Shown here: piece after piece, positions 1 through 64,000 of the stretch | How positions within the stretch are numbered: position 1 is the first letter of the stretch | Layout of the letters: every line of letters begins with the position of its first letter | Source: Haloarchaeobius sp. HME9146 | GTDB taxonomy: Archaea > Halobacteriota > Halobacteria > Halobacteriales > Natrialbaceae | DNA: 64,000 nt | Direction of reading: 5' to 3' | Assembly: GCF_025399835.1 (NCBI RefSeq) | Contig: NZ_JAODVR010000002.1 | Coordinates: forward strand, 1 to 64,000 | The notes under the pieces: model-generated | What the model saw: the letters and a program-made list of their open reading frames with translations, nothing else | Databases searched by the model: none | What the model was told of the DNA's origin: nothing | Translations under genes and position numbers: made by a program

Positions 1-974
1 ATCGCTCCGACGAGTTCGAGGCCAAACTGCGCGGGAAGACCTACCAGGAGATTCTGGCCGAGGGCGGCGGTATCCTTCGGTCGGTCGAGGCCGTCAGGAA
101 GGCCGACGAGGACACCCTGCTCGCGAACCTCATGTCCCACCTCGACGTGATGCTCGAACACGGCACCACGACGGTCGAGGTGAAGTCGGGTTACGGCCTC
201 GACACCGAGACCGAACTCCGGATGCTCCGGGTCATCGGCCGCGCCGACGAACAGCACCCCGTCGACGTGATTCCGACGTTCATGGGAGCCCACGCCGTCC
301 CGCAGGGGATGGACACCGACGAGTACGTCGATGAGGTCTGTGAGGAACAGATTCCCGCGGTCGCCGAGCAGGGCATCGCGACGTTCTGTGACGTGTTCTG
401 CGAGGAGGGCGTGTTCTCGGTCGAGCAGTCCCGCCGGATTCTCAAGGTGGGCCGCGACCACGGCCTGACGCCGAAGGTCCACGCCGAGGAACTCGCCCAC
501 ATCGGCGGCACGAAACTCGCCGCCGAGATCGGCGCGACCAGCGCCGACCACCTCCTCTATTCGACCGAGGAGGACGTGGACGCGCTGATCGACGCGAGCG
601 TCGTTCCGGTCCTCCTGCCGGGGACCGCCTTCGGTCTCGGCGAGGAGTACGCCGACGCCCGGATGATGCTCGACCGGGACGCCCCGGTTGCCATCGCGAC
701 CGACTTCAACCCGAACTGTCACAGCCACAGCATGGGCTTCGCCCAGTCACTCGCCTGCGTCGGCATGCGCATGACGCCCGCGGAGGCCCTTCGGGCGAGT
801 ACGACGAACGCCGCCGCCGCCCTCGACCTGCCCGCCAGACATGGGACGCTCCGGCAGGGCGCACCCGCCGACATCGCGATTCTCGACGCGCCGTCATTCC
901 GGCACGTCTCCTACCAGTACGGGACGAACGTGGTCGAGACCGTGTTCAAGGCTGGCGAGCGGGTCCACGGCTGA
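1..974 (+). CDS. hutI: Imidazolonepropionase, 5' end outside window
   Basis: This is the C-terminal part of an amidohydrolase-fold imidazolonepropionase, the third enzyme of histidine degradation, which hydrolyses imidazolone-5-propionate to N-formimino-L-glutamate in the cytoplasm. The reading frame is open from base 3, so the gene begins before the window. Family landmarks are the VKSGYGLDTETELRML stretch, a VHAEELAH motif containing metal-binding or catalytic His/Glu, DHLLY, and ATDFNPNCHSHSM with the conserved Asp. It ends with the usual small beta-sandwich return (GAPADIAILDAP). The rest of a hut cluster would be expected upstream; nothing downstream belongs to it. The assignment is firm; only the N-terminus is missing. 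Confidence 0.93.
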   Translation, partial: RSDEFEAKLRGKTYQEILAEGGGILRSVEAVRKADEDTLLANLMSHLDVMLEHGTTTVEVKSGYGLDTETELRMLRVIGRADEQHPVDVIPTFMGAHAVPQGMDTDEYVDEVCEEQIPAVAEQGIATFCDVFCEEGVFSVEQSRRILKVGRDHGLTPKVHAEELAHIGGTKLAAEIGATSADHLLYSTEEDVDALIDASVVPVLLPGTAFGLGEEYADARMMLDRDAPVAIATDFNPNCHSHSMGFAQSLACVGMRMTPAEALRASTTNAAAALDLPARHGTLRQGAPADIAILDAPSFRHVSYQYGTNVVETVFKAGERVHG

Positions 975-1031
975 TCCGGTCCCGGCGCTGGCACCGGAAC
1001 GCCTTTCATTCTCGAACGAGGCCGACAGATT

Positions 1032-1925
1032 ATGAACACGTCCGAAAAGCGACTGGTACTCCCCAGCGTCGCCATCGCTGGCCTGGTGCTGCTCGTCGGC
1101 TCTCTCGGCGTGCGGGTCGGCCAGAGTCTCGTCGTGGGCCGGGGCCTGTCCACGTTCACCGGCTTCGGCTCGAACACGGTACTGACACTCGCTCTCCTGT
1201 GCCTCGTCGGCGGGCTCCTCAGCAGGACGACCGCCTCCGGGGGCTTCGCCACCCCGGCGAAACGTCTGTTCCTCGTCGGAGGCTGTCTCGCCGTCCTGGC
1301 TGCCGTCATCGCCGTCACACTGGAATCGCTGCCGTCCGACGACCCGGCGGCACTGGTCCCGTTCTACGGGCCGACGGTGGTCACGTCGCTGGGTGTCTTC
1401 CTCGTCCTGCGTCTTTGCCTCGCGGCGCGTCCCGCCCTCGCCAGCGACACCCACGTCGACGAGCGCTCTCTCCCGTTTGATGCTGGCCCGCTCGTGACCG
1501 CCGCCGTCGTGGCCCTCGCGATGGTGGTGCTCCAGTTGCTCCTGGGCGTCTTCGGCTGGCCGTCGCTGGCGGTTGTGGGAGGTGACCTCTGGAAAGTCGT
1601 CTGGATTTCGTTCGCCTTCGTCGCCGCGCCGACCGGGGCCTTCCTCTTTGCACTCGGCGTGGTCTTCCGACGCGAGTTTTCGCTAGCGACCGCCATCGGC
1701 GCTGCCGGACTGCTCACTGTCGTCGTGTGTCTGCTCGGCGTCTCGCTGTTCGTGGTCGAACCCGGTGAGACACAGGTGGTGCTGGCCAACGTCGTCGGCC
1801 AGCTGCAGTGGGTGGTTCAGTTCGTCGCCGCGGTGCTACTGTTCAGGCCCGTGTTGGCGTTTCGCGCTGGAGCGGGGCAGACGGGCCGTACAAAACAGTC
1901 CCGTCACACGGTGGATTCCTGGTGA
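1032..1925 (+). CDS. Polytopic membrane protein, function unknown
   Basis: The 297-residue product is almost entirely hydrophobic, with about eight predicted transmembrane helices. The first starts near residue 10 after a short basic N-terminus, and the last ends near residue 282. There is a short Arg/Lys-rich cytoplasmic tail. No catalytic or transport motif is recognisable. The ATG lies 57 bases after the hutI stop, in a TTAT-containing AT-rich patch. It is convergent with the DsrE-like gene, nine bases away. A stand-alone haloarchaeal membrane protein is all that can be supported. Confidence 0.7.
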   Translation: MNTSEKRLVLPSVAIAGLVLLVGSLGVRVGQSLVVGRGLSTFTGFGSNTVLTLALLCLVGGLLSRTTASGGFATPAKRLFLVGGCLAVLAAVIAVTLESLPSDDPAALVPFYGPTVVTSLGVFLVLRLCLAARPALASDTHVDERSLPFDAGPLVTAAVVALAMVVLQLLLGVFGWPSLAVVGGDLWKVVWISFAFVAAPTGAFLFALGVVFRREFSLATAIGAAGLLTVVVCLLGVSLFVVEPGETQVVLANVVGQLQWVVQFVAAVLLFRPVLAFRAGAGQTGRTKQSRHTVDSW

Positions 1926-1934
1926 CCGCCGGGG

Positions 1935-2288
1935 TCAGTACGTGATGACCTCGTAGCCGTCGTCGACCAGTTCCTTGACGCTCGGATGGCCGTCGAACTC
2001 GTCCACGCGCTCGACAGCTGCGTCCTCGACGGCATCGTCCTGCTCGAAGGCACCCGCACAGTAGTCACACACCTGCACGTGCTCCTCGAGCGAGTTGTAC
2101 AGCGCGTGTGCGTCGTGGTCTTCGTCCGACAGCTCGGCGATCCACTGGGTCCCGGCACCGTCGAAGATGAGTTCGACCTCGTCGCCCGCGTCGGCGAACT
2201 CCTTGGCTGCCTGCATTCCGTTGACGACACGACCGAGGTCGGCGTGCGATTCTGTACCAGCGAGCACGATGATGGCTGCTTTGGACAT
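1935..2288 (-). CDS. DsrE-like small protein (paralogue of the one at 32044)
   Basis: The 117-residue protein starts MSKAAIIVLAGTESHADLGR and fits the DsrE/DsrF-like alpha/beta fold used in sulfur relay and related proteins. A central acidic EVELIFDGAGTQWI strand is followed by a CDYC pair around residues 77-80, a plausible thiol site. The start at 2288 was chosen because similarity to the second copy in this window begins exactly there; the upstream extension is low-complexity. The chemistry it performs is unknown. Both copies have the CxxC and end in DDGYEV-type sequence. Confidence 0.75.
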   Translation of the reverse strand: MSKAAIIVLAGTESHADLGRVVNGMQAAKEFADAGDEVELIFDGAGTQWIAELSDEDHDAHALYNSLEEHVQVCDYCAGAFEQDDAVEDAAVERVDEFDGHPSVKELVDDGYEVITY

Positions 2289-2418
2289 CGTGGCTGCCCC
2301 TCGGCCCGCCGCCACCTTCAAGCCTGAGCCGTCGTGCGCTTCCGACGCGATTCCGGTGTGAACAACCGTGATGGTTGGCGGTGGGCTCTTGGGTGTCCGA
2401 CACCTTCTCCCGAGCAGG

Positions 2419-2697
2419 ATGAACGAGGACGACACCGCGGCGCGGCTGCGGGAACTCTACGAGCACCTTCGGGCGACCGAGGAACTCCCGGTCGAGCGGA
2501 CCGCGAACCGCTGGATCGGTGAGGCAGAGGCGGTCGCTGGAGACCTCGCAGACTCCGACCTGCCCCCCGAGGTGGTCCGCGAGCGCGTGGGCCACGTCGA
2601 ACACCTGCTGTCACAGGTGGACGGGACCGGCAGCGACGCGGCAGACGAGCACGTCCAGCAGGCGAAAGCACTCGTGTCGACCGTTCTCTCGGAGTGA
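2419..2697 (+). CDS. Small acidic helical protein, hypothetical
   Basis: The 92-residue protein starts at ATG 2419 (MNEDDTAARLRELYEHLR). The in-frame upstream codons overlap the divergent promoter zone and look non-coding. It is very acidic and predicted all-alpha with no Cys or membrane segment. Its pattern of amphipathic helices suggests a small helical bundle. It is divergent from the DsrE-like gene and convergent with the carbonic anhydrase. I do not recognise a family; codon use and acidity fit a real haloarchaeal gene. Confidence 0.6.
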   Translation: MNEDDTAARLRELYEHLRATEELPVERTANRWIGEAEAVAGDLADSDLPPEVVRERVGHVEHLLSQVDGTGSDAADEHVQQAKALVSTVLSE

Positions 2698-2716
2698 CTG
2701 TCGTCGTCCTGCTCGG

Positions 2717-3328
2717 TCACTCTCGGGTGTTGACCTCTTCGGAGAGACGCTCGTGTGGCCGGCGGAGCGCGCCACTCTCGACCTCGTAGATGTAGCCTCG
2801 AACCTCGACGTCGTCGGGGATGAACGGGTGGTTCTGCAATAGTGCGACCTGTTCCTCGCAGGCGTCGTCGATGTCGTCGGTCATACGGACCCAGTCCGCC
2901 AGGGAGGCGTCGCCGATGTTCAGAGACGGGAGCGAGGGGTCCAGCGAGACGCTGTCGAGGTCGCCACCGCAGGCGTGTTCGAGGCCCTCGACGACCGCGT
3001 CGTCGGGCGCGCTCATCATCCCGCAGTCGGTGTGCTTGACCACGAGTATCTCCTCGGTGTCGAAGAAGTTCGTCGTCAGCGCGGCGCTTCGAATCACGTC
3101 GTCGGTCACCTTCCCACCGGCGTTCCGGAAGACGTGTGCGTCGCCGAGTTCGATGCCGAGGACGTCTTCGAGTGGAATCCGCTCGTCCATGCAGGCGACG
3201 ACCATCAGTTGCCTGTCGTTCGGAATCCCCTTCTGCCGTCGCCGGGCCCAGTCGTCGCGGTCGTCGATGCGCTGTTCGACCCACTCGTGTGCAAGTCCGG
3301 GCGTCGGTGGCGTGGTTTCGTCCGTCAT
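2717..3328 (-). CDS. Beta-class carbonic anhydrase
   Basis: The 203-residue enzyme catalyses reversible hydration of CO2 to bicarbonate with a Zn centre. The family ligands are visible: Cys46 in CMDER, His99 and Cys102 in KHTDCG. The Asp48/Arg50 dyad lies in the CxDxR motif. The GDAHVFRNAGG segment is the conserved active-site loop. No signal peptide is present, so it is cytoplasmic. Start 3328 (MTDETTPPTPG) was chosen over the longer frame, whose extra 17 residues lack haloarchaeal character. The length fits the short beta-CA subclass. Confidence 0.92.
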   Translation of the reverse strand: MTDETTPPTPGLAHEWVEQRIDDRDDWARRRQKGIPNDRQLMVVACMDERIPLEDVLGIELGDAHVFRNAGGKVTDDVIRSAALTTNFFDTEEILVVKHTDCGMMSAPDDAVVEGLEHACGGDLDSVSLDPSLPSLNIGDASLADWVRMTDDIDDACEEQVALLQNHPFIPDDVEVRGYIYEVESGALRRPHERLSEEVNTRE

Positions 3329-3510
3329 CGTACACGACTTCGGCACGAAGGCAGGCACCTCTTTGCCATGAAGTGTCATGGGGGCTGGGGAGGTTTCTCG
3401 CTCCCGGGACCGCCCATCAGTTCCACTACCAAACTAGTTCCAGTACCGGGACAGGCCGCGCCATGCCGGCCGACCTGCCGAACTCGGTCCTCTACAAGGT
3501 ATCGAAGTCT

Positions 3511-3535
3511 CGGACAGCCGTCTCCGGGCTGTCCG
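3511..3535 (-). terminator. Perfect 9-bp stem-loop after the zinc-protein gene
   Basis: CGGACAGCC and GGCTGTCCG form a perfect 9-bp inverted repeat around a 7-nt loop, 30 bases beyond the stop of the minus-strand zinc protein. No long T-tract follows on the minus strand, so termination is an inference from position. It could also act as a 3' mRNA-stability hairpin. Confidence 0.4.
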
Positions 3536-3565
3536 TCTCTGCAGCACGAACGGTCGCGACCGTGG

Positions 3566-3754
3566 TCACTCTCTTACCTGGTGTATCCAGTCCTCTTCGA
3601 GGTAGGAATCGAGACACGGCTCGCAGAGGACGATCTGGAGCGTCCGGTCGGCTTCGCAGACGAGGTCTCGTTCGTGGCCGACCATGCGGTTACAGTTGCT
3701 ACACTCCTCTTTGGCTGCCTGTGTCCGTTCGTCCCGCCGTTTGAAACTGGGCAT
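3566..3754 (-). CDS. Small zinc-finger protein with two CxxC pairs
   Basis: The 62-residue protein MPSFKRRDERTQAAKEEC... carries CSNC at residues 18-21 and CEPC at residues 44-47, spaced as a single four-Cys zinc site. The N-terminus is basic and the C-terminus acidic (YLEEDWIHQ). This matches the large class of haloarchaeal one-domain zinc-finger microproteins, whose roles are mostly unknown and include regulation of adaptation. It stands alone with its own flanking non-coding DNA. The call rests on the Cys pattern. Confidence 0.7.
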   Translation of the reverse strand: MPSFKRRDERTQAAKEECSNCNRMVGHERDLVCEADRTLQIVLCEPCLDSYLEEDWIHQVRE

Positions 3755-3910
3755 CGTGGTAGTAACGCCGGTCCTCCTGGTCGTCAGCCGCGCGAGATGA
3801 ATCTAGACCAGTGGTTGTCGACCTTGTACCTTGATGTACGGTACCGTCTGGCATATACTGTCCCTTCGGTCGTGAAGCCAACCTCAGGTCAGAGAGGATT
3901 TCGAGTGTCC

Positions 3911-4987
3911 CTAGAGTGGCTCGTCACCCTCGATAATCCGCTCGGCGCGGGCCGCGAGGGCGGGCACGCGGTCCTCCATCAGGGGGTACATCGGGTCGTC
4001 GCTGTTGCCCTCCAGATAGCGCCGGAAGAACATCTCGCCCAGCCCGGCGAGCTTGTAGACGGCCAGCGCCCGGTAGAACCGGTCGTGTTCGAAGTCGAAG
4101 CCCGTCTGGGCCTCGTACCGGTCGACCAGTTCCCGCCGGGTCGGGTACTCCTCGTTCTCCATGAACGTCGCCGTCAGCTCCGGCACCGCGGGCTCGGGGT
4201 CCTTCGCGTCGCGCCAGTACGAGAGCATCCAGCCGAAGTCCGCGAGCGGGTCGCCCAGCGTGCTCATCTCCCAGTCGAACACTGCGACCAGCTCCGGCGG
4301 CGTGTCGGGGCCGAACATGACGTTGTCCAGTTTGTAGTCACCATGGACCAGCGTCTCCGGGTGGTCCTCGGGGACGTTCTCCTGCAGCCACTCGCCGACC
4401 CGCCGGAGCGTCGGGACGGTCCGCTCCTCGGCGGTTACCTGGAACGCCCAGTCGAGTTGCTTCTGCCAGCGGTCGACCTGTCGCTGGGTGTAGCCGGCGG
4501 CACGCCCGAACTCGTCGAGCCCGACCGATTCGAGGTCGACCGAATGGATGCTCGCGAGGGTGTCCACGAGCTCCTCGCCGATTCGCTGGCGGTGCTCGGG
4601 CGTGGCGAACGCCTCGGGCTCCGTGTCCCTGAGTACGTGTCCCTCGACGCGGTCCATGACGTAGAAGTCGGCCCCGAGAACCTCGTGGTCGTCGCAGGCG
4701 AGGACGGTCGTCGGGACTGGGACCGCCGTCTCCTGCAGCGCGTCCATCACCCGGTACTCCCGGAGCACGTCGTGGGCCGTGTCCGCGGTCTCGCCCGGCG
4801 GCGGCCGCCGGATGACGAGCTCCCGGTCGCCCCAGGTCACGAACAGCGTCTCGTTCGAGTGGCCCTCCTGGTGGTGTTCGACCGAGAAGGCCGATGCGTC
4901 GCCGAGTTCACGGCGCAGGTACGACTCCAGGGCGTCCTCGTCGACGAGTCGCTCGAAGTAGGACTCGTCGGTGTGTGGGTCGGTCAC
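3911..4987 (-). CDS. APH-family phosphotransferase (ACAD10/11 kinase-like)
   Basis: The 358-residue protein has the aminoglycoside-phosphotransferase/choline-kinase fold. A glycine-rich strand region is near residue 38 (HHQEGHSNETLFV), HGDYKLDNVMF is the catalytic loop (HGDxxxxN), and VFDWEMSTLGDP is the metal-binding loop. The product starts with GTG preceded by a GGAGG ribosome-binding site. It is divergently transcribed from an acyl-CoA dehydrogenase 80 bases away. In eukaryotic ACAD10/11 and bacterial LvaA/LvaC, this kinase type phosphorylates 4-hydroxyacyl-CoA and the dehydrogenase partner then removes the phosphate. That role here is an inference from family and neighbour; an antibiotic-resistance role is unlikely. 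Confidence 0.82.
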   Translation of the reverse strand: MTDPHTDESYFERLVDEDALESYLRRELGDASAFSVEHHQEGHSNETLFVTWGDRELVIRRPPPGETADTAHDVLREYRVMDALQETAVPVPTTVLACDDHEVLGADFYVMDRVEGHVLRDTEPEAFATPEHRQRIGEELVDTLASIHSVDLESVGLDEFGRAAGYTQRQVDRWQKQLDWAFQVTAEERTVPTLRRVGEWLQENVPEDHPETLVHGDYKLDNVMFGPDTPPELVAVFDWEMSTLGDPLADFGWMLSYWRDAKDPEPAVPELTATFMENEEYPTRRELVDRYEAQTGFDFEHDRFYRALAVYKLAGLGEMFFRRYLEGNSDDPMYPLMEDRVPALAARAERIIEGDEPL

Positions 4988-5028
4988 AGGTTTCCCTCCA
5001 TTCCTACATACCTTTGCAACTTTCCGCC

Positions 5029-5057
5029 TGTTATAGATTTACACACCTCGAGTGTGT
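5029..5057 (+). promoter_or_regulatory. TATA-like element and ACACA/TGTGT inverted repeat upstream of the dehydrogenase
   Basis: GTTATAGATTTA (5029-5040) lies 28-39 nt before the dehydrogenase ATG, in the haloarchaeal TATA position. Directly downstream, ACACA-CCTCGAG-TGTGT (5041-5057) has 5-bp arms around a near-palindromic centre. An operator placed between TATA and the start would favour repression. Both elements are read from sequence only. Confidence 0.4.
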
Positions 5058-5067
5058 TGCCGGTGGT

Positions 5068-6291
5068 ATGGAGTACACCGATTCCGAGACCGCACGAGAC
5101 CTCGCGGCCCGGGCGCGAGCGTTCGTCGAAGAGTACGTCATCCCCGTCGAGCGCGAGCACCTCGGCGGCCCGGCGGTCGACGAGGAGACCATCGCGGCCC
5201 TGCGCGAGAAGGCCCGCGAGCACGACGTCTACGCCCCACAGATGCCCGAGGAGTACGGCGGGCTCGGGCTGGACTTCCGCGACGTCCTCCCGCTGTTCGA
5301 GGAGGCCGGCCGGAGCCTGCTCGGCCCGAGCGCGATGCGCGTCGCCGCCCCCGACGAGGGGAACATGCATACGCTCGAACTGGTCGGGACCGAGGAGCAG
5401 AAGGAGGAGTGGCTTCGCCCCCTCGTGGCCGGCGAGATCCGCTCGGCGTTCTCGATGACCGAACCCCACGATGGCGGCGGCTCGGACCCGAAGATGATCC
5501 GCACCACAGCAGAGAAAGACGGCGACGAGTGGGTCATCAACGGCCACAAGTGGTGGACGACACAGGGCTCGGAGGCGGACGTGCTCATCGTGATGGCCCG
5601 GACCGACCTCGACGCCCACCCGTACGAGGGAACCTCCCTGTTCCTCGTGCCGGCCGACACCGAGGGCGTGAACATCGTCCGTGACATCCCCCACGTCGGC
5701 GGGGGCGTCACCGGCGGCAGCCACGCAGAGATACTGTACGAGGACGTGCGAATCCCGGAGGAGAACCTACTCGGAACCGAGGACGCGGGCTTCAAACACG
5801 CCCAGCAGCGCCTCGGGCCGGCCCGCCTCACCCACTGCATGCGCTTCTCCGGGATGGCCCAACGCGCCCTCGACGTGACCACTGCGTACACCAGCGAGCG
5901 CGAGGCGTTCGGCTCACCGCTCGCGGAGAAGCAGGCGCTGCGGTACGACATCGCCGAGGCAGAGATTCAGCTCCACGCCGCCCGAACCATGATTCGCGAC
6001 GCAGCCGACCGCATCTCCGCCGGCGACGAAGCCCGCATTCCGGTCGCGATGGCGAAGGTGTTCACCGCGAACACGGTCCAGGACATCATCGACCAGTGCG
6101 TCCAGTTCTGTGGCGGCAACGGCATCGGGAAGGACCTTCCCCTTGCAGACTTCTACGAGGACGTCCGCGCGTTCCGCATCATCGACGGGGCCGACGAGGT
6201 CCACAAGCGGGTCATCGCGCGCGAGGCGTTCTCGGACGTGGACGAGTCCGAACTCGACGTGCTGACGCGCTTCGGCGAACCGAACCGGTGA
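5068..6291 (+). CDS. Acyl-CoA dehydrogenase, ACAD10/11-like
   Basis: The 407-residue FAD-dependent dehydrogenase spans the alpha domain (1-120), beta domain (about 121-230) and C-terminal helical domain. Conserved parts are the GGLGLDFRDV helix, SMTEPHDGGGSDP (substrate/FAD loop), WWTTQGSEAD and CGGNGIGKDLPLADFYEDVR. The C-terminus reads IDGADEVHKRVIARE, the pattern of the ACAD10/11 group rather than the YEGT of classical short/medium-chain enzymes. Start 5068 follows a TATA-like element and matches the family N-terminus; the longer frame antisense to the kinase is rejected. Its divergent partner is an APH-type kinase, so it may act on phosphorylated hydroxyacyl-CoA. Confidence 0.9.
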   Translation: MEYTDSETARDLAARARAFVEEYVIPVEREHLGGPAVDEETIAALREKAREHDVYAPQMPEEYGGLGLDFRDVLPLFEEAGRSLLGPSAMRVAAPDEGNMHTLELVGTEEQKEEWLRPLVAGEIRSAFSMTEPHDGGGSDPKMIRTTAEKDGDEWVINGHKWWTTQGSEADVLIVMARTDLDAHPYEGTSLFLVPADTEGVNIVRDIPHVGGGVTGGSHAEILYEDVRIPEENLLGTEDAGFKHAQQRLGPARLTHCMRFSGMAQRALDVTTAYTSEREAFGSPLAEKQALRYDIAEAEIQLHAARTMIRDAADRISAGDEARIPVAMAKVFTANTVQDIIDQCVQFCGGNGIGKDLPLADFYEDVRAFRIIDGADEVHKRVIAREAFSDVDESELDVLTRFGEPNR

Positions 6292-6330
6292 GTCGTCGGC
6301 TAGCCGCGTCGCCCCCAGCCCGTCCCCGGC

Positions 6331-7140
6331 TCAGAACGGGAGCGGGAAGCTGCCGGCGCTGAGCCACACCATCACGGCGATGAGACAGAGCTGGAAGAAC
6401 CCCTGTACGCCGGACAGTTTGGCGTTTCGCATCCCGATGCGGTTCACGACGGCGTGGTCGGGGTTCGACGAGCGCATCTCGGTGTAGATGCGAACCTCCC
6501 CGGGGAGTAACAGGCCGAACCCCTGGACGGAGAGGATGGTGACGATGGCGAGGGCGAGTGCGATGGGAACGGGAATCGTTCCGAGGTTCTGGTAGGAGGT
6601 CGCGACCCAGGCGAGACTCCCGACGGTGACGACGGCCTGCCAGCCCTGCCAGCGCCAGTCCCGGAGCGCGTCGAAGTTCCAGCCGATGAGCGCGACAGCG
6701 GGAACGAGATTGACCGCGGTGAAGACGGCCAACCACGCGTTCGAGTGCGGGAACCACCCCTCCCGGATGGCCAGGGTGATTCCTCCGAAGATGGTGGTCA
6801 TGGCGAGGACGGGCAACAGGAAACTCGTCTTCGGTGTGAGTCGCTTGAAGACGTTGGCCTTCTCCGTCTCGGAGAGCCCCCCGATGACCGGCCCGAGGAC
6901 CAGCCCGAAGAACAGGTCGATGCCGGTCCACATCACGCCCGCCATCACGTGGACGTAGATGTGGTGCTGGAGCGGCCCCACCTCGACGGCGTAGGCCAGC
7001 GCCAGCAGCGGGACGACAACCACCCCGATTGCGAACGCCGGGTTGGCCTGCTCGGCCATTCCGGCCACAGTCCCCCGAATGCCCTCTCGGGTGTCCGATT
7101 CCGTTCCCCCTGCAGTCTCCTGCACTTCCCCAGTTGACAT
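6331..7140 (-). CDS. Integral membrane protein with His-containing helix, unknown
   Basis: The 269-residue protein begins MSTGEVQETAGGT and has about seven or eight transmembrane segments after a 30-residue polar N-terminus. The second helix region reads HHIYVHVMAGVMWTGIDLFFG, reminiscent of DUF2269/CopD-type membrane proteins where such His residues bind haem or copper. That resemblance is weak and no function follows from it. Start 7140 was chosen because the upstream frame overlaps the divergent exchanger promoter. It is convergent with the acyl-CoA dehydrogenase. Confidence 0.7.
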   Translation of the reverse strand: MSTGEVQETAGGTESDTREGIRGTVAGMAEQANPAFAIGVVVVPLLALAYAVEVGPLQHHIYVHVMAGVMWTGIDLFFGLVLGPVIGGLSETEKANVFKRLTPKTSFLLPVLAMTTIFGGITLAIREGWFPHSNAWLAVFTAVNLVPAVALIGWNFDALRDWRWQGWQAVVTVGSLAWVATSYQNLGTIPVPIALALAIVTILSVQGFGLLLPGEVRIYTEMRSSNPDHAVVNRIGMRNAKLSGVQGFFQLCLIAVMVWLSAGSFPLPF

Positions 7141-7303
7141 GTCTGTCAGTGGATTTGTGGTTCCCCCTCTTAGGCGTTTTCGCCACCTCGGCCGGAAACC
7201 CGTCGCTGACCGCGGTCCCGGACCGGGGACACGGCCCGCAACCGCCGGCAATTCGACCGGTAATCGCTGGATTCTTCCTCGCCTTCGCGCAAGGCTCAAC
7301 GAG

Positions 7304-8341
7304 ATGGTGCTCTTCGGTCTCCTGCCCGACTCGACGGTACTGAACGTCGTCGCCATCCTCGTGGCGACGGGCTTCATCTGGCTGGGTAGCGGGTGGCTCG
7401 AAGAGTCCGCCGAACACCTCTCTGCGTACTACGGGCTCCCGGCCGTCGTACAGGGCTCCATCGTCGTCGCCGTCGGGTCGAGCTTCCCCGAACTCGCCAG
7501 CGTGGTGTTCGCCTCCCTCGGTGGCGCGTTCAACATGGGCGTCGGTGCCATCGTCGGGTCGGCGATCTTCAACGTCCTCGTGATACCTGCCCTGTCGGGC
7601 ATCGTGACCGACGACGAGCTCGAGACGAGTCGTACCATCGTCTACAAAGAGGCGCAGTTCTACATGCTGGCTGTCTCGGTACTGGTCGTCACGTTCGCCC
7701 TGGCGGTCATCTACGCACCGGTGCCAGGCGCGCCGGAACTCACGGGCAGTATCACGCGGCCACTCGCGGTGATTCCGCTCCTGCTGTACGGGCTCTACCT
7801 GTTCATCCAGTGGCAGGACGTCAGCGACCACGAGGCCGAGGTCGCCCCGCCGGGCATCCGGGTCGGTCGCGAGTGGGGACGGCTGGCCGTCGGTCTGTTG
7901 GTCATCCTCGTCGCGGTCGAACAGCTCGTCCACGGCGTCGAGTACCTCGGGGCCACGTTCGGTATTCCGGAGTTCCTCGCGGGCGTCACCATCCTCGCAG
8001 CGGCCACGAGCCTCCCCGACATGCTGGTGAGCGTCCGGTCGGCACGAGCAGGCAACGGGGTGACGAGCCTCGGAAACGTCCTCGGGTCGAACACGTTCGA
8101 CCTCCTGGTGGCGCTTCCTATCGGCGTGCTCATCGTCGGCAGCGTCCCCATCGACTTCGCCGTGGCAATCCCGATGATGGGTGTGCTCACGCTCGCGACG
8201 GTCCTCCTGTTCGCCATCATGCGGACCGGGCTATCGCTCAGCACCCCGGAATCTTACGCGCTCCTGGTTGCGTACCTCGCGTTCGTGGTCTGGGTCGTCG
8301 CCGAGACCGCCGGGGTGACGGATCTCATCCGGGGTGCGTGA
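7304..8341 (+). CDS. Sodium/calcium exchanger family (CaCA) antiporter
   Basis: The 345-residue protein has about ten transmembrane helices arranged as two inverted halves. The signature alpha repeats are GSSFPELASVVFASLGG (about 58-74, continuing to GAIVGSAIFN) and AATSLPDMLVSV (233-244) followed by GNVLGSNTFDLL. A hydrophilic loop near residues 171-192 separates the halves. Such proteins exchange Ca2+ or other cations for Na+, H+ or K+ across the cell membrane; specificity cannot be read here. Start 7304 gives the normal N-terminal helix. A strong hairpin follows the stop. Confidence 0.88.
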   Translation: MVLFGLLPDSTVLNVVAILVATGFIWLGSGWLEESAEHLSAYYGLPAVVQGSIVVAVGSSFPELASVVFASLGGAFNMGVGAIVGSAIFNVLVIPALSGIVTDDELETSRTIVYKEAQFYMLAVSVLVVTFALAVIYAPVPGAPELTGSITRPLAVIPLLLYGLYLFIQWQDVSDHEAEVAPPGIRVGREWGRLAVGLLVILVAVEQLVHGVEYLGATFGIPEFLAGVTILAAATSLPDMLVSVRSARAGNGVTSLGNVLGSNTFDLLVALPIGVLIVGSVPIDFAVAIPMMGVLTLATVLLFAIMRTGLSLSTPESYALLVAYLAFVVWVVAETAGVTDLIRGA

Positions 8342-8356
8342 CCGCCCCATTGCACA

Positions 8357-8386
8357 GCGGACCGGGTCGCGGTGCGCCCGGTCCGC
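8357..8386 (+). terminator. Perfect 10-bp stem-loop after the exchanger gene
   Basis: GCGGACCGGG and CCCGGTCCGC form a 10-bp perfect GC-rich inverted repeat with a 10-nt loop, starting 16 bases after the exchanger stop and 24 bases before the TATA box of the permease unit. Its position between two transcription units suggests a 3' end structure. No T-tract follows. Confidence 0.5.
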
Positions 8387-8409
8387 GAGAGAGGAAACTG
8401 ACGCCCGAG

Positions 8410-8418
8410 TTATATTAT
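8410..8418 (+). promoter_or_regulatory. TATA box of the permease operon
   Basis: GTTATATTA is an isolated AT run in GC-rich DNA. Its centre is about 27 nt upstream of the ATG at 8441, so the predicted transcript would begin at or next to that ATG rather than near the permease start at 8488. Confidence 0.6.
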
Positions 8419-8440
8419 GTTGCCCGTCGAACCGGGCTGT

Positions 8441-8491
8441 ATGGCCCTGTCAGACAGCTGTGGCGGTGACGACGGGACGAGGGCGGCATGA
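8441..8491 (+). CDS. 16-codon leader ORF overlapping the permease start
   Basis: ATG 8441 opens the frame MALSDSCGGDDGTRAA and stops at TGA 8489-8491, which overlaps the permease ATG (8488-8490) as ATGA. The TATA box sits at the leaderless distance from this ATG, so the leader would be the first codon of the mRNA and the permease would be translated by coupling. The peptide has no run of one amino acid as in classical attenuators. It is too short to be proven coding from sequence alone. Confidence 0.45.
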   Translation: MALSDSCGGDDGTRAA

Positions 8492-9909
8492 GCCACGCCG
8501 GGGACCGCTCTCCGACCGCCAGCCTCACGCTGCTCGACGCGACGATGGTCGGCATCGGCGCGATGATCGGCGCGGGCATCTTCGTGCTGACCGGCCTCGC
8601 AGCCAGGGGTGCTGGCCCCGCGGCCCTCGTCGTGTTCGCGCTCAACGGCGGGGTCACGACGTTCACCGCGCTCTCGTACGCCGAACTGGCGGCGGCCATC
8701 CCCCGGAACGGCGGCGGGTACGCCTACGTCAGGGAGGTGTTCTCCGCGCCGGTCTCGTTCGTCATGGGCTGGACGCGCTGGTTCACCTACATGATTGCCG
8801 GCGCTCTCTACGCGCTCGGGTTCTCCTCGAACTTCGTCGAGTTCTTCCACATCTACGGCATCACGCTCCCAGGACCACCAGTCGCGTACGCGCTGGCGGC
8901 CGTCGTCGCCTTCGTGACGCTCAATGCGGTCTCGACCGAGGCGAGCGGGAGTGCGGAGACGCTCATCACCCTTGTCAAAATCGTCATCCTGCTCGTGTTC
9001 GTCGCGTTCGGCCTCTCCTTTGTCGACCTGGGTAATTTCGAGCCGCTGTTCCCGAACGGCCCCATCTCGGTGCTGCCCGCGATGGGCCTGACGTTCATCG
9101 CGTTCCAGGGGTACGACCTCATCGCGACGGTCACCGAGGAGGTCGAGAATCCCCAGAAGAACATCCCGCGAGCCATCCTGCTCTCGGTCGTCGTCACCAT
9201 CGTCGTCTACCTGCTCGTCGTGTTCGTCGCCATCGGCACGCTCGGCGCGGAGGGCCTCGGTGGGGCTGGCGAGACGGCCATCGCGCAGGCCGCGGAGAGC
9301 TTCATGCCGGCGCTCCCCATCATCGGGACCGGGGCGGCCATCATCGCCTTTGGTGCCGTGTTCTCGACCATCAGCGCGCTGAACGCGGTCGTCATCGGCT
9401 CCAGCCGCGTCGCGTTCGCGATGGGGCGCGAGAGCCAGCTCCCGAAGCGCCTCGGCCGGCTCCACGTCAAGTACGGGACGCCGTTCGTCGCCATCGTGGC
9501 CAGCGCCGCCGTGATGTTGCTCGCCGTCGTCGTGGTCCCCATCCGCATCGTCGGCAACCTCGCGAGTCTGTTCTCCCTGCTCGGGTTCGTCATCGTGAAC
9601 CTCAGCGTCATCCGGCTCCGTCGTCAGCAGCCCGACCTCCGCCGTCCCTTCGAGATTCCGTACTACCCGATTCCGCCCATCCTCGGTATCGTCCTCAACC
9701 TGCTGCTCGGGCTGTTCATCGACCCCGTCACGTGGGTGCTGGCGCTCGCGTGGCTCGCCATCGGCGTCGGCGTGTACTGGCTGCTCTCACGCCGCGGTGC
9801 CGTCGAGGAGGTCGAGGACATCGAGGACGTCGTCGGAGAGCCCGAACCGGAGATCGCCGAACCGGAACAGGACATCACCCTCCCACCAGCGGACGAAACC
9901 CAGGACTGA
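8488..9909 (+). CDS. APC superfamily permease
   Basis: The 473-residue transporter has about 12 transmembrane helices. The first contains GAMIGAGIFVLTG, the unwound-helix substrate site of the amino acid-polyamine-organocation family. An acidic cytoplasmic tail of about 40 residues (EEVEDIEDVVGEPEPE) follows the last helix. The gene is preceded by the overlapping leader ORF and followed after three bases by an RCK/TrkA-type gene, so the two probably form one unit. The substrate is unknown: amino acid uptake is the family default, but pairing with a K+-sensing type domain leaves cation transport (as in KimA/KUP members of the superfamily) open. Confidence 0.85.
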   Translation: MSHAGDRSPTASLTLLDATMVGIGAMIGAGIFVLTGLAARGAGPAALVVFALNGGVTTFTALSYAELAAAIPRNGGGYAYVREVFSAPVSFVMGWTRWFTYMIAGALYALGFSSNFVEFFHIYGITLPGPPVAYALAAVVAFVTLNAVSTEASGSAETLITLVKIVILLVFVAFGLSFVDLGNFEPLFPNGPISVLPAMGLTFIAFQGYDLIATVTEEVENPQKNIPRAILLSVVVTIVVYLLVVFVAIGTLGAEGLGGAGETAIAQAAESFMPALPIIGTGAAIIAFGAVFSTISALNAVVIGSSRVAFAMGRESQLPKRLGRLHVKYGTPFVAIVASAAVMLLAVVVVPIRIVGNLASLFSLLGFVIVNLSVIRLRRQQPDLRRPFEIPYYPIPPILGIVLNLLLGLFIDPVTWVLALAWLAIGVGVYWLLSRRGAVEEVEDIEDVVGEPEPEIAEPEQDITLPPADETQD

Positions 9910-9912
9910 CCC

Positions 9913-10575
9913 ATGTCACAGAGTACTCAAGAAGACCTTCGCGTCATCGTCGCCGGCGGCGGAACCGTCGGCCTCCGAACCGCCGAACTGCTCGCCGACC
10001 GCGGCCACAGCGTCGTCATCGTCGAACCGGATGCACGGAGAGCCGACCGTCTCAGCGACGAGTACATCGGCACCGTCATCGAGGGCGACGCGGCTCGACC
10101 CTCGATTCTCAGACAGGCCCAGCCCGACCGCTCGGACGTGGTCGCCGCACTCACCGACGACGAGGCGACCAACTTCGCCATCTGCATGGCCGCCCAGCGC
10201 ATGGCCGACATCCGCGCCGTGATGCGCATCTCCGAGGGCGAGGACGACCTCTACAGCGAGTACGTCGACGGCGTCGTCTTCCCCGAGTCGCTCGGGGCTC
10301 GCGCCGCGGTCAACGAGATAATCGTCGAGGGCGTCCGGACCCTCGAGGACATCGGCGGGAACGTCGAGGTGGTGGAAGTGGAGATCGCCGACGACGCGCC
10401 CGCGGCCGGGAAGACCTTGGAGGAGGTCCGGCTGCCGCGTGGGAGCCTCATCGTCGTGGATGCAGAGGGGAACCAGCTTGGTGGCCCCGAGACGGTGCTG
10501 GAGCCCGGCAATCGCTACGTGGTCGCGGTGGAGTCGGACGTGATGGACGAAGTGATGAACCTGTTGCGGGGCTAG
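9913..10575 (+). CDS. TrkA/RCK-domain regulatory protein
   Basis: The 220-residue soluble protein has an N-terminal Rossmann RCK (TrkA-N) domain with GGGTVG at 15-20 and an acidic residue (Glu38) ending strand 2, expected to bind NAD(H) or ATP. A TrkA-C (RCK-C) domain follows from about residue 140 to the end, including APAAGKTLEEVRLPRGSLIV. These proteins gate K+ channels and transporters. Here the partner is most likely the APC permease three bases upstream, not a TrkH. Its last 12 codons (DVMDEVMNLLRG) are duplicated at 15194-15232. Confidence 0.88.
   Translation: MSQSTQEDLRVIVAGGGTVGLRTAELLADRGHSVVIVEPDARRADRLSDEYIGTVIEGDAARPSILRQAQPDRSDVVAALTDDEATNFAICMAAQRMADIRAVMRISEGEDDLYSEYVDGVVFPESLGARAAVNEIIVEGVRTLEDIGGNVEVVEVEIADDAPAAGKTLEEVRLPRGSLIVVDAEGNQLGGPETVLEPGNRYVVAVESDVMDEVMNLLRG
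10537..10575 (+). repeat. Left copy of 39-bp direct repeat (3' end of the trkA-like gene)
   Basis: This is the terminal 39 bases of the trkA-like gene, encoding DVMDEVMNLLRG and stop. The first 24 bases are identical to 15194-15217. The remaining 15 match at 11 positions, and all four differences are synonymous. It is a candidate attachment site or duplication end. Confidence 0.7.
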
Positions 10576-10733
10576 CTTCCTGCTTCGGAATTCGAGCTGC
10601 GAACTGACTCGGTGTTTCTCGTCGTTTGAGACCTCGCCTCGGCTGTAAGCATCTGATTTGAGTGAGAATAACCATCGCCCACAGGCATGTCAAATGGCCA
10701 AAACCTATTAGTGATGGTCTGCTGAACTTTAAC

Positions 10734-10760
10734 TTGTTGAACGGATGTTAAATTCAACAA
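10734..10760 (+). promoter_or_regulatory. Perfect 8-bp inverted repeat enclosing the start codon
   Basis: TTGTTGAA (10734-10741) and TTCAACAA (10753-10760) are exact inverted copies separated by 11 nt. The ATG of the exported-protein gene (10745-10747) sits in the loop. It may be an operator overlapping the start or an mRNA hairpin occluding initiation. An AT-rich patch near 10703-10711 (CCTATTAGT) could be the TATA element. Confidence 0.5.
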
Positions 10761-11713
10761 ACCAACTTGAATTTGGACGGACTCGCCGGGCGGTGCTTCG
10801 GAGCCTCTCGGCTGCTGGTCTGACGACCGCAGTCTCGCCGGTTGCGGCGGGTTCGTCGGGTGGGGAACAGACGGTCTGGTCGTTCGAGGACGATCTCGAC
10901 GGCTGGCAGACGAACGGGAGCAACTCGCTGGTCCGCGTGTCGAACGAAGAGTTCTCGGGCATCGTAACGGGTTCTCACGGTCTCGGTGTCACGACCGACG
11001 GCGACCCGTATCCAATGATCGAGAACAAGACGCGACTGAGCGAGGTTGACCTCGTCGAATCGTCCTACCTGAGCGTCGATGTCCTGCCGATAGTTTTCGG
11101 CAGTGACAGCGATGTCGTCTTCCAGTTCGTCCTCCACGCAACGCCGGAAGAGACGGGCGAGAACGGACGTTCCAGAAACGGTGACTCGACTGAGAAGGGT
11201 AAGAACGGTTCGCAAGGCAAGCGCTCCGACGGGTCGAGCGATTCCGCTGGCAGGCCGCGCTCGGTCTCGTCTCCTGAACTTCGAGTCGAGCAATACTCTG
11301 CCAGCACGCTCGGTTGGGACCTCGAGTCGTACCCAACGTGGGTGCGACGCAATGCGACTCGACTGGAGATTCGCTGGCACCCGGCAGACTACGAACCACG
11401 AGGGACTCCCCGCGGCAACGGTCCCGCGACGTCCGACTACGACGGGTTCACGGTCTTCGACAGGGTCCAGGTCACCGACGACGTTGCTACTGTGGAACAG
11501 TCACAGGCGGCGAATGACCTCACGCGACTTCGGGCCGACCGAGGACGGGTGACGGCGGTCGAGACGAGTGAGCGAACTGAGGATTACGAGGCCGGTGAAT
11601 TCAATTTCGCTGATGGAACGACCGTCCCGTACGAGTTCGAGCGCCTCGACCGTAGCAAGTACCGTCTCACGGTCGATGGGACGGCCTACAGGCTCGGAGG
11701 TGGGTGGAAATGA
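10745..11713 (+). CDS. Tat-exported protein with lectin-like beta domain, unknown
   Basis: The 322-residue protein has a twin-arginine signal (GRTRRAVLRSLSAAGLTTAV, residues 11-30) followed by WSFEDDLDGWQTNGS. That opening is typical of galactose-binding or concanavalin-like beta-sandwich domains in exported haloarchaeal proteins. A low-complexity Ser/Gly/Lys/Glu insert (about residues 135-175) is probably a disordered loop, unusual in its content of Lys. The C-terminal 50 residues form a small beta module (FNFADGTTVPYEFERLDRSKYRL). It overlaps the next gene by ATGA, so the two are translationally coupled. The function is unknown. Confidence 0.7.
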   Translation: MLNSTNQLEFGRTRRAVLRSLSAAGLTTAVSPVAAGSSGGEQTVWSFEDDLDGWQTNGSNSLVRVSNEEFSGIVTGSHGLGVTTDGDPYPMIENKTRLSEVDLVESSYLSVDVLPIVFGSDSDVVFQFVLHATPEETGENGRSRNGDSTEKGKNGSQGKRSDGSSDSAGRPRSVSSPELRVEQYSASTLGWDLESYPTWVRRNATRLEIRWHPADYEPRGTPRGNGPATSDYDGFTVFDRVQVTDDVATVEQSQAANDLTRLRADRGRVTAVETSERTEDYEAGEFNFADGTTVPYEFERLDRSKYRLTVDGTAYRLGGGWK

Positions 11714-13749
11714 GCAGTCGCTCACCTGAACGACAGGTCGACGAAGGGCCAACCATCCAGTCTCAGCAGGCGGCCCAACCCGAGAGCGTAGACGGCGAAG
11801 GATTCCTGGTTATCAAAGACTGTAACTCGTGGGGCGGGACCGCGAACGTGGACGCACTCGAAGCCGGCGGCTACTCGTATGGCGTCGCCACATCGGAGCA
11901 GTTCACCCAGATGAGCCTCGAAGGGTGTCACACTCTGATCATCCCATCCACACAGGACTACCTGTACTATCGGAACCTCGCCGATGCCCGCGAGAAGATA
12001 GCCTCGTTTGTCGAAACCGGCGGTACCCTTATCGGTCATGTGACCGACTCTGGGTATCCGTGTTCGACCATCTGGAAGGAGCGATTCCTTCCAGGGTCCA
12101 TCGAGAAGACGACCGATTACGTCGATAACCTCAGCGTGACGGACGACGAGATATTCGAGGGGCTCGACGACGGTAGCATCGACAACTGGAACTACTCGGC
12201 ACACGGGTTCTTTACGGAGATACCCGATGACGCCGAGGTGTTGGCCAAGACCGCATACCGTGGTGAGCCGACCTACGTTCGCTACTCCTACGGTGACGGG
12301 GTCGTGTTGGCGACGATGCAGACCGTTGAGTGGCCCTGGACGTACAATGCTCGTTTCAACGTCCCGGACGTAGACGCGGCAAAAGGTCTTCTGGAGAACG
12401 AACTCGCGTTCGCAGCCGGCCGGCGCGGCCAGACGTCCGAATCGGTGTCTATGGACGTCGACATATTGAGCTTCATTCCCGGTGAGAGCGAGAACTCGAG
12501 TCGTGGCGGGAACCCGTTCAATGGGGCGGTGTCACAGTTCCTGCCACCGGATTACACCATCGAGGTGCCACTGAACCCATACTATCTCGCGGCGGAGTTC
12601 GCCATCGACGTTCCTGAGTTCATCAGTCCGAAACTGACGGTAGATACCACTCCCCTGTTCGACAACTGGGGGACTGGCGACATGATACTCTCTGATAACT
12701 ACCCAGAGGCACTCTCGGAGGCGACCAACCCTATCCCCAACAAGTACGAGGAACCGGGACCGAGCAGTGCGCCGCGGTACCGGACCCTCAACGGCGTTGA
12801 GATCGACTTCGAGACGGACGGTGACGGGGGTATCGAGGAGTCGACGGTAGAGGTGACATTCACAGGGGAGAACACGGAGAGCGTCCTCGAACAGGAGGAC
12901 GTGAATACGCTAAAGGATGACGTGGCATCTGACAACGGGAACGCACTGGACGGTGGCTACCGCGACAGGCACTTCGCCGTGGAGACCACGACCGTCGACG
13001 GGACGGAAGCGGTCCGAGTCGGAACGATCTTCGGTGGCTTCACCAGGGTCGGCTCCCAGGCACTGGAGTTACTCGCTGACCGTGGCCAGTACGATTTCCT
13101 GAACGACGTACTGGAGTGGGACTTCACCGTCGATTACGGTCTCATTGAGATCAGTCCCGATCTCGTACTCTCGCACCTGAGCGGACTCGTAGACGGCATC
13201 ACAACCGCCCTGGCCGCCGTGCCGAACATCTACACCCACCTAGAACTCACCGTCACTGCTGACGGCCGGCGGTTCGTCCGCGTCTGGGACCATAGCCCCT
13301 TCCCGGAGCACAGGCTGTACGTGGAAGGGACTGAAGCGTTCTCCTACGATTTCCCGGACGAGGAGGGGACGTTACGCGAATTGATGGGACCGGAGTTCGT
13401 CGCGTTCCTCGCCGGTGCGACGGTCGGTCGGGGTCCGTACTACGGGTCGAAGAACCAGTACCTCGCTTGCGTGAGCGAAGGGGATTGCCCGTTCGATGCC
13501 GAGGAGATAATCGGCGACGTCGTCGCCGCGAACCCGGCTGTCGCGAACACGCCCTACGCCGACGAGCTGGTCGAGATCGCACTCGAACTGCTCAACGGCA
13601 GCCGTGACCCGGTGTGGAGCTACGGCTACGACGACTCCGGCACTATCGACGAGTCGGAGGTGGAATCGGTACTGCCCGACGAATTGCTAGACCCCTTCGA
13701 CGAGCGAGTGTCCCACCTCGGGCAGCGGCAGTTCACGGAGAACCTATAA
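11710..13749 (+). CDS. Large protein with glutamine-amidotransferase-like N-terminal domain
   Basis: The 679-residue protein starts at ATG 11710, overlapping the previous stop as ATGA. Residues 30-235 (FLVIKDCNSWGGT ... HTLIIPSTQDYLYYR ... FVETGGTLIGHVTD) resemble the class I glutamine-amidotransferase/ThuA-like flavodoxin fold that recurs in carbohydrate-related proteins, without an obvious catalytic Cys-His-Glu triad. The remaining 440 residues are acidic, mixed alpha/beta, and not recognised; a Cys pair (LACVSEGDC) lies near residue 580. There is no signal peptide or membrane helix, although both neighbours are Tat substrates. It could be exported by piggy-back or act inside the cell. Confidence 0.65.
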   Translation: MSSRSPERQVDEGPTIQSQQAAQPESVDGEGFLVIKDCNSWGGTANVDALEAGGYSYGVATSEQFTQMSLEGCHTLIIPSTQDYLYYRNLADAREKIASFVETGGTLIGHVTDSGYPCSTIWKERFLPGSIEKTTDYVDNLSVTDDEIFEGLDDGSIDNWNYSAHGFFTEIPDDAEVLAKTAYRGEPTYVRYSYGDGVVLATMQTVEWPWTYNARFNVPDVDAAKGLLENELAFAAGRRGQTSESVSMDVDILSFIPGESENSSRGGNPFNGAVSQFLPPDYTIEVPLNPYYLAAEFAIDVPEFISPKLTVDTTPLFDNWGTGDMILSDNYPEALSEATNPIPNKYEEPGPSSAPRYRTLNGVEIDFETDGDGGIEESTVEVTFTGENTESVLEQEDVNTLKDDVASDNGNALDGGYRDRHFAVETTTVDGTEAVRVGTIFGGFTRVGSQALELLADRGQYDFLNDVLEWDFTVDYGLIEISPDLVLSHLSGLVDGITTALAAVPNIYTHLELTVTADGRRFVRVWDHSPFPEHRLYVEGTEAFSYDFPDEEGTLRELMGPEFVAFLAGATVGRGPYYGSKNQYLACVSEGDCPFDAEEIIGDVVAANPAVANTPYADELVEIALELLNGSRDPVWSYGYDDSGTIDESEVESVLPDELLDPFDERVSHLGQRQFTENL

Positions 13750-13792
13750 AACCTCGCCGTTGGTATCCACCGTTGGAGACATTCAACGTTCT

Positions 13793-15073
13793 ATGAACCC
13801 GACACGACGCTCTATCCTCGGTGCGGTTGCTGGCACTGGCCTGGCAGGCTGTCTCCGCCTCGGGCAGTCCTCGGAGGAATCAATCGGGAGTATCGCCTGC
13901 GGGGAGGAGACGCACCAGCCGTCCACCGGCGAGCGTCTCACGGGAATCGGGACGGACTGGCCCGCACCGCAGCACGATATCGCCAACACCGGCTTCAACC
14001 CGGCGGTCTCGACCACCGAGACGAGGTGTGGGCAGACCAGATGGATTCGTGAACTCGCCGACGAACAGGACGGCGTGGTCGGTGCACCCACGCTCCGCGA
14101 CGAGACGGTCTTCGTGTCCCGCCGAGATTCGGTCGTCGCAGTCGATGCCCGGTCCGGGACCGAGTCGTGGTCGGTGCCGGTCCCCCACGAGATATGGACG
14201 ACACCGGTCGTCGGGACCGACCGGGTCTTCGTCGGGACCAGAAACGGAGTCGTCGCGATCTCGATAGCCGACCGGCAGGTCGACTGGCAAGCGCCACTCC
14301 AACAGAGCGCCTTCGACGACATCGATGGACGAGGCTGGGTGTCTGGCGCGCCGACGGTCGGTGACGAGTACGTCTTTGCCGGAACGAAAGCTGGCCAGTT
14401 CGCCGCCCTCGATGCCGTCACCGGCGAGACCGTCTGGTCTACCACGACCGATCTGCTCCCGGATGGGAGCGCCTCGCCCGAGAACGCGAACCTCCCGGTG
14501 TTCGACGGGCCGGCAGCCGTCGCCGACGGGACCGTCGTCATCGGGAACTGGAACGGCCAGTTGTACGCCTTCGACGCCAGCTCCGGTGAGGAGTTGTGGA
14601 CACGAACGGGCGACACAGACTACGAGCCTGCACCGACGGTCGTGGGCGAGACGGTGCTCGCGACGACGGAGACGACGATGGCCGCGGTGCGCCTCACCGA
14701 TGGCACCGTCGAGTGGACCTACAGCGGCGACCCGGGTTCGGTCACGCTGTCGGCCACCGTCGTCGACGGCACAGCGCACGTCGCAGCCGGCGACTCGTAC
14801 TCCTCGCTGTCGGTCATCTCGCTCGACCTGACCGACCGGTCGGTCGCCTGGCGGACCGACGGGCGACCACAGACGAGTGCGGGTACCGACGGTGCCACGC
14901 TGTACCTCGGTCTCTACGGGAACCTGGTTGCGATAGACCGGCAATCGGGTGAGGTTGCCTGGGAGATGCGCACGGAATCGGTCCTCAGTGGGCCACCCAT
15001 CGTCACGGCGGGAGCGGTGATCGCGCTCGACGAACGCGGTTTCCTGTACGGTGTCGATACGACTGGTGGCTGA
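13793..15073 (+). CDS. Tat lipoprotein with PQQ-type beta-propeller
   Basis: The 426-residue protein begins MNPTRRSILGAVAGTGLAGC, a Tat signal ending in a lipobox, with Cys20 as the lipid anchor. From about residue 60 it contains repeated blades with the PQQ/pyrrolo-quinoline-like signature, for example VVAVDARSGTESW, FAALDAVTGETVW, LYAFDASSGEELW and LVAIDRQSGEVAW. These make a seven- or eight-bladed propeller outside the membrane. Many archaeal members bind no PQQ and serve as scaffold or interaction proteins. It closes the three-gene island unit 43 bases after the previous stop. Confidence 0.85.
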   Translation: MNPTRRSILGAVAGTGLAGCLRLGQSSEESIGSIACGEETHQPSTGERLTGIGTDWPAPQHDIANTGFNPAVSTTETRCGQTRWIRELADEQDGVVGAPTLRDETVFVSRRDSVVAVDARSGTESWSVPVPHEIWTTPVVGTDRVFVGTRNGVVAISIADRQVDWQAPLQQSAFDDIDGRGWVSGAPTVGDEYVFAGTKAGQFAALDAVTGETVWSTTTDLLPDGSASPENANLPVFDGPAAVADGTVVIGNWNGQLYAFDASSGEELWTRTGDTDYEPAPTVVGETVLATTETTMAAVRLTDGTVEWTYSGDPGSVTLSATVVDGTAHVAAGDSYSSLSVISLDLTDRSVAWRTDGRPQTSAGTDGATLYLGLYGNLVAIDRQSGEVAWEMRTESVLSGPPIVTAGAVIALDERGFLYGVDTTGG

Positions 15074-15193
15074 ATCTTCGGGTTCATCCCACGGATGCTG
15101 CTGTTGGGTTCCCCGGTGAATCCCTGTGGGAGAGAACGCTGGCGTATCTGACTGGAGATGGTACGCTCGGGTGCTACAGTACTGCTCCAGTGC

Positions 15194-15232
15194 GACGTGA
15201 TGGACGAAGTGATGAACTTGCTCAGGGGCTAG
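15194..15232 (+). repeat. Right copy of the 39-bp repeat (trkA-like 3' remnant)
   Basis: The sequence encodes DVMDEVMNLLRG and TAG but has no gene body upstream. Similarity stops sharply at the GAC codon: the bases before it bear no resemblance to the trkA-like gene. It differs from 10537-10575 at four synonymous positions (CTG/TTG, TTG/CTC, CGG/AGG). It sits 13 bases before the stop of the Lrp gene, as an original gene end would. Confidence 0.7.
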
Positions 15233-15245
15233 AAGGAGTCCTGTG

Positions 15246-15725
15246 TCACCCGAGGTCCTCGTCGATGTCCCCGAACCCGGAGAACGGCCGGTTTCGCTCG
15301 CTCCGGACGAGTTCCTCGTCGAGGATGGTCAACCCGATATCGCTGAGGTCGGTCGCGATGCGGGTCAGGTCGTCGCCGTCCTCGCCGACGACGGTCACGA
15401 GCACGTTGCGCTCGCCGGTGGCCAGTTCCCGCACGCCGATGACGCCCGGGACCGACATCGCCTCATCGCTCATCGTCTCGCGCTCTGGAATCGGGGCCGT
15501 GCAGGTGATCTGGACGTGGAGCTGGTAGCCCGCGTTGTCGTAATTGACGTCGGCGTGGTAGCCGTCGATGATACCCTGCTCTTCGAGGCGCTGGATGCGT
15601 TTTCGAACCGTGCTCGGCGAGGCCGAGATGGACTCGGCGATGTTGCGCGAGGAGACGTGTCTCGCGTCCCGTTGCAGGTTGCGGAGGATGCGGCGGTCAA
15701 GCTCGTCGAGGCCATCGAGCGTCAT
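15246..15725 (-). CDS. Lrp/AsnC family transcriptional regulator
   Basis: The 159-residue protein has an N-terminal AsnC-type winged helix-turn-helix (LDELDRRILRNLQRDAR, then SPSTVRKRIQRLEEQGII, residues 5-55) and a C-terminal RAM/ligand-binding alpha-beta domain (residues 65-140). It ends in an acidic tail. Such regulators respond to amino acids or other effectors as dimers or octamers. Its original neighbour was probably the trkA-like/permease operon now separated by the island, making that operon a possible target. The ATG precedes the canonical N-terminus directly. Confidence 0.9.
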   Translation of the reverse strand: MTLDGLDELDRRILRNLQRDARHVSSRNIAESISASPSTVRKRIQRLEEQGIIDGYHADVNYDNAGYQLHVQITCTAPIPERETMSDEAMSVPGVIGVRELATGERNVLVTVVGEDGDDLTRIATDLSDIGLTILDEELVRSERNRPFSGFGDIDEDLG

Positions 15726-15825
15726 TGGTTACTCTCGGCAGGGCCGACGGAATCAGTGTTGTCATCCCACACGGACCAGTGCGCCTGGCCGAGGTGGGCG
15801 AGCCCCGGCTGGCAGCCGTGGCCGG

Positions 15826-16239
15826 TCACGGGCTGAGTTCCCCGACGAGCTGTGCGAGACAATCGTCTGCGAACGTCGGGATGCTGATGGCATTACCGGC
15901 TTTCACCTTGATAATGACCCCCTCGGTGTCCGAGAGGTACAGGTGGACGGCAGTCGCCCGTTCGTGCTCGACGACCATGGTCCGGGCCGGGCCGAGGTGC
16001 GTGTACACGGACTCGACGTACGGCCGGCGGAACAGGCCGATGGAGCGGTGGACGACGGTGTCGAACTCGTGCGTCGACAACTCCGTCTGCAGGTCCGGTC
16101 GGACGTACTGGACGGTGTAGTCGTAGCGCTCGGTGTCGAACGAGGCGACCCAGCGCAGGTCGTCGTCGAAGCGGTCGCGCAGGTACGCGACGAGGCGGTC
16201 GTAGTTCGGGCTTGCGTTTCCGTTGAGTCTGGTCGTCAT
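15826..16239 (-). CDS. Conserved haloarchaeal small protein at the end of the Mrp operon
   Basis: The 137-residue soluble protein is mixed alpha/beta and moderately acidic, with no Cys and no membrane segment. The segment DRLVAYLRDRFDDDLRWVASFDTERYDYTVQYVR followed by AVHLYLSDTEGVIIKVKAG suggests a compact profilin- or roadblock-like sensor fold, but this is only an impression. It lies 19 bases downstream of the last Mrp gene on the same strand and is probably co-transcribed with the antiporter. The function is unknown. Confidence 0.65.
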   Translation of the reverse strand: MTTRLNGNASPNYDRLVAYLRDRFDDDLRWVASFDTERYDYTVQYVRPDLQTELSTHEFDTVVHRSIGLFRRPYVESVYTHLGPARTMVVEHERATAVHLYLSDTEGVIIKVKAGNAISIPTFADDCLAQLVGELSP

Positions 16240-16258
16240 GATGTGTTGGATGTGTCTG

Positions 16259-17950
16259 TCACGCCACGATGGCGACGAGCAGGGCGAGGGCGGTCGTGAG
16301 TGCGAGCGCGGTCAGCGCGGCGTGGATGGACGAGTCGGCGGCCGCGGGGTCACGTCCGATGTGGGCCGCGAGGCTCCGGCCGAGTGCAGCGCGTCCCCGC
16401 GAGGCCGCACCACCGATACCGATTGCGGCGGCGGCGGTCGCGTTCGCGAGGCCCGCAGCGAACGGGTGCAGCACCTGGTCGACATCGACCGGGTGGATGC
16501 GCCCGAGCGGGCGCTTCAGGACGGCGAAGGCGAGGATACCGACCGCGGTGGCGGCCAGGGCCTTAGTGAGTTCGGTGGTCGCGTACGGTGCGAACTTCCC
16601 GGGGTCGCCCGGGTGGGCCGCGAGGAACGCCTCGGGGACCACGCCGAACACCACCGAGGGAATCGCGGCGATTACCAGCGCGACCGACAGCGCCAGCGGC
16701 GCGCGCGACACCGCGATGGGCTCGGGCGACTGCCGGACGAACGCGTAGTAGCCGAACTTCGCGAACGAGAGCGCCGTCCCGACGCTCCCCAGCACGAGGA
16801 CCCACCAGAGCAGTTCTCCCCCGGCGCTCTGGGCGGCCTTCGTCACGAGCCCCTTGCTGACGAACCCGGAGAACCCGGGCACGCCGGTGATGGCGAGTGC
16901 CGCGACGAGGAACGTCACGAACGTCACCGGCATCCGGCGACCCAGGCCACCGAGGTGTTTCAGCGAGGCCCGGCCGGTCCGCACGATGATGACGCCGGCC
17001 ACCATGAACAGCAGGCCCTTGTACAGGACGTGTGCCGTCAGGTGGGCGAACGCGCCGGTGAGACCGGCGGCGGTGCCGATGCCCACGGCGACCACCATGT
17101 ACCCCACCTGCGAGATGATGTGGTACGACAGCAGTCGGCGCATGTCGGTCTGGAGGATGGCCTGGGTGACCCCGTAGAGGACCATCAGCGCACCCAGCCA
17201 GACGACGATGGCGTCGCCGTCGGGCGCGACGCGAGCCAGCACGTACACCGCGACCTTCGTCGTGAACCCGGCGAGCACGACGCTCGCGGCGACGTGGGGG
17301 CGCGGGTAGGTGTCCGGCAGCCAGGCGTGCAGGCCGATGAACCCCAGGTTGACGCCCACGCCGACGATGGCGAGCGTGGTCGGGAGCCCGGCCGCGAGGC
17401 CGCCGCCGATTCCATCCGCGTAGAGGAACGTGCCGGCGTCGAGGTAGTGCAGCGCCACGGCTGCGACGAGCAGCGTTCCACCGAGGAGGTGGTACACCGC
17501 GTACCGGAACGCGGGGCGGACGGCGTCGCCGCCGTGGTGCCAGACGAGGACCGTCGCGGTCACCGCGAGCAGCTCCCAGGCGACCAGCAGGGTCAGCCAG
17601 TCGCCCGCCAGGACCGCGGCCACCCCTGCGCCCATGTAGCACAGCGAGTAGGCGGTCTGGCGCGGGTCCGCGCCGGTCGCGTAGCCGTAGAGCACGTTCA
17701 GTGCGGCGACGAAGCCGAACAGCGCGGCGACGGGCCGGGTGAACGAGTCAACCCGGAACAGCACCTGCTCGAAGCCGAACGGCGCGACTGCGAGGCTGGT
17801 TCCTGCCGGTGCGAGCAGCACCCACGGCACCGTGAGGGCGGTGAGCGCCACGGCGACGGCTGCACCGAGCCGCCGCGGGGCGAGCACCACGACCACGGTC
17901 GCCAGCAGGAACGCGACCCAGGGCGGCACCAGCGTCAGCAGGTCGCTCAT
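16259..17950 (-). CDS. Mrp antiporter subunit, third MrpD/NuoN-like protein
   Basis: The 563-residue, roughly 14-TM protein belongs to the proton-conducting NADH-ubiquinone/Mrp transporter family. Conserved charged and His residues of the channel appear in LLVAWELLAVTATVLVW (Glu), IGLHAWLPDTYPRPH, GFTTKVAVYVL (Lys) and HLTAHVLYKGLLFM. After the core it carries a long C-terminal extension (about residues 420-563) with extra helices. It overlaps the upstream gene by four bases. It is the last of three D-type subunits in the operon, which together with MrpA/C-type parts form the Na+(or K+)/H+ antiporter. Confidence 0.88.
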   Translation of the reverse strand: MSDLLTLVPPWVAFLLATVVVVLAPRRLGAAVAVALTALTVPWVLLAPAGTSLAVAPFGFEQVLFRVDSFTRPVAALFGFVAALNVLYGYATGADPRQTAYSLCYMGAGVAAVLAGDWLTLLVAWELLAVTATVLVWHHGGDAVRPAFRYAVYHLLGGTLLVAAVALHYLDAGTFLYADGIGGGLAAGLPTTLAIVGVGVNLGFIGLHAWLPDTYPRPHVAASVVLAGFTTKVAVYVLARVAPDGDAIVVWLGALMVLYGVTQAILQTDMRRLLSYHIISQVGYMVVAVGIGTAAGLTGAFAHLTAHVLYKGLLFMVAGVIIVRTGRASLKHLGGLGRRMPVTFVTFLVAALAITGVPGFSGFVSKGLVTKAAQSAGGELLWWVLVLGSVGTALSFAKFGYYAFVRQSPEPIAVSRAPLALSVALVIAAIPSVVFGVVPEAFLAAHPGDPGKFAPYATTELTKALAATAVGILAFAVLKRPLGRIHPVDVDQVLHPFAAGLANATAAAAIGIGGAASRGRAALGRSLAAHIGRDPAAADSSIHAALTALALTTALALLVAIVA

Positions 17951-19581
17951 CCGAACACCTCCGTGACGACGGCCTCGGCCAGCTCCCAGAACGGGAGGAG
18001 GGTCGGCGCGATGCCGAGCGCGACGGCGAAGGCGACGGTCACCAGGACGGGCACGAGCAGGGCCGGGATGGTCTCGGTGGTGAGCGTGCGACGCTCCCAC
18101 GTCATCGACTGGGTGTACCCTCCGACGGCGGCGCTGGCACCGACGCCACCGTCGGTCGCGCCACCGTAACTGGCGTCGTCCATCTCGACGGAGCTGAAGC
18201 CGCCGTCAGTGACGTGCCCCGGCGCGAACGGGTGGCGGCTCGCGGCGCCCTTCCCGTCGCGCTCGCCGAAGAACGCGGCGTAGACGATGGGCCAGAAGTA
18301 CAGCAGCTTGAGGACGCCAGCGACGAGGTAGGCAGCGACGAACCAGGGGGTGGTGCTGTCGCCCGCCCCGAGCACGAGGTAGAACTTGCTGACGAAGCCG
18401 GCGACGAACGGGAAGCCGACCAGACCGGCCGCAGCGATGGCGAACGCCGTCATCGTCGCCGGGAGTCGGCGGCCGACGCCCGCGATGTCCGAGACGTACT
18501 TCTCGCCGGTCTCGACGTAGACGACCCCTGCGGCGAAGAACAGGGTTATCTTCATGAACGCGTGGGCGACGACGTGCAGGAACGCCCCGAACACGGCGAC
18601 CGGGGTCGCGATGGCGAGCCCGAGCGCGATGTACGAGAGCTGGCTGATGGTCGAGTACGCCAGCCCGCGCTTGAGGTTGTCCTGCCGGATGCCGACGACG
18701 CCGGCGACGATCATGGTCGCGGCGGCGGCGACCGCCAGCGGGAGCCCCATGCCGAGGTCCCAGGTGGTCTCCGGGCCGAACACGTAGAGCACGGTCCGGC
18801 CGAGGGCGAAGACGCCGCTCTTGACGACGGCGACCGCGTGCAGCAGGCCCGAGACGGGCGTCGGCGCGACCATCGCGGTCGGCAGCCAGCCGTGCAGGGG
18901 TACGATGGCGGTCTTGACGCCGAAGCCGACCACGAGCAGCGCGAACGCGACGCGGGCGAGCGTCGGGTCTGCGCTGGCGAGGCCAGCGATGCCGCCGGCA
19001 TCGAAGGTGACCGTCCCGGTCAGGGCACCGACGATGACGATGCCGGCGAAGACGAGGACGCCGCCACCGAGGGTGTACGCCACGTAGGTCCGGCCTGCAG
19101 CGCGAGCCTCGGCGGACTCCTTGTGGACGACCAGCGGGTAGGTCGCCAGCGTCAGCAGTTCGTAGAACACGAACAGCGTGAACAGGTTCGCGGCGAAGGC
19201 GACGCCCATGGTGGCCGCGATGCTCGCGGCGAAGGCGGCGAAGTATCGCGTCTGGGCGTGTTCGCCGAGCTTGCGGACGTAGCCGATGCTGTAGACGCTC
19301 GTGACGAGCCACAGGACCGACGCCAGCAGGGCGAACAGCAGGCCGGCCGAGTCCGCCCGGAGCACGAACTCGATGCCCGCGACGGACCCGAGGGTCGAGA
19401 CGTACGTCTCGCTCCCGGTGGCCCGCGTCATGGCCCAGACGACCCCCAGGGTTGCCACGGCGGCCAGCAGCGTGCTGGCCTCGCGGAGGTTCGGCCAGGC
19501 CCTCGTGGCGTAGATGCAGACGATGGCCAGCGTGGGCACGGCGACCGCCGCGAGGGGCAGCACCGACGACACGTCGGTCAT
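17947..19581 (-). CDS. Mrp antiporter subunit, second MrpD-like protein
   Basis: The 544-residue integral membrane subunit is of the proton-conducting transporter family. Signature segments are FVFYELLTLATYPLVVHKE (Glu), VPLHGWLPTAMVAPTPVSGLLHAVAVVKSG (His/Lys) and HVVAHAFMKITLFFAAG. A cytoplasmic loop rich in Gly and Ser (near residues 455-505) is inserted before the last helix. The start at 19581 gives the ATGA overlap with the upstream gene; two extra codons upstream are possible. Confidence 0.9.
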   Translation of the reverse strand: MTDVSSVLPLAAVAVPTLAIVCIYATRAWPNLREASTLLAAVATLGVVWAMTRATGSETYVSTLGSVAGIEFVLRADSAGLLFALLASVLWLVTSVYSIGYVRKLGEHAQTRYFAAFAASIAATMGVAFAANLFTLFVFYELLTLATYPLVVHKESAEARAAGRTYVAYTLGGGVLVFAGIVIVGALTGTVTFDAGGIAGLASADPTLARVAFALLVVGFGVKTAIVPLHGWLPTAMVAPTPVSGLLHAVAVVKSGVFALGRTVLYVFGPETTWDLGMGLPLAVAAAATMIVAGVVGIRQDNLKRGLAYSTISQLSYIALGLAIATPVAVFGAFLHVVAHAFMKITLFFAAGVVYVETGEKYVSDIAGVGRRLPATMTAFAIAAAGLVGFPFVAGFVSKFYLVLGAGDSTTPWFVAAYLVAGVLKLLYFWPIVYAAFFGERDGKGAASRHPFAPGHVTDGGFSSVEMDDASYGGATDGGVGASAAVGGYTQSMTWERRTLTTETIPALLVPVLVTVAFAVALGIAPTLLPFWELAEAVVTEVFG

Positions 19582-21083
19582 AGCCATCCCTCCACGACGG
19601 GGGCGACCCAGTCCGCGAACACGGTCGAGCCGAGGCCCAGCACCAGCGTGCCAAGCGCCGCGACCACGACGACCGCGACGGCGCGAGCCTCGAGGTCGGG
19701 CAAGCCGCCGCCCAGTACCGGCAGGGACTGGACTTCGGGCTGGCCGCCGTCGGCGGCCACGGGTGCAGTTCCGGCGTCATCGTCGGCCAGGTACAGCCGC
19801 TCGACGACCCGCCCGGCATACGCCAGCGAGACCAGCGTGCTCACCACGACGACGGCGGCGACGAGCCACTGGGCGGTCTCGACAGCCGCGAGGGTGACGT
19901 ACCACTTCCCGGCGAACCCGGCCATCGGCGGGAGGCCGACGAGTGAGGTGAACGCCAGGGCCACGGCTGCGGCCAGGACGGGCACCTCACGGGCCTTTCC
20001 GGCGAGGTCAGCGATTGTCGGGGCGTCCAGCTCGCGCTCGAACAGACCGGCTGCGACGAACAGCCCGCCCTTGGCGACGGCGTTCCCGACCAGGAGCACC
20101 AGCGCGCCGGTGACGGCGGCGGTGGTCGCCAGCGCGAACCCGACCACAACCAGGCCGAACTGGAGGATGGACGAGTACGACAGCAGCCGGCGGAGGTTCG
20201 TCTGCTTCAGCGTCAGGTACCCGCCCGCGGCGATGCTGACGACGCCAACGGCCAGCAGGCCGGTCTGGACCGCCGGGACCGCGGCGAGGAACGACGCGGT
20301 GTACACGCCGAAGACGATGCGAATCAGGGCGTAGCCCGCCACGGTCGAGCCGAGCGTCGCGAGCAGCGCGGCCACGTCGTGGGCGCTCCCGGTGTAGGCG
20401 TCGGGTTTCCATGCGTGGACCGGGAACAGCGCGAGCTTGACCGCCAGCCCGAGCGTCACGAAGACGAACGACGTGAGCACGAGCGGCGAGTCGTATCCGA
20501 CACCCGCCAGCGCGGGCTGCAGGTCGGCCATCGCGAGCGTTCCAGTCGCGACGTAGGCGTAGCCCACGCCGAGCAGGTAGAACGTCGCGCCGACGGTCCC
20601 GACCAGCAGGTAGTTCAGCGCGGCCAGGGCGGCCGTGCCACCGCGCCGGCTGGCGACCAGCCCGTAGGCTGCGAGCCCCGAAATCTCGAGGAACACGTAC
20701 AGGTTGAACACGTCGGCGGTGACGACGACGCCCGTCAGCCCGGCCACGAGGAGCAACCAGAGGCTGTCGGTCGGGCCCGTCGCATCCTCGCGCACCGTAA
20801 CGTAGAACAGTGCGCCCGCGACCGCGACGAGCACCACGAAGACGCTCGACACCTGGTCGACGAGCAGGCCGATGCCGACCGCGGCGGGTAGGCCACCGAG
20901 GACGTAGGTCTGCGCGCCCGAGGCGGCGACCGAAGCGACGACGGCGACCGCGATGCCAACCTGCGCGAGCAGGATGGCGGCGGTGGCTCGCACAGCGAGC
21001 CGCGGGTACCGGGCCCCGAGCACGAACGGGACGAGCGCCCCGAGCAGGGGCACCGCCACGAGCAGCGGGAGCAGGTGGTTCAT
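19578..21083 (-). CDS. mrpD: Mrp antiporter subunit D
   Basis: The 501-residue, about 14-TM subunit is closest in length to canonical MrpD/MnhD. Landmarks are NLYVFLEISGLAAYGLVASR (Glu), LFPVHAWKPDAYTGSAHDVAALLAT, and GNAVAKGGLFVAAGLFE with the channel Lys. It translocates protons coupled to Na+ extrusion together with the other Mrp subunits in the cytoplasmic membrane. Start 21083 (MNHLLPLL) gives a four-base overlap with mrpC; the longer frame antisense to it is rejected. Confidence 0.9.
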   Translation of the reverse strand: MNHLLPLLVAVPLLGALVPFVLGARYPRLAVRATAAILLAQVGIAVAVVASVAASGAQTYVLGGLPAAVGIGLLVDQVSSVFVVLVAVAGALFYVTVREDATGPTDSLWLLLVAGLTGVVVTADVFNLYVFLEISGLAAYGLVASRRGGTAALAALNYLLVGTVGATFYLLGVGYAYVATGTLAMADLQPALAGVGYDSPLVLTSFVFVTLGLAVKLALFPVHAWKPDAYTGSAHDVAALLATLGSTVAGYALIRIVFGVYTASFLAAVPAVQTGLLAVGVVSIAAGGYLTLKQTNLRRLLSYSSILQFGLVVVGFALATTAAVTGALVLLVGNAVAKGGLFVAAGLFERELDAPTIADLAGKAREVPVLAAAVALAFTSLVGLPPMAGFAGKWYVTLAAVETAQWLVAAVVVVSTLVSLAYAGRVVERLYLADDDAGTAPVAADGGQPEVQSLPVLGGGLPDLEARAVAVVVVAALGTLVLGLGSTVFADWVAPVVEGWL

Positions 21084-21484
21084 GCGCGCACCTCCTGGCT
21101 GTCGCGGGCGTCGCCACTGCGGAGAGTCTCGCGCAGGTCCCGGATCTCGCGCTCGTCGAACGTCCCGTACTCGTCGTACAGCCGGACCACGAGCGAGAGC
21201 GCGACCGCCGTGACGCTCACACCGACGACGATGGCCGTCAGGATGAGGACGTGCGGCAGCGGGTTGACGTACGGGCCCTCGCCGGAGAGGAGCGGGGCGC
21301 TCCCACCGGCGCGGAACGCGCTCGCGATGAAGAACAGGAACACACCCGTCTGGAACAGGTTGAGTCCCACGACCTTCTTCACGAGGTGGTCGTCGTCGAC
21401 GAGGACGAACAGCCCGATGCCGACCAGCAGCGCGTACAGGACGTACGCGCCGCGGGTGACCAGCAAGGTCTCGAATTGGGTCAT
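21080..21484 (-). CDS. mrpC: Mrp antiporter subunit C (NuoK-like)
   Basis: The 134-residue protein has three transmembrane helices in the NuoK/MnhC pattern. KKVVGLNLFQTGVFLFFIAS lies in helix 2 and PHVLILTAIVVGVSVTAVALSL in helix 3, followed by a charged cytoplasmic tail. The N-terminus MTQFETLLVTRG and the ATGA overlap with mrpB fix the start at 21484. Confidence 0.92.
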   Translation of the reverse strand: MTQFETLLVTRGAYVLYALLVGIGLFVLVDDDHLVKKVVGLNLFQTGVFLFFIASAFRAGGSAPLLSGEGPYVNPLPHVLILTAIVVGVSVTAVALSLVVRLYDEYGTFDEREIRDLRETLRSGDARDSQEVRA

Positions 21485-21957
21485 CGGCCGGCACCTCCGC
21501 GGACGCTGTCCGCGAGGTTCACGAACAGGACGACGACGACCGCGCCGACGGTCGCGCCGATGCCCAGCTCGATGGCCTCGGTGGCGTACACCGACGCCTT
21601 CGGGATGGGCAGCACGTCGAACTGCAGGAAGGCCCCGCCCGAAGCGATGCCCGCGAGCGCGACCACGCCGAAGGCGACCGGGCCTGCGGCTGCGAGCGCG
21701 AGGAGCCGACCCGGCGAGAGCCACGCCGCGGTCGCCTGCATGCCGAACGCGAACGCGAGCGTGACCACGACGGCGGCCGCGACGACGCCACCCTGGAACC
21801 CGCCGCCGACGGACTTCGTGCCGTGGAACAGCGTGAACAGGGCGAACGTCAGCACGAACGGCGCGAGGACGCGGACCGTCGTCGTGACGACGGGGCTGTC
21901 CGGCGTCGGCTCGCTGGCAGGGACGAGGGCTTCACCCTTGCGCGGCTCGCCCGTCAT
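21481..21957 (-). CDS. mrpB: Mrp antiporter subunit B
   Basis: The 158-residue protein carries the MnhB domain. After a polar 25-residue N-terminus, helix 1 reads TVRVLAPFVLTFALFTLFHG, followed by the family motif GGGFQGGVV. Further helices end with AIELGIGATVGAVVVVLFVN. It assembles with the DUF4040-type protein encoded just upstream. Four-base overlaps exist on both sides. Confidence 0.92.
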   Translation of the reverse strand: MTGEPRKGEALVPASEPTPDSPVVTTTVRVLAPFVLTFALFTLFHGTKSVGGGFQGGVVAAAVVVTLAFAFGMQATAAWLSPGRLLALAAAGPVAFGVVALAGIASGGAFLQFDVLPIPKASVYATEAIELGIGATVGAVVVVLFVNLADSVRGGAGR

Positions 21958-22556
21958 ACCACCACCTCCCGGCCGAGCACAGCGAGGACGGCCACTGCCG
22001 CGGCGAAGACGACGGCGATCTCGCCGAAGGTGTCGAACCCGCGGTAGACGACGAGGACCGCCGTCACCACGTTGTCGATGCCGCGCTCGGCCGAGTCCGC
22101 GATGTAATACTCGGTGACCGGCCCGAAGCCGGGTGCCTCGGCGTCCCCGACCGCGGGGAGGGCGGGCACCGTGGCGAGCAGGCCGACCGTCACGAGCGCC
22201 GCGATGGCGACCGAGGCCGGGCGGACCCGGCGCGGGCGCGCTTCGGGACCAGTCGAGCGGGCCACCGAGCGGCCGCCGTCGGTCGAGACGCTGCCCTCGG
22301 CAGCAGCGCTACCAGCGGACCGGCGCGACCGGGCCACCACGAGGATGAACAGCGCCGTGGTCACGCCGGCACCGACCGCGGCCTCGGTGAGGGCCACGTC
22401 GGGGGCGCGGAACACGACCCAGACCATGGCGAGCCCGAGGCTGTACGCGCCGAAGGCGACCAGTACGGTCGTGAGCCGGCTCGCGAGCGCGGTCACTACG
22501 GCAGCGACCGCGACGAAGCCGAACAGGCCGGCGAGTACGAGGGTCTCGGGCGTCAT
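21954..22556 (-). CDS. Mrp subunit with DUF4040 and MrpA C-terminal (MbeB-like) domains
   Basis: The 200-residue protein matches the part of MrpA that follows the NuoL-like core. An N-terminal DUF4040 domain with three helices includes VVFRAPDVALTEAAVGAGVTTALFI (conserved Asp and Glu). A charged linker spans residues 80-115, and a C-terminal segment includes NVVTAVLVVYRGFDTFGEIAVV. In archaeal operons this portion is commonly a separate gene, as here. It carries cation-path acidic residues of the complex. Confidence 0.87.
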   Translation of the reverse strand: MTPETLVLAGLFGFVAVAAVVTALASRLTTVLVAFGAYSLGLAMVWVVFRAPDVALTEAAVGAGVTTALFILVVARSRRSAGSAAAEGSVSTDGGRSVARSTGPEARPRRVRPASVAIAALVTVGLLATVPALPAVGDAEAPGFGPVTEYYIADSAERGIDNVVTAVLVVYRGFDTFGEIAVVFAAAVAVLAVLGREVVV

Positions 22557-22894
22557 CGCTCGGTCACCTCAGCGTCGGCCATCGGGTCCTCGGCCGCACG
22601 GGTCCACGGCGTCGCCCCGGCGAGGGCGGCCGCCCGGACGATGGCGTGGGCGGCCGTCGGGCCGGTGACGAGCAGGAACAGCGCGAGCAGGCCGAGTTTC
22701 ACCAGCTCCGCGCCGGGACCGAAGACGACCGCGGCCGCGGCCAGTCCCGAGAGTGCGCCGAGCGTCTCGCTCTTCGAGGCCGCGTGTGCCCGGGCGAACA
22801 CGTCCGGGAGGCGGACGAACCCGACCACCGCGACGAGCGAGAAGAACACGCTCACCGCGACGAGGCCGAGTGCCAGCGCGTCGAGCGGGGTCAC
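22553..22894 (-). CDS. mrpG: Mrp antiporter subunit G
   Basis: The 113-residue protein has three helices with the MnhG/PhaG signature: GFVRLPDVFARAHAASKSETLG after helix 1, then a LLALFLLVTGPTAAHAIVRAA helix. Translation starts at GTG 22894, which overlaps the mrpF stop (GTGA), matching the coupling seen throughout this operon. The longer ATG frame reads through mrpF antisense-like sequence and is rejected. Confidence 0.9.
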   Translation of the reverse strand: MTPLDALALGLVAVSVFFSLVAVVGFVRLPDVFARAHAASKSETLGALSGLAAAAVVFGPGAELVKLGLLALFLLVTGPTAAHAIVRAAALAGATPWTRAAEDPMADAEVTER

Positions 22895-23169
22895 AGCAAC
22901 CCTCCGCGCTCGACCGAGTACCGCGAAAGGCCGAGCGAGAGCAGGAAGTTCAACAGCGCGTACACCAGCGCCACGTCGAGGAAGCCGGGCTCGTCGAGGG
23001 CTGCACCGAGCAGTGCGATGACGACAACCGTGGCCGTCCCGATGACGTTCACCGCGACGACGCGGTCTGCCGTGCTCGGGCCGACGACGACCCGCCACGT
23101 GAGGACGAATGCGAGCACGACCAGTGCGGCCGCGCCCAGTAGCAGGCCGGTGGCGACGAGGTCGGTCAT
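22891..23169 (-). CDS. mrpF: Mrp antiporter subunit F
   Basis: The 92-residue, three-helix subunit has the MnhF motif VVGPSTADRVVAVNVIGT after the first helix and LDVALVYALLNFLLSLGLSRY at the end. It overlaps mrpE and mrpG by four bases each. Confidence 0.92.
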   Translation of the reverse strand: MTDLVATGLLLGAAALVVLAFVLTWRVVVGPSTADRVVAVNVIGTATVVVIALLGAALDEPGFLDVALVYALLNFLLSLGLSRYSVERGGLL

Positions 23170-23738
23170 CCGGCCTTCCCTCCGTCGGTCTGGGCGCGCT
23201 GTTCGGGGTGTGCCGACCCGTCTCCGGTGACGGCCGCGACGGACCGCGCCAGCGACCCTTCGAGTAGCTCTGCCCGCGAGGCCGCAGTCAGCGTGTGGAC
23301 GACGAGCTCGTCACCGTCCACGTCGACCGTCACCGTCCCGGGCGTGAGGGTGATGCTGTTCGCCAGCAGCGCGCGAGCGAATGTCCCGTTGGGTGCCGGA
23401 ATACGGACGACGGCCGGGTCGATCGGTAGCCGCGGGTGCAAGACGACGGCCGCGAGCGAGAGGTTCGCCTGCACGACCGCCCAGAGGAGGCTGGGGAAGA
23501 AAACTGCCGCCCGCACGAAGCTGCCCAGACTGCGGTGCGTCGGCGCGCGCTCGTACGCGATCTGACCGAGGACGAACGCGACGACAGCCGCGCTCACTAC
23601 GCCGGTCGCGAGATCGAACCAGCTCGTGGGGTCTCCGAGCGCCAGGTAGAACGCGAACGAGACGGCCGCGACGCTCCCGTACCGCGCGAAGGCTGCTCGC
23701 GTCGGCTCTCCAGTGACCGTCCGGGGTAGTTCGGTCAC
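23166..23738 (-). CDS. mrpE: Mrp antiporter subunit E, first gene of the operon
   Basis: The 190-residue protein has three or four N-terminal helices and then the soluble MnhE domain containing RIPAPNGTFARALLANSITLTPGTVTV (conserved N-S-I-T-L-TPGT) and VHTLTAAS. It begins with GTG. It is the promoter-proximal gene of the antiporter operon. The AT-rich stretch 23800-23850 carries divergent promoter elements for this operon and the membrane protein at 23874. Confidence 0.9.
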   Translation of the reverse strand: MTELPRTVTGEPTRAAFARYGSVAAVSFAFYLALGDPTSWFDLATGVVSAAVVAFVLGQIAYERAPTHRSLGSFVRAAVFFPSLLWAVVQANLSLAAVVLHPRLPIDPAVVRIPAPNGTFARALLANSITLTPGTVTVDVDGDELVVHTLTAASRAELLEGSLARSVAAVTGDGSAHPEQRAQTDGGKAG

Positions 23739-23840
23739 GGCCGGTCCCTCCTCCGACTGTCGCAGGTGGCTACACGCGGCATGTTTTCACGTTCTGGTAA
23801 TAGACCCGCTACTATTTGACCATATTGGTAAATTGTTGGA

Positions 23841-23850
23841 ATACTTTATA
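23841..23850 (+). promoter_or_regulatory. TATA box for the 133-residue membrane protein
   Basis: ATACTTTATA is centred about 28 nt upstream of the ATG at 23874, the distance expected for a leaderless haloarchaeal transcript. The preceding 40 bases are strongly AT-rich. Confidence 0.6.
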
Positions 23851-23873
23851 CGCATTCGGCGCAAACACTGGGT

Positions 23874-24275
23874 ATGGCGTCCGACCCACGCTCCCAGCCC
23901 GGCAGCGGCGACCGCCACCCGAAAACGTCGGTGACGGGGGTTTCAGCCCCCGGCGAACAGCCGGACGGAGCGGCCGTTCCGGAACTGGCCGAGGGGACCC
24001 CACTCGGGAATCGCTTCTGGCTGTTGCTCGCCGGTATCCTGCTCGTGACCATGCCTGCGTTCACCCTGCTGGTCCTGTTCGCCATCCTCAGCGTGACGCG
24101 AAGCGCCCTGCTCGACGAGCTGACGTTGCTGGAGATCGCGGAGGTGTACCTGGTCGAGTTCGTGATGTTCGCGGTGTTCAGCTACCTGCTGTACCGGTTG
24201 CTCATGTACAGTGTCGAGCGACAGCGGTCTTCCTCCGGAACAATAAGCGATGACGACGAGGGGGAGAGCGAGTAG
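23874..24275 (+). CDS. Small membrane protein with two TM helices, unknown
   Basis: The 133-residue protein has a 45-residue disordered Pro/Gly-rich N-terminus (HPKTSVTGVSAPGEQPDG). One helix (FWLLLAGILLVTMPAFTLLVLFAIL) and another (IAEVYLVEFVMFAVFSYLLYRLLM) follow, then an acidic C-terminal tail (DDDEGESE). It is divergent from the Mrp operon. No family is recognised. The promoter position supports the start. Confidence 0.65.
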   Translation: MASDPRSQPGSGDRHPKTSVTGVSAPGEQPDGAAVPELAEGTPLGNRFWLLLAGILLVTMPAFTLLVLFAILSVTRSALLDELTLLEIAEVYLVEFVMFAVFSYLLYRLLMYSVERQRSSSGTISDDDEGESE

Positions 24276-24331
24276 TCACACCATCCCGTTCCATGAACTA
24301 GAAAGCAGTCGAATTGATGTTGGTAATGTGA

Positions 24332-25357
24332 TTGTATCCGTTCGTGTACGAGTTCAGACCCGACGACGTCGACCGGAAACGAGCTAACCATCAGGCTGTC
24401 AAGCAAGGTGCAGACGATGTCTCCGTGAAGCGAATCGGCAACCTCGGAGAACTCGCGTTCGAGCAGTTCTGCCGGGAGTATCTCCCGGTGGAGATGTGGG
24501 AGTGGAAGAACGAGGACGCGATGCGCTACTGCAATCCAGAAAGCTTCTCTGCGTACGATTTCGAGGTGTTCGGCTACGAGGTCGACGTGAAAACGTCGCG
24601 GGACGTGTCGGCGTTCACGCCGAAGTCGATCGTCGAGAACGACCCCGACGACGACATCGTCGTCATGGTCTGGCATCGGGACGTGGAGGACAGCCTCATC
24701 CTGCTCGGGTGGGAACGCCTCTCGACGCTTCACTCGAAAGTCCAAAGCCAGCAAGCCTACTCCGGCGAAGAACCCGAGAAGCTCACGCATCTGGCGGCCC
24801 GCCCGATGAACGAACTCATCGACCTCGGGCCGAACACGGCGCACATGAACCAGAAACCCGAGAACCCCTTCGGTCCTGGCGACCGGGTGCAGAAGGTCGA
24901 CTCTGACGGGTCCTCGGTCGGGGTGGTCGTCGACGTGCTCCCGCCGGAGAAGAACGAGACCGCGTTCGGGCACCAGATGGACGGAGAAGCGGTCAACGTC
25001 GCCTTCCCGAGCGCGCTCGATGCCGGCCCTGGCGAGTGGCGCGGGATTCACCCCGCGTTGCTCGCCTCGTACTGCGACGACCAGTCCGTGAAATCGTACC
25101 GGTACAACCACACGAACCTCGAAGCAGCCGAGAATCCGCTGGTTCCCGGAGACAGAGTCATCAAGCCCTCACACGACGACCCGGACCCCGCCCTCGTCGT
25201 TGCTCGTGGTGAGGACGGGACTGTCGACGTCGTCTACGAAGGACAGTTCGACGGGAGCGAACCGGAACCCGCGGAACTGGCGGACTACTGCGACTCCGAG
25301 GGAATCAAATCGTACAACTACGCTGTCTCCGACCTCGAATTAGTCGTCGAGTACTGA
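24332..25357 (+). CDS. PD-(D/E)XK nuclease-like protein with two SH3-like repeats
   Basis: Residues 35-120 look like a restriction-endonuclease fold: GNLGELAFEQFCREY (Glu40), YDFEVFGYEVDVKTS with Asp76, Asp85 and Lys87 as the D...(D/E)xK triad, then the core strand IVVMVWHRD. Two repeats follow (about 178-265 and 267-338) sharing NPxxPGDRVxK ... LAxYCDxxxxKSYxY, each predicted as a small SH3/KOW-like beta barrel. The frame opens at TTG 24332 directly after an in-frame TGA; GTG 24344 is the alternative start, so the first residues are uncertain. It has no methylase neighbour. A DNA-binding or cleaving role is an inference from motif only. Confidence 0.6.
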   Translation: MYPFVYEFRPDDVDRKRANHQAVKQGADDVSVKRIGNLGELAFEQFCREYLPVEMWEWKNEDAMRYCNPESFSAYDFEVFGYEVDVKTSRDVSAFTPKSIVENDPDDDIVVMVWHRDVEDSLILLGWERLSTLHSKVQSQQAYSGEEPEKLTHLAARPMNELIDLGPNTAHMNQKPENPFGPGDRVQKVDSDGSSVGVVVDVLPPEKNETAFGHQMDGEAVNVAFPSALDAGPGEWRGIHPALLASYCDDQSVKSYRYNHTNLEAAENPLVPGDRVIKPSHDDPDPALVVARGEDGTVDVVYEGQFDGSEPEPAELADYCDSEGIKSYNYAVSDLELVVEY

Positions 25358-25476
25358 CCGCTACCCACGGTTCTGGAACCAAGTACGGCCCACGTCAGCC
25401 CGTAGTTCCACTCCTTTCCCTGACTATCTTGGCTGGCGTGAAAAGCACCGGAAGATGGAGGAGCTACTGTTCTCGG

Positions 25477-25635
25477 CTACCACTGATGCGAACCGATATC
25501 GAGTACGGAGCCGCAGTGTCCGCATTCTGTGACCCGAAGCGGGTCGGAGAGGGCCGAGGTTTCCACCACGTCGCCGACGTCGAGGATGTTCCCGCACCGC
25601 GTACACGCCGGTTGTGATGTTAGCCCTGAAGACAT
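25477..25635 (-). CDS. 52-residue zinc-ribbon protein
   Basis: The ORF begins MSSGLTSQPACTRCGNILDV and ends GSVLDIGSHQW. CTRC (residues 11-14) and CGHC (38-41) form a classic four-Cys zinc ribbon in which both knuckles precede similar turns (CGNILDVG and CGSVLDIG). The internal symmetry and the balanced spacing argue for a real gene. It lies between the nuclease-like gene and malQ, and is convergent with the former. Comparable haloarchaeal microproteins have regulatory roles; none can be assigned here. Confidence 0.65.
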   Translation of the reverse strand: MSSGLTSQPACTRCGNILDVGDVVETSALSDPLRVTECGHCGSVLDIGSHQW

Positions 25636-25814
25636 GATTGGTCAGGGTACTTCATGTCACGTACAAGCATAACACTAGGTACTACTACTGGTTGCTAGCA
25701 CTGTCTTTCGTTCCGACCGGTGTCCTGTCTCTCCGAACCGAATTTCGAATACATCCCCGATACCTGGCCACCGCTTCGAGCCGGATTCCCGTCATGGGAT
25801 GGCTCCTCTATACG

Positions 25815-27311
25815 TCAGTCTCGAACTCGCCCACGATTCCGCGTCACGTCCGCCAACCGGCCGGACACGTCCTCGTGGAAGTGCTCGTACCGGGTGCGCC
25901 AGTCCCAGTTTCCTTCGGCGGTCCCTGGCGTGTTGAACCGCGCCCAGTCATCTAGTCCAAGCACGTCCTGCATGGGTGCGATGGCGATGACCGAGTCGGA
26001 CTTCCAGACCGCGTCGATGAGTGCCCACTGGATATCCTCGCGGCCGCTCTCGAGGTAGTGTTCCATGCAGCCACGGTCCTCGTCGGAGAGCGAATCGTAC
26101 AGTCCGAGGGCGGTCCCGGTGTCGTGGGTCGTGGTGTACCCGACCGTGTTCTCGGGGTAGGTGTGGGGCAGGAACTCGTGGTCCTCCTCGCACCAGTTCG
26201 CGTAGTAGGAGACCTTCATGCCGGGGAAGTCGAAGCGCTCCAGCAGGGCCGTCAGCTCGGGGTCGGGGAACCCGAGGTCCTCGGCGACGAACGGGAGGTC
26301 ACCGAGTTCTTGCTCGACCGTCTCGAACAGCTCGTGACCGGGAGCGTCCTCCCAGTGTCCGTCGGCGGGGCCGCCGTCGACCGGGATGGCGTAGTAGCTG
26401 TCGAAGCCCTTGACGTGGTCGATGCGGACGATGTCGACGAGGTCGAGCAGTCCGGAGAGGCGGTCGACCCACCACTCGTAGTCGTCTTCGGCGAGCGTCT
26501 CCCAGTCGTACAGGGGGTTGCCCCACTTCTGGCCGTCGTCGCCGCTCGGGGGGACGCCCGCGACCGCGACGGGGCGGTTCTGCTCGTCCAGCTGGAAGGA
26601 GTCCGGGTTGGCCCACACGTCGGCGCTGTCGAGGGCGACGTAGATGGGGAGGTCGCCGAGCAGGTCGACGCCGCGGTCGTTGGCGTACGATTTGAGGTCA
26701 CCCCACTGGTCGTAGAACCAGTACTGCACGAGGGCGTGGTAGCTGATTTCGTCGGCGTGCTCCTCTCGCGCTTCGGCCAGGGCGTCCGCGTCGCGCATCC
26801 GGTACTCCTCGGGCCACTCGGTCCACAGACTCCCGTCGAAGCGCTCCTTCAGGGCGACGAACAGCGTGTAATCGTCCAGCCAGTGCTGGTTCTCGCGGAA
26901 GTCGGCGAGTGCCTCGCGGTCGGATTCGTCGGCGCGCGATTCGAAGTTCTCGAACGCCGTCCGGAGCAGGGGGCGCTTGTACTCGCGAACCGCATCGTAG
27001 TCGACCTGGTCCTGCCCGAGGTCGGGAATCGCCTCGAGGTCGCTTTCGTCGAGCCAGCCCGCCTCGACCAGTCGGTCGAGGTCGATGAGCAGGGGGTTCC
27101 CCGCGAACGCGGAGGGCGACTGGTACGGGGAGTTCCCGTGGGCACCCGAGACCGGGCCGAGGGGGCAGATCTGCCACAGCGACTGCTCGGCGTCGGCCAG
27201 AAAGTCCACGAAGGCCTCCGCCGGGTCGCCGAGCGTTCCGATGCCACCCTCGCCGGGCAGGGCGCTCACGTGGAGGAAGACACCACTCTGTCGGTCGAAG
27301 CGTTGGGTCAT
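25815..27311 (-). CDS. malQ: 4-alpha-glucanotransferase (GH77)
   Basis: The 498-residue cytoplasmic enzyme disproportionates maltodextrins, transferring alpha-1,4-glucan segments. GH77 landmarks are SVFLH-type N-terminal sequence (SGVFLHVSALPGEGGIGTLG), GNSPYQSPSAFAGNPLLID, and WANPDSFQLD. VRIDHVKGFDSYYAIP near residue 295 has the Asp nucleophile, VAEDLG near 346 the acid/base Glu, and THDTGT near 396 the third Asp. The usual RIDHFRGF is HVKGF here. The GH15 and GH13 genes 5-14 kb away probably serve the same glucan pool. Confidence 0.95.
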   Translation of the reverse strand: MTQRFDRQSGVFLHVSALPGEGGIGTLGDPAEAFVDFLADAEQSLWQICPLGPVSGAHGNSPYQSPSAFAGNPLLIDLDRLVEAGWLDESDLEAIPDLGQDQVDYDAVREYKRPLLRTAFENFESRADESDREALADFRENQHWLDDYTLFVALKERFDGSLWTEWPEEYRMRDADALAEAREEHADEISYHALVQYWFYDQWGDLKSYANDRGVDLLGDLPIYVALDSADVWANPDSFQLDEQNRPVAVAGVPPSGDDGQKWGNPLYDWETLAEDDYEWWVDRLSGLLDLVDIVRIDHVKGFDSYYAIPVDGGPADGHWEDAPGHELFETVEQELGDLPFVAEDLGFPDPELTALLERFDFPGMKVSYYANWCEEDHEFLPHTYPENTVGYTTTHDTGTALGLYDSLSDEDRGCMEHYLESGREDIQWALIDAVWKSDSVIAIAPMQDVLGLDDWARFNTPGTAEGNWDWRTRYEHFHEDVSGRLADVTRNRGRVRD

Positions 27312-27494
27312 TGTTAGAAGTATTATTTCATCAACGAGTAAAAGGTTTGGCTACTACGTCGCTCCCCGGTACTTGCCCACGATGGTGAACAGGAAGAACC
27401 CCTGATTTCAGGCCAAGGTGCGGCTCTGTCGCTATCAGACTCGACGACACACGCGCAAGAAGAGCACTGGTTCGGGGGAGTGCTTCGAAAGCGG

Positions 27495-28478
27495 CTAGTC
27501 GGATTCGAAGCCCCGCGCTTCGTCGTTGAGTCCCCACGCGTGGGATTCCCCGGCATCGCTCTTGTCGAACGAGGGAAGCACGTCCCCGATGTCGATGGAG
27601 TCGCTCCCGAGGACCGCGAACCCGGCGAAGATGACGACGAACCCGAGCAGGGCACTCGCGGAGATGCTCTCCGAGAGGAGCGCCCAGCCACCGAGCGTCG
27701 CGACGATGGGGGTGACGTAGAACACCAGATTCGCGCGGACCGCGCCGACCTCGTCGATGAGACCGAAGTAGGCGATGTAGGCGATGGCACCCGCGAACAC
27801 GCCGAGGTAGACCAGGATGAGGAGGGCGACAGGGACGACCGTGATATCGGCGACCTGCTCGCCGGTCGCCCAGCTGAAGCCGTGCGTCAGGGCCGCCGCG
27901 AAGGGGAGGCCCCAGGCGGTCCGGACCGTACTGGACAGGCTGCCCTCGCCCCAGCGGATGAGGACCGTCCCGAGCGCGCCGAGCGCCGCGCCAGCGAAGA
28001 TGATGAGCTTGCCGTAGCCGATGCTCTCGACGCCAGTGGGGTCGAAACCGACGACGAGGCCGACACCCACGAGGCCGAGCAACAGCCCGGCAACCACGCG
28101 GGGCGACACTCGCTCGTCAGCCAGCAAGACCGCGGCGAACACCGGCGTGAGGACCGGGTTGAGGCTCGCGATGATTGCTCCGACGGCGGTCGTCGTGTAC
28201 TGCTGGCCGACGAACAGGAGCGCGTTCGCGGCACCGATGGCGAACACCCCGGTCGCGATGATGCCGACGAGGTCACCCCTGGTGGTGGGCATGAGCTCGC
28301 GCCGGCTCCGGGTCGCGACGACGTAGCCCACCAGGATGATGGCCGCGATGTCGAACCGCAGCGCGACGAACAGCAGGGGCGGGAAGTATGACAGGCCGGC
28401 CTTCGCGGCGACGAAGGTGCCACCGAAGAGCAGCGCAGCCGCGAGGAAATACTGCAGCGTCTTCCGGTCGACGACCAT
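27495..28478 (-). CDS. EamA/DMT family transporter
   Basis: The 327-residue protein has ten helices in two homologous EamA halves. The first half contains LLFGGTFVAAKAGLSYFPPLLFVALRFDIAA and SLNPVLTPVFAAVLLADERVSP; the second contains YIAYFGLIDEVGAVRANLVFYVTPIVATLGGWALLSE. These drug/metabolite transporters export or import small metabolites; the substrate is unknown. Start 28478 (MVVDRKTLQYFLAAALLFGG) places the first helix normally. The C-terminal 35 residues are a polar acidic tail. Confidence 0.87.
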   Translation of the reverse strand: MVVDRKTLQYFLAAALLFGGTFVAAKAGLSYFPPLLFVALRFDIAAIILVGYVVATRSRRELMPTTRGDLVGIIATGVFAIGAANALLFVGQQYTTTAVGAIIASLNPVLTPVFAAVLLADERVSPRVVAGLLLGLVGVGLVVGFDPTGVESIGYGKLIIFAGAALGALGTVLIRWGEGSLSSTVRTAWGLPFAAALTHGFSWATGEQVADITVVPVALLILVYLGVFAGAIAYIAYFGLIDEVGAVRANLVFYVTPIVATLGGWALLSESISASALLGFVVIFAGFAVLGSDSIDIGDVLPSFDKSDAGESHAWGLNDEARGFESD

Positions 28479-28724
28479 CAGGGACTGCCCTCCTCGCCGG
28501 AGAACCGCGTGACACCCGCGGTGACGTGGAGCCGCACCGATACAGCAGACCGCTCGAAAGAGAGTACCGTATTCATCTTGTCCGATGCTAGTAGACACAG
28601 TGGCTTCAGTTCGTTTCTAAATCCTTACACGAGGTGCAATCGCGTCGTGACGTACGCGTGTTTCACAACCTGAAATCCTTTCACAGTGCGAAAGTGGTTT
28701 CAACAAGACGGTCGGAGGGTCGGT

Positions 28725-29519
28725 ATGGAAACCGCACTCGAGGAGATCGAGTTCCTGGCACTCTCGGCCAACCGGGTGACGGTGCTCGAGTGTCTCTCCG
28801 AGCGTCCGCAGTCTCGCACCGACCTCGCGGACGCGACGGGTGCCTCGCAAGCCACGCTCGGGCGCATCCTCGAGGACTTCGAGGACCGGTCGTGGATTCG
28901 CCGTGACGGTGGGACGTACGCCGCGACCCCGACCGGGGAACTCGTCTCGGACGGCTTCACGAACCTTCTGACCATCGTCGAGACCGAGCAGTCGCTCCGC
29001 GAGTTGGTCCCGTATCTGCCGGCCGAGGCCATCGACTTCGACCTCGCACACTTCGCCGACGCGACCATCATCCAGCCGAGCCAGACACGGCCGAGTGCGC
29101 CGCTCCAGCGGACCCTGGACCTCACGACGGGGGCGAGCGAGATCAAGAGCTTCTCACACGCCTTCAACAACCAGAGTCTCGCGACCGTCGAAGAACAGGT
29201 CGCTGCGGGGGAGCTCACCTTCTACGGCGTCTTCTCACAGTCGGCCATCGACGCGCTCACCGCGGAGTCGGAGCTGTGTCGGCTGCTGAAATCGCTCGTC
29301 GATGCGGAGAACGCCCACATCAACGTCTACGACGGTGAGATTCCACTGGCGGTGACGGTCCCGGACGGGGTCGTCCATCTGCTGTTGCGCGACGACCGGG
29401 GAATCCTACAGGGGTCCATCGACACGGAGAACGAAGCGGTTCGGTCCTGGGCAATCGAGCGGTTCGAGGAGTACTGGGAGGTCTCGCGGCCGCTCACCGT
29501 AACTGACCTGTCGCACTAG
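28725..29519 (+). CDS. Winged-helix transcriptional regulator, FilR1-like
   Basis: The 264-residue protein has an N-terminal winged helix (IEFLALSANRVTVLECLSE ... RTDLADATGASQATLGRILEDFEDRSWI, residues 5-60). A larger C-terminal domain resembles the archaeal FilR1/DUF1724 regulator middle domain, including SHAFNNQSLATVEEQVAAGELTFYGVFSQSAIDAL and LLLRDDRGILQGSIDTENEAVRSWA. The ligand is unknown. It is divergent from the EamA transporter, which is the obvious candidate target. The 246-base intergenic region holds CTTTC/GAAAG inverted elements near 28678-28692. Confidence 0.78.
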   Translation: METALEEIEFLALSANRVTVLECLSERPQSRTDLADATGASQATLGRILEDFEDRSWIRRDGGTYAATPTGELVSDGFTNLLTIVETEQSLRELVPYLPAEAIDFDLAHFADATIIQPSQTRPSAPLQRTLDLTTGASEIKSFSHAFNNQSLATVEEQVAAGELTFYGVFSQSAIDALTAESELCRLLKSLVDAENAHINVYDGEIPLAVTVPDGVVHLLLRDDRGILQGSIDTENEAVRSWAIERFEEYWEVSRPLTVTDLSH

Positions 29520-29574
29520 CCGTGACGCGGCTCGATTCGACCACACGCTATCGTACCACGAGTGAGAACAGGTG

Positions 29575-30957
29575 ATGCGCCTCTCGCGACAGTCGGCCGG
29601 TGTCCTCGGTGTCGGGGCCGTCTCCGCAACCGCGGTCTTCACTGCCGAACTCCCACTGTACACAGTCATCGTCCTCTTATGGATCGACCTGACCGTCTCA
29701 CTCCTCCGCCGAACCTGGCAGCTGTTCTTCGCCAGACCGAGAGACCGTGTTTCTCCGACCGGTGCAGGGACTGCGCCCGAAGGTGGACACTCGACGCTCT
29801 CGAAGTACGAACAGGGCCTCTGTCGGTTTTTCACGCCCAAAATCGGGTCGCTCGTCGTCTCCGAGCGCCTCCGGCCGGTCACGCTGCACAACGTCAGGCC
29901 AGCGCTGAACGTCACCCTGCTCTGGTCGTTCCTCTTCCTCCCGGTGGCCGCACTCGGGGTCTCCCAGTACGTGGTTCCATCACCGGTCTTCGACGAATTC
30001 GTCAGTTGGCCAGTCCCCGCGCTGCTGGTCGCTGGTGCCCTCGCTGCGGTGGTGAAACAGTGGGGAATACTCGTTCGGCACGAGACCACTGGCTGGCCCA
30101 CTGCTGACGCGGTCGCACCGGGATGGGGACTCGCCCTGTGGTCACTGTACTGGGTCCCTCTCGGGATACTGACCACGTTGCACAGCACCGGGCCCGCGGT
30201 GGACACGCTGTTGACGACTCTCGCGGTCGTCCTCGTTCTCACCGGAACGATTCGCGGCTTGCGAGCGACAGATGTCGACGGAGACGATGTCTCACATCGA
30301 GCGCGGCGACGCGGTGTTGAGACACAGACGGGCCCCACTTCGGTCGAGATGCCGAACACGAGACCGGTGGCCACGTTCCGTCCGAACCGTCGGGCGGTCT
30401 GGATGGCTGGTGCGCTGGACAGTCTGTTCCCGGTCGGGAACGCGTCAGGGAGTTTCCGCCGGCTACAGCTTCAGGCGGGCGTGGCTGTCGTTCTCCTCGT
30501 CGGTGCCCCGCTCATCGCGACCAGTGTCTATGATATCGATTCGGGTCTCGTGCTGGTGGCCGTGACTGCCCTCATGTTCGTCACCTACCTCTTCACGCTC
30601 GCGATCATCGGGGCCCTGCACTTCGAATTGGCGTTCGGGTCGGTCGAGTACCGGCTCTCCGACGAGGCTCTCGTTGCATACGACTCCAGGCTCGACGCCG
30701 TCCAGTGGTCGGTCTCGCGTGAGGCTATTCGAGACGGTACCGTCGAGGACGGCGTGTTCGACAGTCCACCAACATTCGACGCAGCGACGGTCACGCTCGA
30801 CCGAACCGACGAGGTGGCTCTCGCGGAGCCGTACCGGTACTACCGGTGTTCGCTCCCGTATCTCGACGATCCGGTCGAAGCCGTCGACCGGCTCGGGTCG
30901 GAGGTCGAACCCTCGCCAGGTGGAGGACCTGTGGACAACCGACCCACACACCCCTGA
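29575..30957 (+). CDS. Polytopic membrane protein with C-terminal PH-like domain
   Basis: The 460-residue protein has about three or four N-terminal helices, a hydrophilic stretch (residues 232-275), then a second membrane pair (AGVAVVLLVGAPLIATSVYDI, LVAVTALMFVTYLFTLAIIGAL). It ends in a soluble domain (VEYRLSDEALVAYDSRLDAVQWSVSREAI ... YRYYRCSLPYLDDPVEAVDRL) that resembles bacterial PH-like domains following membrane helices. Translation can begin at the ATG or the GTG directly before it. It is tail-to-tail with the AEC transporter, 13 bases apart. No function is known. Confidence 0.65.
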   Translation: MRLSRQSAGVLGVGAVSATAVFTAELPLYTVIVLLWIDLTVSLLRRTWQLFFARPRDRVSPTGAGTAPEGGHSTLSKYEQGLCRFFTPKIGSLVVSERLRPVTLHNVRPALNVTLLWSFLFLPVAALGVSQYVVPSPVFDEFVSWPVPALLVAGALAAVVKQWGILVRHETTGWPTADAVAPGWGLALWSLYWVPLGILTTLHSTGPAVDTLLTTLAVVLVLTGTIRGLRATDVDGDDVSHRARRRGVETQTGPTSVEMPNTRPVATFRPNRRAVWMAGALDSLFPVGNASGSFRRLQLQAGVAVVLLVGAPLIATSVYDIDSGLVLVAVTALMFVTYLFTLAIIGALHFELAFGSVEYRLSDEALVAYDSRLDAVQWSVSREAIRDGTVEDGVFDSPPTFDAATVTLDRTDEVALAEPYRYYRCSLPYLDDPVEAVDRLGSEVEPSPGGGPVDNRPTHP

Positions 30958-30970
30958 TGGCGAACCTATC

Positions 30971-31891
30971 TCACGGTGTCAGCACGCCGAGAAGCTGCAC
31001 CACGCTGAACAGCGTCGCCACAGAGATGAGCGTGGTCACGAGGACGGTCGCAGATGCCAGGTCCCCATCGCCACCGAGTTCGCTCGAATAGATGTACGTC
31101 GAGACCGCCGTCGGCATCGCGAGCATCAGGACGCCGGCCCGGAGCGTCGTTGTCGAGGAGTCGAGGGTGAGGAACACCAGAACCGCGACGAGTGGCATGA
31201 GCAGCAACTTCAGGGCGGCGACGGTGCCGACCGTCGGCGGGTCGACCAGCCCGTCCTCGGTGGTGAGTGACGCACCGACGGCCGGCAACGCGATGGGGAG
31301 TGCGAGGCTCCCGAGCACCCCCAGGGAGTCTTGGGCCAATCCGGGGAGTTCGACCCCCATGGCACCGCCGAGGAGTCCGAGCGCGAGCGCGATGAGCACC
31401 GGATTGCGACCGACGCTCTGGAGTTCTTCGACAACGTCCGCGTCCGAACTGGTGATGCGGGTCAACAGGAGCACGGTGAGCGTGACCTGCACCAGCGAGC
31501 CGATACCGAGGATGACGCTCGCCTTCCCAACCGTGACACCGCCGAACGTCGCCGCCACGAACGGAACCCCGAGGAAGCCCAGGTTGCAGTGGTACGACTG
31601 GATGACGGCGACGCCCCGACGCGCCGGGTTCGAGTGCTCGCGATGGACGAGCCAGCCGATGCCGGCCACCGCCACGAGGACGACCGTGACGCCCACGAAG
31701 AGCCGCCAGACGAGTACCTCCGACAGCGAGCGGTTCACCGTCGAGGAGAAGACGAGCGCCGGGAGCGCGACGTAGAAGGCGACCGAGGTGAGTTGGTCGC
31801 GACGCTCTGGAGTGAGGATACCGACCTGACGTAGCCCGGCCCCGAGCGCCAGCAGGGCGAGCATGTAGGCGAGTTGCGTCGCGACGCTCAT
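30971..31891 (-). CDS. AEC (auxin efflux carrier) family transporter
   Basis: The 306-residue protein has ten helices in two five-helix halves. Family features include the N-terminal LRQVGILTPERRDQLTSVAFYVALPALVFSS, SYHCNLGFLGVPFVAATFG in the first broken helix and LMLAMPTAVSTYIYSSELGGD in the second. AEC proteins move organic acids and similar anions in prokaryotes; the substrate here is not readable. The ATG at 31891 is the only sensible start. Confidence 0.88.
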   Translation of the reverse strand: MSVATQLAYMLALLALGAGLRQVGILTPERRDQLTSVAFYVALPALVFSSTVNRSLSEVLVWRLFVGVTVVLVAVAGIGWLVHREHSNPARRGVAVIQSYHCNLGFLGVPFVAATFGGVTVGKASVILGIGSLVQVTLTVLLLTRITSSDADVVEELQSVGRNPVLIALALGLLGGAMGVELPGLAQDSLGVLGSLALPIALPAVGASLTTEDGLVDPPTVGTVAALKLLLMPLVAVLVFLTLDSSTTTLRAGVLMLAMPTAVSTYIYSSELGGDGDLASATVLVTTLISVATLFSVVQLLGVLTP

Positions 31892-32043
31892 ACGTTGGCT
31901 GGCCGGAGGACAGTGATTGGCGTTGCGGTCTCGGTTCTTCCTGCCGTCTGGCCGAGGGGCCCGTGCCGTGAGACGGTCAGGTTCGGTATCATCGGTCCAT
32001 CGACCGTTGTAACCCGAATACCGAATATCGGAAAATACGGCCG

Positions 32044-32397
32044 TCAGAACGTCAGGACCTCGTAGCCGTCGCGGACGAGGGAGCTGATACTCCGGTGACC
32101 GTCGTACTCGTCGACCGTGAGGACACAGGCGGTCTCGACCTCGTCCGCGACACCGAAGGCGTTCGCACAGAAGTTACACGCCGATGCGTACTCTTTCACG
32201 GTCGTGTAGAGGCCGTGGAAGTCGTGGTCCTCGTTCTCCAGTTCGGGAATCCAGCGCGTGCCCGCACCGTCGAAGACCAGTTCGAGTTCGTCGCCCGCAT
32301 CCGCGAACTCCTTGGCCGTCTCCAGCCCGTTGACGAGCCGGCCGAGGTCACTTCCCGTTTCGATACCCGCAAGGATGACGACTGCTGCTTTCACCAT
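32044..32397 (-). CDS. DsrE-like small protein (paralogue of the one at 1935)
   Basis: The 117-residue protein MVKAAVVILAGIETGSDLGR has exactly the length of the copy at 1935-2288 and aligns without gaps by eye over most of it (VNGxxxAKEFADAGDExELxFDGAGTxWI). The CxxC is CNFC at the same position. The start was set by that alignment. The function is undetermined; a thiol-based small-molecule or sulfur-handling role is suggested by the fold. Confidence 0.75.
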   Translation of the reverse strand: MVKAAVVILAGIETGSDLGRLVNGLETAKEFADAGDELELVFDGAGTRWIPELENEDHDFHGLYTTVKEYASACNFCANAFGVADEVETACVLTVDEYDGHRSISSLVRDGYEVLTF

Positions 32398-32544
32398 TGC
32401 AACCTGAGAGAGGCCAGCACTGGCGATAACGCCGCGCCGGCAGGGTGTGCCAGGCGTCTCACTGCGACAACGACATAGCCTTTGGTTCATCTATCGCCAG
32501 CGTGAGTTGAAGCTGGCAGAGACAGACTGGCTGTCTGGCGGGCT

Positions 32545-35500
32545 TCAGTCGTCGCCGTGGACCGTCCGCTCCTCTGCTTGCAGGCTGCGCCGGAGCATGA
32601 CGGTGCCCACGTCTGCCAGACTCTCGCCCGGGCTCGCGGCGATAACCTCGACGTCGCCCTGGTGCGGCGCGCACACGAGTTCGACGCTGTAGGACGCGTC
32701 TTCGACCGTCAGGAGCGTCCGGTCCGCAGCGGTCTGGACCAGGACGTACTCGGCGTTCGTCTTGCCGGTCACCTGGACGGTTCGCTCACCCTCGTCGACC
32801 GTCACGTCCTCGACCGAAAGCGCTGGCGGGACGCGCGCGGCGCTGGAGTCGAGGTAACGCTCGGCGATGAACGCGGGCGTCTCGATGGGTTCGCCCGCGT
32901 CGATGCTGTCCGCGAGGCGGATGTACTGGGCCATACTCCAGGCCAGCGGCGTGGCAGCGCCGGTGCCTTCGCCGAACTCCCAGCCGTACTCGGTCTCGTA
33001 CTCGCGGTCCCAGACCTGTTCGGGAATCATCCGGCCGGAGTTCGCGAAGCCGGCCATCGTCTCCAGCAGGTTCTGCGGGGCGAGGTCGCCCGACTTGGTG
33101 CCCTTTCGGAGCTCGTACTCGCCGCGCTCGCCGGTGAAGATGGGCCAGAGTCGGCCCTGGCCGAGGCGGTCGAGGCCCCACGGCGCGCCCTCGTCGGGTT
33201 CGCGCTCGCCGACCTCGCCGTAGCCGTCGCCGTTGTAGCGGTACCAGGCGGGGCCGTGCGGGGTGTCGACGCGGATGGTCTCGTCGACGACCTCGACGGA
33301 GTTCTCGACGACCGGGTCGTCCCACGGCAGGATGCCCAGCCGGACGAGGTCGAGGAAGCCGGCGTCGATGATGGCGCGTTCGTCCAGCGTCGGCCCGTGG
33401 TTGGCGAGTTCGCGGCGGGTGCCGCTGTCGGGCTCGCCGTTGCGGGTGACGCGGACGTAGTACGGCGTGTTGTCGATGCGGTTCGTGCCGGTCGTGGTGG
33501 CACACCAGCGCTCGACGCCGCGGCGGTAGGCGTCGGCGTGGGCGAGGAAGTTGATGGCGTCGGCGGTCTCGCCTTCCTGGTTCGCGAGCCAGGCGGCACA
33601 CGCGAGGCCGGAGATCTCGGCCGCGATGGTGCTCGGCGAGAAGCCAGCCTCTTCCTCCCAGCGCTCCTGGCCGCTGTCGGGGCCGGAGTGCACGAGGTAC
33701 TCGGCGGAGGCAGCCACGTGCTCGTAATCGTAGTCTGCGTCCTCGAAGGTGATGCCGTGGCGCTCCCAGAGCTGGTAGGCCATCACGGACGGGAAGGCGA
33801 TGTTGTCGAGCTGCTCGCCGCCCCAGCGGGTGCGACCGTCGAGGTAGGTGTTCTGGGGCAGGAAGCCGTTCTCGCGCTGCTGGTAGTTGTAGATGTACGA
33901 GAGCGAGTCGGCGGCTTCCTCGACCTTACCGACGGTCTCCAGCGCGGTGAACACCTGGTAGAGGTCGCGGGCCCACGAGAAGTTGTAGCCGAAGTCGGTC
34001 GGCTCGTCGTTGGGGACGGCGTCGCCCCACGGGACGGACGGGCTGGCGATGCCAGCGCCGCGGAACGTCTTGTCCTCGACCGCTTTGAGGACCATGACGG
34101 CGGCGCGGTACTGGTTCGCGAGCTTCGAGGAGCCCTGCACCGAGTTCGGGAGCGAGACGTCCTCGATGAACGCCTGCCAGGACGTGACGTAGCCCTCGCG
34201 CACGGAGACGAACCCGCCTTCCAGTGCGTCGCCGGCGGCCGTCAGGGCCGCGTCGGCGTCGCCCTCGGTGGCGAAGCCGAGTGCGAGCGTGTCGGCGACC
34301 GAACTCACGCCCGACCCGAGTCGCCCGAGCAGGATGACGTTGCCCTGGGCCGAGTCGCCGGCACGGTCGATGGCCGACGCGTCGCCGCGGAAGAGATCAG
34401 CGACGTGGGCGGCGTCAGGGGTGCCGACGGTCGCCTTGTCGAACGACCGGCTCGATGCGAGCCCGATGGCGATGTCGTACTCCTCGCCGTCGGGGTCGAC
34501 GATGGCGTTGTCGAGGTACTCCGGCGTGTCGTCGACCGCGGTGACCGCGTGCTCGCCGTCGTCGTCGTCACCGACGACCGATGCCCGGTCGTGTGCGCCA
34601 CTGTTGGAACACGCGCTGTCGGCGACCGCGTACACGTCGTACTGGTTGTCGTCGCGGGCGGAGAACGACACGTCGCCGACGATGGCGTCGCCTTCGGGGT
34701 CGGTGACGTACTCGACGGTCAGCTCCCACTCGTGGGCGTCGTCGTCCTCGGTGATGGTCTGGCGGTAGACGAGTGCGTCGGTGCCGACCATCTCCGTCTG
34801 TCGAGTGAGGGTCTCGGCGTCGTCGTCGGTCCGGTGTTCGTTGTGGGTCCGGGCCGCGTACCCACCCTCGGAATCGACGACGAGGAAGTCGAGCGTCTTG
34901 ACGTTCATCAGGTCGACGCGCGGGAACCGCGGCTCGGTCAGCGCGCCCTCGGTCAGCGTGAACCAGACGTGGGATTTCGGGTCGTCGTGGTCCGGAACGG
35001 TGCCGACACCGTACTTCTCGCCGGACGTCCAGGTGGGCTGTTCGTCCGGGCCCGACGGGGCGGCAGCCGTCTCCGGGCCGAGCGCCCCGAGCTGGTCGAG
35101 TTCCGCGATGGCCGCGAGCCGAAGCCCGTGAGCCCACGCCAGCGGCGAGGCGCTGTCCTGGGTCCCGTCGGCGAAGGACTGCTCGGCGAGGTAGCCGTGC
35201 TCGCTGACGAGTGCACCGCCGGGCAGCAGCGGTTCGAGGAGTCCCTTCGCGCGGTCGACCAGTTCACCGACCGCACCGCGTTCGGGGTCGGGGTCGTATT
35301 CGTCGACCAGGGCGGCGAGTTCCGCGGTGCCGACGACGCCCCAGGCGGTCGCGACCGACCACACCTTGGGTTCGCCGTTGGAACCACCGCGCCAGTTGTC
35401 GCGCTCGTACCGGGCGAGCCCGTGGCCGTCACCGACGGGCTGTTCCAGGGCGTCGAGCGTCGACTCGACGTGCGAGAGGAGTCGCGTCACCTGTTCGGTG

Positions 35501-37044
35501 GAGAGCTCCGCGTCGCTGCCGAGGTCGAGCTTCGCGTAGGCCCGGTAGGCCGAGGCGATGGCGAGCGTCGCCACGTCGAAGCGGTCGTGGACCGGCTCGC
35601 CGTCCCCGGAGAGGCGGCGGGCGAACACGTCTTCGTCCTCGTGCCAGAACTCGTCGAGCCGGTCGACAAGTTCGAGTGCACCCTCCCTGGCGCGTGCTGC
35701 GAGGTCGTCCGCGACCGGCGCGAGGGCGACCGTCGCGTAGGCGTCGAGCGCGGTCGCCACGCCGTGGACGAACCGCCCCATCTCGTTCTCCCAGACGCTC
35801 TGGTACCGCCCGAGTTCCTCACCGCGGAACGTCTCGTCGAGCCCGTCGATGCCGCTGGCGATGGCCTCCTCGACCATGCCGCGGTCGGCGGCACTCGGCT
35901 CGTCGGCGCGCAGGTAGCGCGCGAGGAACGTGACTGCTCGTGCGGACTGGTCTGGCTGGTACGCCTCCGCGTCTGATTCGAGGTTTCCGTTGGCCCAGCC
36001 GGGAGCGAGCGCGCCGTCTTTCGGCCAGACGCGCTGTGGCCACGTCCCGTCCGGAAGCTGGCTCTGACAGAGGAACCGGACCGCCGCGTCGTGGTCCGGG
36101 CTGGCGTCGCCGAGGTCGAACGTGGTGTCGACCCCGAGGAGCGCGTCGCCGACGACGGAGTGGTCGCGGAACCAGGTGTAGCCGTACCCACCGGACGATT
36201 CGGCGAACGGGTCGTACTCCGGGGCCTTCATCAGTGCGCCACTCGGCGACCGCAGGAGACCGAGCGTCCGGAGGTCCGCGCCGATGGCGTCCCGGTAGGG
36301 CATCCCCGAGAGCCCGTCACGGCGGGATTCGGCGACCGCCCGCAGCGATTTGTCGGTCGGGTGGTGGTCCGCGACCGCCCGGAGGTGTGCGAGGGCGTCC
36401 TCGCGGTCGGTCTCGGTCCGATCCGAGAGCAACGTGACGAGCGTCGTGTGTGCGAGTTCACCTTCGGAGTCGAAGGGGGCGGCGACCCGGACGGTGTCAC
36501 CGAGCGGGTCCCAGCCACCGAGTGCGAACTTGCCGAGGTCGCTCTCGCCGGTCCCACGGTCGAGGCCGGTCGAGGCGGTGACGTAGTCGTGCTCGCGGTC
36601 GTGGTACACTTCCACCGCGTCGTCGTGGGCGAGCTTGCCCCCGGGCTGGACGCTCCCGTCCGGGACGAACGACAGCGACGCGACCAGGTGGGCGTCCTCG
36701 GGAATCGCACCCCGCAGTTCGACGTGGGTCATGTGGGCACCCTCGAGTGTGAGGTCGTACTGTCGGGCGGTCCAGTCTCCTGCCTCGTGTTCCGTCACGA
36801 CGAGCGTCGTGTCGCGGTAGTACTCCTGGCGAACGGTCTGTATCTCGTCGAGCCAGGTTACGCTATCCGCCGTCCAGACACCGAACCGTGAGTCGTCGAG
36901 ACCGTAGAGGCCGGAGAGAGGATAGGAGTGATCACGAATCGACCCATCTCGCTCGACGAAGACGAGTCGCCCGTCCGCCCCGGAGAACAACCCGTTCGTC
37001 GTGGGGCGCTCACCGTCGATGCGTCGCCCCTGTTGTGTGCGCAT
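32545..37044 (-). CDS. Double-domain GH15 glucoamylase-like protein
   Basis: The 1499-residue cytoplasmic protein contains two complete GH15 units. Unit 1 (about 1-650) has GYTWFRDHS near 290, SVWENEMGRFVHG near 420 (acid Glu) and AEQSFADGTQDSASPLAW near 621 (base Glu). Unit 2 starts with a glucodextranase-type beta domain (HVWFTLTEGALTEPRFPRVD near 690). It continues with YNFSWARDLYQVF near 1025, ERWEEEAGFSPSTIAAEI near 1130 and PEQVWDREYE near 1342. A short C-terminal beta segment ends it. GH15 enzymes release glucose from alpha-glucans or related oligosaccharides by inversion. No signal peptide is present. Start 37044 follows a promoter-like AT run; the longer frame enters the promoter. 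Confidence 0.9.
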   Translation of the reverse strand: MRTQQGRRIDGERPTTNGLFSGADGRLVFVERDGSIRDHSYPLSGLYGLDDSRFGVWTADSVTWLDEIQTVRQEYYRDTTLVVTEHEAGDWTARQYDLTLEGAHMTHVELRGAIPEDAHLVASLSFVPDGSVQPGGKLAHDDAVEVYHDREHDYVTASTGLDRGTGESDLGKFALGGWDPLGDTVRVAAPFDSEGELAHTTLVTLLSDRTETDREDALAHLRAVADHHPTDKSLRAVAESRRDGLSGMPYRDAIGADLRTLGLLRSPSGALMKAPEYDPFAESSGGYGYTWFRDHSVVGDALLGVDTTFDLGDASPDHDAAVRFLCQSQLPDGTWPQRVWPKDGALAPGWANGNLESDAEAYQPDQSARAVTFLARYLRADEPSAADRGMVEEAIASGIDGLDETFRGEELGRYQSVWENEMGRFVHGVATALDAYATVALAPVADDLAARAREGALELVDRLDEFWHEDEDVFARRLSGDGEPVHDRFDVATLAIASAYRAYAKLDLGSDAELSTEQVTRLLSHVESTLDALEQPVGDGHGLARYERDNWRGGSNGEPKVWSVATAWGVVGTAELAALVDEYDPDPERGAVGELVDRAKGLLEPLLPGGALVSEHGYLAEQSFADGTQDSASPLAWAHGLRLAAIAELDQLGALGPETAAAPSGPDEQPTWTSGEKYGVGTVPDHDDPKSHVWFTLTEGALTEPRFPRVDLMNVKTLDFLVVDSEGGYAARTHNEHRTDDDAETLTRQTEMVGTDALVYRQTITEDDDAHEWELTVEYVTDPEGDAIVGDVSFSARDDNQYDVYAVADSACSNSGAHDRASVVGDDDDGEHAVTAVDDTPEYLDNAIVDPDGEEYDIAIGLASSRSFDKATVGTPDAAHVADLFRGDASAIDRAGDSAQGNVILLGRLGSGVSSVADTLALGFATEGDADAALTAAGDALEGGFVSVREGYVTSWQAFIEDVSLPNSVQGSSKLANQYRAAVMVLKAVEDKTFRGAGIASPSVPWGDAVPNDEPTDFGYNFSWARDLYQVFTALETVGKVEEAADSLSYIYNYQQRENGFLPQNTYLDGRTRWGGEQLDNIAFPSVMAYQLWERHGITFEDADYDYEHVAASAEYLVHSGPDSGQERWEEEAGFSPSTIAAEISGLACAAWLANQEGETADAINFLAHADAYRRGVERWCATTTGTNRIDNTPYYVRVTRNGEPDSGTRRELANHGPTLDERAIIDAGFLDLVRLGILPWDDPVVENSVEVVDETIRVDTPHGPAWYRYNGDGYGEVGEREPDEGAPWGLDRLGQGRLWPIFTGERGEYELRKGTKSGDLAPQNLLETMAGFANSGRMIPEQVWDREYETEYGWEFGEGTGAATPLAWSMAQYIRLADSIDAGEPIETPAFIAERYLDSSAARVPPALSVEDVTVDEGERTVQVTGKTNAEYVLVQTAADRTLLTVEDASYSVELVCAPHQGDVEVIAASPGESLADVGTVMLRRSLQAEERTVHGDD

Positions 37045-37195
37045 GGTTGGTACACATATTTCTTCAAGGTTGAAAAAATAGTTGGTACCCACCAATTTCA
37101 ACCGTCTCAACCGCTATACCGCCTCCACAGACCCTGACACTGGCTGTCACTGCGGGAATCGAAAAAACAATACTACTCGTGTGATAGTAAATTAT
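37045..37195. promoter_or_regulatory. Divergent promoter region of the GH15 and GH13 genes
   Basis: For the GH15 gene, TATTTTTTC (minus strand of 37072-37080) is 28-36 nt upstream of its ATG. It is flanked by direct repeats GTACCAAC (minus strand of 37081-37088 and 37046-37053), with a 12-bp palindrome TTCAACCTTGAA at 37063-37074 between. For the GH13 gene, an A-rich run at 37161-37170 is the likely TATA region, and TACT-CGTGTGAT-AGTA (37174-37189) lies just before the ATG at 37196. The last resembles the TACT-N7/8-GAGTA site known for haloarchaeal TrmB, with one mismatch. Confidence 0.45.
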
Positions 37196-39217
37196 ATGCA
37201 CCATCCTGGGCCACCGCGATTCACCGAGGTCGGCGCAACGGTCGAACTGGCTCCGCGTGACCCGGACCCAGCCGGATTCTACTCGTGGCGTGTCGCAGAC
37301 GCGCCCGCAGAGTCCGACGTAACGGTCGGCGACGACGCCGTCGAGTACGTCACACCCGACGCCGAAGGCACCTACACGTTCGAACTCGACGCACCCGACG
37401 GCACGCATCAGCTCACCGTCCGCGTGTACCACGAGAGCGATGTCGAGCGCACTCACGTCGTCGAACGCGAGGACGAACCCGCCCACGCGAGCGGTTCCGG
37501 CGCGTTCGGCTCGGGCGCGCACGCGACGACCGATCCTGAGGGCCGTGAGGGACGCCCGCGGGTCCGACTCGACGGCGAGGTTTCGGGTGACGAACTCGTC
37601 TTCTCCGCGACGCCGCAGGCCAACCCACAGAGCGAGGCCGATGGCGACTCGCTCGACGTCGAGTTCTTCGTCGACGACCGTGACCGCGACGACCTCTCGG
37701 GCGACCTCTCCGTCTCTGGTCAGGAAGCGAGCGTCCCGGCGTCGGCCGTGGGCGACCGCCTGCGGGTTCACGCCGTCGCCATCGGCGCGACCCACAGCGT
37801 CGCAGACACGGTCGACGTGACACGCGACGAGTCCGGCGACCTCGCGATTTCGCGCCCCAACGACGTGCCCGAGTGGGGCAAGGAGATGACCCTGTACGAG
37901 ATGTACGTCCGCGCGTTCGGCGGGGACGGCCCGCAGGGTGACGCCGACGCCCCGCCGGAGGCGGCGGAGGGCCCGACCTACGACTCCAGCTCCAGCCAGT
38001 ACGAGGACGCGCCGGACGTCGCCTTCCGCAAGGGCGACGGCCGGGTGTTCCAGCGCCTCGCAGAGCGCGTCCCGGAGATCGCCGAGCTCGGGCTGAATAC
38101 CATCTGGCTCACGCCCATCCTGCAGCACGACGGCTGGGCACACGGCTACAACATCACGGACTTCACGAGTATCGCCGATGACCTCGGCACCCGTGAGGAC
38201 TTCGAGGCCTTCGTCGACACCTGCCACGACCACGACATCAACGTCCTGTTCGACCTCGTCCTCAACCACTCCGGGCGCGAGCATCCCTACTTCCAGCAGG
38301 CACAGGAGCCCGACGACCCGTACCACGACTGGTACGAGTGGGACGAGAACGGCAACCCGGGCACCTACTTCGACTGGGAGTACATCGCCAACTTCGACTA
38401 CACCAACCTCGCGGTCCGCCGGCACCTCCTCGACGTGGTCGACCAGTGGGCCGAGGTCGTCGACGGGTTCCGCTGTGACATGGCCTGGGCGGTCCCGCGC
38501 CCGTTCTGGCAGGAGATCCGCGACCGCGTGAAAGAACAGGACAGCGAGTTCCTGCTGCTCGACGAGACGATTCCTTACCTGCCGGAACTGCACGAACTCG
38601 CGTTCGACGTGCACTTCGACACGACGCTGTACCACAACCTCCGCCAGGTCGGCCAGCGCCAGGCGTGGGGCGTCAACGTCGTGGAGGCCATCGAGGGCCG
38701 CGCGGAGACCGGCTTCCCGGACCACGCGAACTTCATGCTGTACATCGAGAACCACGACGAGACGCGCTACGTCGAGGAGTGCGGCCGGGCCGCGACCTTC
38801 GCCGCCGCCGGCGCGCTCTGCACCTTGCCGGGCATCCCGATGCTGTACGCCGGCCAGGAGATCGGCGAGACGTGGCGGCGCGAGGAAGTCCACTGGGACG
38901 ACGTGGACGAGGAACTGTACAACCACTACAAGACGCTCCTTGCGACCCGTGAGGAGACACCGGCACTCGGCGCAAAGGGCGAGTTCGAGCGCGTCGGCTA
39001 CGAGAGCGAGTCCAACGGCGTCGTCGCGTACGCCCGCGAGGCCGAGGAGCGCTACGTCGTCGTGCTGAACTTCGGCGACCTGCCCACGACGGTCGAACTC
39101 GACGAGGCAGTCGTTCCGGGCGACATCGTGTACGACGAGGCCGGTGGCCACTCGACGACTGAGGTCGAGGTCCAATCGGTCGGGGTGTTCCCCGCGGCGG
39201 AGGCCAGCGATGAGTGA
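37196..39217 (+). CDS. GH13 alpha-amylase-family protein with N-terminal beta domains
   Basis: The 673-residue protein has about 215 residues of beta-rich, acidic non-catalytic domain. A GH13 barrel follows (WGKEMTLYEMYVRAFGG onward) and then a C-terminal beta domain. GH13 regions are readable: DLVLNHSG near 353, VDGFRCDMAW with the nucleophile Asp near 427, LLLDETIP with the acid/base Glu near 455, and IENHDE near 519. There is no signal peptide, so it acts inside the cell on alpha-glucans or maltodextrins. The start at 37196 is inside an ATTATATG patch and consistent with leaderless expression. It overlaps the next gene by eight bases. Confidence 0.87.
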   Translation: MHHPGPPRFTEVGATVELAPRDPDPAGFYSWRVADAPAESDVTVGDDAVEYVTPDAEGTYTFELDAPDGTHQLTVRVYHESDVERTHVVEREDEPAHASGSGAFGSGAHATTDPEGREGRPRVRLDGEVSGDELVFSATPQANPQSEADGDSLDVEFFVDDRDRDDLSGDLSVSGQEASVPASAVGDRLRVHAVAIGATHSVADTVDVTRDESGDLAISRPNDVPEWGKEMTLYEMYVRAFGGDGPQGDADAPPEAAEGPTYDSSSSQYEDAPDVAFRKGDGRVFQRLAERVPEIAELGLNTIWLTPILQHDGWAHGYNITDFTSIADDLGTREDFEAFVDTCHDHDINVLFDLVLNHSGREHPYFQQAQEPDDPYHDWYEWDENGNPGTYFDWEYIANFDYTNLAVRRHLLDVVDQWAEVVDGFRCDMAWAVPRPFWQEIRDRVKEQDSEFLLLDETIPYLPELHELAFDVHFDTTLYHNLRQVGQRQAWGVNVVEAIEGRAETGFPDHANFMLYIENHDETRYVEECGRAATFAAAGALCTLPGIPMLYAGQEIGETWRREEVHWDDVDEELYNHYKTLLATREETPALGAKGEFERVGYESESNGVVAYAREAEERYVVVLNFGDLPTTVELDEAVVPGDIVYDEAGGHSTTEVEVQSVGVFPAAEASDE

Positions 39218-41621
39218 GCGCCCGCGACTCCTCGAGGCAGCGACCGAGGACCTCTGTGCGTGGACAAACGAGATACTGTCCGAGTACGACGACGAGTTCC
39301 GGGCCTCCCAGCGCATCGCGGAGCGACTCGGCGCGCATCTCGTGGAAGGCCGCGCCGAGGTCGGCTTCTGGACACCCGAACTCGTGGACCAGGAGATTCC
39401 GGCCGACGCGGTCCACCTCGAAGTGCTGACCGCGACCGAACCGGTCGACCTGACCGCCGAGGAAGCCGACGCCTCGTTCCAGCGGACGCTGGTCGAGACC
39501 CGCCGTGAGGGCGAGTTCACCTGGGCGGTCGTCGAGGGCATGCGCGCCGGCACCCGCGACGAACTCGGCTCCCTGTACCGGCTCTCCTACGAGACGGACG
39601 AGGGCCGCGAGACCATCGTCGACCCCGTCGCCTACTCGGTTCCGTTCGGCTCCTACGGCCCGGCCGAGTTCTACGACATGGACCAACTCGACGCGGAACG
39701 CGCTGACCGCGAGTACTTCGAGGACCTCGCGGAGAAGGAGTACGCGACGACCGAAGACGAGTGGAACGACGACGTGCCGCGGTTCGAGCCCTCGACCAGC
39801 ATGCTAGAGATTCATCCCGGCACCGCGACCGAGACCGGGAGTCTCGGTGGGCTGGCCCGCAAGTACGCCGAAATCGGCGAGAAGCAGCGCCAGGGTGAGG
39901 AGCTGACCCCGGCCGAGCGCAACTTCGTCGGCTACGACGCGGTCCAGGTCATGCCCATCGAGCCCATCACGGAACACGGCGAGCGCGACCCACACTTCGA
40001 GCTGGGCGTCGATGCTAGCGATGATACCGAGGGCGAGGTCGAGGCGACCCTGCGCCGCCCCGACATGATAAACTGGGGCTACGACATCGTCATCAGCGCC
40101 TTCTCGGCGACCAACCCGGCCATCCTCGAATCCCGGCGACCGGACGAACTCGTGGACTTCATCGCCACGCTCCACAACCTGCCTGAGCCGATGACGGTCA
40201 CCTTCGACCTCGCACTCGGCCACGCGGACAACGGCGGGCTCGACCTTCTGAACGACTACTTCTTCGCCGGCCCCGGCATGTACGGCCAGCATCTCGACTA
40301 CACCCAGCCCGTCGTCCGGGCCCTGTTACTCGAAATGCAGCGCCGGAAGATGGAGTTCGGCGCGGACGGCATCCGCGTCGACGGGGCGCAGGACTTCACC
40401 GTCTGGGACCCCGAGGCCGAGGAGGAGTACCACGACGACGAGTTCCTGGCAGAGATGGACCGGCTGACCTACGAGGTCGCCGGGCAGGAGTACCGTCCCT
40501 GGATGATCTTCGAGGACGGCCGGCCGTGGCCGCGCCCGGACTGGGAACTCGCCTCCACGTACAGAACGCTCATCGAGCAGCACCCGCACTCGTTCCAGTG
40601 GAGTCCGGTCACCTTCGCCCACAACACGCCCGCGCTGCTCACCTTCTGGGCGACGAAGTGGTGGCGCGTGTTCGAGGTCGCTGACTTCGGCTCGCAGTGG
40701 ATCACCGGCGTCGCCAACCACGACACGGTCCGCCGCGGGACCCAGCGCCGGGTCGACGATTCGTGGGACTCCGACGCCGAGAACCCCTATCTCGGTGACT
40801 CCCTGCCCGAAGTCATCGACCGCGCCTACGACAATCCCGCCTCGGGAATGCTGTTCCACGCCTTTTTACCTGGGGTCCCGATGGACTTCCTCAACGCCAA
40901 CATGCGCGGCCCGTGGGGCTTCATCCGTGACACCGACGAGGAGTGGGACGTGAAGGTCGTCGCCGAGGAGGCGAACTTCCTCGACTGGCAGGTTCCTGAC
41001 GGTGTGTACGAGGACTCGGAGTACTTCCCGCGCCTGAAGGCGCTCGGCTTCGAGACCAAGGCGGAACTCAAGGACTTCGTCGATTCACTCGAACGCTTCG
41101 TCGACGCGACCGACTACGACCTCGAACTCATCGGCACGCTGTTCGACGAGATGGGCGTCCCCCTCGAAGACACCAGTCCCGAGGGCCTGCACGAGTTCGC
41201 CGACTCGTGGATGAAGGACGTCCAGGAGTACGCGAACCTCTCGAACTGGCACGCGAAGCAGGGCGACGAGCGCACCGCCTTCGACCGCGAGGTCCGCGAG
41301 TTCCGCCAGGACCGCCCTTGGCTCCGCACCGACATCGACGTCCACGGCGACGAGACGTTCGACTACATCCACCCGACCGAGGGCACGGTGTGCTACTTCG
41401 GCTACCGTCGCGCCCCCGACGAGAGCGAGGAACTGCTCTTCGTCGCCAACATGGAGGGGACGCCGGTGACGGTCACACCGACCGACATCGCCGACGAGTG
41501 TCCCGAGGACGGCTGGGAGCTGGCGCTGGCCGCCCCGGGCGTCGACGAGGAATCGGTCGCTGCTGCTGGCGAGACGACGCTGGCCGACAGCGAAGCGGTG
41601 CTGTTCCGGCGGGAGCCCTGA
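39210..41621 (+). CDS. Glucosylglycerol hydrolase-like GH13 protein
   Basis: The 803-residue protein begins MSERPRLLEAATEDLCAWTNEI and has a divergent GH13 barrel. DGIRVDGAQDFTVWD carries the nucleophile Asp near 390, WMIFEDGRPWPRPDW the Glu near 434, and GVANHDTVRRG the third Asp near 503. The extended insertions and the C-terminal domain match, as far as I recognise it, the glucosylglycerol hydrolase (GghA) group described in cyanobacteria. These release glucose and glycerol from the compatible solute glucosylglycerol. Its coupling to the upstream GH13 and the nearby GH15 suggests a shared glucan/glucoside pathway. The substrate assignment is from family memory, not from a unique motif. Confidence 0.75.
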   Translation: MSERPRLLEAATEDLCAWTNEILSEYDDEFRASQRIAERLGAHLVEGRAEVGFWTPELVDQEIPADAVHLEVLTATEPVDLTAEEADASFQRTLVETRREGEFTWAVVEGMRAGTRDELGSLYRLSYETDEGRETIVDPVAYSVPFGSYGPAEFYDMDQLDAERADREYFEDLAEKEYATTEDEWNDDVPRFEPSTSMLEIHPGTATETGSLGGLARKYAEIGEKQRQGEELTPAERNFVGYDAVQVMPIEPITEHGERDPHFELGVDASDDTEGEVEATLRRPDMINWGYDIVISAFSATNPAILESRRPDELVDFIATLHNLPEPMTVTFDLALGHADNGGLDLLNDYFFAGPGMYGQHLDYTQPVVRALLLEMQRRKMEFGADGIRVDGAQDFTVWDPEAEEEYHDDEFLAEMDRLTYEVAGQEYRPWMIFEDGRPWPRPDWELASTYRTLIEQHPHSFQWSPVTFAHNTPALLTFWATKWWRVFEVADFGSQWITGVANHDTVRRGTQRRVDDSWDSDAENPYLGDSLPEVIDRAYDNPASGMLFHAFLPGVPMDFLNANMRGPWGFIRDTDEEWDVKVVAEEANFLDWQVPDGVYEDSEYFPRLKALGFETKAELKDFVDSLERFVDATDYDLELIGTLFDEMGVPLEDTSPEGLHEFADSWMKDVQEYANLSNWHAKQGDERTAFDREVREFRQDRPWLRTDIDVHGDETFDYIHPTEGTVCYFGYRRAPDESEELLFVANMEGTPVTVTPTDIADECPEDGWELALAAPGVDEESVAAAGETTLADSEAVLFRREP

Positions 41622-41639
41622 GACAGGCGGTTTCGCGCG

Positions 41640-42530
41640 CTATTCTTCTCCCTGTTCCTCGTCTTTCGGCCCGTGCAAGCCAACCACCGGAACTGGCGAC
41701 CGCCTGACCACCCGCTGCGTGACGCTTCCCAGCAGTTCGGCCGTCAGCCCGGAGCGCCCGCGGGTGCCCATGACGATGCAGTCGGCACCGGTCTTCTGGG
41801 CGTGCTTGAGGATGGCCGAGTGGGGGACGCCCCACACGAGCGAGCGCTCCACCTTCGAAACGCCGAGGTCGGTCACCCGGTCCACGGCGGCGTCGAGCGT
41901 GTTCTCGCCCGCGTCTTCGAGCGCGTCGTTCAGCGTGGCCGTTCCCACACCGTCCCAGCCGGGGGCCGGCTCGATGACGTGGAGGATGTCGAGGGTCGCA
42001 CCGGTGGCCACGGCGAGGCTCGCCGCGTGGTCGACCGCGGCCAGTGAGGGTTTGCTCCCGTCGGTCGGCGCGAGGATGCGGTCGAAGGTCGGGCGGTCGC
42101 GTTCGGTCTCCGCACGGACGGTGAACACCGGAAGCTCGGACTGTCGGAGGACCGACTCCGTGGTGCTCCCGAGGGTCAGCCGGTCGAGGCCGGTTCGACC
42201 CTCGGTACCCATGACGATGGCCTCGATGTCCGAATCGGCAGCGTAGTCGAGCAATGCGTCAGTGACGCCGTCGTCGGTCTCGAGGATGGCGGTCTCCACG
42301 TCCAGTCCCTCGGCCAGTGCGGCTTCCCTGGCTTCGGTGAGGAACTCCTCGGCGGCTTCGGTCAGGACCGTGTCGTCGGGGAGTGCGACGCCGAGCGGGG
42401 GCGACCACTCCGAGAGTACCCACACCAGGTGGATCTCGGCACCGAAGCGTCTGGCGAGCCCGGTGGCGTACTCGGTGGCGTTCTGCGCGACATCGCTGCC
42501 GTCGGTCGGGACGAGGAGCCTATCGAACAT
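41640..42530 (-). CDS. Tandem universal stress protein
   Basis: The 296-residue protein consists of two UspA domains (about 1-140 and 148-285). Each ends in the ATP-binding G-2x-G-9x-G(S/T) motif: MGTEGRTGLDRLTLGSTTE and MGTRGRSGLTAELLGSVTQ. Both domains start with the LVPTDGS/LAPTDGS strand. Tandem ATP-binding USPs act as monomer-internal dimers in stress signalling. It is convergent with the gghA-like gene, 18 bases apart. Confidence 0.93.
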   Translation of the reverse strand: MFDRLLVPTDGSDVAQNATEYATGLARRFGAEIHLVWVLSEWSPPLGVALPDDTVLTEAAEEFLTEAREAALAEGLDVETAILETDDGVTDALLDYAADSDIEAIVMGTEGRTGLDRLTLGSTTESVLRQSELPVFTVRAETERDRPTFDRILAPTDGSKPSLAAVDHAASLAVATGATLDILHVIEPAPGWDGVGTATLNDALEDAGENTLDAAVDRVTDLGVSKVERSLVWGVPHSAILKHAQKTGADCIVMGTRGRSGLTAELLGSVTQRVVRRSPVPVVGLHGPKDEEQGEE

Positions 42531-42707
42531 GTGTCTACAGGTGAACAGAGGGGACAGAGGAGGGTCAATCGGACGGTCGGTTCTCAGTGAGTGGGGACGT
42601 CGACCCGGCTACGACGAAGACAGCCGGGCGAATGGGACCCCTGTGAAACACACTAATTCTCAGATTACGGAGAAGACTTATCCGGGAAGAAATACTCGGT
42701 TACCTAT

Positions 42708-43154
42708 ATGACAGGACAAAGAATAAAATCGGCCGGCGTAACAGAAAACTGGCGATACAGCCTCCCGGGCGGCGTGGTTGCCGCGGCGCTCGTAGCACTG
42801 GGGTACACCGAGACCGCGCCTGACGTCTCCCTCGGAGCCGTGCTCGTCGTCGGAATCGTCGTCGGGTTCCTCTCGAAACGACACTACGGGTCCAGCAAGG
42901 GGACCGGCGTCCTGACGGGTCTCATCGGAGCGGTGCCTTCCCTCTTGCTACTCGGCCAACTTCTGACCGCGACGTCGGGCCTCGCTGGCCCTGGCTGGTT
43001 CACCATTGCTGGCACGGTGATGACCGTGTTCATCGGTATCGCCGTCGCGGTCATGGGATTCGGACTCTCCGCACTCCTCGGTGAACTGGGGGCCCGTATC
43101 GGCGGTGCGCTCACGAGTTCGGGCGCGCCCCCCCAGACGACGGCGAGTCAGTAA
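42708..43154 (+). CDS. Four-helix membrane protein, DUF5518-like
   Basis: The 148-residue protein has four hydrophobic helices (for example GGVVAAALVALGY, SLGAVLVVGIVVGFLS, GVLTGLIGAVPSLLLLGQLL, IAGTVMTVFIGIAVAVMGFGLSALLGELGA). A Gly-rich loop GSSKGTGVLTG lies between helices 2 and 3. This pattern matches the haloarchaeal DUF5518 group, of unknown function. ACTTATC at 42676-42682 lies at the leaderless TATA distance from the ATG. Confidence 0.72.
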   Translation: MTGQRIKSAGVTENWRYSLPGGVVAAALVALGYTETAPDVSLGAVLVVGIVVGFLSKRHYGSSKGTGVLTGLIGAVPSLLLLGQLLTATSGLAGPGWFTIAGTVMTVFIGIAVAVMGFGLSALLGELGARIGGALTSSGAPPQTTASQ

Positions 43155-43312
43155 CGCCTGCTGCTGCGCCACCGCCGCCCTCTCTCGCGCTCGGACACTT
43201 TTCGGCCCACTGGTTGTCGAGGAGTCCGCCGGACCTCGGCACCGAAGCGGGGTGAATCGGTCGGGCCGTTCTCAGGAACTGTGGACGGGACGGTCCCCCG
43301 AGGATCGACCTG

Positions 43313-44701
43313 TCAGTCGGTCTCCGACCAGACGTGTCGGAACTTCCCGCCCGGGTCGCGAGCAGGTTGCTCGGCTGCCTGCTCGATATCCACTCCCGTG
43401 AGGCCATGGCTACGAAGGAACGACGCCAGTGCCTCCTCGACCTGCGCCCGCACTGCGGGTTCGTCGGCATCCTCGGCCACCGCGAGCCGGACACGCAGGG
43501 ACTGTGGGCCGGTCTGGCAGAGCTGGGTCCGATAGACGCCGTCGACCTCTTCCACGATGCTCGATATCGCGAGCGGGAAGATTGGAACCTGCGCTCCCGC
43601 CTGGGTCTCGAAGCGCAACACGTCGCCCTGTCGACCCTCGACCGTGAGGACGGGGAACGGACTGCCGCAGGGACACGGCTCGTCGTGCATGGTGACGCTA
43701 TCGCCCAGGTCGTACCTGACCAGCGGCTGGATGCGGTTCGCGAGGTTCGTCAGAAGGACGGTCGCCGACGGGTCACCGGGCGGCACGGGTTGGTAGTCCT
43801 CGTCGACCGGTTCGAGGACGACCCAGTCCGTGTTCGCGTGAAGGTTCCCGTGGGCGCACTCGCCCGCGATGCCGGTGAACTCGGTCGCGCCGTACAGCTC
43901 CCGGACCGGGCAGTCGAACACATGGCGAAGCTCGCGTTTTCCCGCCGCCGTAATCGGTTCGCCACTGGGCAGGACCAACGCTGGCGAGACCTTCAGCCGC
44001 CCAGCCCGTTGTTCCCTCCCGAGTTCTTCGAGCACCGTCGAGTAGCCGAAGAGGATGGCGGGCTGGTACTCGTTCAGTTCTGTCACCACCTCGCTGAGGG
44101 GTCGCTTCGGCGAGAACAGCCGAAGGCGGCGCTGGAAGAACCTGTGTTCCCGGCGCAGTAACGCGGTCCCAGACGCGGCTGCGTAGTGGGCGCGGCCGAT
44201 GGCGAACTCCGCGATTCGCAGGTCCTGTCTCGCGAGCCGTGTCGCCGACCGGAGGTCGAGCAACAGCGGATGCGTCCACCGGTCGCTCACCGCATCGGCG
44301 ACCGTCATCGCCCGGCCGTCCTGCAGGAAGATTCCAGGTTGACCGGTCGTCCCCGTGGTCGTCCACACGGGGTAGCACCCTAGCAAACGGTGCCCGACCT
44401 TCGTGGGGTCGGCGACGAAGGCGTCCACCTCGGCCCGCGTCACGGCCAGGTCTGTGACTACGTCGTCGAAGTGCTCCATCAACTGCGGTTTCGTCACTGG
44501 CGGCAGCGTGCTGAAGGTGTCAGCGGATGGCGTCAGGTCCCCGTATAACTGCTTGTAGAACCGCGAGTTCCGTGTCACGAACGCGAGGTAATCCTCGAGC
44601 CGCCGGCGCTGACGGTGCTCGATGCGACGTCGGCTCGCGTGTGTCGCTCCCATCGCGTCCAGCCGGATACATACCGTCTCCCCCGGGTGCATGTGGGACA
44701 T
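43313..44701 (-). CDS. PaaK-like AMP-forming ligase / adenylate-forming enzyme
   Basis: The roughly 462-residue protein belongs to the phenylacetate-CoA ligase/coenzyme F390 synthetase-like group. The ATP-binding P-loop is TTTGTTGQPGIFLQDG near residue 115. AILFGYSTVLEELG, RELYGATEFTG and VRYDLGDSV are the later AMP-binding motifs, and CPCGSPFPVLTVEGRQ is typical of the family. The C-terminal domain has a GGKFRHVW ending rather than a clear catalytic Lys motif. The start is uncertain: ATG at 44701, 44692 or 44653 and GTG at 44719 are all possible. The acid substrate is unknown. It is divergent from the sarcosine-oxidase-like gene. Confidence 0.8.
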   Translation of the reverse strand: MSHMHPGETVCIRLDAMGATHASRRRIEHRQRRRLEDYLAFVTRNSRFYKQLYGDLTPSADTFSTLPPVTKPQLMEHFDDVVTDLAVTRAEVDAFVADPTKVGHRLLGCYPVWTTTGTTGQPGIFLQDGRAMTVADAVSDRWTHPLLLDLRSATRLARQDLRIAEFAIGRAHYAAASGTALLRREHRFFQRRLRLFSPKRPLSEVVTELNEYQPAILFGYSTVLEELGREQRAGRLKVSPALVLPSGEPITAAGKRELRHVFDCPVRELYGATEFTGIAGECAHGNLHANTDWVVLEPVDEDYQPVPPGDPSATVLLTNLANRIQPLVRYDLGDSVTMHDEPCPCGSPFPVLTVEGRQGDVLRFETQAGAQVPIFPLAISSIVEEVDGVYRTQLCQTGPQSLRVRLAVAEDADEPAVRAQVEEALASFLRSHGLTGVDIEQAAEQPARDPGGKFRHVWSETD

Positions 44702-44839
44702 CTCATATGAAGTAGGCACTCAGTGGAGAAAGCCGGTCCCCGGATACCTCCACCCTGTGGGGTGGTCGCTCCGCTCCCAGCCCGTCGACAGCGGCGACTC
44801 GCCGGGAGCTTTTTGGCTCACCCACGGGGGAGTGTTGGT

Positions 44840-45982
44840 ATGGCAGCCAGCGAGCGATACGAGACCATCGTCGTCGGCGTCGGCGGCATGGGCAGCGCGA
44901 CAGTCGACCACCTGGCGCGCCGGGGCGTCGACGTCCTCGGGCTCGAACGCTACGACATCCCGCATTCGAAGGGGTCCTCGCACGGGGTGACCCGCATCAT
45001 CCGCCGGCCACAGTTCGAGGACCCGGCGTACGTCCCGCTGGTCGAGCGCTCGTTCGACCTGTGGGAGGATCTGGAGGAAACACACGGACGCGAACTCCTC
45101 GTCAGGAACGGCTCCATCGACGTGGGCCCCGCGGGCAGCGACATCGTCCGAGACTCGCGCGACTCCTGCAAGCAGTACGGCATCGAGTACGAGGAACTCA
45201 CAGGTGACGAACTGGGCGAGCGGTTCCCGGGATACGACCTGCCCGAGGATTTCCGGGGAATCTACCAGCCCGACGGCGGCTTCGTCGTCCCCGAGCAGTG
45301 CATCATCGCCCACGTGAACCGCGCCCACGACCACGGTGCGGAGATCCACGCCCGCGAGCAGGTGCTCGGGTGGGAACCGACCGAGGACGGGGGCGTCACC
45401 GTCGAGACCGACGCGGCGAGCTACGAGGCCGACAAGCTCGTCATCACGGCCGGCGCGTGGGCGGCGAACCTGGTCCCGCAACTGGAGGGGCTCGCGGTCC
45501 CGGAACGACAGGTGCTGGCGTGGCTCCAGCCCGAGGTTCCTGCATCCTTCCAGCCCGAGAACTTCCCGGTGTTCGTCACCGAGACCGACCTGGGCCACCA
45601 CTACGGGTTCCCGGTGTACGACGTACCCGGGTTCAAGTTCGGCTGGTTCAACCACCTCGAAGAGACGGTCGACCCGGACGAGATGAACCGTGAACCGACC
45701 CAACAGGACGAGCGCGTGCTCCGCGACTTCGCAGAACAGTACTTCCCGGACGGCGCGGGTCCGACGATGCGGCTCTCGACGTGCATCTTCACGAACACCC
45801 CCGACGAGCACTTCGTTCTCGACACGCTCCCGGAGCACCCACAGGTGACCGTCGGTGCGGGCTTCTCGGGCCACGGGTTCAAGTTCGCCAGCGTCGTCGG
45901 CGAGATTCTGGCCGACCTGAGCGAGGAGGGCGAGACAGAGCACGACATCGACCTGTTCGACATCGAGCGGTTCGACGGGTAG
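44840..45982 (+). CDS. Monomeric sarcosine oxidase / N-methyltryptophan oxidase family
   Basis: The 380-residue FAD-dependent amine oxidase has the N-terminal dinucleotide motif GVGGMGSATVDHLARRG, ERYDIPHSKGSSHGVTRIIR, and GAGFSGHGFKFASVVGEILADL near the C-terminus. TCIFTNTPDEHF contains Cys315, the position of the covalent 8-alpha-S-cysteinyl flavin in monomeric sarcosine oxidase. It oxidises an N-methyl amino acid to the demethylated amine plus formaldehyde and H2O2; the exact substrate is open. Start 44840 precedes the Rossmann strand directly. It abuts the histidine kinase stop with no spacer. Confidence 0.9.
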   Translation: MAASERYETIVVGVGGMGSATVDHLARRGVDVLGLERYDIPHSKGSSHGVTRIIRRPQFEDPAYVPLVERSFDLWEDLEETHGRELLVRNGSIDVGPAGSDIVRDSRDSCKQYGIEYEELTGDELGERFPGYDLPEDFRGIYQPDGGFVVPEQCIIAHVNRAHDHGAEIHAREQVLGWEPTEDGGVTVETDAASYEADKLVITAGAWAANLVPQLEGLAVPERQVLAWLQPEVPASFQPENFPVFVTETDLGHHYGFPVYDVPGFKFGWFNHLEETVDPDEMNREPTQQDERVLRDFAEQYFPDGAGPTMRLSTCIFTNTPDEHFVLDTLPEHPQVTVGAGFSGHGFKFASVVGEILADLSEEGETEHDIDLFDIERFDG

Positions 45983-47422
45983 CTACGTGTCCGCTTTCTG
46001 CAACTCGACGAGGACGATGCTCCCTTCGGGCTCGTTGTCCTCGACCCAGATGTCGCCCCCGTAGGCGGTCACGAGTTTCTTCGCGATGTAGAGACCGAGG
46101 CCGGTCCCTTCGCTATCCAGGCTGACCGTCCCGCGCTCGAAGATACTCTCTTTCAGGTCGTCGGGGATGCCTGGGCCGTTGTCCGCGATACTGATGCGCA
46201 CCGACCCATCTCTGTGCGCCGTCCGCACCGTGAGCTCCGGGTTCGGCCGGTCGCAGTGCTGGACCGCATTGTTCAGGAGGTTCCCGAACACCGACGAGAG
46301 CATCGGATTCGCACGCACCATGACGTCGGTATCCTCGCCGACCTGTTCGATGACGGTGTTCTCGTACGACTGTTTGACGCGTTCTATCTCCGGTTCCAGT
46401 GCGCTGGAGAGATGGATGGGCTCCAGTTCCAGCTTGCTGTCCTCCTGGGTGATTATCTCGACCACGTCCCGAACCGAGTCCGTCAGCCTGAGGGTGTGGT
46501 CGCTCGCTGTGGCCACCCGGTCGAGGTGCTCGCCGAACTCGCGACGGAGCAGGTCCAGCCAGAGGTTGACGATGGTCATGTCGTTCCGGATGTCGTGGTG
46601 GATGAGCCGGTTCAACAGGGCGAGTTCCTCGCGCTGCTCCCGGAGGGCCTGCTCCGTCTCCTTGCCCGCCGTGATATCTATCGCGACACCGGTAATGACA
46701 GCTGGCTCGCCGTCCTCGGTCCACTCCGTCGGCCGGCCCACGTCGTGGAACCAGCGGTAGTCGCCGTCGGCGGTCTGGATGCGATACTCGATCTCGTACC
46801 GGTCGGTCTCCTTCCGATAGAGCGCTCGCATCGCTTCCATCGCGTCCTCGTAGTCGTCCGGGTGCAAGAGGTCGGTGAAGTCGGTGTAGTGGTCGAACTG
46901 ACCGGGTTCGAAGCCGAGCATCCGCGCCTTGTTCGGGTGGAAGCTGACGTTGCCGGAGTCGACCTCCATCTCCCACCAGCCGAGCTCGCCGACGAACATG
47001 GCCTCGTCCATCAGCGTGCTGTACTCCTCGTACTCTCGCTCGACTGCATCGCGACGAGTGTCGTCGTGGACCGTCAGCAGGACCGTGTCGTCCGCCCCCG
47101 GCATCGGCTTCGCGTCGACGACGACGGGCCGCTCCGTGTCGTCCCCCGTGACGAGGGTGGTATCGAAGGTGACCGACGCGTCGCTCTCGGTGGTTCGCCG
47201 GAGGAATCGTGCCACGGTCTCGGCGTCGTTGTCGCTGCCGTCCCCGAGCAGTGTGGCGATGTCGGTGCCGACCACGTCGTCCGTCTCGACCGCCGCGAGC
47301 CGGCAGAAGGCCTCGTTCACTGCGACGACCTCGTCCCGGGCCGTATCGTAGCCGACCAGACCGACGCCGACCGAGTCGAACAGGGCCCCGTTCGCCACGA
47401 CTTCGTCTTCGAATGCTGTCAT
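45983..47422 (-). CDS. PAS-domain sensor histidine kinase
   Basis: The 479-residue soluble kinase has a divergent PAS domain (about 12-120) and a second PAS/PAC domain (140-255, MLGFEPGQFDHYTDFTDLLHPDD ... EYRIQTADGDYRWFHDVGRP). The dimerisation helix has NRLIHHDIRNDM and presumptive phospho-His276. The catalytic domain has N-box GNLLNNAVQH, G1 DNGPGIPDD and G2 SEGTGLGLYIAKK. No membrane helix is present, so it senses an internal signal, possibly through a PAS ligand. No receiver gene is adjacent. It lies 75 bases downstream of the MMPL gene on the same strand. Confidence 0.92.
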   Translation of the reverse strand: MTAFEDEVVANGALFDSVGVGLVGYDTARDEVVAVNEAFCRLAAVETDDVVGTDIATLLGDGSDNDAETVARFLRRTTESDASVTFDTTLVTGDDTERPVVVDAKPMPGADDTVLLTVHDDTRRDAVEREYEEYSTLMDEAMFVGELGWWEMEVDSGNVSFHPNKARMLGFEPGQFDHYTDFTDLLHPDDYEDAMEAMRALYRKETDRYEIEYRIQTADGDYRWFHDVGRPTEWTEDGEPAVITGVAIDITAGKETEQALREQREELALLNRLIHHDIRNDMTIVNLWLDLLRREFGEHLDRVATASDHTLRLTDSVRDVVEIITQEDSKLELEPIHLSSALEPEIERVKQSYENTVIEQVGEDTDVMVRANPMLSSVFGNLLNNAVQHCDRPNPELTVRTAHRDGSVRISIADNGPGIPDDLKESIFERGTVSLDSEGTGLGLYIAKKLVTAYGGDIWVEDNEPEGSIVLVELQKADT

Positions 47423-47497
47423 CGGCGCACTATCTCTCGTGACGTAGTACGTATCCCGGCAGGTTAGAGTACCACCACGATATATCCAGTGCGCTCT

Positions 47498-49981
47498 TTA
47501 TCCCTGCCTGATTTCCCCGGGAACTGATGTCTCGATTCGGAGGGTGTTCCAGGCCGTGAGCAGCCGGGCCCACAGGACTACCGCGGCTGGCGTCACCACG
47601 AGCGCCGAGACGTACGAGTAGACCACGCTGAGCGCGACCACGAGCCCGAACTGGCCCAGAATCGGTGTGATGGCCAGGCCGAGGACGCCGATGCCGGAGA
47701 CGGTCGTGAGCATACTCCCCGTCAGTGCCCCGCCGGTACCGCGGGTCGTGTTCTCCAGGGCGGCGAACACGTCACCTGTTTCGGCCAACTCCTCGGCCAC
47801 CCGGTGGATGACGTGGGCCGAGTAGTCGATACCCAGCCCGAGTGCGACCGAGAAGACGGTCGCGGTCAGCGCGTTGAACGGAATCCCGAGCAAGCGCATC
47901 GAGCCGGCGATGAGGGCGATGCTCACGGCGATGGGGAGCAGGTTGACGATGCCGAGGGAGCCGACGCCGAGCGTGACGCGGTAGATGAACACGAGGAACA
48001 CCGCGGTGAGGACGAGCGCGATGACGAGGCTGTCGACCGCCGTCTCGAAGATGAGGTCGGAGACGGCCTGGAAGACGACGATGGTCCCGGTCGCGGTCCC
48101 GGTGAGGCGGTGGCGGCGCGAGAGCGTGACGGCGTCCGCGGCGACCTCGCGTTGCTCCGCGTCGGATTCGACCCGGTAGACGATACGCGCGCTCCGGAAG
48201 TCCTCGGTGATGTACGTCAGCGTGCTGTCGCGGACCGGCGAGTCGAGGAGCGCCTCGTATATCTCTTCGAGGCTGTCGTCGGGAATCCCGTTGCCGTCGA
48301 TGTCGTTCCGTGCCACCAGCCTGGCGAACTCGGGGTCGCGCTCGGCGTACATCTGGATGACCGTCACGATGCTATCGGCCCTGGCATCGCGCCGGTCCGT
48401 GATGACGGTACTCGGTGGATTGCGCCCGGCGCGGTGGATGGATTCGAGCGCGAAGTCCTCGGTGAGTGGCCCCTCGACGAGCACGGTGACCACGTCGTCC
48501 TCTGCGGATTCGAAGTTCTCCTCCAGGAAGTCGATGGTCTCGGGTGTGGTGTACTCGCCCGGTCGGAACGGTTCGGGCAGGCTCGTGATGTACTCGGGCT
48601 GGTCGGTCCGTGGGAGGAAATCGTCCTCGGAGAACGAGGTGTCGATGCCGGCCCCATAGCTGGCGGACGCACCGGCGACGAGCAGCACGACGACCAGGAA
48701 CACACCGGGAGCGCGCCGGGCGACGACCACGCCGACGGGGAGCACCGCCCCGAGGACGGACCCCTCTTGCCCGAGTGGTCGTTGCCAGAGCGCGGGGATG
48801 CCGAGGCGGTCGCGTTGCGTGTCGGTCCAGACCTTCGCGGCGGGCAGGAACACCCCGAACACGAGGAAGGTGAACGTGATGCCGACGGCCGCCGTGATGC
48901 CGAAGTCGGCGATGGGTTTCAGGCTGCTGGTGGCGTTGGCCGCGAAGCCGATGACTGTCGTCCCCGTGACGATGAAGAACGCGACCAGCAACTGGCGACC
49001 TGCGATGTCCATGGAATCGGTCGGCGACAGCCCCCGGACCCGCTCCTCGCGGTAACGGTTGACGACGTGGATACCGAAGTCGATGCCGACCGCGAGCAAC
49101 AGCGGCGGGACCGCGACCAGCAACTGGGTGAACGCGATGCCGGCGAGCCCGAGGAACCCGAACGTCCAGACCAGCGTCATCGCGAGCGAGAGCACCCCGA
49201 GCGCGAGGTCTGCGGGGTCGCGGTAGGCGTAGACGAGGAACACGAGGATGAGCAACGACGCGGCGGGCACGATGATGAGGAGGGAGTCGGCGATGACCGT
49301 GGTGGTCTCGGCGGCCAGCACGCCGCTGCCGAACACCACGATGTCCGCAGTAACGACGCCCTGCATGCGGACCTGCAGCGGCGTGAGCGGGTCGTCCGAC
49401 CCGCTGCCTGCCGAGGGAGGGTCCGTCGGGAGCGCGTGCTCGATGAGAGCGATGGTCGCCAGCGCGGTGCCAGCCCGGGCGTTGAAATCGTCACTCACGA
49501 GCGCCCGGAAGGCCGGGTTCGTCGCGGCCCGGTCGACCGCCCGGTCCAGCTCCTCGGGCGAGGCACGTTCGACCGCTTCGACCTGCGCGTCGAGCGTCGT
49601 CGCGGTGGGGTCGAGTTCTCGTGCGACGAGGCTCGCGGCGCTGCTGGTCGACTCGACCCGGAAGCCGGGGTCGTCCTCGATGCGTTCGAGCGTCGTGAGC
49701 ATGCGCAACAGCGAGGGCTTCGCGAGCACGTTCTGGCTAGACTGTATGAGCTGGGTGGTCCCTTCGGCGGGGTCGAACGGCGGCTCGAACAGCCCCTGGA
49801 CCTTCTCCAGCGCGGTCGTCGACGGGAGGTCCTCGGTGAAGCCCTCCGTCCCGGCGTCGGTCGACACTGCAGGGAGACCGGTCGCGAATCCGGCGGTGAC
49901 GACGAGGAAGGCGACGATGACGGCACCGGGTCGGTCGACGACCAGGGCGGCGATTCGCCGGACGAGGTTCTCGCGCGTCAC
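47498..49981 (-). CDS. RND/MMPL-family exporter
   Basis: The 827-residue protein has the duplicated RND plan. Each half has one helix, a large exterior domain (about 35-225 and 445-620) and a block of five helices. The helix-block motifs include AVGIDFGIHVVNRYREER in the first half and ALGLGIDYSAHVIHRVAEE in the second, with the conserved Asp-Tyr/Phe for proton coupling. It starts with GTG. It lies 45 bases after the secreted NEW3-like gene and probably forms an operon with it. The cargo is probably a lipid or hydrophobic compound, as in MMPL and SSD-type proteins, but is unknown. Confidence 0.88.
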   Translation of the reverse strand: MTRENLVRRIAALVVDRPGAVIVAFLVVTAGFATGLPAVSTDAGTEGFTEDLPSTTALEKVQGLFEPPFDPAEGTTQLIQSSQNVLAKPSLLRMLTTLERIEDDPGFRVESTSSAASLVARELDPTATTLDAQVEAVERASPEELDRAVDRAATNPAFRALVSDDFNARAGTALATIALIEHALPTDPPSAGSGSDDPLTPLQVRMQGVVTADIVVFGSGVLAAETTTVIADSLLIIVPAASLLILVFLVYAYRDPADLALGVLSLAMTLVWTFGFLGLAGIAFTQLLVAVPPLLLAVGIDFGIHVVNRYREERVRGLSPTDSMDIAGRQLLVAFFIVTGTTVIGFAANATSSLKPIADFGITAAVGITFTFLVFGVFLPAAKVWTDTQRDRLGIPALWQRPLGQEGSVLGAVLPVGVVVARRAPGVFLVVVLLVAGASASYGAGIDTSFSEDDFLPRTDQPEYITSLPEPFRPGEYTTPETIDFLEENFESAEDDVVTVLVEGPLTEDFALESIHRAGRNPPSTVITDRRDARADSIVTVIQMYAERDPEFARLVARNDIDGNGIPDDSLEEIYEALLDSPVRDSTLTYITEDFRSARIVYRVESDAEQREVAADAVTLSRRHRLTGTATGTIVVFQAVSDLIFETAVDSLVIALVLTAVFLVFIYRVTLGVGSLGIVNLLPIAVSIALIAGSMRLLGIPFNALTATVFSVALGLGIDYSAHVIHRVAEELAETGDVFAALENTTRGTGGALTGSMLTTVSGIGVLGLAITPILGQFGLVVALSVVYSYVSALVVTPAAVVLWARLLTAWNTLRIETSVPGEIRQG

Positions 49982-50026
49982 GCTGCACCCTCTCCCCAGG
50001 TGGCGCTGCCCACCAGGCCGCCAGTG

Positions 50027-52219
50027 TCAGTCATCGTCACCTCCGGGAATCTGGCCCCCGGTCGGCATGTCGGCGGGTGGCTCGTCGGACTCTCCACCGT
50101 CACCCAGTGCCGGCGTCTCCTCGCGACGCTTTCGCGCCGCGTTTGCCCGCTTGCGAAGGCCACGCCAGACGTACAGGAATCCCCCGAGGAAGACCAGGAC
50201 GGCGAGCACGTACCACACCCACGTCGGGATGGTGAACCCGCGCGTCTGCGGCTCGACGACGGTCACGCCCACTTGGAACGTATCGGAGAGCTTCGTCTCG
50301 CCGTCGGGTTTCTCGAACAGCAGGTCGACCGTCACCGGGTAGCGCTTCAGCTGGGCGCTCCCGCTGGCACTCACGGAGAACAGCAACTCGACGCGCTCGC
50401 CCGGCGCGATGGACTCGATGAACGCCGAGTCGTCCTCGGCGCTCAGCGGGTCGGTCGCGAACAGCCGGGCATTGACGTTCCTGACGACCTCGTCACGGTT
50501 GTTCGTCACCACGACGACGACCTTCCCGGTCCGGCCGACCGTGACGGTCGCGTTGCCCGACACGACGGCGAACTCGTCCCGGCGCTCCTCGACCAGCACC
50601 GTCGCCGGCAGGTCGTCGCTCTGGCGACGGTCGTCCTCGACGTCGCGGTACTCGACGGTGAAGTCGACCTGTCGTGGCCCCGGATCGGCTGTGTCACGCA
50701 CTTCGACCGGGAACACGAACGAGGCGTTCTGGCCGGCGGCGAGCGAGCCGACGGCGTAGGTCGTCTCGGTCGGGACGATGGTGTCGGACTGGACCGCGAG
50801 GCGGACGATGGCGTCGCTGGCGTTTCGCGGCCCGAGGTTCGTGACAAGCCCCCTGATGACGCCGTCCTCGTAGTCGACCCGGAGCGTGCTGGTCAGGTCA
50901 GAGACGGCGAATCGCTGTTCGGGGTCGGGCCGGACCGGAATCGAGAACGTGGTCGAGTCGACGACTTCACCGTCCCGGTCGGTATAGGTGACGCTCCCGC
51001 GGAAGGCGTAGGTGTCCGGAATCGCCTGCTCGCCGGCGTCGACCCGGAATGTCACGCGCTCGCGCTGGCCCGGTTCGAGGTCGCCGACGAACCGGCCGTC
51101 TCGGTTCGACCCGGTGAACGTCAGGTCGCCGCTCTCGCTGGTGACCACGACGGTCGCGTCCCTGGCAACGTCGAAGCCGACGTTCTCCACGACGAAGGAG
51201 ACCACGCCAGAGGAGCCGACCTGCAGGTCCGAGCCCGTCGAGACGACCTGGAAGCGTGCGTCGACCGTTATCTCGACGACCATCGGGAAGGTGACGACCT
51301 CTTCGCGGTAGGCCAGCACCCGGCCCTCGTCGTCGACGGTATCGACCGCCTCGTACCTGACGACGAGGTTCAGCTCGTAGAACCCGGGGCGAGCGTCCTC
51401 GTCGACCGAGACCCTGACGGGCGCTTCCACGACGGTTCCCTGGTCGACCCAGCCGAGCGGGACCACGTCGGTCCGGACCTCGATGGGGACGCCGGACGAT
51501 TCGAGCAACTGGATCTCAACGTTCCGCGCGCTGGTGACGAGTCGTTCGGTTTCGAGCCCGTTCCCGTTGCTCGACGGGAACAGGGTGATGCCGCCGCCGT
51601 CGTCAACCTCTACGACCTCCGGTCCGGCCCCGTCGTTGACCACCTGGAACCGGAGGGTTGCCTCCTCGTCGGGTCTGAGATAGTTCTCCGGCAGGTAGGG
51701 CGTGACGTGCGGGAACCCGAACGAGAGGCTACGCTCGTCCTCCTCCTCGAAGAGGTCCTCGATGGCCCGCTGGAGTTCGCGCAGGGCGTCCTCGATGACC
51801 TCTGGGTCGAACTCGGTCAGGTTCGAGTGGTTCGTCTCGTTGTGCCAGTCCTCCAGCGTCCTGTTCGTCAGCCCGTACACCGTCTCGTTCGCCCAGTACC
51901 GGACGTCCTCGTGGGTCCAGTTGCTGGCGTTGTGCAGGTGTTCGAGCGAGTCCAGCACCCGTGTCGCGTTCCACCACGACTCATTGGCGACGCCGGTCTC
52001 GTTCGCCCAGCGGTCCAGCTCGTCCAGTACCTGTGTGCGGTTCCAGGTTGCATTGTCGGGGAGCGTCTCGTCGACGTCAGCGAGTGTTCCCACGGGCTCG
52101 ATGGTGGCGCTGGAAGCCGCCGGCTGGCCCGCACTCGCGGCGACGACGGGGCTCAGCGTCGTCGAGACGAGTACGAGGAGGACCAGGACCACTGCTTCGA
52201 GGGTCGTCGCTCGCGACAT
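50027..52219 (-). CDS. Surface protein with CARDB/NEW3-like repeats and C-terminal TM anchor
   Basis: The 730-residue protein has a Sec-type signal (VVLVLLVLVSTTLSPVVAAS). A segment rich in Asn-X-Ser/Thr sequons follows (12 between residues 55 and 140). Several beta-sandwich domains of the COG1361/CARDB/NPCBM-NEW3 type come next, with recurring phrases such as VVENVGFDVARDATVVV, VTNLGPRNASDAIVRL and VTNNRDEVVRNVNARL. One TM helix (WVWYVLAVLVFLGGFLYVW, near 675) is followed by a basic stretch and an acidic tail. Together with the downstream MMPL exporter it may form an envelope complex. The role is unknown. Confidence 0.82.
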   Translation of the reverse strand: MSRATTLEAVVLVLLVLVSTTLSPVVAASAGQPAASSATIEPVGTLADVDETLPDNATWNRTQVLDELDRWANETGVANESWWNATRVLDSLEHLHNASNWTHEDVRYWANETVYGLTNRTLEDWHNETNHSNLTEFDPEVIEDALRELQRAIEDLFEEEDERSLSFGFPHVTPYLPENYLRPDEEATLRFQVVNDGAGPEVVEVDDGGGITLFPSSNGNGLETERLVTSARNVEIQLLESSGVPIEVRTDVVPLGWVDQGTVVEAPVRVSVDEDARPGFYELNLVVRYEAVDTVDDEGRVLAYREEVVTFPMVVEITVDARFQVVSTGSDLQVGSSGVVSFVVENVGFDVARDATVVVTSESGDLTFTGSNRDGRFVGDLEPGQRERVTFRVDAGEQAIPDTYAFRGSVTYTDRDGEVVDSTTFSIPVRPDPEQRFAVSDLTSTLRVDYEDGVIRGLVTNLGPRNASDAIVRLAVQSDTIVPTETTYAVGSLAAGQNASFVFPVEVRDTADPGPRQVDFTVEYRDVEDDRRQSDDLPATVLVEERRDEFAVVSGNATVTVGRTGKVVVVVTNNRDEVVRNVNARLFATDPLSAEDDSAFIESIAPGERVELLFSVSASGSAQLKRYPVTVDLLFEKPDGETKLSDTFQVGVTVVEPQTRGFTIPTWVWYVLAVLVFLGGFLYVWRGLRKRANAARKRREETPALGDGGESDEPPADMPTGGQIPGGDDD

Positions 52220-52368
52220 CTATTCGTTCACTGAGGGGTACGCGCGCGAATCGCATATACTTATTTAGTAGTTGACAGGAAATCACCGCGGGGTGCCCTG
52301 CTAACCTGTCCGTCAGCGCGATTCGACACCGGGAGGAGACGGATGGAGACATTCGCCAGGTGAGATGG

Positions 52369-52375
52369 GTTTACC
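52369..52375 (+). promoter_or_regulatory. TATA-like element before the PfkB kinase
   Basis: GTTTACC is centred about 28 nt upstream of the ATG at 52400, consistent with a leaderless transcript. A larger AT-rich patch (ATATACTTATTTAGTAG, 52254-52270) closer to the divergent surface-protein gene is a candidate promoter for that gene. Confidence 0.4.
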
Positions 52376-52399
52376 TGTACCCACCGAGAATCGACGTGC

Positions 52400-53362
52400 A
52401 TGACCGACCCACGTATCCTCGTCGCCGGCGAGACGCTCGTGGATTTCCTCCCCGAGCGCGTCGGCCCGCTGACCGAGGTCGAGTCGTTCGACAGACGGCC
52501 GGGCGGTGCCCCGGCCAACGTCGCGGTGGCACTCGCCCGACTCGGACACACCCCGTGGTTCTGGACCCGTGTCGGCGACGACCCCTTCGGCGAGTTCCTG
52601 ACGAAGACGCTCGAGGACGAGGGGCTTCCCCCGAGATTCGTCGAACGTGACCCCGAGGCCCAGACGACGCTCGCGTTCGTCACCCACGACGCCGACGCCG
52701 ACCGGTCGTTCTCGTTCTACCGCGACCGAACCGCCGACACCCGGCTGGAGCCAGGCCGGATTCCGGACGAGACGCTCGAAGCGGCCGAAACGGTCGTCTG
52801 CGGGGGCGTCACGCTCGCGTCCGGTCGCTCTCGCGAGGCCACGCTCGACCTGCTCGCGCGGGCCCAGGACCACGACTGTACTGTCTGGTTCGACCCCAAC
52901 TACCGCCCGGAACTCTGGCCCGACGACGACTTCGCGGCGGTCGTCGGCGACGCGCTCTCGGACGTGGACGTGCTCAAGGCCACCGACGAGGAACTGGAAC
53001 TGCTCGAACTCCGGGGCGAGACGGCGGCGGAACTCGCCGACGCGGCCACCGAGGTCGGCCCGCATACCGTCTTGATGACCCGTGGCGCAGACGGCTCCGT
53101 CGCGTTCTCGACCGCCGACGCCCCGTGGGGCGAGACGACGGCCGAGCACCACGGCTATCCGGTCGAGCCCGTCGATGCGACCGGCGCGGGCGACGCCTTC
53201 CTCGCCGGCGCAGTCGCTGCAGTGGACGATGGAGAGCGAGATATCGAGGAGGTTCTGGCGCATGCGAACGCTGTGGCGGCAGTCGCGACCACCGCTGCGG
53301 GTGCGATGACCGCGCTGCCGTCCGGAACGGATGTGGGTGCGTTCCGGGAGTCAGCGTCGTAG
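52400..53362 (+). CDS. PfkB-family carbohydrate kinase
   Basis: The 320-residue ribokinase-fold enzyme has signature 1, GGAPANVAVALARLG, near residues 36-50. Signature 2, DATGAGDAFLAG, near 257 contains the catalytic Asp. An anion hole and ATP site lie in LMTRGADGS. It phosphorylates a sugar or sugar acid such as fructose, ribose or 2-keto-3-deoxygluconate; the sequence alone does not decide. It is convergent with the M24-like gene (12-base overlap of the 3' ends) at the edge of the sugar-uptake locus, so it may phosphorylate the imported or processed sugar. Confidence 0.9.
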   Translation: MTDPRILVAGETLVDFLPERVGPLTEVESFDRRPGGAPANVAVALARLGHTPWFWTRVGDDPFGEFLTKTLEDEGLPPRFVERDPEAQTTLAFVTHDADADRSFSFYRDRTADTRLEPGRIPDETLEAAETVVCGGVTLASGRSREATLDLLARAQDHDCTVWFDPNYRPELWPDDDFAAVVGDALSDVDVLKATDEELELLELRGETAAELADAATEVGPHTVLMTRGADGSVAFSTADAPWGETTAEHHGYPVEPVDATGAGDAFLAGAVAAVDDGERDIEEVLAHANAVAAVATTAAGAMTALPSGTDVGAFRESAS

Positions 53363-54433
53363 CGGTTTGGCACGCGTCAGGAGTCCCTCGTGGCCGACGG
53401 GTTCGTACGTCTCGGTCGGCCAGTCATCGGGGCGGGTCAGTACTTCGAACCCGTCCTCGGTGACGAGTACCGTGTCTTCGCTTTTCGCGCCTTGTACCGT
53501 CGGGTTCCAGGCGTAGGCCTGCGGTAGTTCGACGGGTGCGTCGTTGTCGGGCGTGGCGATCCACTCCCGCCCGGCGAAGCCAGCCGCGCCACCCTGGTGG
53601 TGGTTGCGCCACTCACCGGGGTAGCCCACCGACTCGTAGGCAGCTTCGATGGCCGCGAACACGTCGCCGGCGGTCCCGCCCTCGCGTCCGACCTCGCGGG
53701 TCGCGGCGAGCGCGGTGGCCTCGACGGTGGCTGCGGCGTCGTGGCGCTCGGCCAGCCACTCGGGTTCGTTGAACACGACGGTCCGGGTGCAACTCGTACA
53801 GAGGCCCCCGCGCGTCGCGGTCACCGAGACGAGCGCGTAGTCGCCCAGCTGTTCGTCCTTCGGCGTGTAGTGGCGGAACAGCTGGGCGCGCTCGCCCCCG
53901 CCGACGAGGGCGACGGGCGAATCGATGCCCTGACGCATGAGTTTCTGGCGCAGTTCGGCGGCGACCGCGAGTTCGGTGTCCGTCGGTTCTGCGGTCCGAC
54001 AGACGGCTTCGATCGCGCTCGCCACGTCCGCGCCGAGGTCACGGTACGCCTCGATGTCGGCGTCCGTGAGTGGTTGTCTGAGGGCGCTCGCGTCGACCGA
54101 CTCGAAGCCGGGGACGTCGAAGTCAGCCGCGGCGGGTGTCTGGCTGTGGTCGGCGACCGCTTCGGCCAGCGAACAGTCGTGCCAGACGAACGGATGGACC
54201 GGGTCGTTCACCTCCTCGGCCCGGAGGCGTTCGGCCTCGATGTCGTTCGTCACGACGCGGACGCTGTCGCCGTCGTAGCCCACGGCCGCGACGCCGATGT
54301 CGCCGGCGCGGTCGACGACGTTGTCGCCGCCGGTCAGCCAGGCGAACGAGTTCGGGCGAGCGAACCAGACGGCTTCGAGGTCGCGCTCTGCGAGGAGCGC
54401 GTCGAGCCTGTCGAGTTTCGTTGCTCTACTCAT
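53351..54433 (-). CDS. M24 (Xaa-Pro peptidase/creatinase-like) protein with altered metal site
   Basis: The 360-residue protein has the two-part architecture of prolidase and creatinase: an N-terminal domain (1-120) and a pita-bread catalytic domain. Alignment by eye with prolidase motifs shows that the two Asp metal ligands are replaced by Ser (Ser203 and Ser214 in VSVTATRGGLCTSCTRT). One Glu ligand is Asn310 (WNPTVQG); the His-rich loop RNHHQGGAAG and Glu319 in KSEDTVLVT remain. A dinuclear metal centre is therefore unlikely, as in creatinase, which uses no metal. It ends the dehydrogenase/isomerase gene series, nine bases after the previous gene. Confidence 0.8.
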   Translation of the reverse strand: MSRATKLDRLDALLAERDLEAVWFARPNSFAWLTGGDNVVDRAGDIGVAAVGYDGDSVRVVTNDIEAERLRAEEVNDPVHPFVWHDCSLAEAVADHSQTPAAADFDVPGFESVDASALRQPLTDADIEAYRDLGADVASAIEAVCRTAEPTDTELAVAAELRQKLMRQGIDSPVALVGGGERAQLFRHYTPKDEQLGDYALVSVTATRGGLCTSCTRTVVFNEPEWLAERHDAAATVEATALAATREVGREGGTAGDVFAAIEAAYESVGYPGEWRNHHQGGAAGFAGREWIATPDNDAPVELPQAYAWNPTVQGAKSEDTVLVTEDGFEVLTRPDDWPTETYEPVGHEGLLTRAKPLRR

Positions 54434-54442
54434 ACTGCTAGC

Positions 54443-55561
54443 TCAAACGTCTACCCACTCACTACTTTCGTCACTGCGCTCAATGGCGTCGAGGATGCGC
54501 TGGACGCCGAGGGCGTCCTGGACGCTGGGGTGGAAGTCGGTGCCACTCGCGACACTCGAAAGGAATTCGAAATTCTCGTGGACGAACGTGTGCTCCCAGC
54601 CGATGACGTGGCCCGGCGGCCACCAGTGGTCGACGTAGGGGTCGTCCGGGTCGGTGACGAGCACCGTCTCGTAGCCCCGCGAGCCCTCGCGGTGGACCTC
54701 GAGTTCGTTCAGGCGTTCGAGCGAGAACTTGACACTGCCTTTCGACCCGTGAACCGCGATGGTGTGGTCGTTCTTGTGGCCCGTGGCGAACCGCGAGGCC
54801 TCGAAGGTGCCCATCGCGCCGTTCTCGAACTCGACCTGGGCGCTGTAGGCGTCGTCCACGGTCACAGGCTTCGTCTCGTCGCTGCCCTCGACCGGGCGCT
54901 CCTCGACGAACGTCTGGAGGTGGCCGCTGACGCGGTCCATCGGGCCGGTCTGTTCGCCGACGAGAAAGTTCGCGAGATCGACCGTGTGCGCGCCAAGGTC
55001 GCCCAGCGCGCCACTCCCGGCTAACTCCTCGTCGTTGCGCCACGACCAGGGGGCCTCGGGGTCGACGAGCCAGTCCTGCATGTACCGGCCGCGGACCTGG
55101 TGAATCTCGCCGAGTTGGCCCGACTGGATGAGGTTGCGGGCGTACCTGATGGCCGGGACGAACCGGTAGTTGAACGCGCAGCCGGCGACGGCGTCGGACT
55201 CGCGGGCCGCTTGGGCCACCTTCTCCGCGCCCTCGGTCGTCGGCGCGAGCGGTTTCTCACAGAGGACGTGCGTCCCGGCTTTGAGCGCCGCGACGGTCGG
55301 CTCGACGTGGAGGAAGTTCGGCCCGAGGTTGTAGAACACGTCGACCTCGTCGACTACCTCCTCCCAGTCGGTCGCGTAGCGGGCGAAGCCGAGCTGGTCG
55401 GTCGCCTCCTCGAGGGCGTCCTCGTCGGTCCCGACGAGCACGTCGCGTTCGATCTCCGGCGCGTCCGGGAAGAACATGGGCAGTCGCGCCAGCGCGTTCG
55501 CGTGGGCCTTGCCCATGAAGCGGTACCCCAGGAAGCCGACGGAGAGCGGGTCTTCACTCAT
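54443..55561 (-). CDS. Gfo/Idh/MocA family oxidoreductase (first of two)
   Basis: The 372-residue NAD(P)-dependent sugar dehydrogenase has the Rossmann start SVGFLGYRFMGKAHANAL (G-x-G-xx-G variant GYRFMG). CEKPLAPTTEGAEKVAQAA is the conserved EKP motif near residue 102, GCAFNYRFVPAI follows, and DLGAHTVDLANFLVG is the H/D catalytic helix near 195. The C-terminal domain is the GFO alpha/beta fold. It follows the isomerase gene by three bases, so the two are co-translated. The substrate is unknown; inositol-type or glycoside oxidations are typical of the family. Confidence 0.9.
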   Translation of the reverse strand: MSEDPLSVGFLGYRFMGKAHANALARLPMFFPDAPEIERDVLVGTDEDALEEATDQLGFARYATDWEEVVDEVDVFYNLGPNFLHVEPTVAALKAGTHVLCEKPLAPTTEGAEKVAQAARESDAVAGCAFNYRFVPAIRYARNLIQSGQLGEIHQVRGRYMQDWLVDPEAPWSWRNDEELAGSGALGDLGAHTVDLANFLVGEQTGPMDRVSGHLQTFVEERPVEGSDETKPVTVDDAYSAQVEFENGAMGTFEASRFATGHKNDHTIAVHGSKGSVKFSLERLNELEVHREGSRGYETVLVTDPDDPYVDHWWPPGHVIGWEHTFVHENFEFLSSVASGTDFHPSVQDALGVQRILDAIERSDESSEWVDV

Positions 55562-55564
55562 GTT

Positions 55565-56533
55565 TCACTCCGCCCAGTAGGCGTCGCCGGGGGTGGTCTC
55601 GAAGACGGCGCGCTGGAGTACGTCGACCCCTTTCTCCAGCCCCTCGCGGGAACTCGTGAGCGCGTCCTCGTGTTCGATGCTCAGGGCACCCTCGTAGTCG
55701 ACCATCCGAAGGGTCGAGACGATGTCCTTCCAGTGCTCCTCGCCGTGGCCGTAGCCGATGGAGCGGAATATCCACGAGCGGTCCTGGCCATCGGCGTAGG
55801 AGGTGTTGTCGAGCACGCCCTTGCGCTTGCTGTGGTGCTCGTAGATGCGGGTGTCCTTCGCGTGGACGTGGTGAATCGCGTCCTCCTTACCCAGGAACCG
55901 GATGGCCTCGGTCACGTCGATGCCCTGCCAGTACAGGTGCGAGGGGTCGAAGTTCGCACCGATGCGCTCGTTCGTCGCCTCGCGCAGCCGGAGCATCGTG
56001 TCGGGCTGGTACACCAGCATGTTCGGGTGCATCTCGATGGCCACGTCGACGCCTTCGGCTTCGGCGTGGGCCGCGATGTCCGACCAGTAGTCGATGGCGA
56101 GCTCCCACTGGTAGTCCAGTGCGTCCGCGTGCTCGGGCGGCCACGGGGCGGTGATCCAGTTCGGGACCTCGCCCGACGGGCTCCCCGCGGGCAGCCCCGA
56201 GAAACACGTCACCGTGTTCACGTCGAGCTGGCCCGCGAGCGTGATGGCCTCGCGGAGTTCGCGGTCCGCGAGGTCCGCCTGCTCCGCGTCAGGGTGCAGC
56301 GGGTTGTTGTGCGTCGCCAGCGCGCTGATTCGAAGGTCGTGCTCCTCGACGAGCGCGAGCAGTTCCTGCTGGGCCGCCTCGTCGTCGAGGAGTGCCTCGC
56401 GGTCGAGGTGGTCCTCGCCGGGGTAGCCCCCACAGCCGATCTCGACCGCGTCGACGCCGATTCCGGCGAGGTAGTCGAGTGCGTCTTCGAGCGGTTCCTG
56501 TCCGAGTGGGACGGTGAGTACGCCGATGTCCAT
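55565..56533 (-). CDS. Sugar phosphate isomerase/epimerase-like TIM barrel
   Basis: The 322-residue protein has the xylose-isomerase-like (AP-endonuclease family 2) fold. GIDAVEIGCGGYPGED comes first, LRISALATHNNPLHPD next, DVAIEMHPNMLVYQPD contributes a Glu ligand, NFDPSHLYWQGIDV an Asp/His pair, and IHHVHAKDTRIYEH a His ligand. AIGYGHGEEHW and ALSIEHEDALTSSREGLEKGV complete the metal site. Such proteins isomerise or epimerise keto sugars or inositol derivatives. It lies between two Gfo/Idh/MocA genes, a layout seen in inositol and unusual-sugar catabolic loci. An AT-rich ATAATTAAC patch upstream could be an internal promoter. Confidence 0.87.
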   Translation of the reverse strand: MDIGVLTVPLGQEPLEDALDYLAGIGVDAVEIGCGGYPGEDHLDREALLDDEAAQQELLALVEEHDLRISALATHNNPLHPDAEQADLADRELREAITLAGQLDVNTVTCFSGLPAGSPSGEVPNWITAPWPPEHADALDYQWELAIDYWSDIAAHAEAEGVDVAIEMHPNMLVYQPDTMLRLREATNERIGANFDPSHLYWQGIDVTEAIRFLGKEDAIHHVHAKDTRIYEHHSKRKGVLDNTSYADGQDRSWIFRSIGYGHGEEHWKDIVSTLRMVDYEGALSIEHEDALTSSREGLEKGVDVLQRAVFETTPGDAYWAE

Positions 56534-56569
56534 GGTGGTGATTTACGATAGTCGTAGTTAATTATTTGC

Positions 56570-57688
56570 TCAGTTCGGTGGCTGGAGCGGCGGTTCCGTG
56601 TCGTGGTCGTCGCGCAGGGAGACGGCCTCGCCGCGCTCGGAGGACTCGTAGATCGCGCCCATGATCCGCTGGACGGTGAGCGCCTGCTCGACCGTGTTGC
56701 GCTCGGGCGCTTCGCCCGCGGCGACGGCCTCGACGAAGGCGCGTTGCTCCTTGCGGTGCGCTGGTTCTTCCCTGGTCGTTATCTCGGTGTCCGAGAAGTG
56801 CGGCCCACCGATGTCCTCGACCTCGTGGATGGTCAGGGTCTCGTCCGCGCGGTCGACGGTCGCGCCGGCCTCGGTGCCCTGCATCACGTACGTCTGCGTT
56901 GGCGGCCGGTTGGTCGCCCAGGAGGTCTCCAGGGCCAGCGTCTGGCCGTTCGCGAAGCGGACGAGCGCCTGTGCGGAGTCGTCCACGTCGAAGTCGCCGT
57001 CGCCGTCCTTGCCCCACATGTGCAGGTACGTGTAGTCCTCGCGGCCGCCGAATATCGAGCGCGTCTCGCCCGACACCTCCACGACCTCGGGGAAGTCCAG
57101 CATGTGCATCGCCAGGTCGATGGCGTGTGCGCCGATGTCGATGAGCGAGCCGCCGCCCGCGACCGAGGAGTCGGTGAACCACGAGCCGCGCCCGGGGACG
57201 CCCCGCCGGCGGATGTAGTTCGCCTCGACGTGGTACACGTCGCCGAACCGGCCCTGGTCCTGTTGCTCCTTGAGTACCTCGACGGTCGGTGCGAACCGGT
57301 TGTGGAAGCCGACCATACAGAAGCTGTCGGCGTCTCGCGCCACCGCGGCGATGCGCTCGGCGCTCTCGACCGAGTGCGCGAGCGGTTTCTCGACGAGCAC
57401 GTCGAGTCCGGCTTCCAGCGCGCTCGTCACGTACTCCTCGTGGAACCGGTTCGGCGTGGTCACGATGACGGCGTCGACCGTCTCGTAGAGCTCTGCCGCG
57501 TCCTCGTACGTGGGGACGCCGTAGTCCGCCTCGAACGCGTCCCGCGCGTCCGCCACGATGTCCATCCCGCCGGCCAGGTCAGCAGCGATGTCGTCGTCGT
57601 TCGTCAGTGCCTCCAGGTGGTCGGCGTGGTGCCGTGCGATACCACCGAGGCCTACGATACCAATCCGTATTGTATCATCATCTGTCAT
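56570..57688 (-). CDS. Gfo/Idh/MocA family oxidoreductase (second)
   Basis: The 372-residue dehydrogenase has RIGIVGLGGIARHHADHLEAL with a clean GxGxxA nucleotide motif. VEKPLAHSVESAERIAAVA is the EKP motif near 100, CMVGFHNRFAPTVEVLKE follows, and DIGAHAIDLAMHMLDFPE is the catalytic His/Asp helix. It differs clearly from the first copy, so the two probably act on different intermediates. The gene is 81 bases after the small ABC-operon membrane protein, with a possible hairpin between. Confidence 0.9.
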   Translation of the reverse strand: MTDDDTIRIGIVGLGGIARHHADHLEALTNDDDIAADLAGGMDIVADARDAFEADYGVPTYEDAAELYETVDAVIVTTPNRFHEEYVTSALEAGLDVLVEKPLAHSVESAERIAAVARDADSFCMVGFHNRFAPTVEVLKEQQDQGRFGDVYHVEANYIRRRGVPGRGSWFTDSSVAGGGSLIDIGAHAIDLAMHMLDFPEVVEVSGETRSIFGGREDYTYLHMWGKDGDGDFDVDDSAQALVRFANGQTLALETSWATNRPPTQTYVMQGTEAGATVDRADETLTIHEVEDIGGPHFSDTEITTREEPAHRKEQRAFVEAVAAGEAPERNTVEQALTVQRIMGAIYESSERGEAVSLRDDHDTEPPLQPPN

Positions 57689-57732
57689 AGTTCAGTTGTC
57701 TCTCCGTGTTGCGTTCGTTTGCGGTGCGGAAT

Positions 57733-57762
57733 GGAAAACAGCCGTGGCGGGTGAACGCCGCC
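57733..57762 (-). terminator. Possible weak terminator between transport and catabolic genes
   Basis: On the minus strand a GGCGG/CCGCC stem with a 7-nt loop (57746-57762) is followed nine bases later by a TTTT run (57733-57736). It lies eight bases after the small membrane protein stop. It could reduce read-through from the ABC operon into the dehydrogenases. Confidence 0.3.
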
Positions 57763-57769
57763 GGCCGTG

Positions 57770-57973
57770 TTACAGCAACTGCTTTTCCTTCTCGTCGCGT
57801 TCGCGTTCGCGCTGCTCGGCTTCCTTCTGGCGGCGACGACCGCGCATGTACTGTCTGATTCCGGGGATGACCTTGTTCTTCAGGTCCAGGATGAACGACG
57901 CGATGCCGTACACCCAGAAGAAGAACAGGAGCGTTCCTCCCCCGAAGTACAGGAGTGCGGCCTCACTCACCAT
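57770..57973 (-). CDS. 67-residue single-TM protein of the ABC operon
   Basis: The protein has one N-terminal helix (LLYFGGGTLLFFFWVYGIASFIL, residues 7-29), then LKNKVIPGIRQYMRGRRR. A highly charged, helical C-terminus (QKEAEQRERERDEKEKQLL) may form a coiled coil. It begins three bases after the ATPase stop and is clearly part of the transport operon. It resembles no transporter subunit of textbook ABC importers. A membrane-bound accessory or anchoring role is an inference from position. Confidence 0.7.
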   Translation of the reverse strand: MVSEAALLYFGGGTLLFFFWVYGIASFILDLKNKVIPGIRQYMRGRRRQKEAEQRERERDEKEKQLL

Positions 57974-57975
57974 CG

Positions 57976-59136
57976 TCAGTCACCCGAGCGAGCCTCCGAC
58001 TGGAGCGGCTGGGACAGTCCGTGGACGATAGCCTCTCCGGACGCGGTGTCGAACAGGTGGAGCCGCGAGCGGTCGAGGACGACCGACTGCGCGATGTCCT
58101 CCGAGATCTCCGTGTCCGGGTCGACACTCATCAGGAGGCGGTCGTCGCCCTCCTCCTGCATGCCAGAGGTCGCCTCGTCCCCGTAGGTGAGGTAGACGAA
58201 TATCTCGTTCCCCATGGGTTCGAGCACGTCGGTCATCGTCTGGACGGGGCTGGTCGGGTCTTCGACCTTCTGGAGGTCCTCCTCGCGGTAGACGTCCTCC
58301 GGGCGGACGCCGAGGGTGACCTGGTCGCCTTCGGAGACGCCGAAGTCGCTGGGGTCGAACTGCACGTTGATGTACTCCGACGTGAAGCCACCGTTGGTCA
58401 CCTCGCCCTCGATGAAGTTCATCGACGGCGACCCGATGAAGCCGGCGACGAACAGGTTCGCGGGCTCGTTGTAACAGACCAGCGGCGGGTCTATCTGCTG
58501 GAGCGTCCCGTCGTTGATGACCGCGATGCGGTCCGACATGGTCATCGCCTCCGCCTGGTCGTGCGTGACGTAGATGATGGTGGTGTCCAGCTCCTTGTGC
58601 AGGCGCTGGAGCTCCGTCCGCATGTGCACACGCAGCTTCGCGTCGAGGTTCGCCAGCGGCTCGTCCATCAGGAACACTGCAGGGTTCCGGACGATGGCGC
58701 GGGCGATGGCGACACGCTGGCGCTGCCCACCGGACATCTCGTCCGGCTGGCGGTCCAGCATGCCCTCGAGCTGTACGACCTTCGAGGCGTGCTCGACGCG
58801 ACGGTCGATCTCCTCTTTGTCGTAGTCGCGCAACCGCAGCCCGAAGCTGATGTTGTCGTACACGTCCATGTGCGGGAACAGCGCGATGTTCTGGAAGACC
58901 ATCGCGACCCCGCGGTCTTTCGGTGGGTAGTTCGTGACGTCGGTGTCGCCGATGAGGACCTGCCCGGACGTCGGCTTGGTGAGTCCGGCGATGGTCTCCA
59001 TCGTGGTCGACTTCCCACACCCCGACGGACCGACGAGCGTGATGAACTCGCCGTCCTCGATGTCGAGGTTCATGTGGTCTACCGCTGTCACGTCGTCGTA
59101 CTGCTTGATGACGTCGTTTAGTTTGACACGTGCCAT
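57976..59136 (-). CDS. Sugar ABC transporter ATP-binding protein (UgpC/MalK type)
   Basis: The 386-residue ATPase has Walker A GPSGCGKST at 36-44, Q-loop VFQNIALFPHM, signature MSGGQ at 134-138, Walker B VFLMDEP near 155-160 and the His switch THDQAEAM. The C-terminal 130 residues form the MalK-type regulatory TOBE domain (FIGSPSMNFIEGEV ... LGVRPEDVYREEDL). The start MARVKLNDVIKQYDDV at 59136 is the normal family start; the longer frame is spurious. It energises the two permeases encoded just upstream. Confidence 0.94.
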   Translation of the reverse strand: MARVKLNDVIKQYDDVTAVDHMNLDIEDGEFITLVGPSGCGKSTTMETIAGLTKPTSGQVLIGDTDVTNYPPKDRGVAMVFQNIALFPHMDVYDNISFGLRLRDYDKEEIDRRVEHASKVVQLEGMLDRQPDEMSGGQRQRVAIARAIVRNPAVFLMDEPLANLDAKLRVHMRTELQRLHKELDTTIIYVTHDQAEAMTMSDRIAVINDGTLQQIDPPLVCYNEPANLFVAGFIGSPSMNFIEGEVTNGGFTSEYINVQFDPSDFGVSEGDQVTLGVRPEDVYREEDLQKVEDPTSPVQTMTDVLEPMGNEIFVYLTYGDEATSGMQEEGDDRLLMSVDPDTEISEDIAQSVVLDRSRLHLFDTASGEAIVHGLSQPLQSEARSGD

Positions 59137-59143
59137 GACTGAG

Positions 59144-60124
59144 TTACTCCTTGAGTGCTCCTGAGGTGAGTCCGCTGACGATCTTCTCCTGTGCGACCAC
59201 CACGAGGATGGTGACTGGTAAGACCGCGATGATGCTCGCTGCCGCCATCGCGTTGTACGTGGTCTGGAACTGCCCGGCCCGGCGGAGCTGGAGGATACCA
59301 GCAACGACCGGTGCCCAGTTCTCCGCCTCGCCTGAGGTCATCAGGAACGAGAAGAAGAACTCGTTGTACACCGCGATGAACGTCAGCACGCCCGCGGTCG
59401 CGACACCGGGTGCCGACAGCGGCACGATGACGCGGAACAGCGCCCCCAGCCGCGTCGTCCCCTCTATCCTGGCCGCGTCCTCCAGGCCGTCCGGAATCTG
59501 GCCGTAGAACGTCGTCAGGATGAAGATGGACAGCGGCATGAAGATGGCGCTGAACGGGAGCATCATCGAGCCCGGCGTGTTGTACAGCTGCGGACTCGAG
59601 ATGGTGTATCCCAGCAGCGAGAGGCTGACGTTCCCGTTGAACAGGTCCCACAGCGGCAGGAAGAACGCTGCCGGCGGGAAGTACGAGATGGCGAGCACGA
59701 GCAGCATCAGCCCGCGACGTCCCGGGAACTCCAGGCGTCCGAAGACGTAGCCTGCGAGGCTCGCGAGCAACAGCACGATGACCGTGGTGCTGAGCGCGAG
59801 GAACAGGCTGTTGAACATATACCGCATGAACGGTATCGTATCGAACACCAGCTGGAACGTGCTCACCTCGAACCCGTTCGGAAGCAGCCCGATCTCCGGG
59901 AGCGTCCCGCTCGGACCGGTCGGCGTCAACGCCAGTATCAGCAACCAGTAGAACGGGAACAGCGTCGTGGTGAGGAAGAATATCGTCACCACGTAGAACA
60001 TCGAGCGGTACACACGCTGGGGGTCCTGGATGGACTTGTCGACCCAGCGCTGGAACGGGCCCCGCTTGAGCTCTGCGTCACCGCCAGCGAACGGATTCTC
60101 TTGCGTGGAATCGTCGGTACTCAT
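59144..60124 (-). CDS. Sugar ABC transporter permease (MalG type)
   Basis: The 326-residue protein has a polar N-terminus and six helices. The cytoplasmic EAA loop reads GLEDAARIEGTTRLGALFRVIVPLSAPG near residues 220-247, which contacts the ATPase. The periplasm-facing region between helices 1 and 2 contains LPNGFEVSTFQLVFDTIPFMRY. It ends six or seven bases before the ATPase start and overlaps the upstream permease by four bases. Confidence 0.93.
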   Translation of the reverse strand: MSTDDSTQENPFAGGDAELKRGPFQRWVDKSIQDPQRVYRSMFYVVTIFFLTTTLFPFYWLLILALTPTGPSGTLPEIGLLPNGFEVSTFQLVFDTIPFMRYMFNSLFLALSTTVIVLLLASLAGYVFGRLEFPGRRGLMLLVLAISYFPPAAFFLPLWDLFNGNVSLSLLGYTISSPQLYNTPGSMMLPFSAIFMPLSIFILTTFYGQIPDGLEDAARIEGTTRLGALFRVIVPLSAPGVATAGVLTFIAVYNEFFFSFLMTSGEAENWAPVVAGILQLRRAGQFQTTYNAMAAASIIAVLPVTILVVVAQEKIVSGLTSGALKE

Positions 60125-61140
60125 GCCATGTCCTCCCGGGCGTACCCGATGATGTAGACGGTGACGACCAGGCCGATGATGCCTGCCGTCACGAACGCGA
60201 CCGTCGCGGACGTCGCTATCAGGTTGTTATTGAACGTCGAGATGACGAGACATGATAGCGATGGAACCGTCGAACAACCGGACACCGTCTCGATGATCCC
60301 GTAGACCCGCATCGCCTGGATGGTGCGGAACAGCATCGCGACCAGGATGGTCGGCAGGATGAGCGGGAACGTGATGTACTTGAAGCGCTGCCACGGCGAG
60401 GCACCCGCGACGCGGGCGACCTCGTACAGGTTCCGGTCGATGCTCTGCAGCCCCGCGAGGATGAGCAGGGCCATGAACGCAGAGGTCTTCCAGATGTCCG
60501 CGACGATGACGATCAACGTGGAGTCGATCGTGTTCGCGAACGGGGAGAACGAGAACGGTCCCAGGGTCTGGAGTATGGTCGGTGCCTCTTCACTGCCGAT
60601 TAGGAACCCGATGCCCGGCTGGAACATCAGGAAGAAGATCATCCCCTGCACGACGATGGGCACAGCCCACGGGATGATGATGGCGACACGAACCCAGCGT
60701 CGCCCCTTGAAGTCCTGATCGAGGACGAGCGCCTGGCCGAAACCGATGATGGTCTCGAAGACGACGCTCGTGATGGTGAAGATGAGCGTCACCGTGAGTG
60801 CGCTGTTGAACAGCGCGTCGACCGACAGACTGGTCGGGATGAACGGTGACGGCATCAGTGCGTTCTTCTTGCCGGTGAGCAGCTGGGTGTAGTTCTTGAT
60901 TCCGACGAAGTCACCGACCTGACCGGCGGCGATGAGGTTGTCCGCGAACAACGACATGCGGAACGTACTCAACAGTGGCCACACCGCTATCGCGGCAAGC
61001 AACAGCAACGCTGGCGTGAGCAAAAGATACGCGAACTGGGCCTCGCTGAGATTCTCCATCCAGCGGACAGCCGACGCATATGGGCCAGATCGCTGGCTCT
61101 CACGCAGCGGGCCTGATCGTGTCTCTGATTCTGCTGCCAT
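60121..61140 (-). CDS. Sugar ABC transporter permease (MalF/UgpA type)
   Basis: The 339-residue protein has a 30-residue polar N-terminus and six to seven helices. The EAA loop is near residues 240-270 (DRNLYEVARVAGASPWQRFKYITFPLILP). The exterior segment after helix 1 includes GIKNYTQLL. A small Cys pair (GCSTVPSLSC) sits in a late loop and could form a disulfide outside the cell. It follows the binding-protein gene by about 20 bases. Confidence 0.93.
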   Translation of the reverse strand: MAAESETRSGPLRESQRSGPYASAVRWMENLSEAQFAYLLLTPALLLLAAIAVWPLLSTFRMSLFADNLIAAGQVGDFVGIKNYTQLLTGKKNALMPSPFIPTSLSVDALFNSALTVTLIFTITSVVFETIIGFGQALVLDQDFKGRRWVRVAIIIPWAVPIVVQGMIFFLMFQPGIGFLIGSEEAPTILQTLGPFSFSPFANTIDSTLIVIVADIWKTSAFMALLILAGLQSIDRNLYEVARVAGASPWQRFKYITFPLILPTILVAMLFRTIQAMRVYGIIETVSGCSTVPSLSCLVISTFNNNLIATSATVAFVTAGIIGLVVTVYIIGYAREDMA

Positions 61141-61161
61141 TATTATGTGCCAGGTCTGTTA

Positions 61162-62688
61162 TTAGACGCTGTTCTCGATTTGTTCCAGGGAAGCGGCAAG
61201 ACTCTCCATGGCCTTGCTCGGCGACTTGTTCTGCTGGAGGGTCGCATTGACTTCCTTGGAGATCTGCGTGGACTCCTGGCCCCAGACGCGCGTGACCGGA
61301 CGCGGAACCATGTTCTGTCCACCGACACGGAGGGTGTCGAGGTAGCGGCCGATGATGTCGAGCTGCTTCGCCTTCTGGCTCTCGAGGACGGACGGGACCG
61401 GCGGGATCCAGCCACCGAGCTCGAACAGACGGAGCTGGGCTTCCTCCTTCGTGATCGCCTTGAAGATCTGGACGGCCGCCTGCTTCTGCGTGTCGCTCGA
61501 GTTCGGGTTGATGCCGAGGTGCCAGCCACCGAGGGCGGAGCTGGTACCACCGATGCCGTCGTACTTGGACTCCTCGGGCGTGACGCCGTACGGGACCGGC
61601 ATCGTTCCGAGGTCCTTGCCCCAGGCGTCCTCTGCGCCGTTGATGATGATCGAGTAGGGCCAGTTGCGGTTGGCGATCGCGTCGCCGTTCGTGAAGGGTT
61701 CACGCGACGGCTCCTCGGTCATCTGGACGACAGCCTGGGGCGAGATGTTCCCCGTGACCGAGTCGAGCGACTGGTCGTCGCTGCTGCCGTGGATGAACGT
61801 CCGCATCATCTTCAGCGAACGGATGACGGGCTCTTCGGTGACGGTGATCGGGCGGTCGCCGACGGGGCCGAACAGGTTGTCCATTCCGCCGAAGTACGCG
61901 CCACCCTGGGTGCTCATGAATTCGTTGAACGCACAGCACGAGAGACCCTCGTAGGCCTTCCCCTGCCACGTGAAGCCGTCCTTGCCGGTCTGCTCCATCG
62001 TGTCGCTGATGACACGGGAGAACTTCTGCCAGCTCATCGGCTCGGTCGCCCAGTTGTTGTTGTCCGGGTCGTAGCCAGCTTGCTCGACCAGGTCCTTGCG
62101 GTAGTGGATGGTCGGGACGTCGGTGAACAGCGGGATGCCGTACAGGTCGCCGTCCATCGTGGCTGTCGCGACGCTGGCCTCGAAGTAGTCGCTCTTGACC
62201 TTCTCCGTGATCTCGGACGGGACGGACTTGCTCAGGTTCTGGAGCTGGCCGCGGACGACGAACGGAATCATCCAGCCGTTGTCCATCATCATGATGGTCG
62301 GCTTCTGCTGACCGGCCGAGAGGATGTTCTTGTACTTCGCCTTCCGGTCACCCGTGGTGAACGAGCCGGCGATGACTTCGAGAGTGATGTTTTCCGGCAG
62401 GCCGTTCTCGTGGAGGATCTTGTTGATCTCTCCTTCGACCTTCTTGAAGTTAGAGTCACCCGCGAACTGGACGGTGATATCCTCCGTCGGAGCTTCCGTG
62501 CTGATCTGGGTCTCGGTGTCGGTGTCTTCGCCACCGCCACCACCACTGTTATCGCCTCCGTTGTCGTTGCTCGAGACACAGCCGGCGAGTCCAACTCCCA
62601 CACCGGACGCGCCAGCGACCTTCACGAACGAACGACGGCTAACTTTCCGTGCGCTTCTTCGACTCCCTTGCGAACCATTCGCAGGCAT
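61162..62688 (-). CDS. Sugar-binding lipoprotein of the ABC transporter
   Basis: The 508-residue extracellular solute-binding protein starts with a twin-arginine signal (SRRSFVKVAGASGVGVGLAGC). The lipobox Cys is at about residue 37, followed by a Gly/Asp-rich linker (NGGDNSGGGGGEDTD). The mature part has family-1 binding-protein features such as TVQFAGDSNFKKVEGEINKI, WQKFSRVISDTMEQTG and FTNGDAIANRNWPYSII. It captures a sugar outside the cell for the two permeases downstream. Specificity is not readable; glucose/maltose-like or inositol-like ligands fit the locus. Confidence 0.93.
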   Translation of the reverse strand: MPANGSQGSRRSARKVSRRSFVKVAGASGVGVGLAGCVSSNDNGGDNSGGGGGEDTDTETQISTEAPTEDITVQFAGDSNFKKVEGEINKILHENGLPENITLEVIAGSFTTGDRKAKYKNILSAGQQKPTIMMMDNGWMIPFVVRGQLQNLSKSVPSEITEKVKSDYFEASVATATMDGDLYGIPLFTDVPTIHYRKDLVEQAGYDPDNNNWATEPMSWQKFSRVISDTMEQTGKDGFTWQGKAYEGLSCCAFNEFMSTQGGAYFGGMDNLFGPVGDRPITVTEEPVIRSLKMMRTFIHGSSDDQSLDSVTGNISPQAVVQMTEEPSREPFTNGDAIANRNWPYSIIINGAEDAWGKDLGTMPVPYGVTPEESKYDGIGGTSSALGGWHLGINPNSSDTQKQAAVQIFKAITKEEAQLRLFELGGWIPPVPSVLESQKAKQLDIIGRYLDTLRVGGQNMVPRPVTRVWGQESTQISKEVNATLQQNKSPSKAMESLAASLEQIENSV

Positions 62689-62711
62689 AAGCCTACGTTT
62701 ATGGCCTTTGG

Positions 62712-62745
62712 ATTTATAGATAACGTGGATACAACAGGCGTTGTA
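62712..62745 (-). promoter_or_regulatory. Promoter of the sugar ABC operon with 16-bp palindrome
   Basis: On the minus strand CTATAAATC (TATA box, around 62712-62719) is centred about 27 nt before the binding-protein ATG, giving a leaderless start. Directly upstream of it lies the palindrome TACAAC-AGGC-GTTGTA (62730-62745), with perfect 6-bp arms. A site upstream of TATA would suit activation. The adjacent TrmB-family gene is the natural candidate to bind it. Confidence 0.6.
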
Positions 62746-62867
62746 GTCCTATAGATGACAGGTTATCGGCTCTCGTATCTCCTACCTATAACGTTCGCGC
62801 ACGCGAGGCTTTCCGAAAACACTCGACGGTTTGCTAGAATATCCGATACATTAGTTTGAACGACGAT

Positions 62868-63947
62868 TCAGCGCGAAATCTCGGTCATCGTCAGCCGAAT
62901 CCCCTCGATATCCTCGAGCATCGCACCCTCACCGCCGACGGTGATCTCGCCCTCGCTGGTCTCGACGGTGATCGACGCGCGTCCCGCCAGCTGGGCTAAC
63001 GGAATCTCCTTTGCACCGACGTAGTCATCACCCTCGTAGTAGACGTCTGTGAGGTCGCCTTCCAGTATCCGTTCCTCACCAGACGAGACGTCCTTGCCGA
63101 GCACACGGACGCCGACGGTCGCCCCATCGAGCAAGAGCGGTTCCACGTCGCGGATGAACTCGCGAACGTCGACGTACTCGATGGGCGGCTCGTCGTTCCG
63201 GGCGGTGTAGATCTCGTCACAGATCTCCCACAGACAGCCGACGTAGTACCAGTGGAACACGTACTCGTGCATCCGGTCGTCGACGAGGACGCCGTACTCG
63301 TTCAGGGCGTCCTCGTGGGGGCCGAAACACGCCTTGCGCCGGTCGATGAGCGCGACGAACGGTGAGGGAATCGGTCGGTGGCGGGCCTCGGTCGTCGTCT
63401 TCGCGAGTCGCTCCTCGGCGGGGAGTTCGTACTCCTCGTCCGGAGCCGTGTAGATGGAGAGCTGGATGTAGACGCCGCGTTCGAGCGCCTCGGCGAGGGC
63501 ACCCTCGAGCTGCTCGTACTGTTCGAGGCTGGCCGAGAGCTGTATCTGGTTCTCGGCCTCCTCGATGAACAGTCGCGCGCGGTCGACGACGGTCTCGAAC
63601 CGCTTCACGATGCTCGCCGCGTGGCGGTCCAGTTCGGGCTGTTCCCACCGGTCCTCTATCTCGTCGGCGGCCTGCTCGAAGCGAGAGGCACGGCTCTGGA
63701 GGTCTTCGAGCACGTCCGCCGGGCTGTGCGCACGTGCCCGCATCGTGTCTTGCTCGTACGTCTCGACGTAGCCTCGGTCTTCGAGCGACCGGACCACGTC
63801 GTAGATTCGCGGATCCGGAACGTCGCTCGCCTCGACCAGCTCGCGTGCAGACGCCGTCCCGAGCTCGAGCAGGGCCACGTACGCCTTCGACTGGTACGGT
63901 GAGAGTCCCGCTTCCTGCAGGACTTCACGTAACTCGTCGGAGTTCAT
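62868..63947 (-). CDS. TrmB family sugar-responsive transcriptional regulator
   Basis: The 359-residue protein has the TrmB winged helix at the N-terminus (LREVLQEAGLSPYQSKAYVALLELGTASARELVEASDVPDPRIYDVVRSLEDRG, residues 4-60). A coiled linker (SRASRFEQAADEIEDRWEQ) follows, then a C-terminal TrmB sugar-binding domain (FIEEAENQIQLSASLEQYEQLE ... VFHWYYVGCLWE). It controls sugar ABC transporters in archaea, binding different sugars as effectors. It lies directly upstream of the binding-protein gene on the same strand, 179 bases away. The palindrome there is its likely target. Confidence 0.92.
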   Translation of the reverse strand: MNSDELREVLQEAGLSPYQSKAYVALLELGTASARELVEASDVPDPRIYDVVRSLEDRGYVETYEQDTMRARAHSPADVLEDLQSRASRFEQAADEIEDRWEQPELDRHAASIVKRFETVVDRARLFIEEAENQIQLSASLEQYEQLEGALAEALERGVYIQLSIYTAPDEEYELPAEERLAKTTTEARHRPIPSPFVALIDRRKACFGPHEDALNEYGVLVDDRMHEYVFHWYYVGCLWEICDEIYTARNDEPPIEYVDVREFIRDVEPLLLDGATVGVRVLGKDVSSGEERILEGDLTDVYYEGDDYVGAKEIPLAQLAGRASITVETSEGEITVGGEGAMLEDIEGIRLTMTEISR

Positions 63948-64000
63948 ACCTGAAACGGTGGGGAAACAGGGAGAAAAACCTTCTCTCCGCGGCGACGTGT

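Follow-up and report, generated by a model that had tools for sequence, protein, structure and literature searches.

A conserved mini-ORF probably delivers ribosomes to an overlapping amino acid permease start in haloarchaea

Introduction

The closest described system comes from mycobacteria, where leaderless coupled small ORFs begin with an RTG at the 5' end of the transcript and overlap the annotated gene through RTGA (Shell et al. 2015, PMC4633059). In the example given in Fig. 6B of that paper the peptide is not conserved, while the leaderless start and the linkage are. A review that cites the mycobacterial work proposes short upstream ORFs (uORFs) as ribosome deliverers in prokaryotes (PMC12548453). 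For haloarchaea, overlapping gene pairs of Haloferax volcanii are reported to show downstream translation that depends strictly on the upstream gene, in 9 of 9 pairs tested (Huber et al. 2019, PMC6728339), and this coupling drops steeply with distance (Huber et al. 2023, PMC10666635). According to the same two papers, a Shine-Dalgarno (SD) motif in the upstream frame is common in haloarchaeal termination-reinitiation pairs, with a contribution that varies by pair. The uORFs of H. volcanii, as described by Babski et al. (2016, PMC4983044), were sought only in 5'-UTRs of 150-250 nt.

Here we analyze a 16-codon leader ORF that overlaps the start of an amino acid permease gene in Haloarchaeobius sp. 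HME9146, located in a window of 64,000 nucleotides, the whole stretch of DNA that was analyzed, which reads as haloarchaeal by its base composition and its named relatives. Like the mycobacterial coupled small ORFs, it is short, has an RTGA overlap and appears free in its peptide; unlike that case, which concerns bacteria and for which start sites and footprints are given as measured (PMC4633059), ours lies in an archaeon, is argued from sequence and is followed through 24 orthologues. With the H. volcanii termination-reinitiation pairs, which have an SD inside the upstream frame where the focal leader has a weak SD-like stretch, it shares the ATGA junction and haloarchaeal ribosomes, but there the upstream partner is an ordinary gene and here it is a mini-ORF with a non-conserved peptide (PMC6728339, PMC10666635). 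It also resembles the H. volcanii uORFs, which are short (15-31 aa) and lie upstream of haloarchaeal genes, several of them transporters; section 12 of that paper, unlike the present work, does not discuss coupling at an overlap (PMC4983044). Both components are known already, namely coupled leaderless mini-ORFs in mycobacteria and ATGA coupling of ordinary genes in Haloferax. Among the papers that the searches listed, no title or abstract opening describes the combination in archaea, two H. volcanii ribosome-profiling studies lying beyond the search.

Results

The permease gene (8488-9909, + strand) encodes an APC-family amino acid permease of 473 aa (Pfam AA_permease_2, 3.2e-56), whose nearest solved chain is 5oqt, deposited under the title 'Amino acid transporter'. 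A 146-nt gap separates it from a Na+/Ca2+ exchanger gene that ends at 8341, and this gap contains one strong TATA box, GTTATATTAT, at 8409-8418 on the + strand. The box is the best TATA-like site in 8300-8480, with TATATTAT at 8411 as the top-scoring 8-mer; on the rough TATA matrix used here, its score is reached at just 4 positions along the + strand of the whole 64-kb window. The transcription start is predicted from the TATA spacing at 8440-8441 (+ strand). The leader ORF (8441-8491, + strand) begins with ATG 8441-8443, comprises 16 sense codons, MALSDSCGGDDGTRAA, and ends with TGA 8489-8491. As the first-pass annotation had pointed out, this TGA overlaps the permease ATG (8488-8490), and the resulting ATGA occupies 8488-8491 on the + strand, a stop/start overlap of the kind found in termination-reinitiation pairs. 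A weak SD-like GAGGG is located within the leader at 8479-8483 (+ strand). A stop at 8467-8469 interrupts the permease frame, and no start codon lies between it and 8488, which is therefore the first possible permease start. Another ATG in frame with the leader, at 8417 upstream, lies inside the TATA region and would therefore be untranscribed from that TATA box.

Additional features surround the locus. The gene of a TrkA_N/TrkA_C protein (Pfam; 9913-10575, + strand) starts 3 nt after the permease stop, and by this spacing the two genes likely belong to the same operon. A TrkA_N/TrkA_C (RCK-type) protein is an unusual partner for an amino acid permease, and it may gate the permease. Between the exchanger gene and the permease promoter, at 8357-8386, there is a perfect 10-bp inverted repeat without a T-run, possibly a terminator or an operator. 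A scan for bacterial promoters and terminators was set aside as uninformative for archaea.

We called genes by codon usage on 464 kb of the genome, which yielded 425 genes, 295 of them with at least 60 nt of free upstream DNA. TATA-like matches in this genome peak 23.5-29.5 nt before gene starts, with a mode of 26.5 nt. The TATA centre of the leader promoter lies 26.5 nt from leader ATG 8441, and no TATA is found at leaderless distance before permease ATG 8488 (best score 0.1). Therefore 8441 is the expected leaderless start and 8488 does not fit, in line with the earlier proposal that the box is placed for a start at ATG 8441. The same spacing predicts that, as in the mycobacterial type, the ORF stands at the 5' end of the transcript.

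Within a single genome the arrangement is not rare, and one instance alone could be chance. Of the 295 promoter-proximal genes in the genome sample, 17 have an ATG ORF upstream that spans at least 10 codons and ends on NTGA; requiring a TATA at leaderless distance that scores 4 or higher reduces this to 4/295, and at 5 or higher only the focal locus is left. Genome-wide, NTGA shows no enrichment (8/37 among ORFs whose TATA scores 3 or more vs 67/348 among all RTG ORFs). A stricter comparison, ATG with a TATA score of at least 4, gave 4/8 vs 15/93 (one-sided Fisher p 0.039), with small numbers and a threshold picked post hoc. We hold the arrangement to be real because it is conserved in relatives, not because it is rare.

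Orthologues were collected from 125 genomes of the family, 55 loci of a named genome collection, 391 genomes of the class, and two more families (170 and 146 genomes), keeping matches of E 1e-90 or stronger that had a start codon close to the aligned N-terminus. The 68 loci obtained represent 47 distinct upstream regions after removal of 21 duplicates, and the protein tree comprises 46 loci, since L036, a 97-aa fragment, was omitted. In the tree, 24 distinct orthologues form one clade (branch support 94, not starred); they come from the own genus, Haloarculaceae, Halobium, Halogranum, Halogeometricum, Salinigranum, Haloferax, and other genomes. In 22 of these 24, a TATA box is present together with a 14-23 codon leader whose stop forms NTGA with the permease start; the closest relative retains both a 16-codon leader and the ATGA (MALADSYRGAHGERPA). 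Coupled leaders are also found outside the clade in L015 and L020, giving 24 coupled loci in all, every one with the NTGA overlap. As for the two exceptions within the clade, L073 has no leader and carries GGAGG before the permease start, while L016 (Halogeometricum limi) has an ATG that is well spaced from a weak TATA but stands in another phase. The 31-codon frame of L016 overruns the permease start by 17 nt and stops at +14, and represents a natural frame-broken case. Fifteen loci were classed as leaderless, 11 in tree parts adjoining the clade and 4 in a branch farther away. On the tree, 4 changes are required for the coupled label, against a shuffled mean of 15.7, and leader length changes at least 6 times, always by whole codons. 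A test suggested earlier was whether relatives conserve the small ORF and ATGA, and a leader frameshift in close relatives had been named as grounds for refutation; such conservation is seen in the closest relative and most of the clade, and a frameshift only in the more distant L016. Judged from these sequences, the conservation of the coupled leader is not chance.

The phase of the leader ATG was compared with several nulls, in which the loci are related and the draws not independent, though their upstream sequences have diverged strongly. When the last 70 nt were dinucleotide-shuffled, the mean was 2.9 coupled loci out of 24 and the maximum 10 in 1000 shuffles, against 20/24 observed on a strict count. 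All 20 ATGs at -53 to -35 in the clade are in the coupled phase, with 0 in the other two phases; at -70 to -35 the coupled phase has 22, the permease frame 11, and the third phase 3, the extras lying mostly within promoter sequence. Among the 19 loci with an ATG at least 22 nt after the score-chosen TATA, the phase is coupled in 19. The score-chosen TATA adjoins the leader ATG in L032 and misses a better-spaced TATA at -110 in L016, and with better-spaced TATA boxes assigned by hand to these two loci the count is 20/21. We also considered the second permease codon, which is AGY in 24/24 coupled loci, as a coupling signal, and dropped this argument, AGY being usual in the non-coupled relatives too (14 of the 15 non-coupled loci with Ser); overall, the Ser codons within these genes are 134 AGY vs 398 TCN. 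Because non-coupled relatives usually share this TGA-forming codon, an NTGA by itself counts as weak evidence.

The anti-SD duplex of the -22 to -4 stretch has an energy of -6.4 kcal/mol at the focal permease. The medians are -8.0 kcal/mol in the 24 coupled loci and -5.2 in the 15 leaderless loci, compared with -3.2 where the upstream DNA is free (265 genes) and -9.5 where genes overlap or abut (47 genes). The median of the coupled permeases is near that of the overlapping genes, so they are more like operon junctions than gene fronts, the focal one weakly. G-rich SD-like stretches before most starts in the coupled clade would also suit a plain 5'-UTR, on which the SD-like stretch brings ribosomes straight to 8488, with the leader frame as an incidental feature. 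Such a 5'-UTR does not need a fixed ATG phase, yet the ATGs at -53 to -35 are without exception in phase, and SD-led initiation does not work at the H. volcanii 5'-UTR tested in PMC3986360; we therefore regard a plain 5'-UTR as unlikely.

The TATA-to-leader distance is 34-38 nt in 8 of the 22 leader-bearing clade members (four Haloarculaceae and four Haloferax-group loci from one Haloferax subgroup), and hence a short 5' leader of about 8-12 nt, not strict leaderlessness, is expected there. In the orthologue of Haloferax gibbonsii (L019) the spacing is 26.5 nt, as at the focal locus. In L023 a second, stronger TATA at -52 would bypass the leader. The leaderless state proposed by the first-pass annotation thus stands, as a prediction from TATA spacing, for the focal locus, and does not extend in its strict form to all relatives.

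Next to the architecture, the peptide itself varies freely. Across five Haloferax species, variable sites in the leader number 7, 6, and 4 of 15 each at codon positions 1, 2, and 3, compared with 2, 0, and 5 (each out of 19) over the initial permease codons; in five other sets the leader likewise lacks a consistent excess at the third position. A leader peptide could serve as an attenuator or amino-acid sensor, with stalling setting the permease level. The leader does precede an amino acid permease, and the leaders look Arg-rich, with 57 Arg in 278 residues vs 42.5 in mononucleotide shuffles (5/500 reach 57). The Arg excess is nevertheless gone under dinucleotide shuffles, 101/400 of which reach 57, and no residue bias survives; arginine sensing was rejected on this ground. 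No conserved fold was found in the 9 loci tested (z-scores -1.95 to +1.02), and hairpin-controlled restart was likewise rejected given these unremarkable z-scores and the lack of a common start sequestration. With a peptide that is neither conserved nor residue-biased and codon positions that vary alike, a sensing role appears very unlikely. In the orthologues the architecture is conserved more than the peptide. Since the peptide drifts without codon-position bias, residue bias, or a common fold, selection seems to act on the start, the frame, and the stop and not on the product. A kept frame with a free peptide is what would be expected if it is the translation of the leader that counts.

The palindrome CTGTCAGACAG at 8447-8457, a few bases downstream of the predicted transcription start, is a possible repressor site. 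It would fit an explanation in which what is conserved is a DNA element, operator or promoter, close to the start site, with the ORF as a by-product, as would the conserved motif that relatives of an MMPL exporter (see below) have before their leader. However, the palindrome is only partly kept in L007, and the upstream sequences diverged while the frame was retained, which makes this explanation extremely improbable.

The same coupled mini-ORF design precedes a gene for an MMPL exporter (Pfam) in the genome sample (L110:17974-18024; G000:C1:378024), a family unrelated to the permease. Of 30 homologues fetched, 20 align up to the N-terminus, and 18 of these related and paralogous loci have a coupled leader (17 NTGA, 1 TGATG), against a mean of 1.8 and a maximum of 8/20 in shuffles. 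In these 18 MMPL loci, from the homologues L123-L150, an SD lies inside the mini-ORF. Many MMPL loci contain a motif like GTTTGTAGGATCGTAACAACAG directly before the mini-ORF ATG, perhaps an operator. Because this family repeats the design in 18 of 20 cases, the coupled mini-ORF looks like a class in haloarchaea.

In a two-genome comparison of 216 gene pairs (median upstream identity 0.76), NTGA leader ATGs were kept with their class in 10/14 cases (9 genes) vs 31/88 for other out-of-frame or stopped ATGs (one-sided Fisher p 0.012), TGATG/TAATG cases falling in the control class ph2_up, which weakens the contrast and does not inflate it. For ATG conservation alone, the figures were 10/14 vs 41/88 (p 0.074). 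This comparison suggests that some per cent of promoter-proximal genes use coupled leaders. The gene of an ammonium transporter (Amt; L109:8186-8233, G000:C1:348233) has a 15-codon leader ending in TGATG, which is found in the own genome and in G001 (L153) only, and is absent from the other relatives fetched. Both this candidate and one at an HTH_10 gene (L108), which is present in only one additional genome out of 60, were rejected.

Discussion

We propose, with a probability of roughly 80%, that the leader acts as an ORF for ribosome delivery: it would be started leaderless, and termination-reinitiation would couple it to the permease. According to this model, transcription would begin at or within one base of A8441, and ribosomes would initiate leaderless on ATG 8441 and read 16 codons of no particular sequence. 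They would then terminate at TGA 8489-8491 and reinitiate on the overlapping permease ATG at 8488, perhaps assisted by the weak SD-like stretch inside the leader, and the leader peptide would have no function of its own. With no leaderless start at the permease itself, permease synthesis is expected to require translation of the leader. The first-pass annotation had described the leader as a control device; the coupled design behind this idea is conserved in the clade, while regulation is unsupported, and ribosome delivery suffices.

The design may extend beyond the permease. We tentatively consider, at somewhat less than even odds, that haloarchaea possess a general and overlooked third mode of gene start, a promoter-proximal leaderless mini-ORF of arbitrary sequence whose sole job is ribosome delivery to the overlapping main start. 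This mode would serve several per cent of promoter-proximal genes, including transporters, and would swap with plain leaderless starts in evolution. Haloarchaeal mRNAs are mostly leaderless, and SD-led initiation failed at the H. volcanii 5'-UTR tested (PMC3986360), which bears on how leader-bearing genes are started. The conserved frame with its free peptide would provide a clean natural case in which selection keeps the translation of a mini-ORF, not its product, and it carries the warning that gene finders and 5'-UTR studies in archaea may overlook such mini-ORFs.

Follow-up and report, generated by a model that had tools for sequence, protein, structure and literature searches.

A 4.66-kb island of three genes (i1, i2 and i3) lies between a trkA-like gene and a convergent lrp gene in the stretch of Haloarchaeobius sp. 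HME9146 DNA analyzed here (64,000 nucleotides, called the window below), and we put at about one half the probability that it is an integrase-less relic, similar to a CIME, of a site-specific integration into the 3' end of the trkA-like gene. A CIME is a cis-mobilizable element, an integrase-less island that retains attL and attR (PMC5704250), and archaeal integration into the 3' ends of protein genes is documented (PMC6563490; PMC8371274). This reading is built on the direct repeat whose two copies bound the island, the lack of the island in sister species G001, which keeps both flanks, the foreign base composition of the island, and the failure of profile searches to find an integrase within it. 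The features of the locus are listed in Table 1.

Table 1. Features of the trkA-lrp region of the window, with the evidence for each
Feature	Position	Strand	Evidence
Amino acid permease, conserved neighbor of the trkA-like gene	8488..9909	+	Pfam AA_permease_2 E=3e-56; pair kept in 20 other genomes
trkA-like gene, putative integration target	9913..10575	+	Pfam TrkA_N 8e-22, TrkA_C 5e-10; 93% aa orthologue in G001
Left repeat (putative attL), functional trkA-like 3' end	10537..10575	+	35/39 vs 15194-15232; 24-mer twice in genome
AT-rich island leader, 48.5% GC	10576..10744	.	Base composition
i1, Tat-exported (predicted), LamG/jellyroll-like	10745..11713	+	RR invariant in 12 homologues; plasmid annotation of homologues
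i2, partner without own signal; weak N-terminal amidotransferase-like segment and conserved C-terminal core	11704..13749	+	Homologue comparison
i3, PQQ/BamB-like beta-propeller lipoprotein, Tat signal and lipobox	13793..15073	+	PQQ_2 E=4.5e-36
Right repeat (putative attR), copy of the trkA 3' end without a gene	15194..15232	+	Same repeat comparison and genome 24-mer search
Lrp/AsnC regulator on the right host flank, transcribed toward trkA	15246..15725	-	Pfam HTH_24; 81% aa orthologue at the same position in G001

The left repeat (GACGTGATGGACGAAGTGATGAACCTGTTGCGGGGCTAG) and the right repeat (GACGTGATGGACGAAGTGATGAACTTGCTCAGGGGCTAG) are 39 nt each and have the same orientation. An earlier note on this DNA had claimed that the last 39 bases of the trkA-like gene recur at the far border of the island with 24 identical bases and four synonymous substitutions, and that the similarity begins abruptly at one codon. 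Both statements hold: the two copies are identical at 35 of 39 positions, with 24 perfectly matched nt, four differences (repeat positions 25, 28, 30 and 31, 1-based, all within 7 nt) and then 8 perfectly matched nt that run through the stop codon. All four differences are synonymous, and the left and right copies both translate to DVMDEVMNLLRG*. The 3' edge of the similarity is directly after the TAG stop codon and the 5' edge is abrupt, with an AGT and two mismatches alone upstream of it. A whole-genome search found the 24-mer twice in the 4.19-Mb genome, both times at the repeats, even when up to three mismatches were allowed, and outside the two repeats the 39-mer aligns without gaps to no other part of the window at better than 24 of 39 positions; the match between the two tails is far beyond chance. 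In the putative core no dyad symmetry exceeds that of shuffled sequences, and no terminal inverted repeats were found at the island ends.

The genus is represented in our collection by six species, and the locus was compared with the other five genomes. An orthologue of the trkA-like gene is present in G001 alone (93% amino acid identity), and there the locus is collinear on both sides at 85-90% DNA identity, with the permease and trkA on the left and lrp, a hypothetical gene and mrp on the right. G001 has a single tail copy and no i1-i2-i3. The earlier note had proposed as a check an empty site in which trkA is followed directly by lrp, and such a site was not found: the trkA-lrp slot of G001 is filled by a 126-aa gene that has no match in the window genome and has homologues carrying the annotation putative zinc-binding protein. 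We therefore downgraded G001 as an empty site, and the occupation of its slot by a gene that is absent from the window genome requires one additional gain or loss, if not more. The i1 and i2 proteins have no match in the five other genus genomes, and the island DNA has nothing there beyond short matches, mostly 30-75 bp PQQ-type pieces within i3. The mrp-hypothetical-lrp block on plasmids of Halobaculum and Halomicrococcus is followed past lrp by different genes again, and the position beyond lrp is variable across genera. In G001 the 9-mer GAATCAGAC stands within the trkA tail and again immediately past the stop codon (reverse complement of L033, ~5652-5705), possibly by chance.

Is the synonymous pattern of the repeat differences itself proof that an incoming element carried a replacement tail? 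Given four random changes within the last 15 nt, the probability that all are synonymous is ~0.006-0.01, and that of the clustering of four changes within 7 nt is ~0.008. When the changes are polarized with G001 as the outgroup, however, two fall on the left copy and just two on the right copy, so the pattern was downgraded as proof of a carried tail. Both changes on the right copy are synonymous, which is expected by chance at ~0.1 (15 of 45 single changes are synonymous). Because the right copy has just these two polarized changes, and the left copy is under selection anyway, they give a weak hint that the right copy, non-coding today, may once have been a functional tail under coding selection. 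The two window tails differ from one another at four positions and each differs from the G001 tail at eight, so the two have a common origin that postdates the split from G001; this later shared origin could fit an element that brought a tail from a near relative, and it could also fit a local duplication. Both window tails are inside the natural codon variation of trkA tails.

The composition of the island sets it apart from its surroundings, with a GC fraction of 0.618 against 0.663 in the window and a GC3 of 0.71-0.81 against 0.87-0.92 for the neighboring genes. Since its GC3 is below that of its neighbors the island was probably acquired, and on the simplest reading of the composition together with the comparison of relatives this lineage obtained it horizontally. 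The earlier note had seen no integrase in the island, and profile searches agree, giving no match to an integrase family, no recombinase remnant, and no transposase or cas1 match within it; the six PF00589 matches that the genome has outside the island are unlinked to the site. Direct repeats at both island ends, one of them the 3' end of an intact gene, are thus present as in an att-flanked element integrated into a gene 3' end, and the integrase gene of such an element is missing. Two repeats around an island in which no integration or transfer genes were found would be the arrangement of a CIME if the repeats act as att sites.

The use of the same site in other genomes was followed through the permease-trkA pair, which is common in haloarchaea; at the 20 orthologous loci in other genomes where the pair is conserved, no tail copy lies downstream within 15 kb (10 kb in one). 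A search of 391 haloarchaeal (class) genomes revealed no other use of the site, and neither the exact 24-mer nor degenerate tails matched anything in IMG/VR. A degenerate-tail scan of the 76 genomes that have trkA-like relatives singled out the window genome: it alone has, close to an intact trkA, an additional tail on the same strand that belongs to no gene. Other elements at this site were thus not found in the 391 genomes, IMG/VR, the 20 orthologous loci or the 76-genome tail scan, and the 391 class genomes, the tail scan and IMG/VR gave no integrase-bearing relative of the island that might have been its source, as for a CIME, or its mobilizer. Integrase-bearing islands at the same 24-bp site, which the earlier note had suggested as a second check, were likewise absent from the 391 class genomes and IMG/VR. 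A pair of trkA-like tails on opposite strands, facing outward and separated by ~2.9 kb, occurs in many genomes of genus g36 and in some others (G212, G190, G204, G163 and others), which suggests a paired divergent arrangement.

The genes inside the island are found in other haloarchaea. The stop of i1 and the start of i2 overlap, and an adjacent i1-i2 pair is present in ~20 of the 391 genomes (window 10745-13749; L112, L113, L182-L193), among them G009, which belongs to the same family as the host genome. A PQQ-propeller gene like i3 lies beside the pair in G067 (same order), G365 (inverted) and G212. The earlier note had described two Tat-exported proteins and an amidotransferase-like protein; the Tat signals of i1 and i3 stand (the RR of i1 is invariant in 12 homologues, and plasmid annotation of i1 homologues reads LamG-like jellyroll), but the sole basis for calling i2 amidotransferase-like is a sub-threshold Pfam match to BPL_N (E=0.0013). 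The N-terminal segment of i2 is modular, and in different homologues it is amidotransferase-like (weakly), a kelch domain, or missing. Given that i2 has no signal of its own, it may be co-exported with i1. The cargo is a recurrent haloarchaeal module in which a predicted Tat-exported jellyroll-like protein and its partner are in some cases joined by a PQQ-propeller lipoprotein. At 17 other module loci there are no flanking direct repeats >17 bp and no nearby tRNA (no repeats or tRNAs beyond chance), and the module is therefore not intrinsically att-flanked.

How might the island have come to lie between two copies of one gene end? Most likely a circular element would have carried it in, through a Campbell-type, site-specific crossover somewhere in the 24 bp that are identical at the trkA-like 3' end. 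The element would have supplied its own tail, LLRG-stop written in other codons, and so left the trkA-like gene intact, and the displaced host tail would now be the right repeat beside lrp. The recombinase would have been lost by the element or never encoded by it, and the island would persist with both of its putative att-like ends. The similarity ends exactly at the stop codon; this is expected if a working tail was selected for, but not from passive duplication. We infer the recombinase, the crossover position and the assignment of the two tails to host and element. The same is true of any present mobility, because no bare empty site, no second use of the site, no repeats around the cargo elsewhere and no dyad symmetry were found. 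On these same points the integration model of the earlier note is not borne out; it does find agreement in the lineage-specific island, its foreign composition, and the gene-3'-end repeat that is joined to its far border. A broader extension, in which a minimal integrase-less cassette captures protein-gene 3' ends and depends on a resident haloarchaeal recombinase for its movement in trans, thereby spreading Tat-exported surface modules, seems to us very improbable.

The main rival, which we consider a good deal less probable than integration but a serious candidate, is a deletion-coupled insertion or homologous or illegitimate recombination, in which DNA of a related strain that included a trkA end replaced the trkA-lrp spacer with no integrase, the repeat being homology at one or both junctions. 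The window and G001 do hold unrelated sequences (the island and the zinc-binding-protein gene) at one position between collinear flanks, which is the pattern of the deletion-coupled insertions of Haloquadratum (PMC3119063), the gene beyond lrp varies in other genera too, and codon variation of the kind seen between the two tails occurs naturally among trkA genes. Against this rival, a 39-nt repeat that is coding and ends at the stop stands at the junctions, where a deletion-coupled insertion would be expected to have no long direct repeat; the Haloquadratum authors contrast their insertions with site-specific islands that produce direct repeats (PMC3119063).

A rather unlikely alternative is that a trkA duplicate or second trkA gene once stood here and lost its body by deletion, leaving the right repeat as all that survives of it, and that the three genes came to lie in between by coincidence. 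trkA tails can outlive gene decay, since in one genus the permease-trkA pairs of G386 and G364 have decayed so that the former keeps the trkA tail alone (L211 9644-9682) and the latter a truncated trkA (L212 9668-10033), and the two window tails coalesce more recently with each other than either does with the G001 tail. Against such a remnant, no trkA or permease sequence is present upstream of the right copy, the similarity starts abruptly at one codon, and the two borders coincide with the island edges. Insertion of a transposon (an insertion sequence, MITE or casposon), in which the repeat would be the target-site duplication, is scarcely credible, in spite of the fact that casposons can target protein-gene 3' ends (PMC6563490), given no transposase or cas1 match, no inverted repeats at the island termini, and a 39-nt imperfect repeat that is atypical for a duplication.

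If the integration reading is confirmed, the trkA-like gene would be added to the short list of archaeal protein genes into which elements are known to integrate, the locus would be a clean case of a target restored by the recoded tail of an element, and it would reveal one way in which a cell-surface gene module of sporadic occurrence in haloarchaea enters a new host.

Several known systems resemble this island in part. The i1-i2(-i3) module elsewhere in haloarchaea has the same adjacent genes (G067, G365, G212 and ~20 further genomes) but no flanking repeats, and its i2 is often without the N-terminal amidotransferase-like segment. The Haloquadratum insertions (PMC3119063) share with it unrelated sequences at one position, collinear flanks and a haloarchaeal host, and differ in having been set by their authors against direct-repeat islands. 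Thaumarchaeal integrated elements (PMC6563490) have, like the island, an archaeal host and short repeats and, as proposed for the island, integration at 3'-distal sites in protein genes with a stop codon supplied by the element; theirs were verified against empty sites, whereas the comparison site here is filled by another gene. The classic tail-restoring case is e14 in the E. coli icd gene, with 10 synonymous and 2 non-synonymous differences (PMC2973815), and, as proposed for the island, it targets a protein gene 3' end and brings a replacement tail that is mostly synonymous; e14 is 15 kb long and known to excise, in contrast to the 39-nt tail and 4.66-kb island without mobility genes found here. 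A CIME (PMC5704250) differs in that no integrase-bearing relative with this site was found for the island in the genomes and viral sequences searched, and in that excision of the island is putative, but it is alike in that repeats with a putative att role bound the island, one of them would restore the 3' end of a gene, and no integration or transfer genes were found in it.
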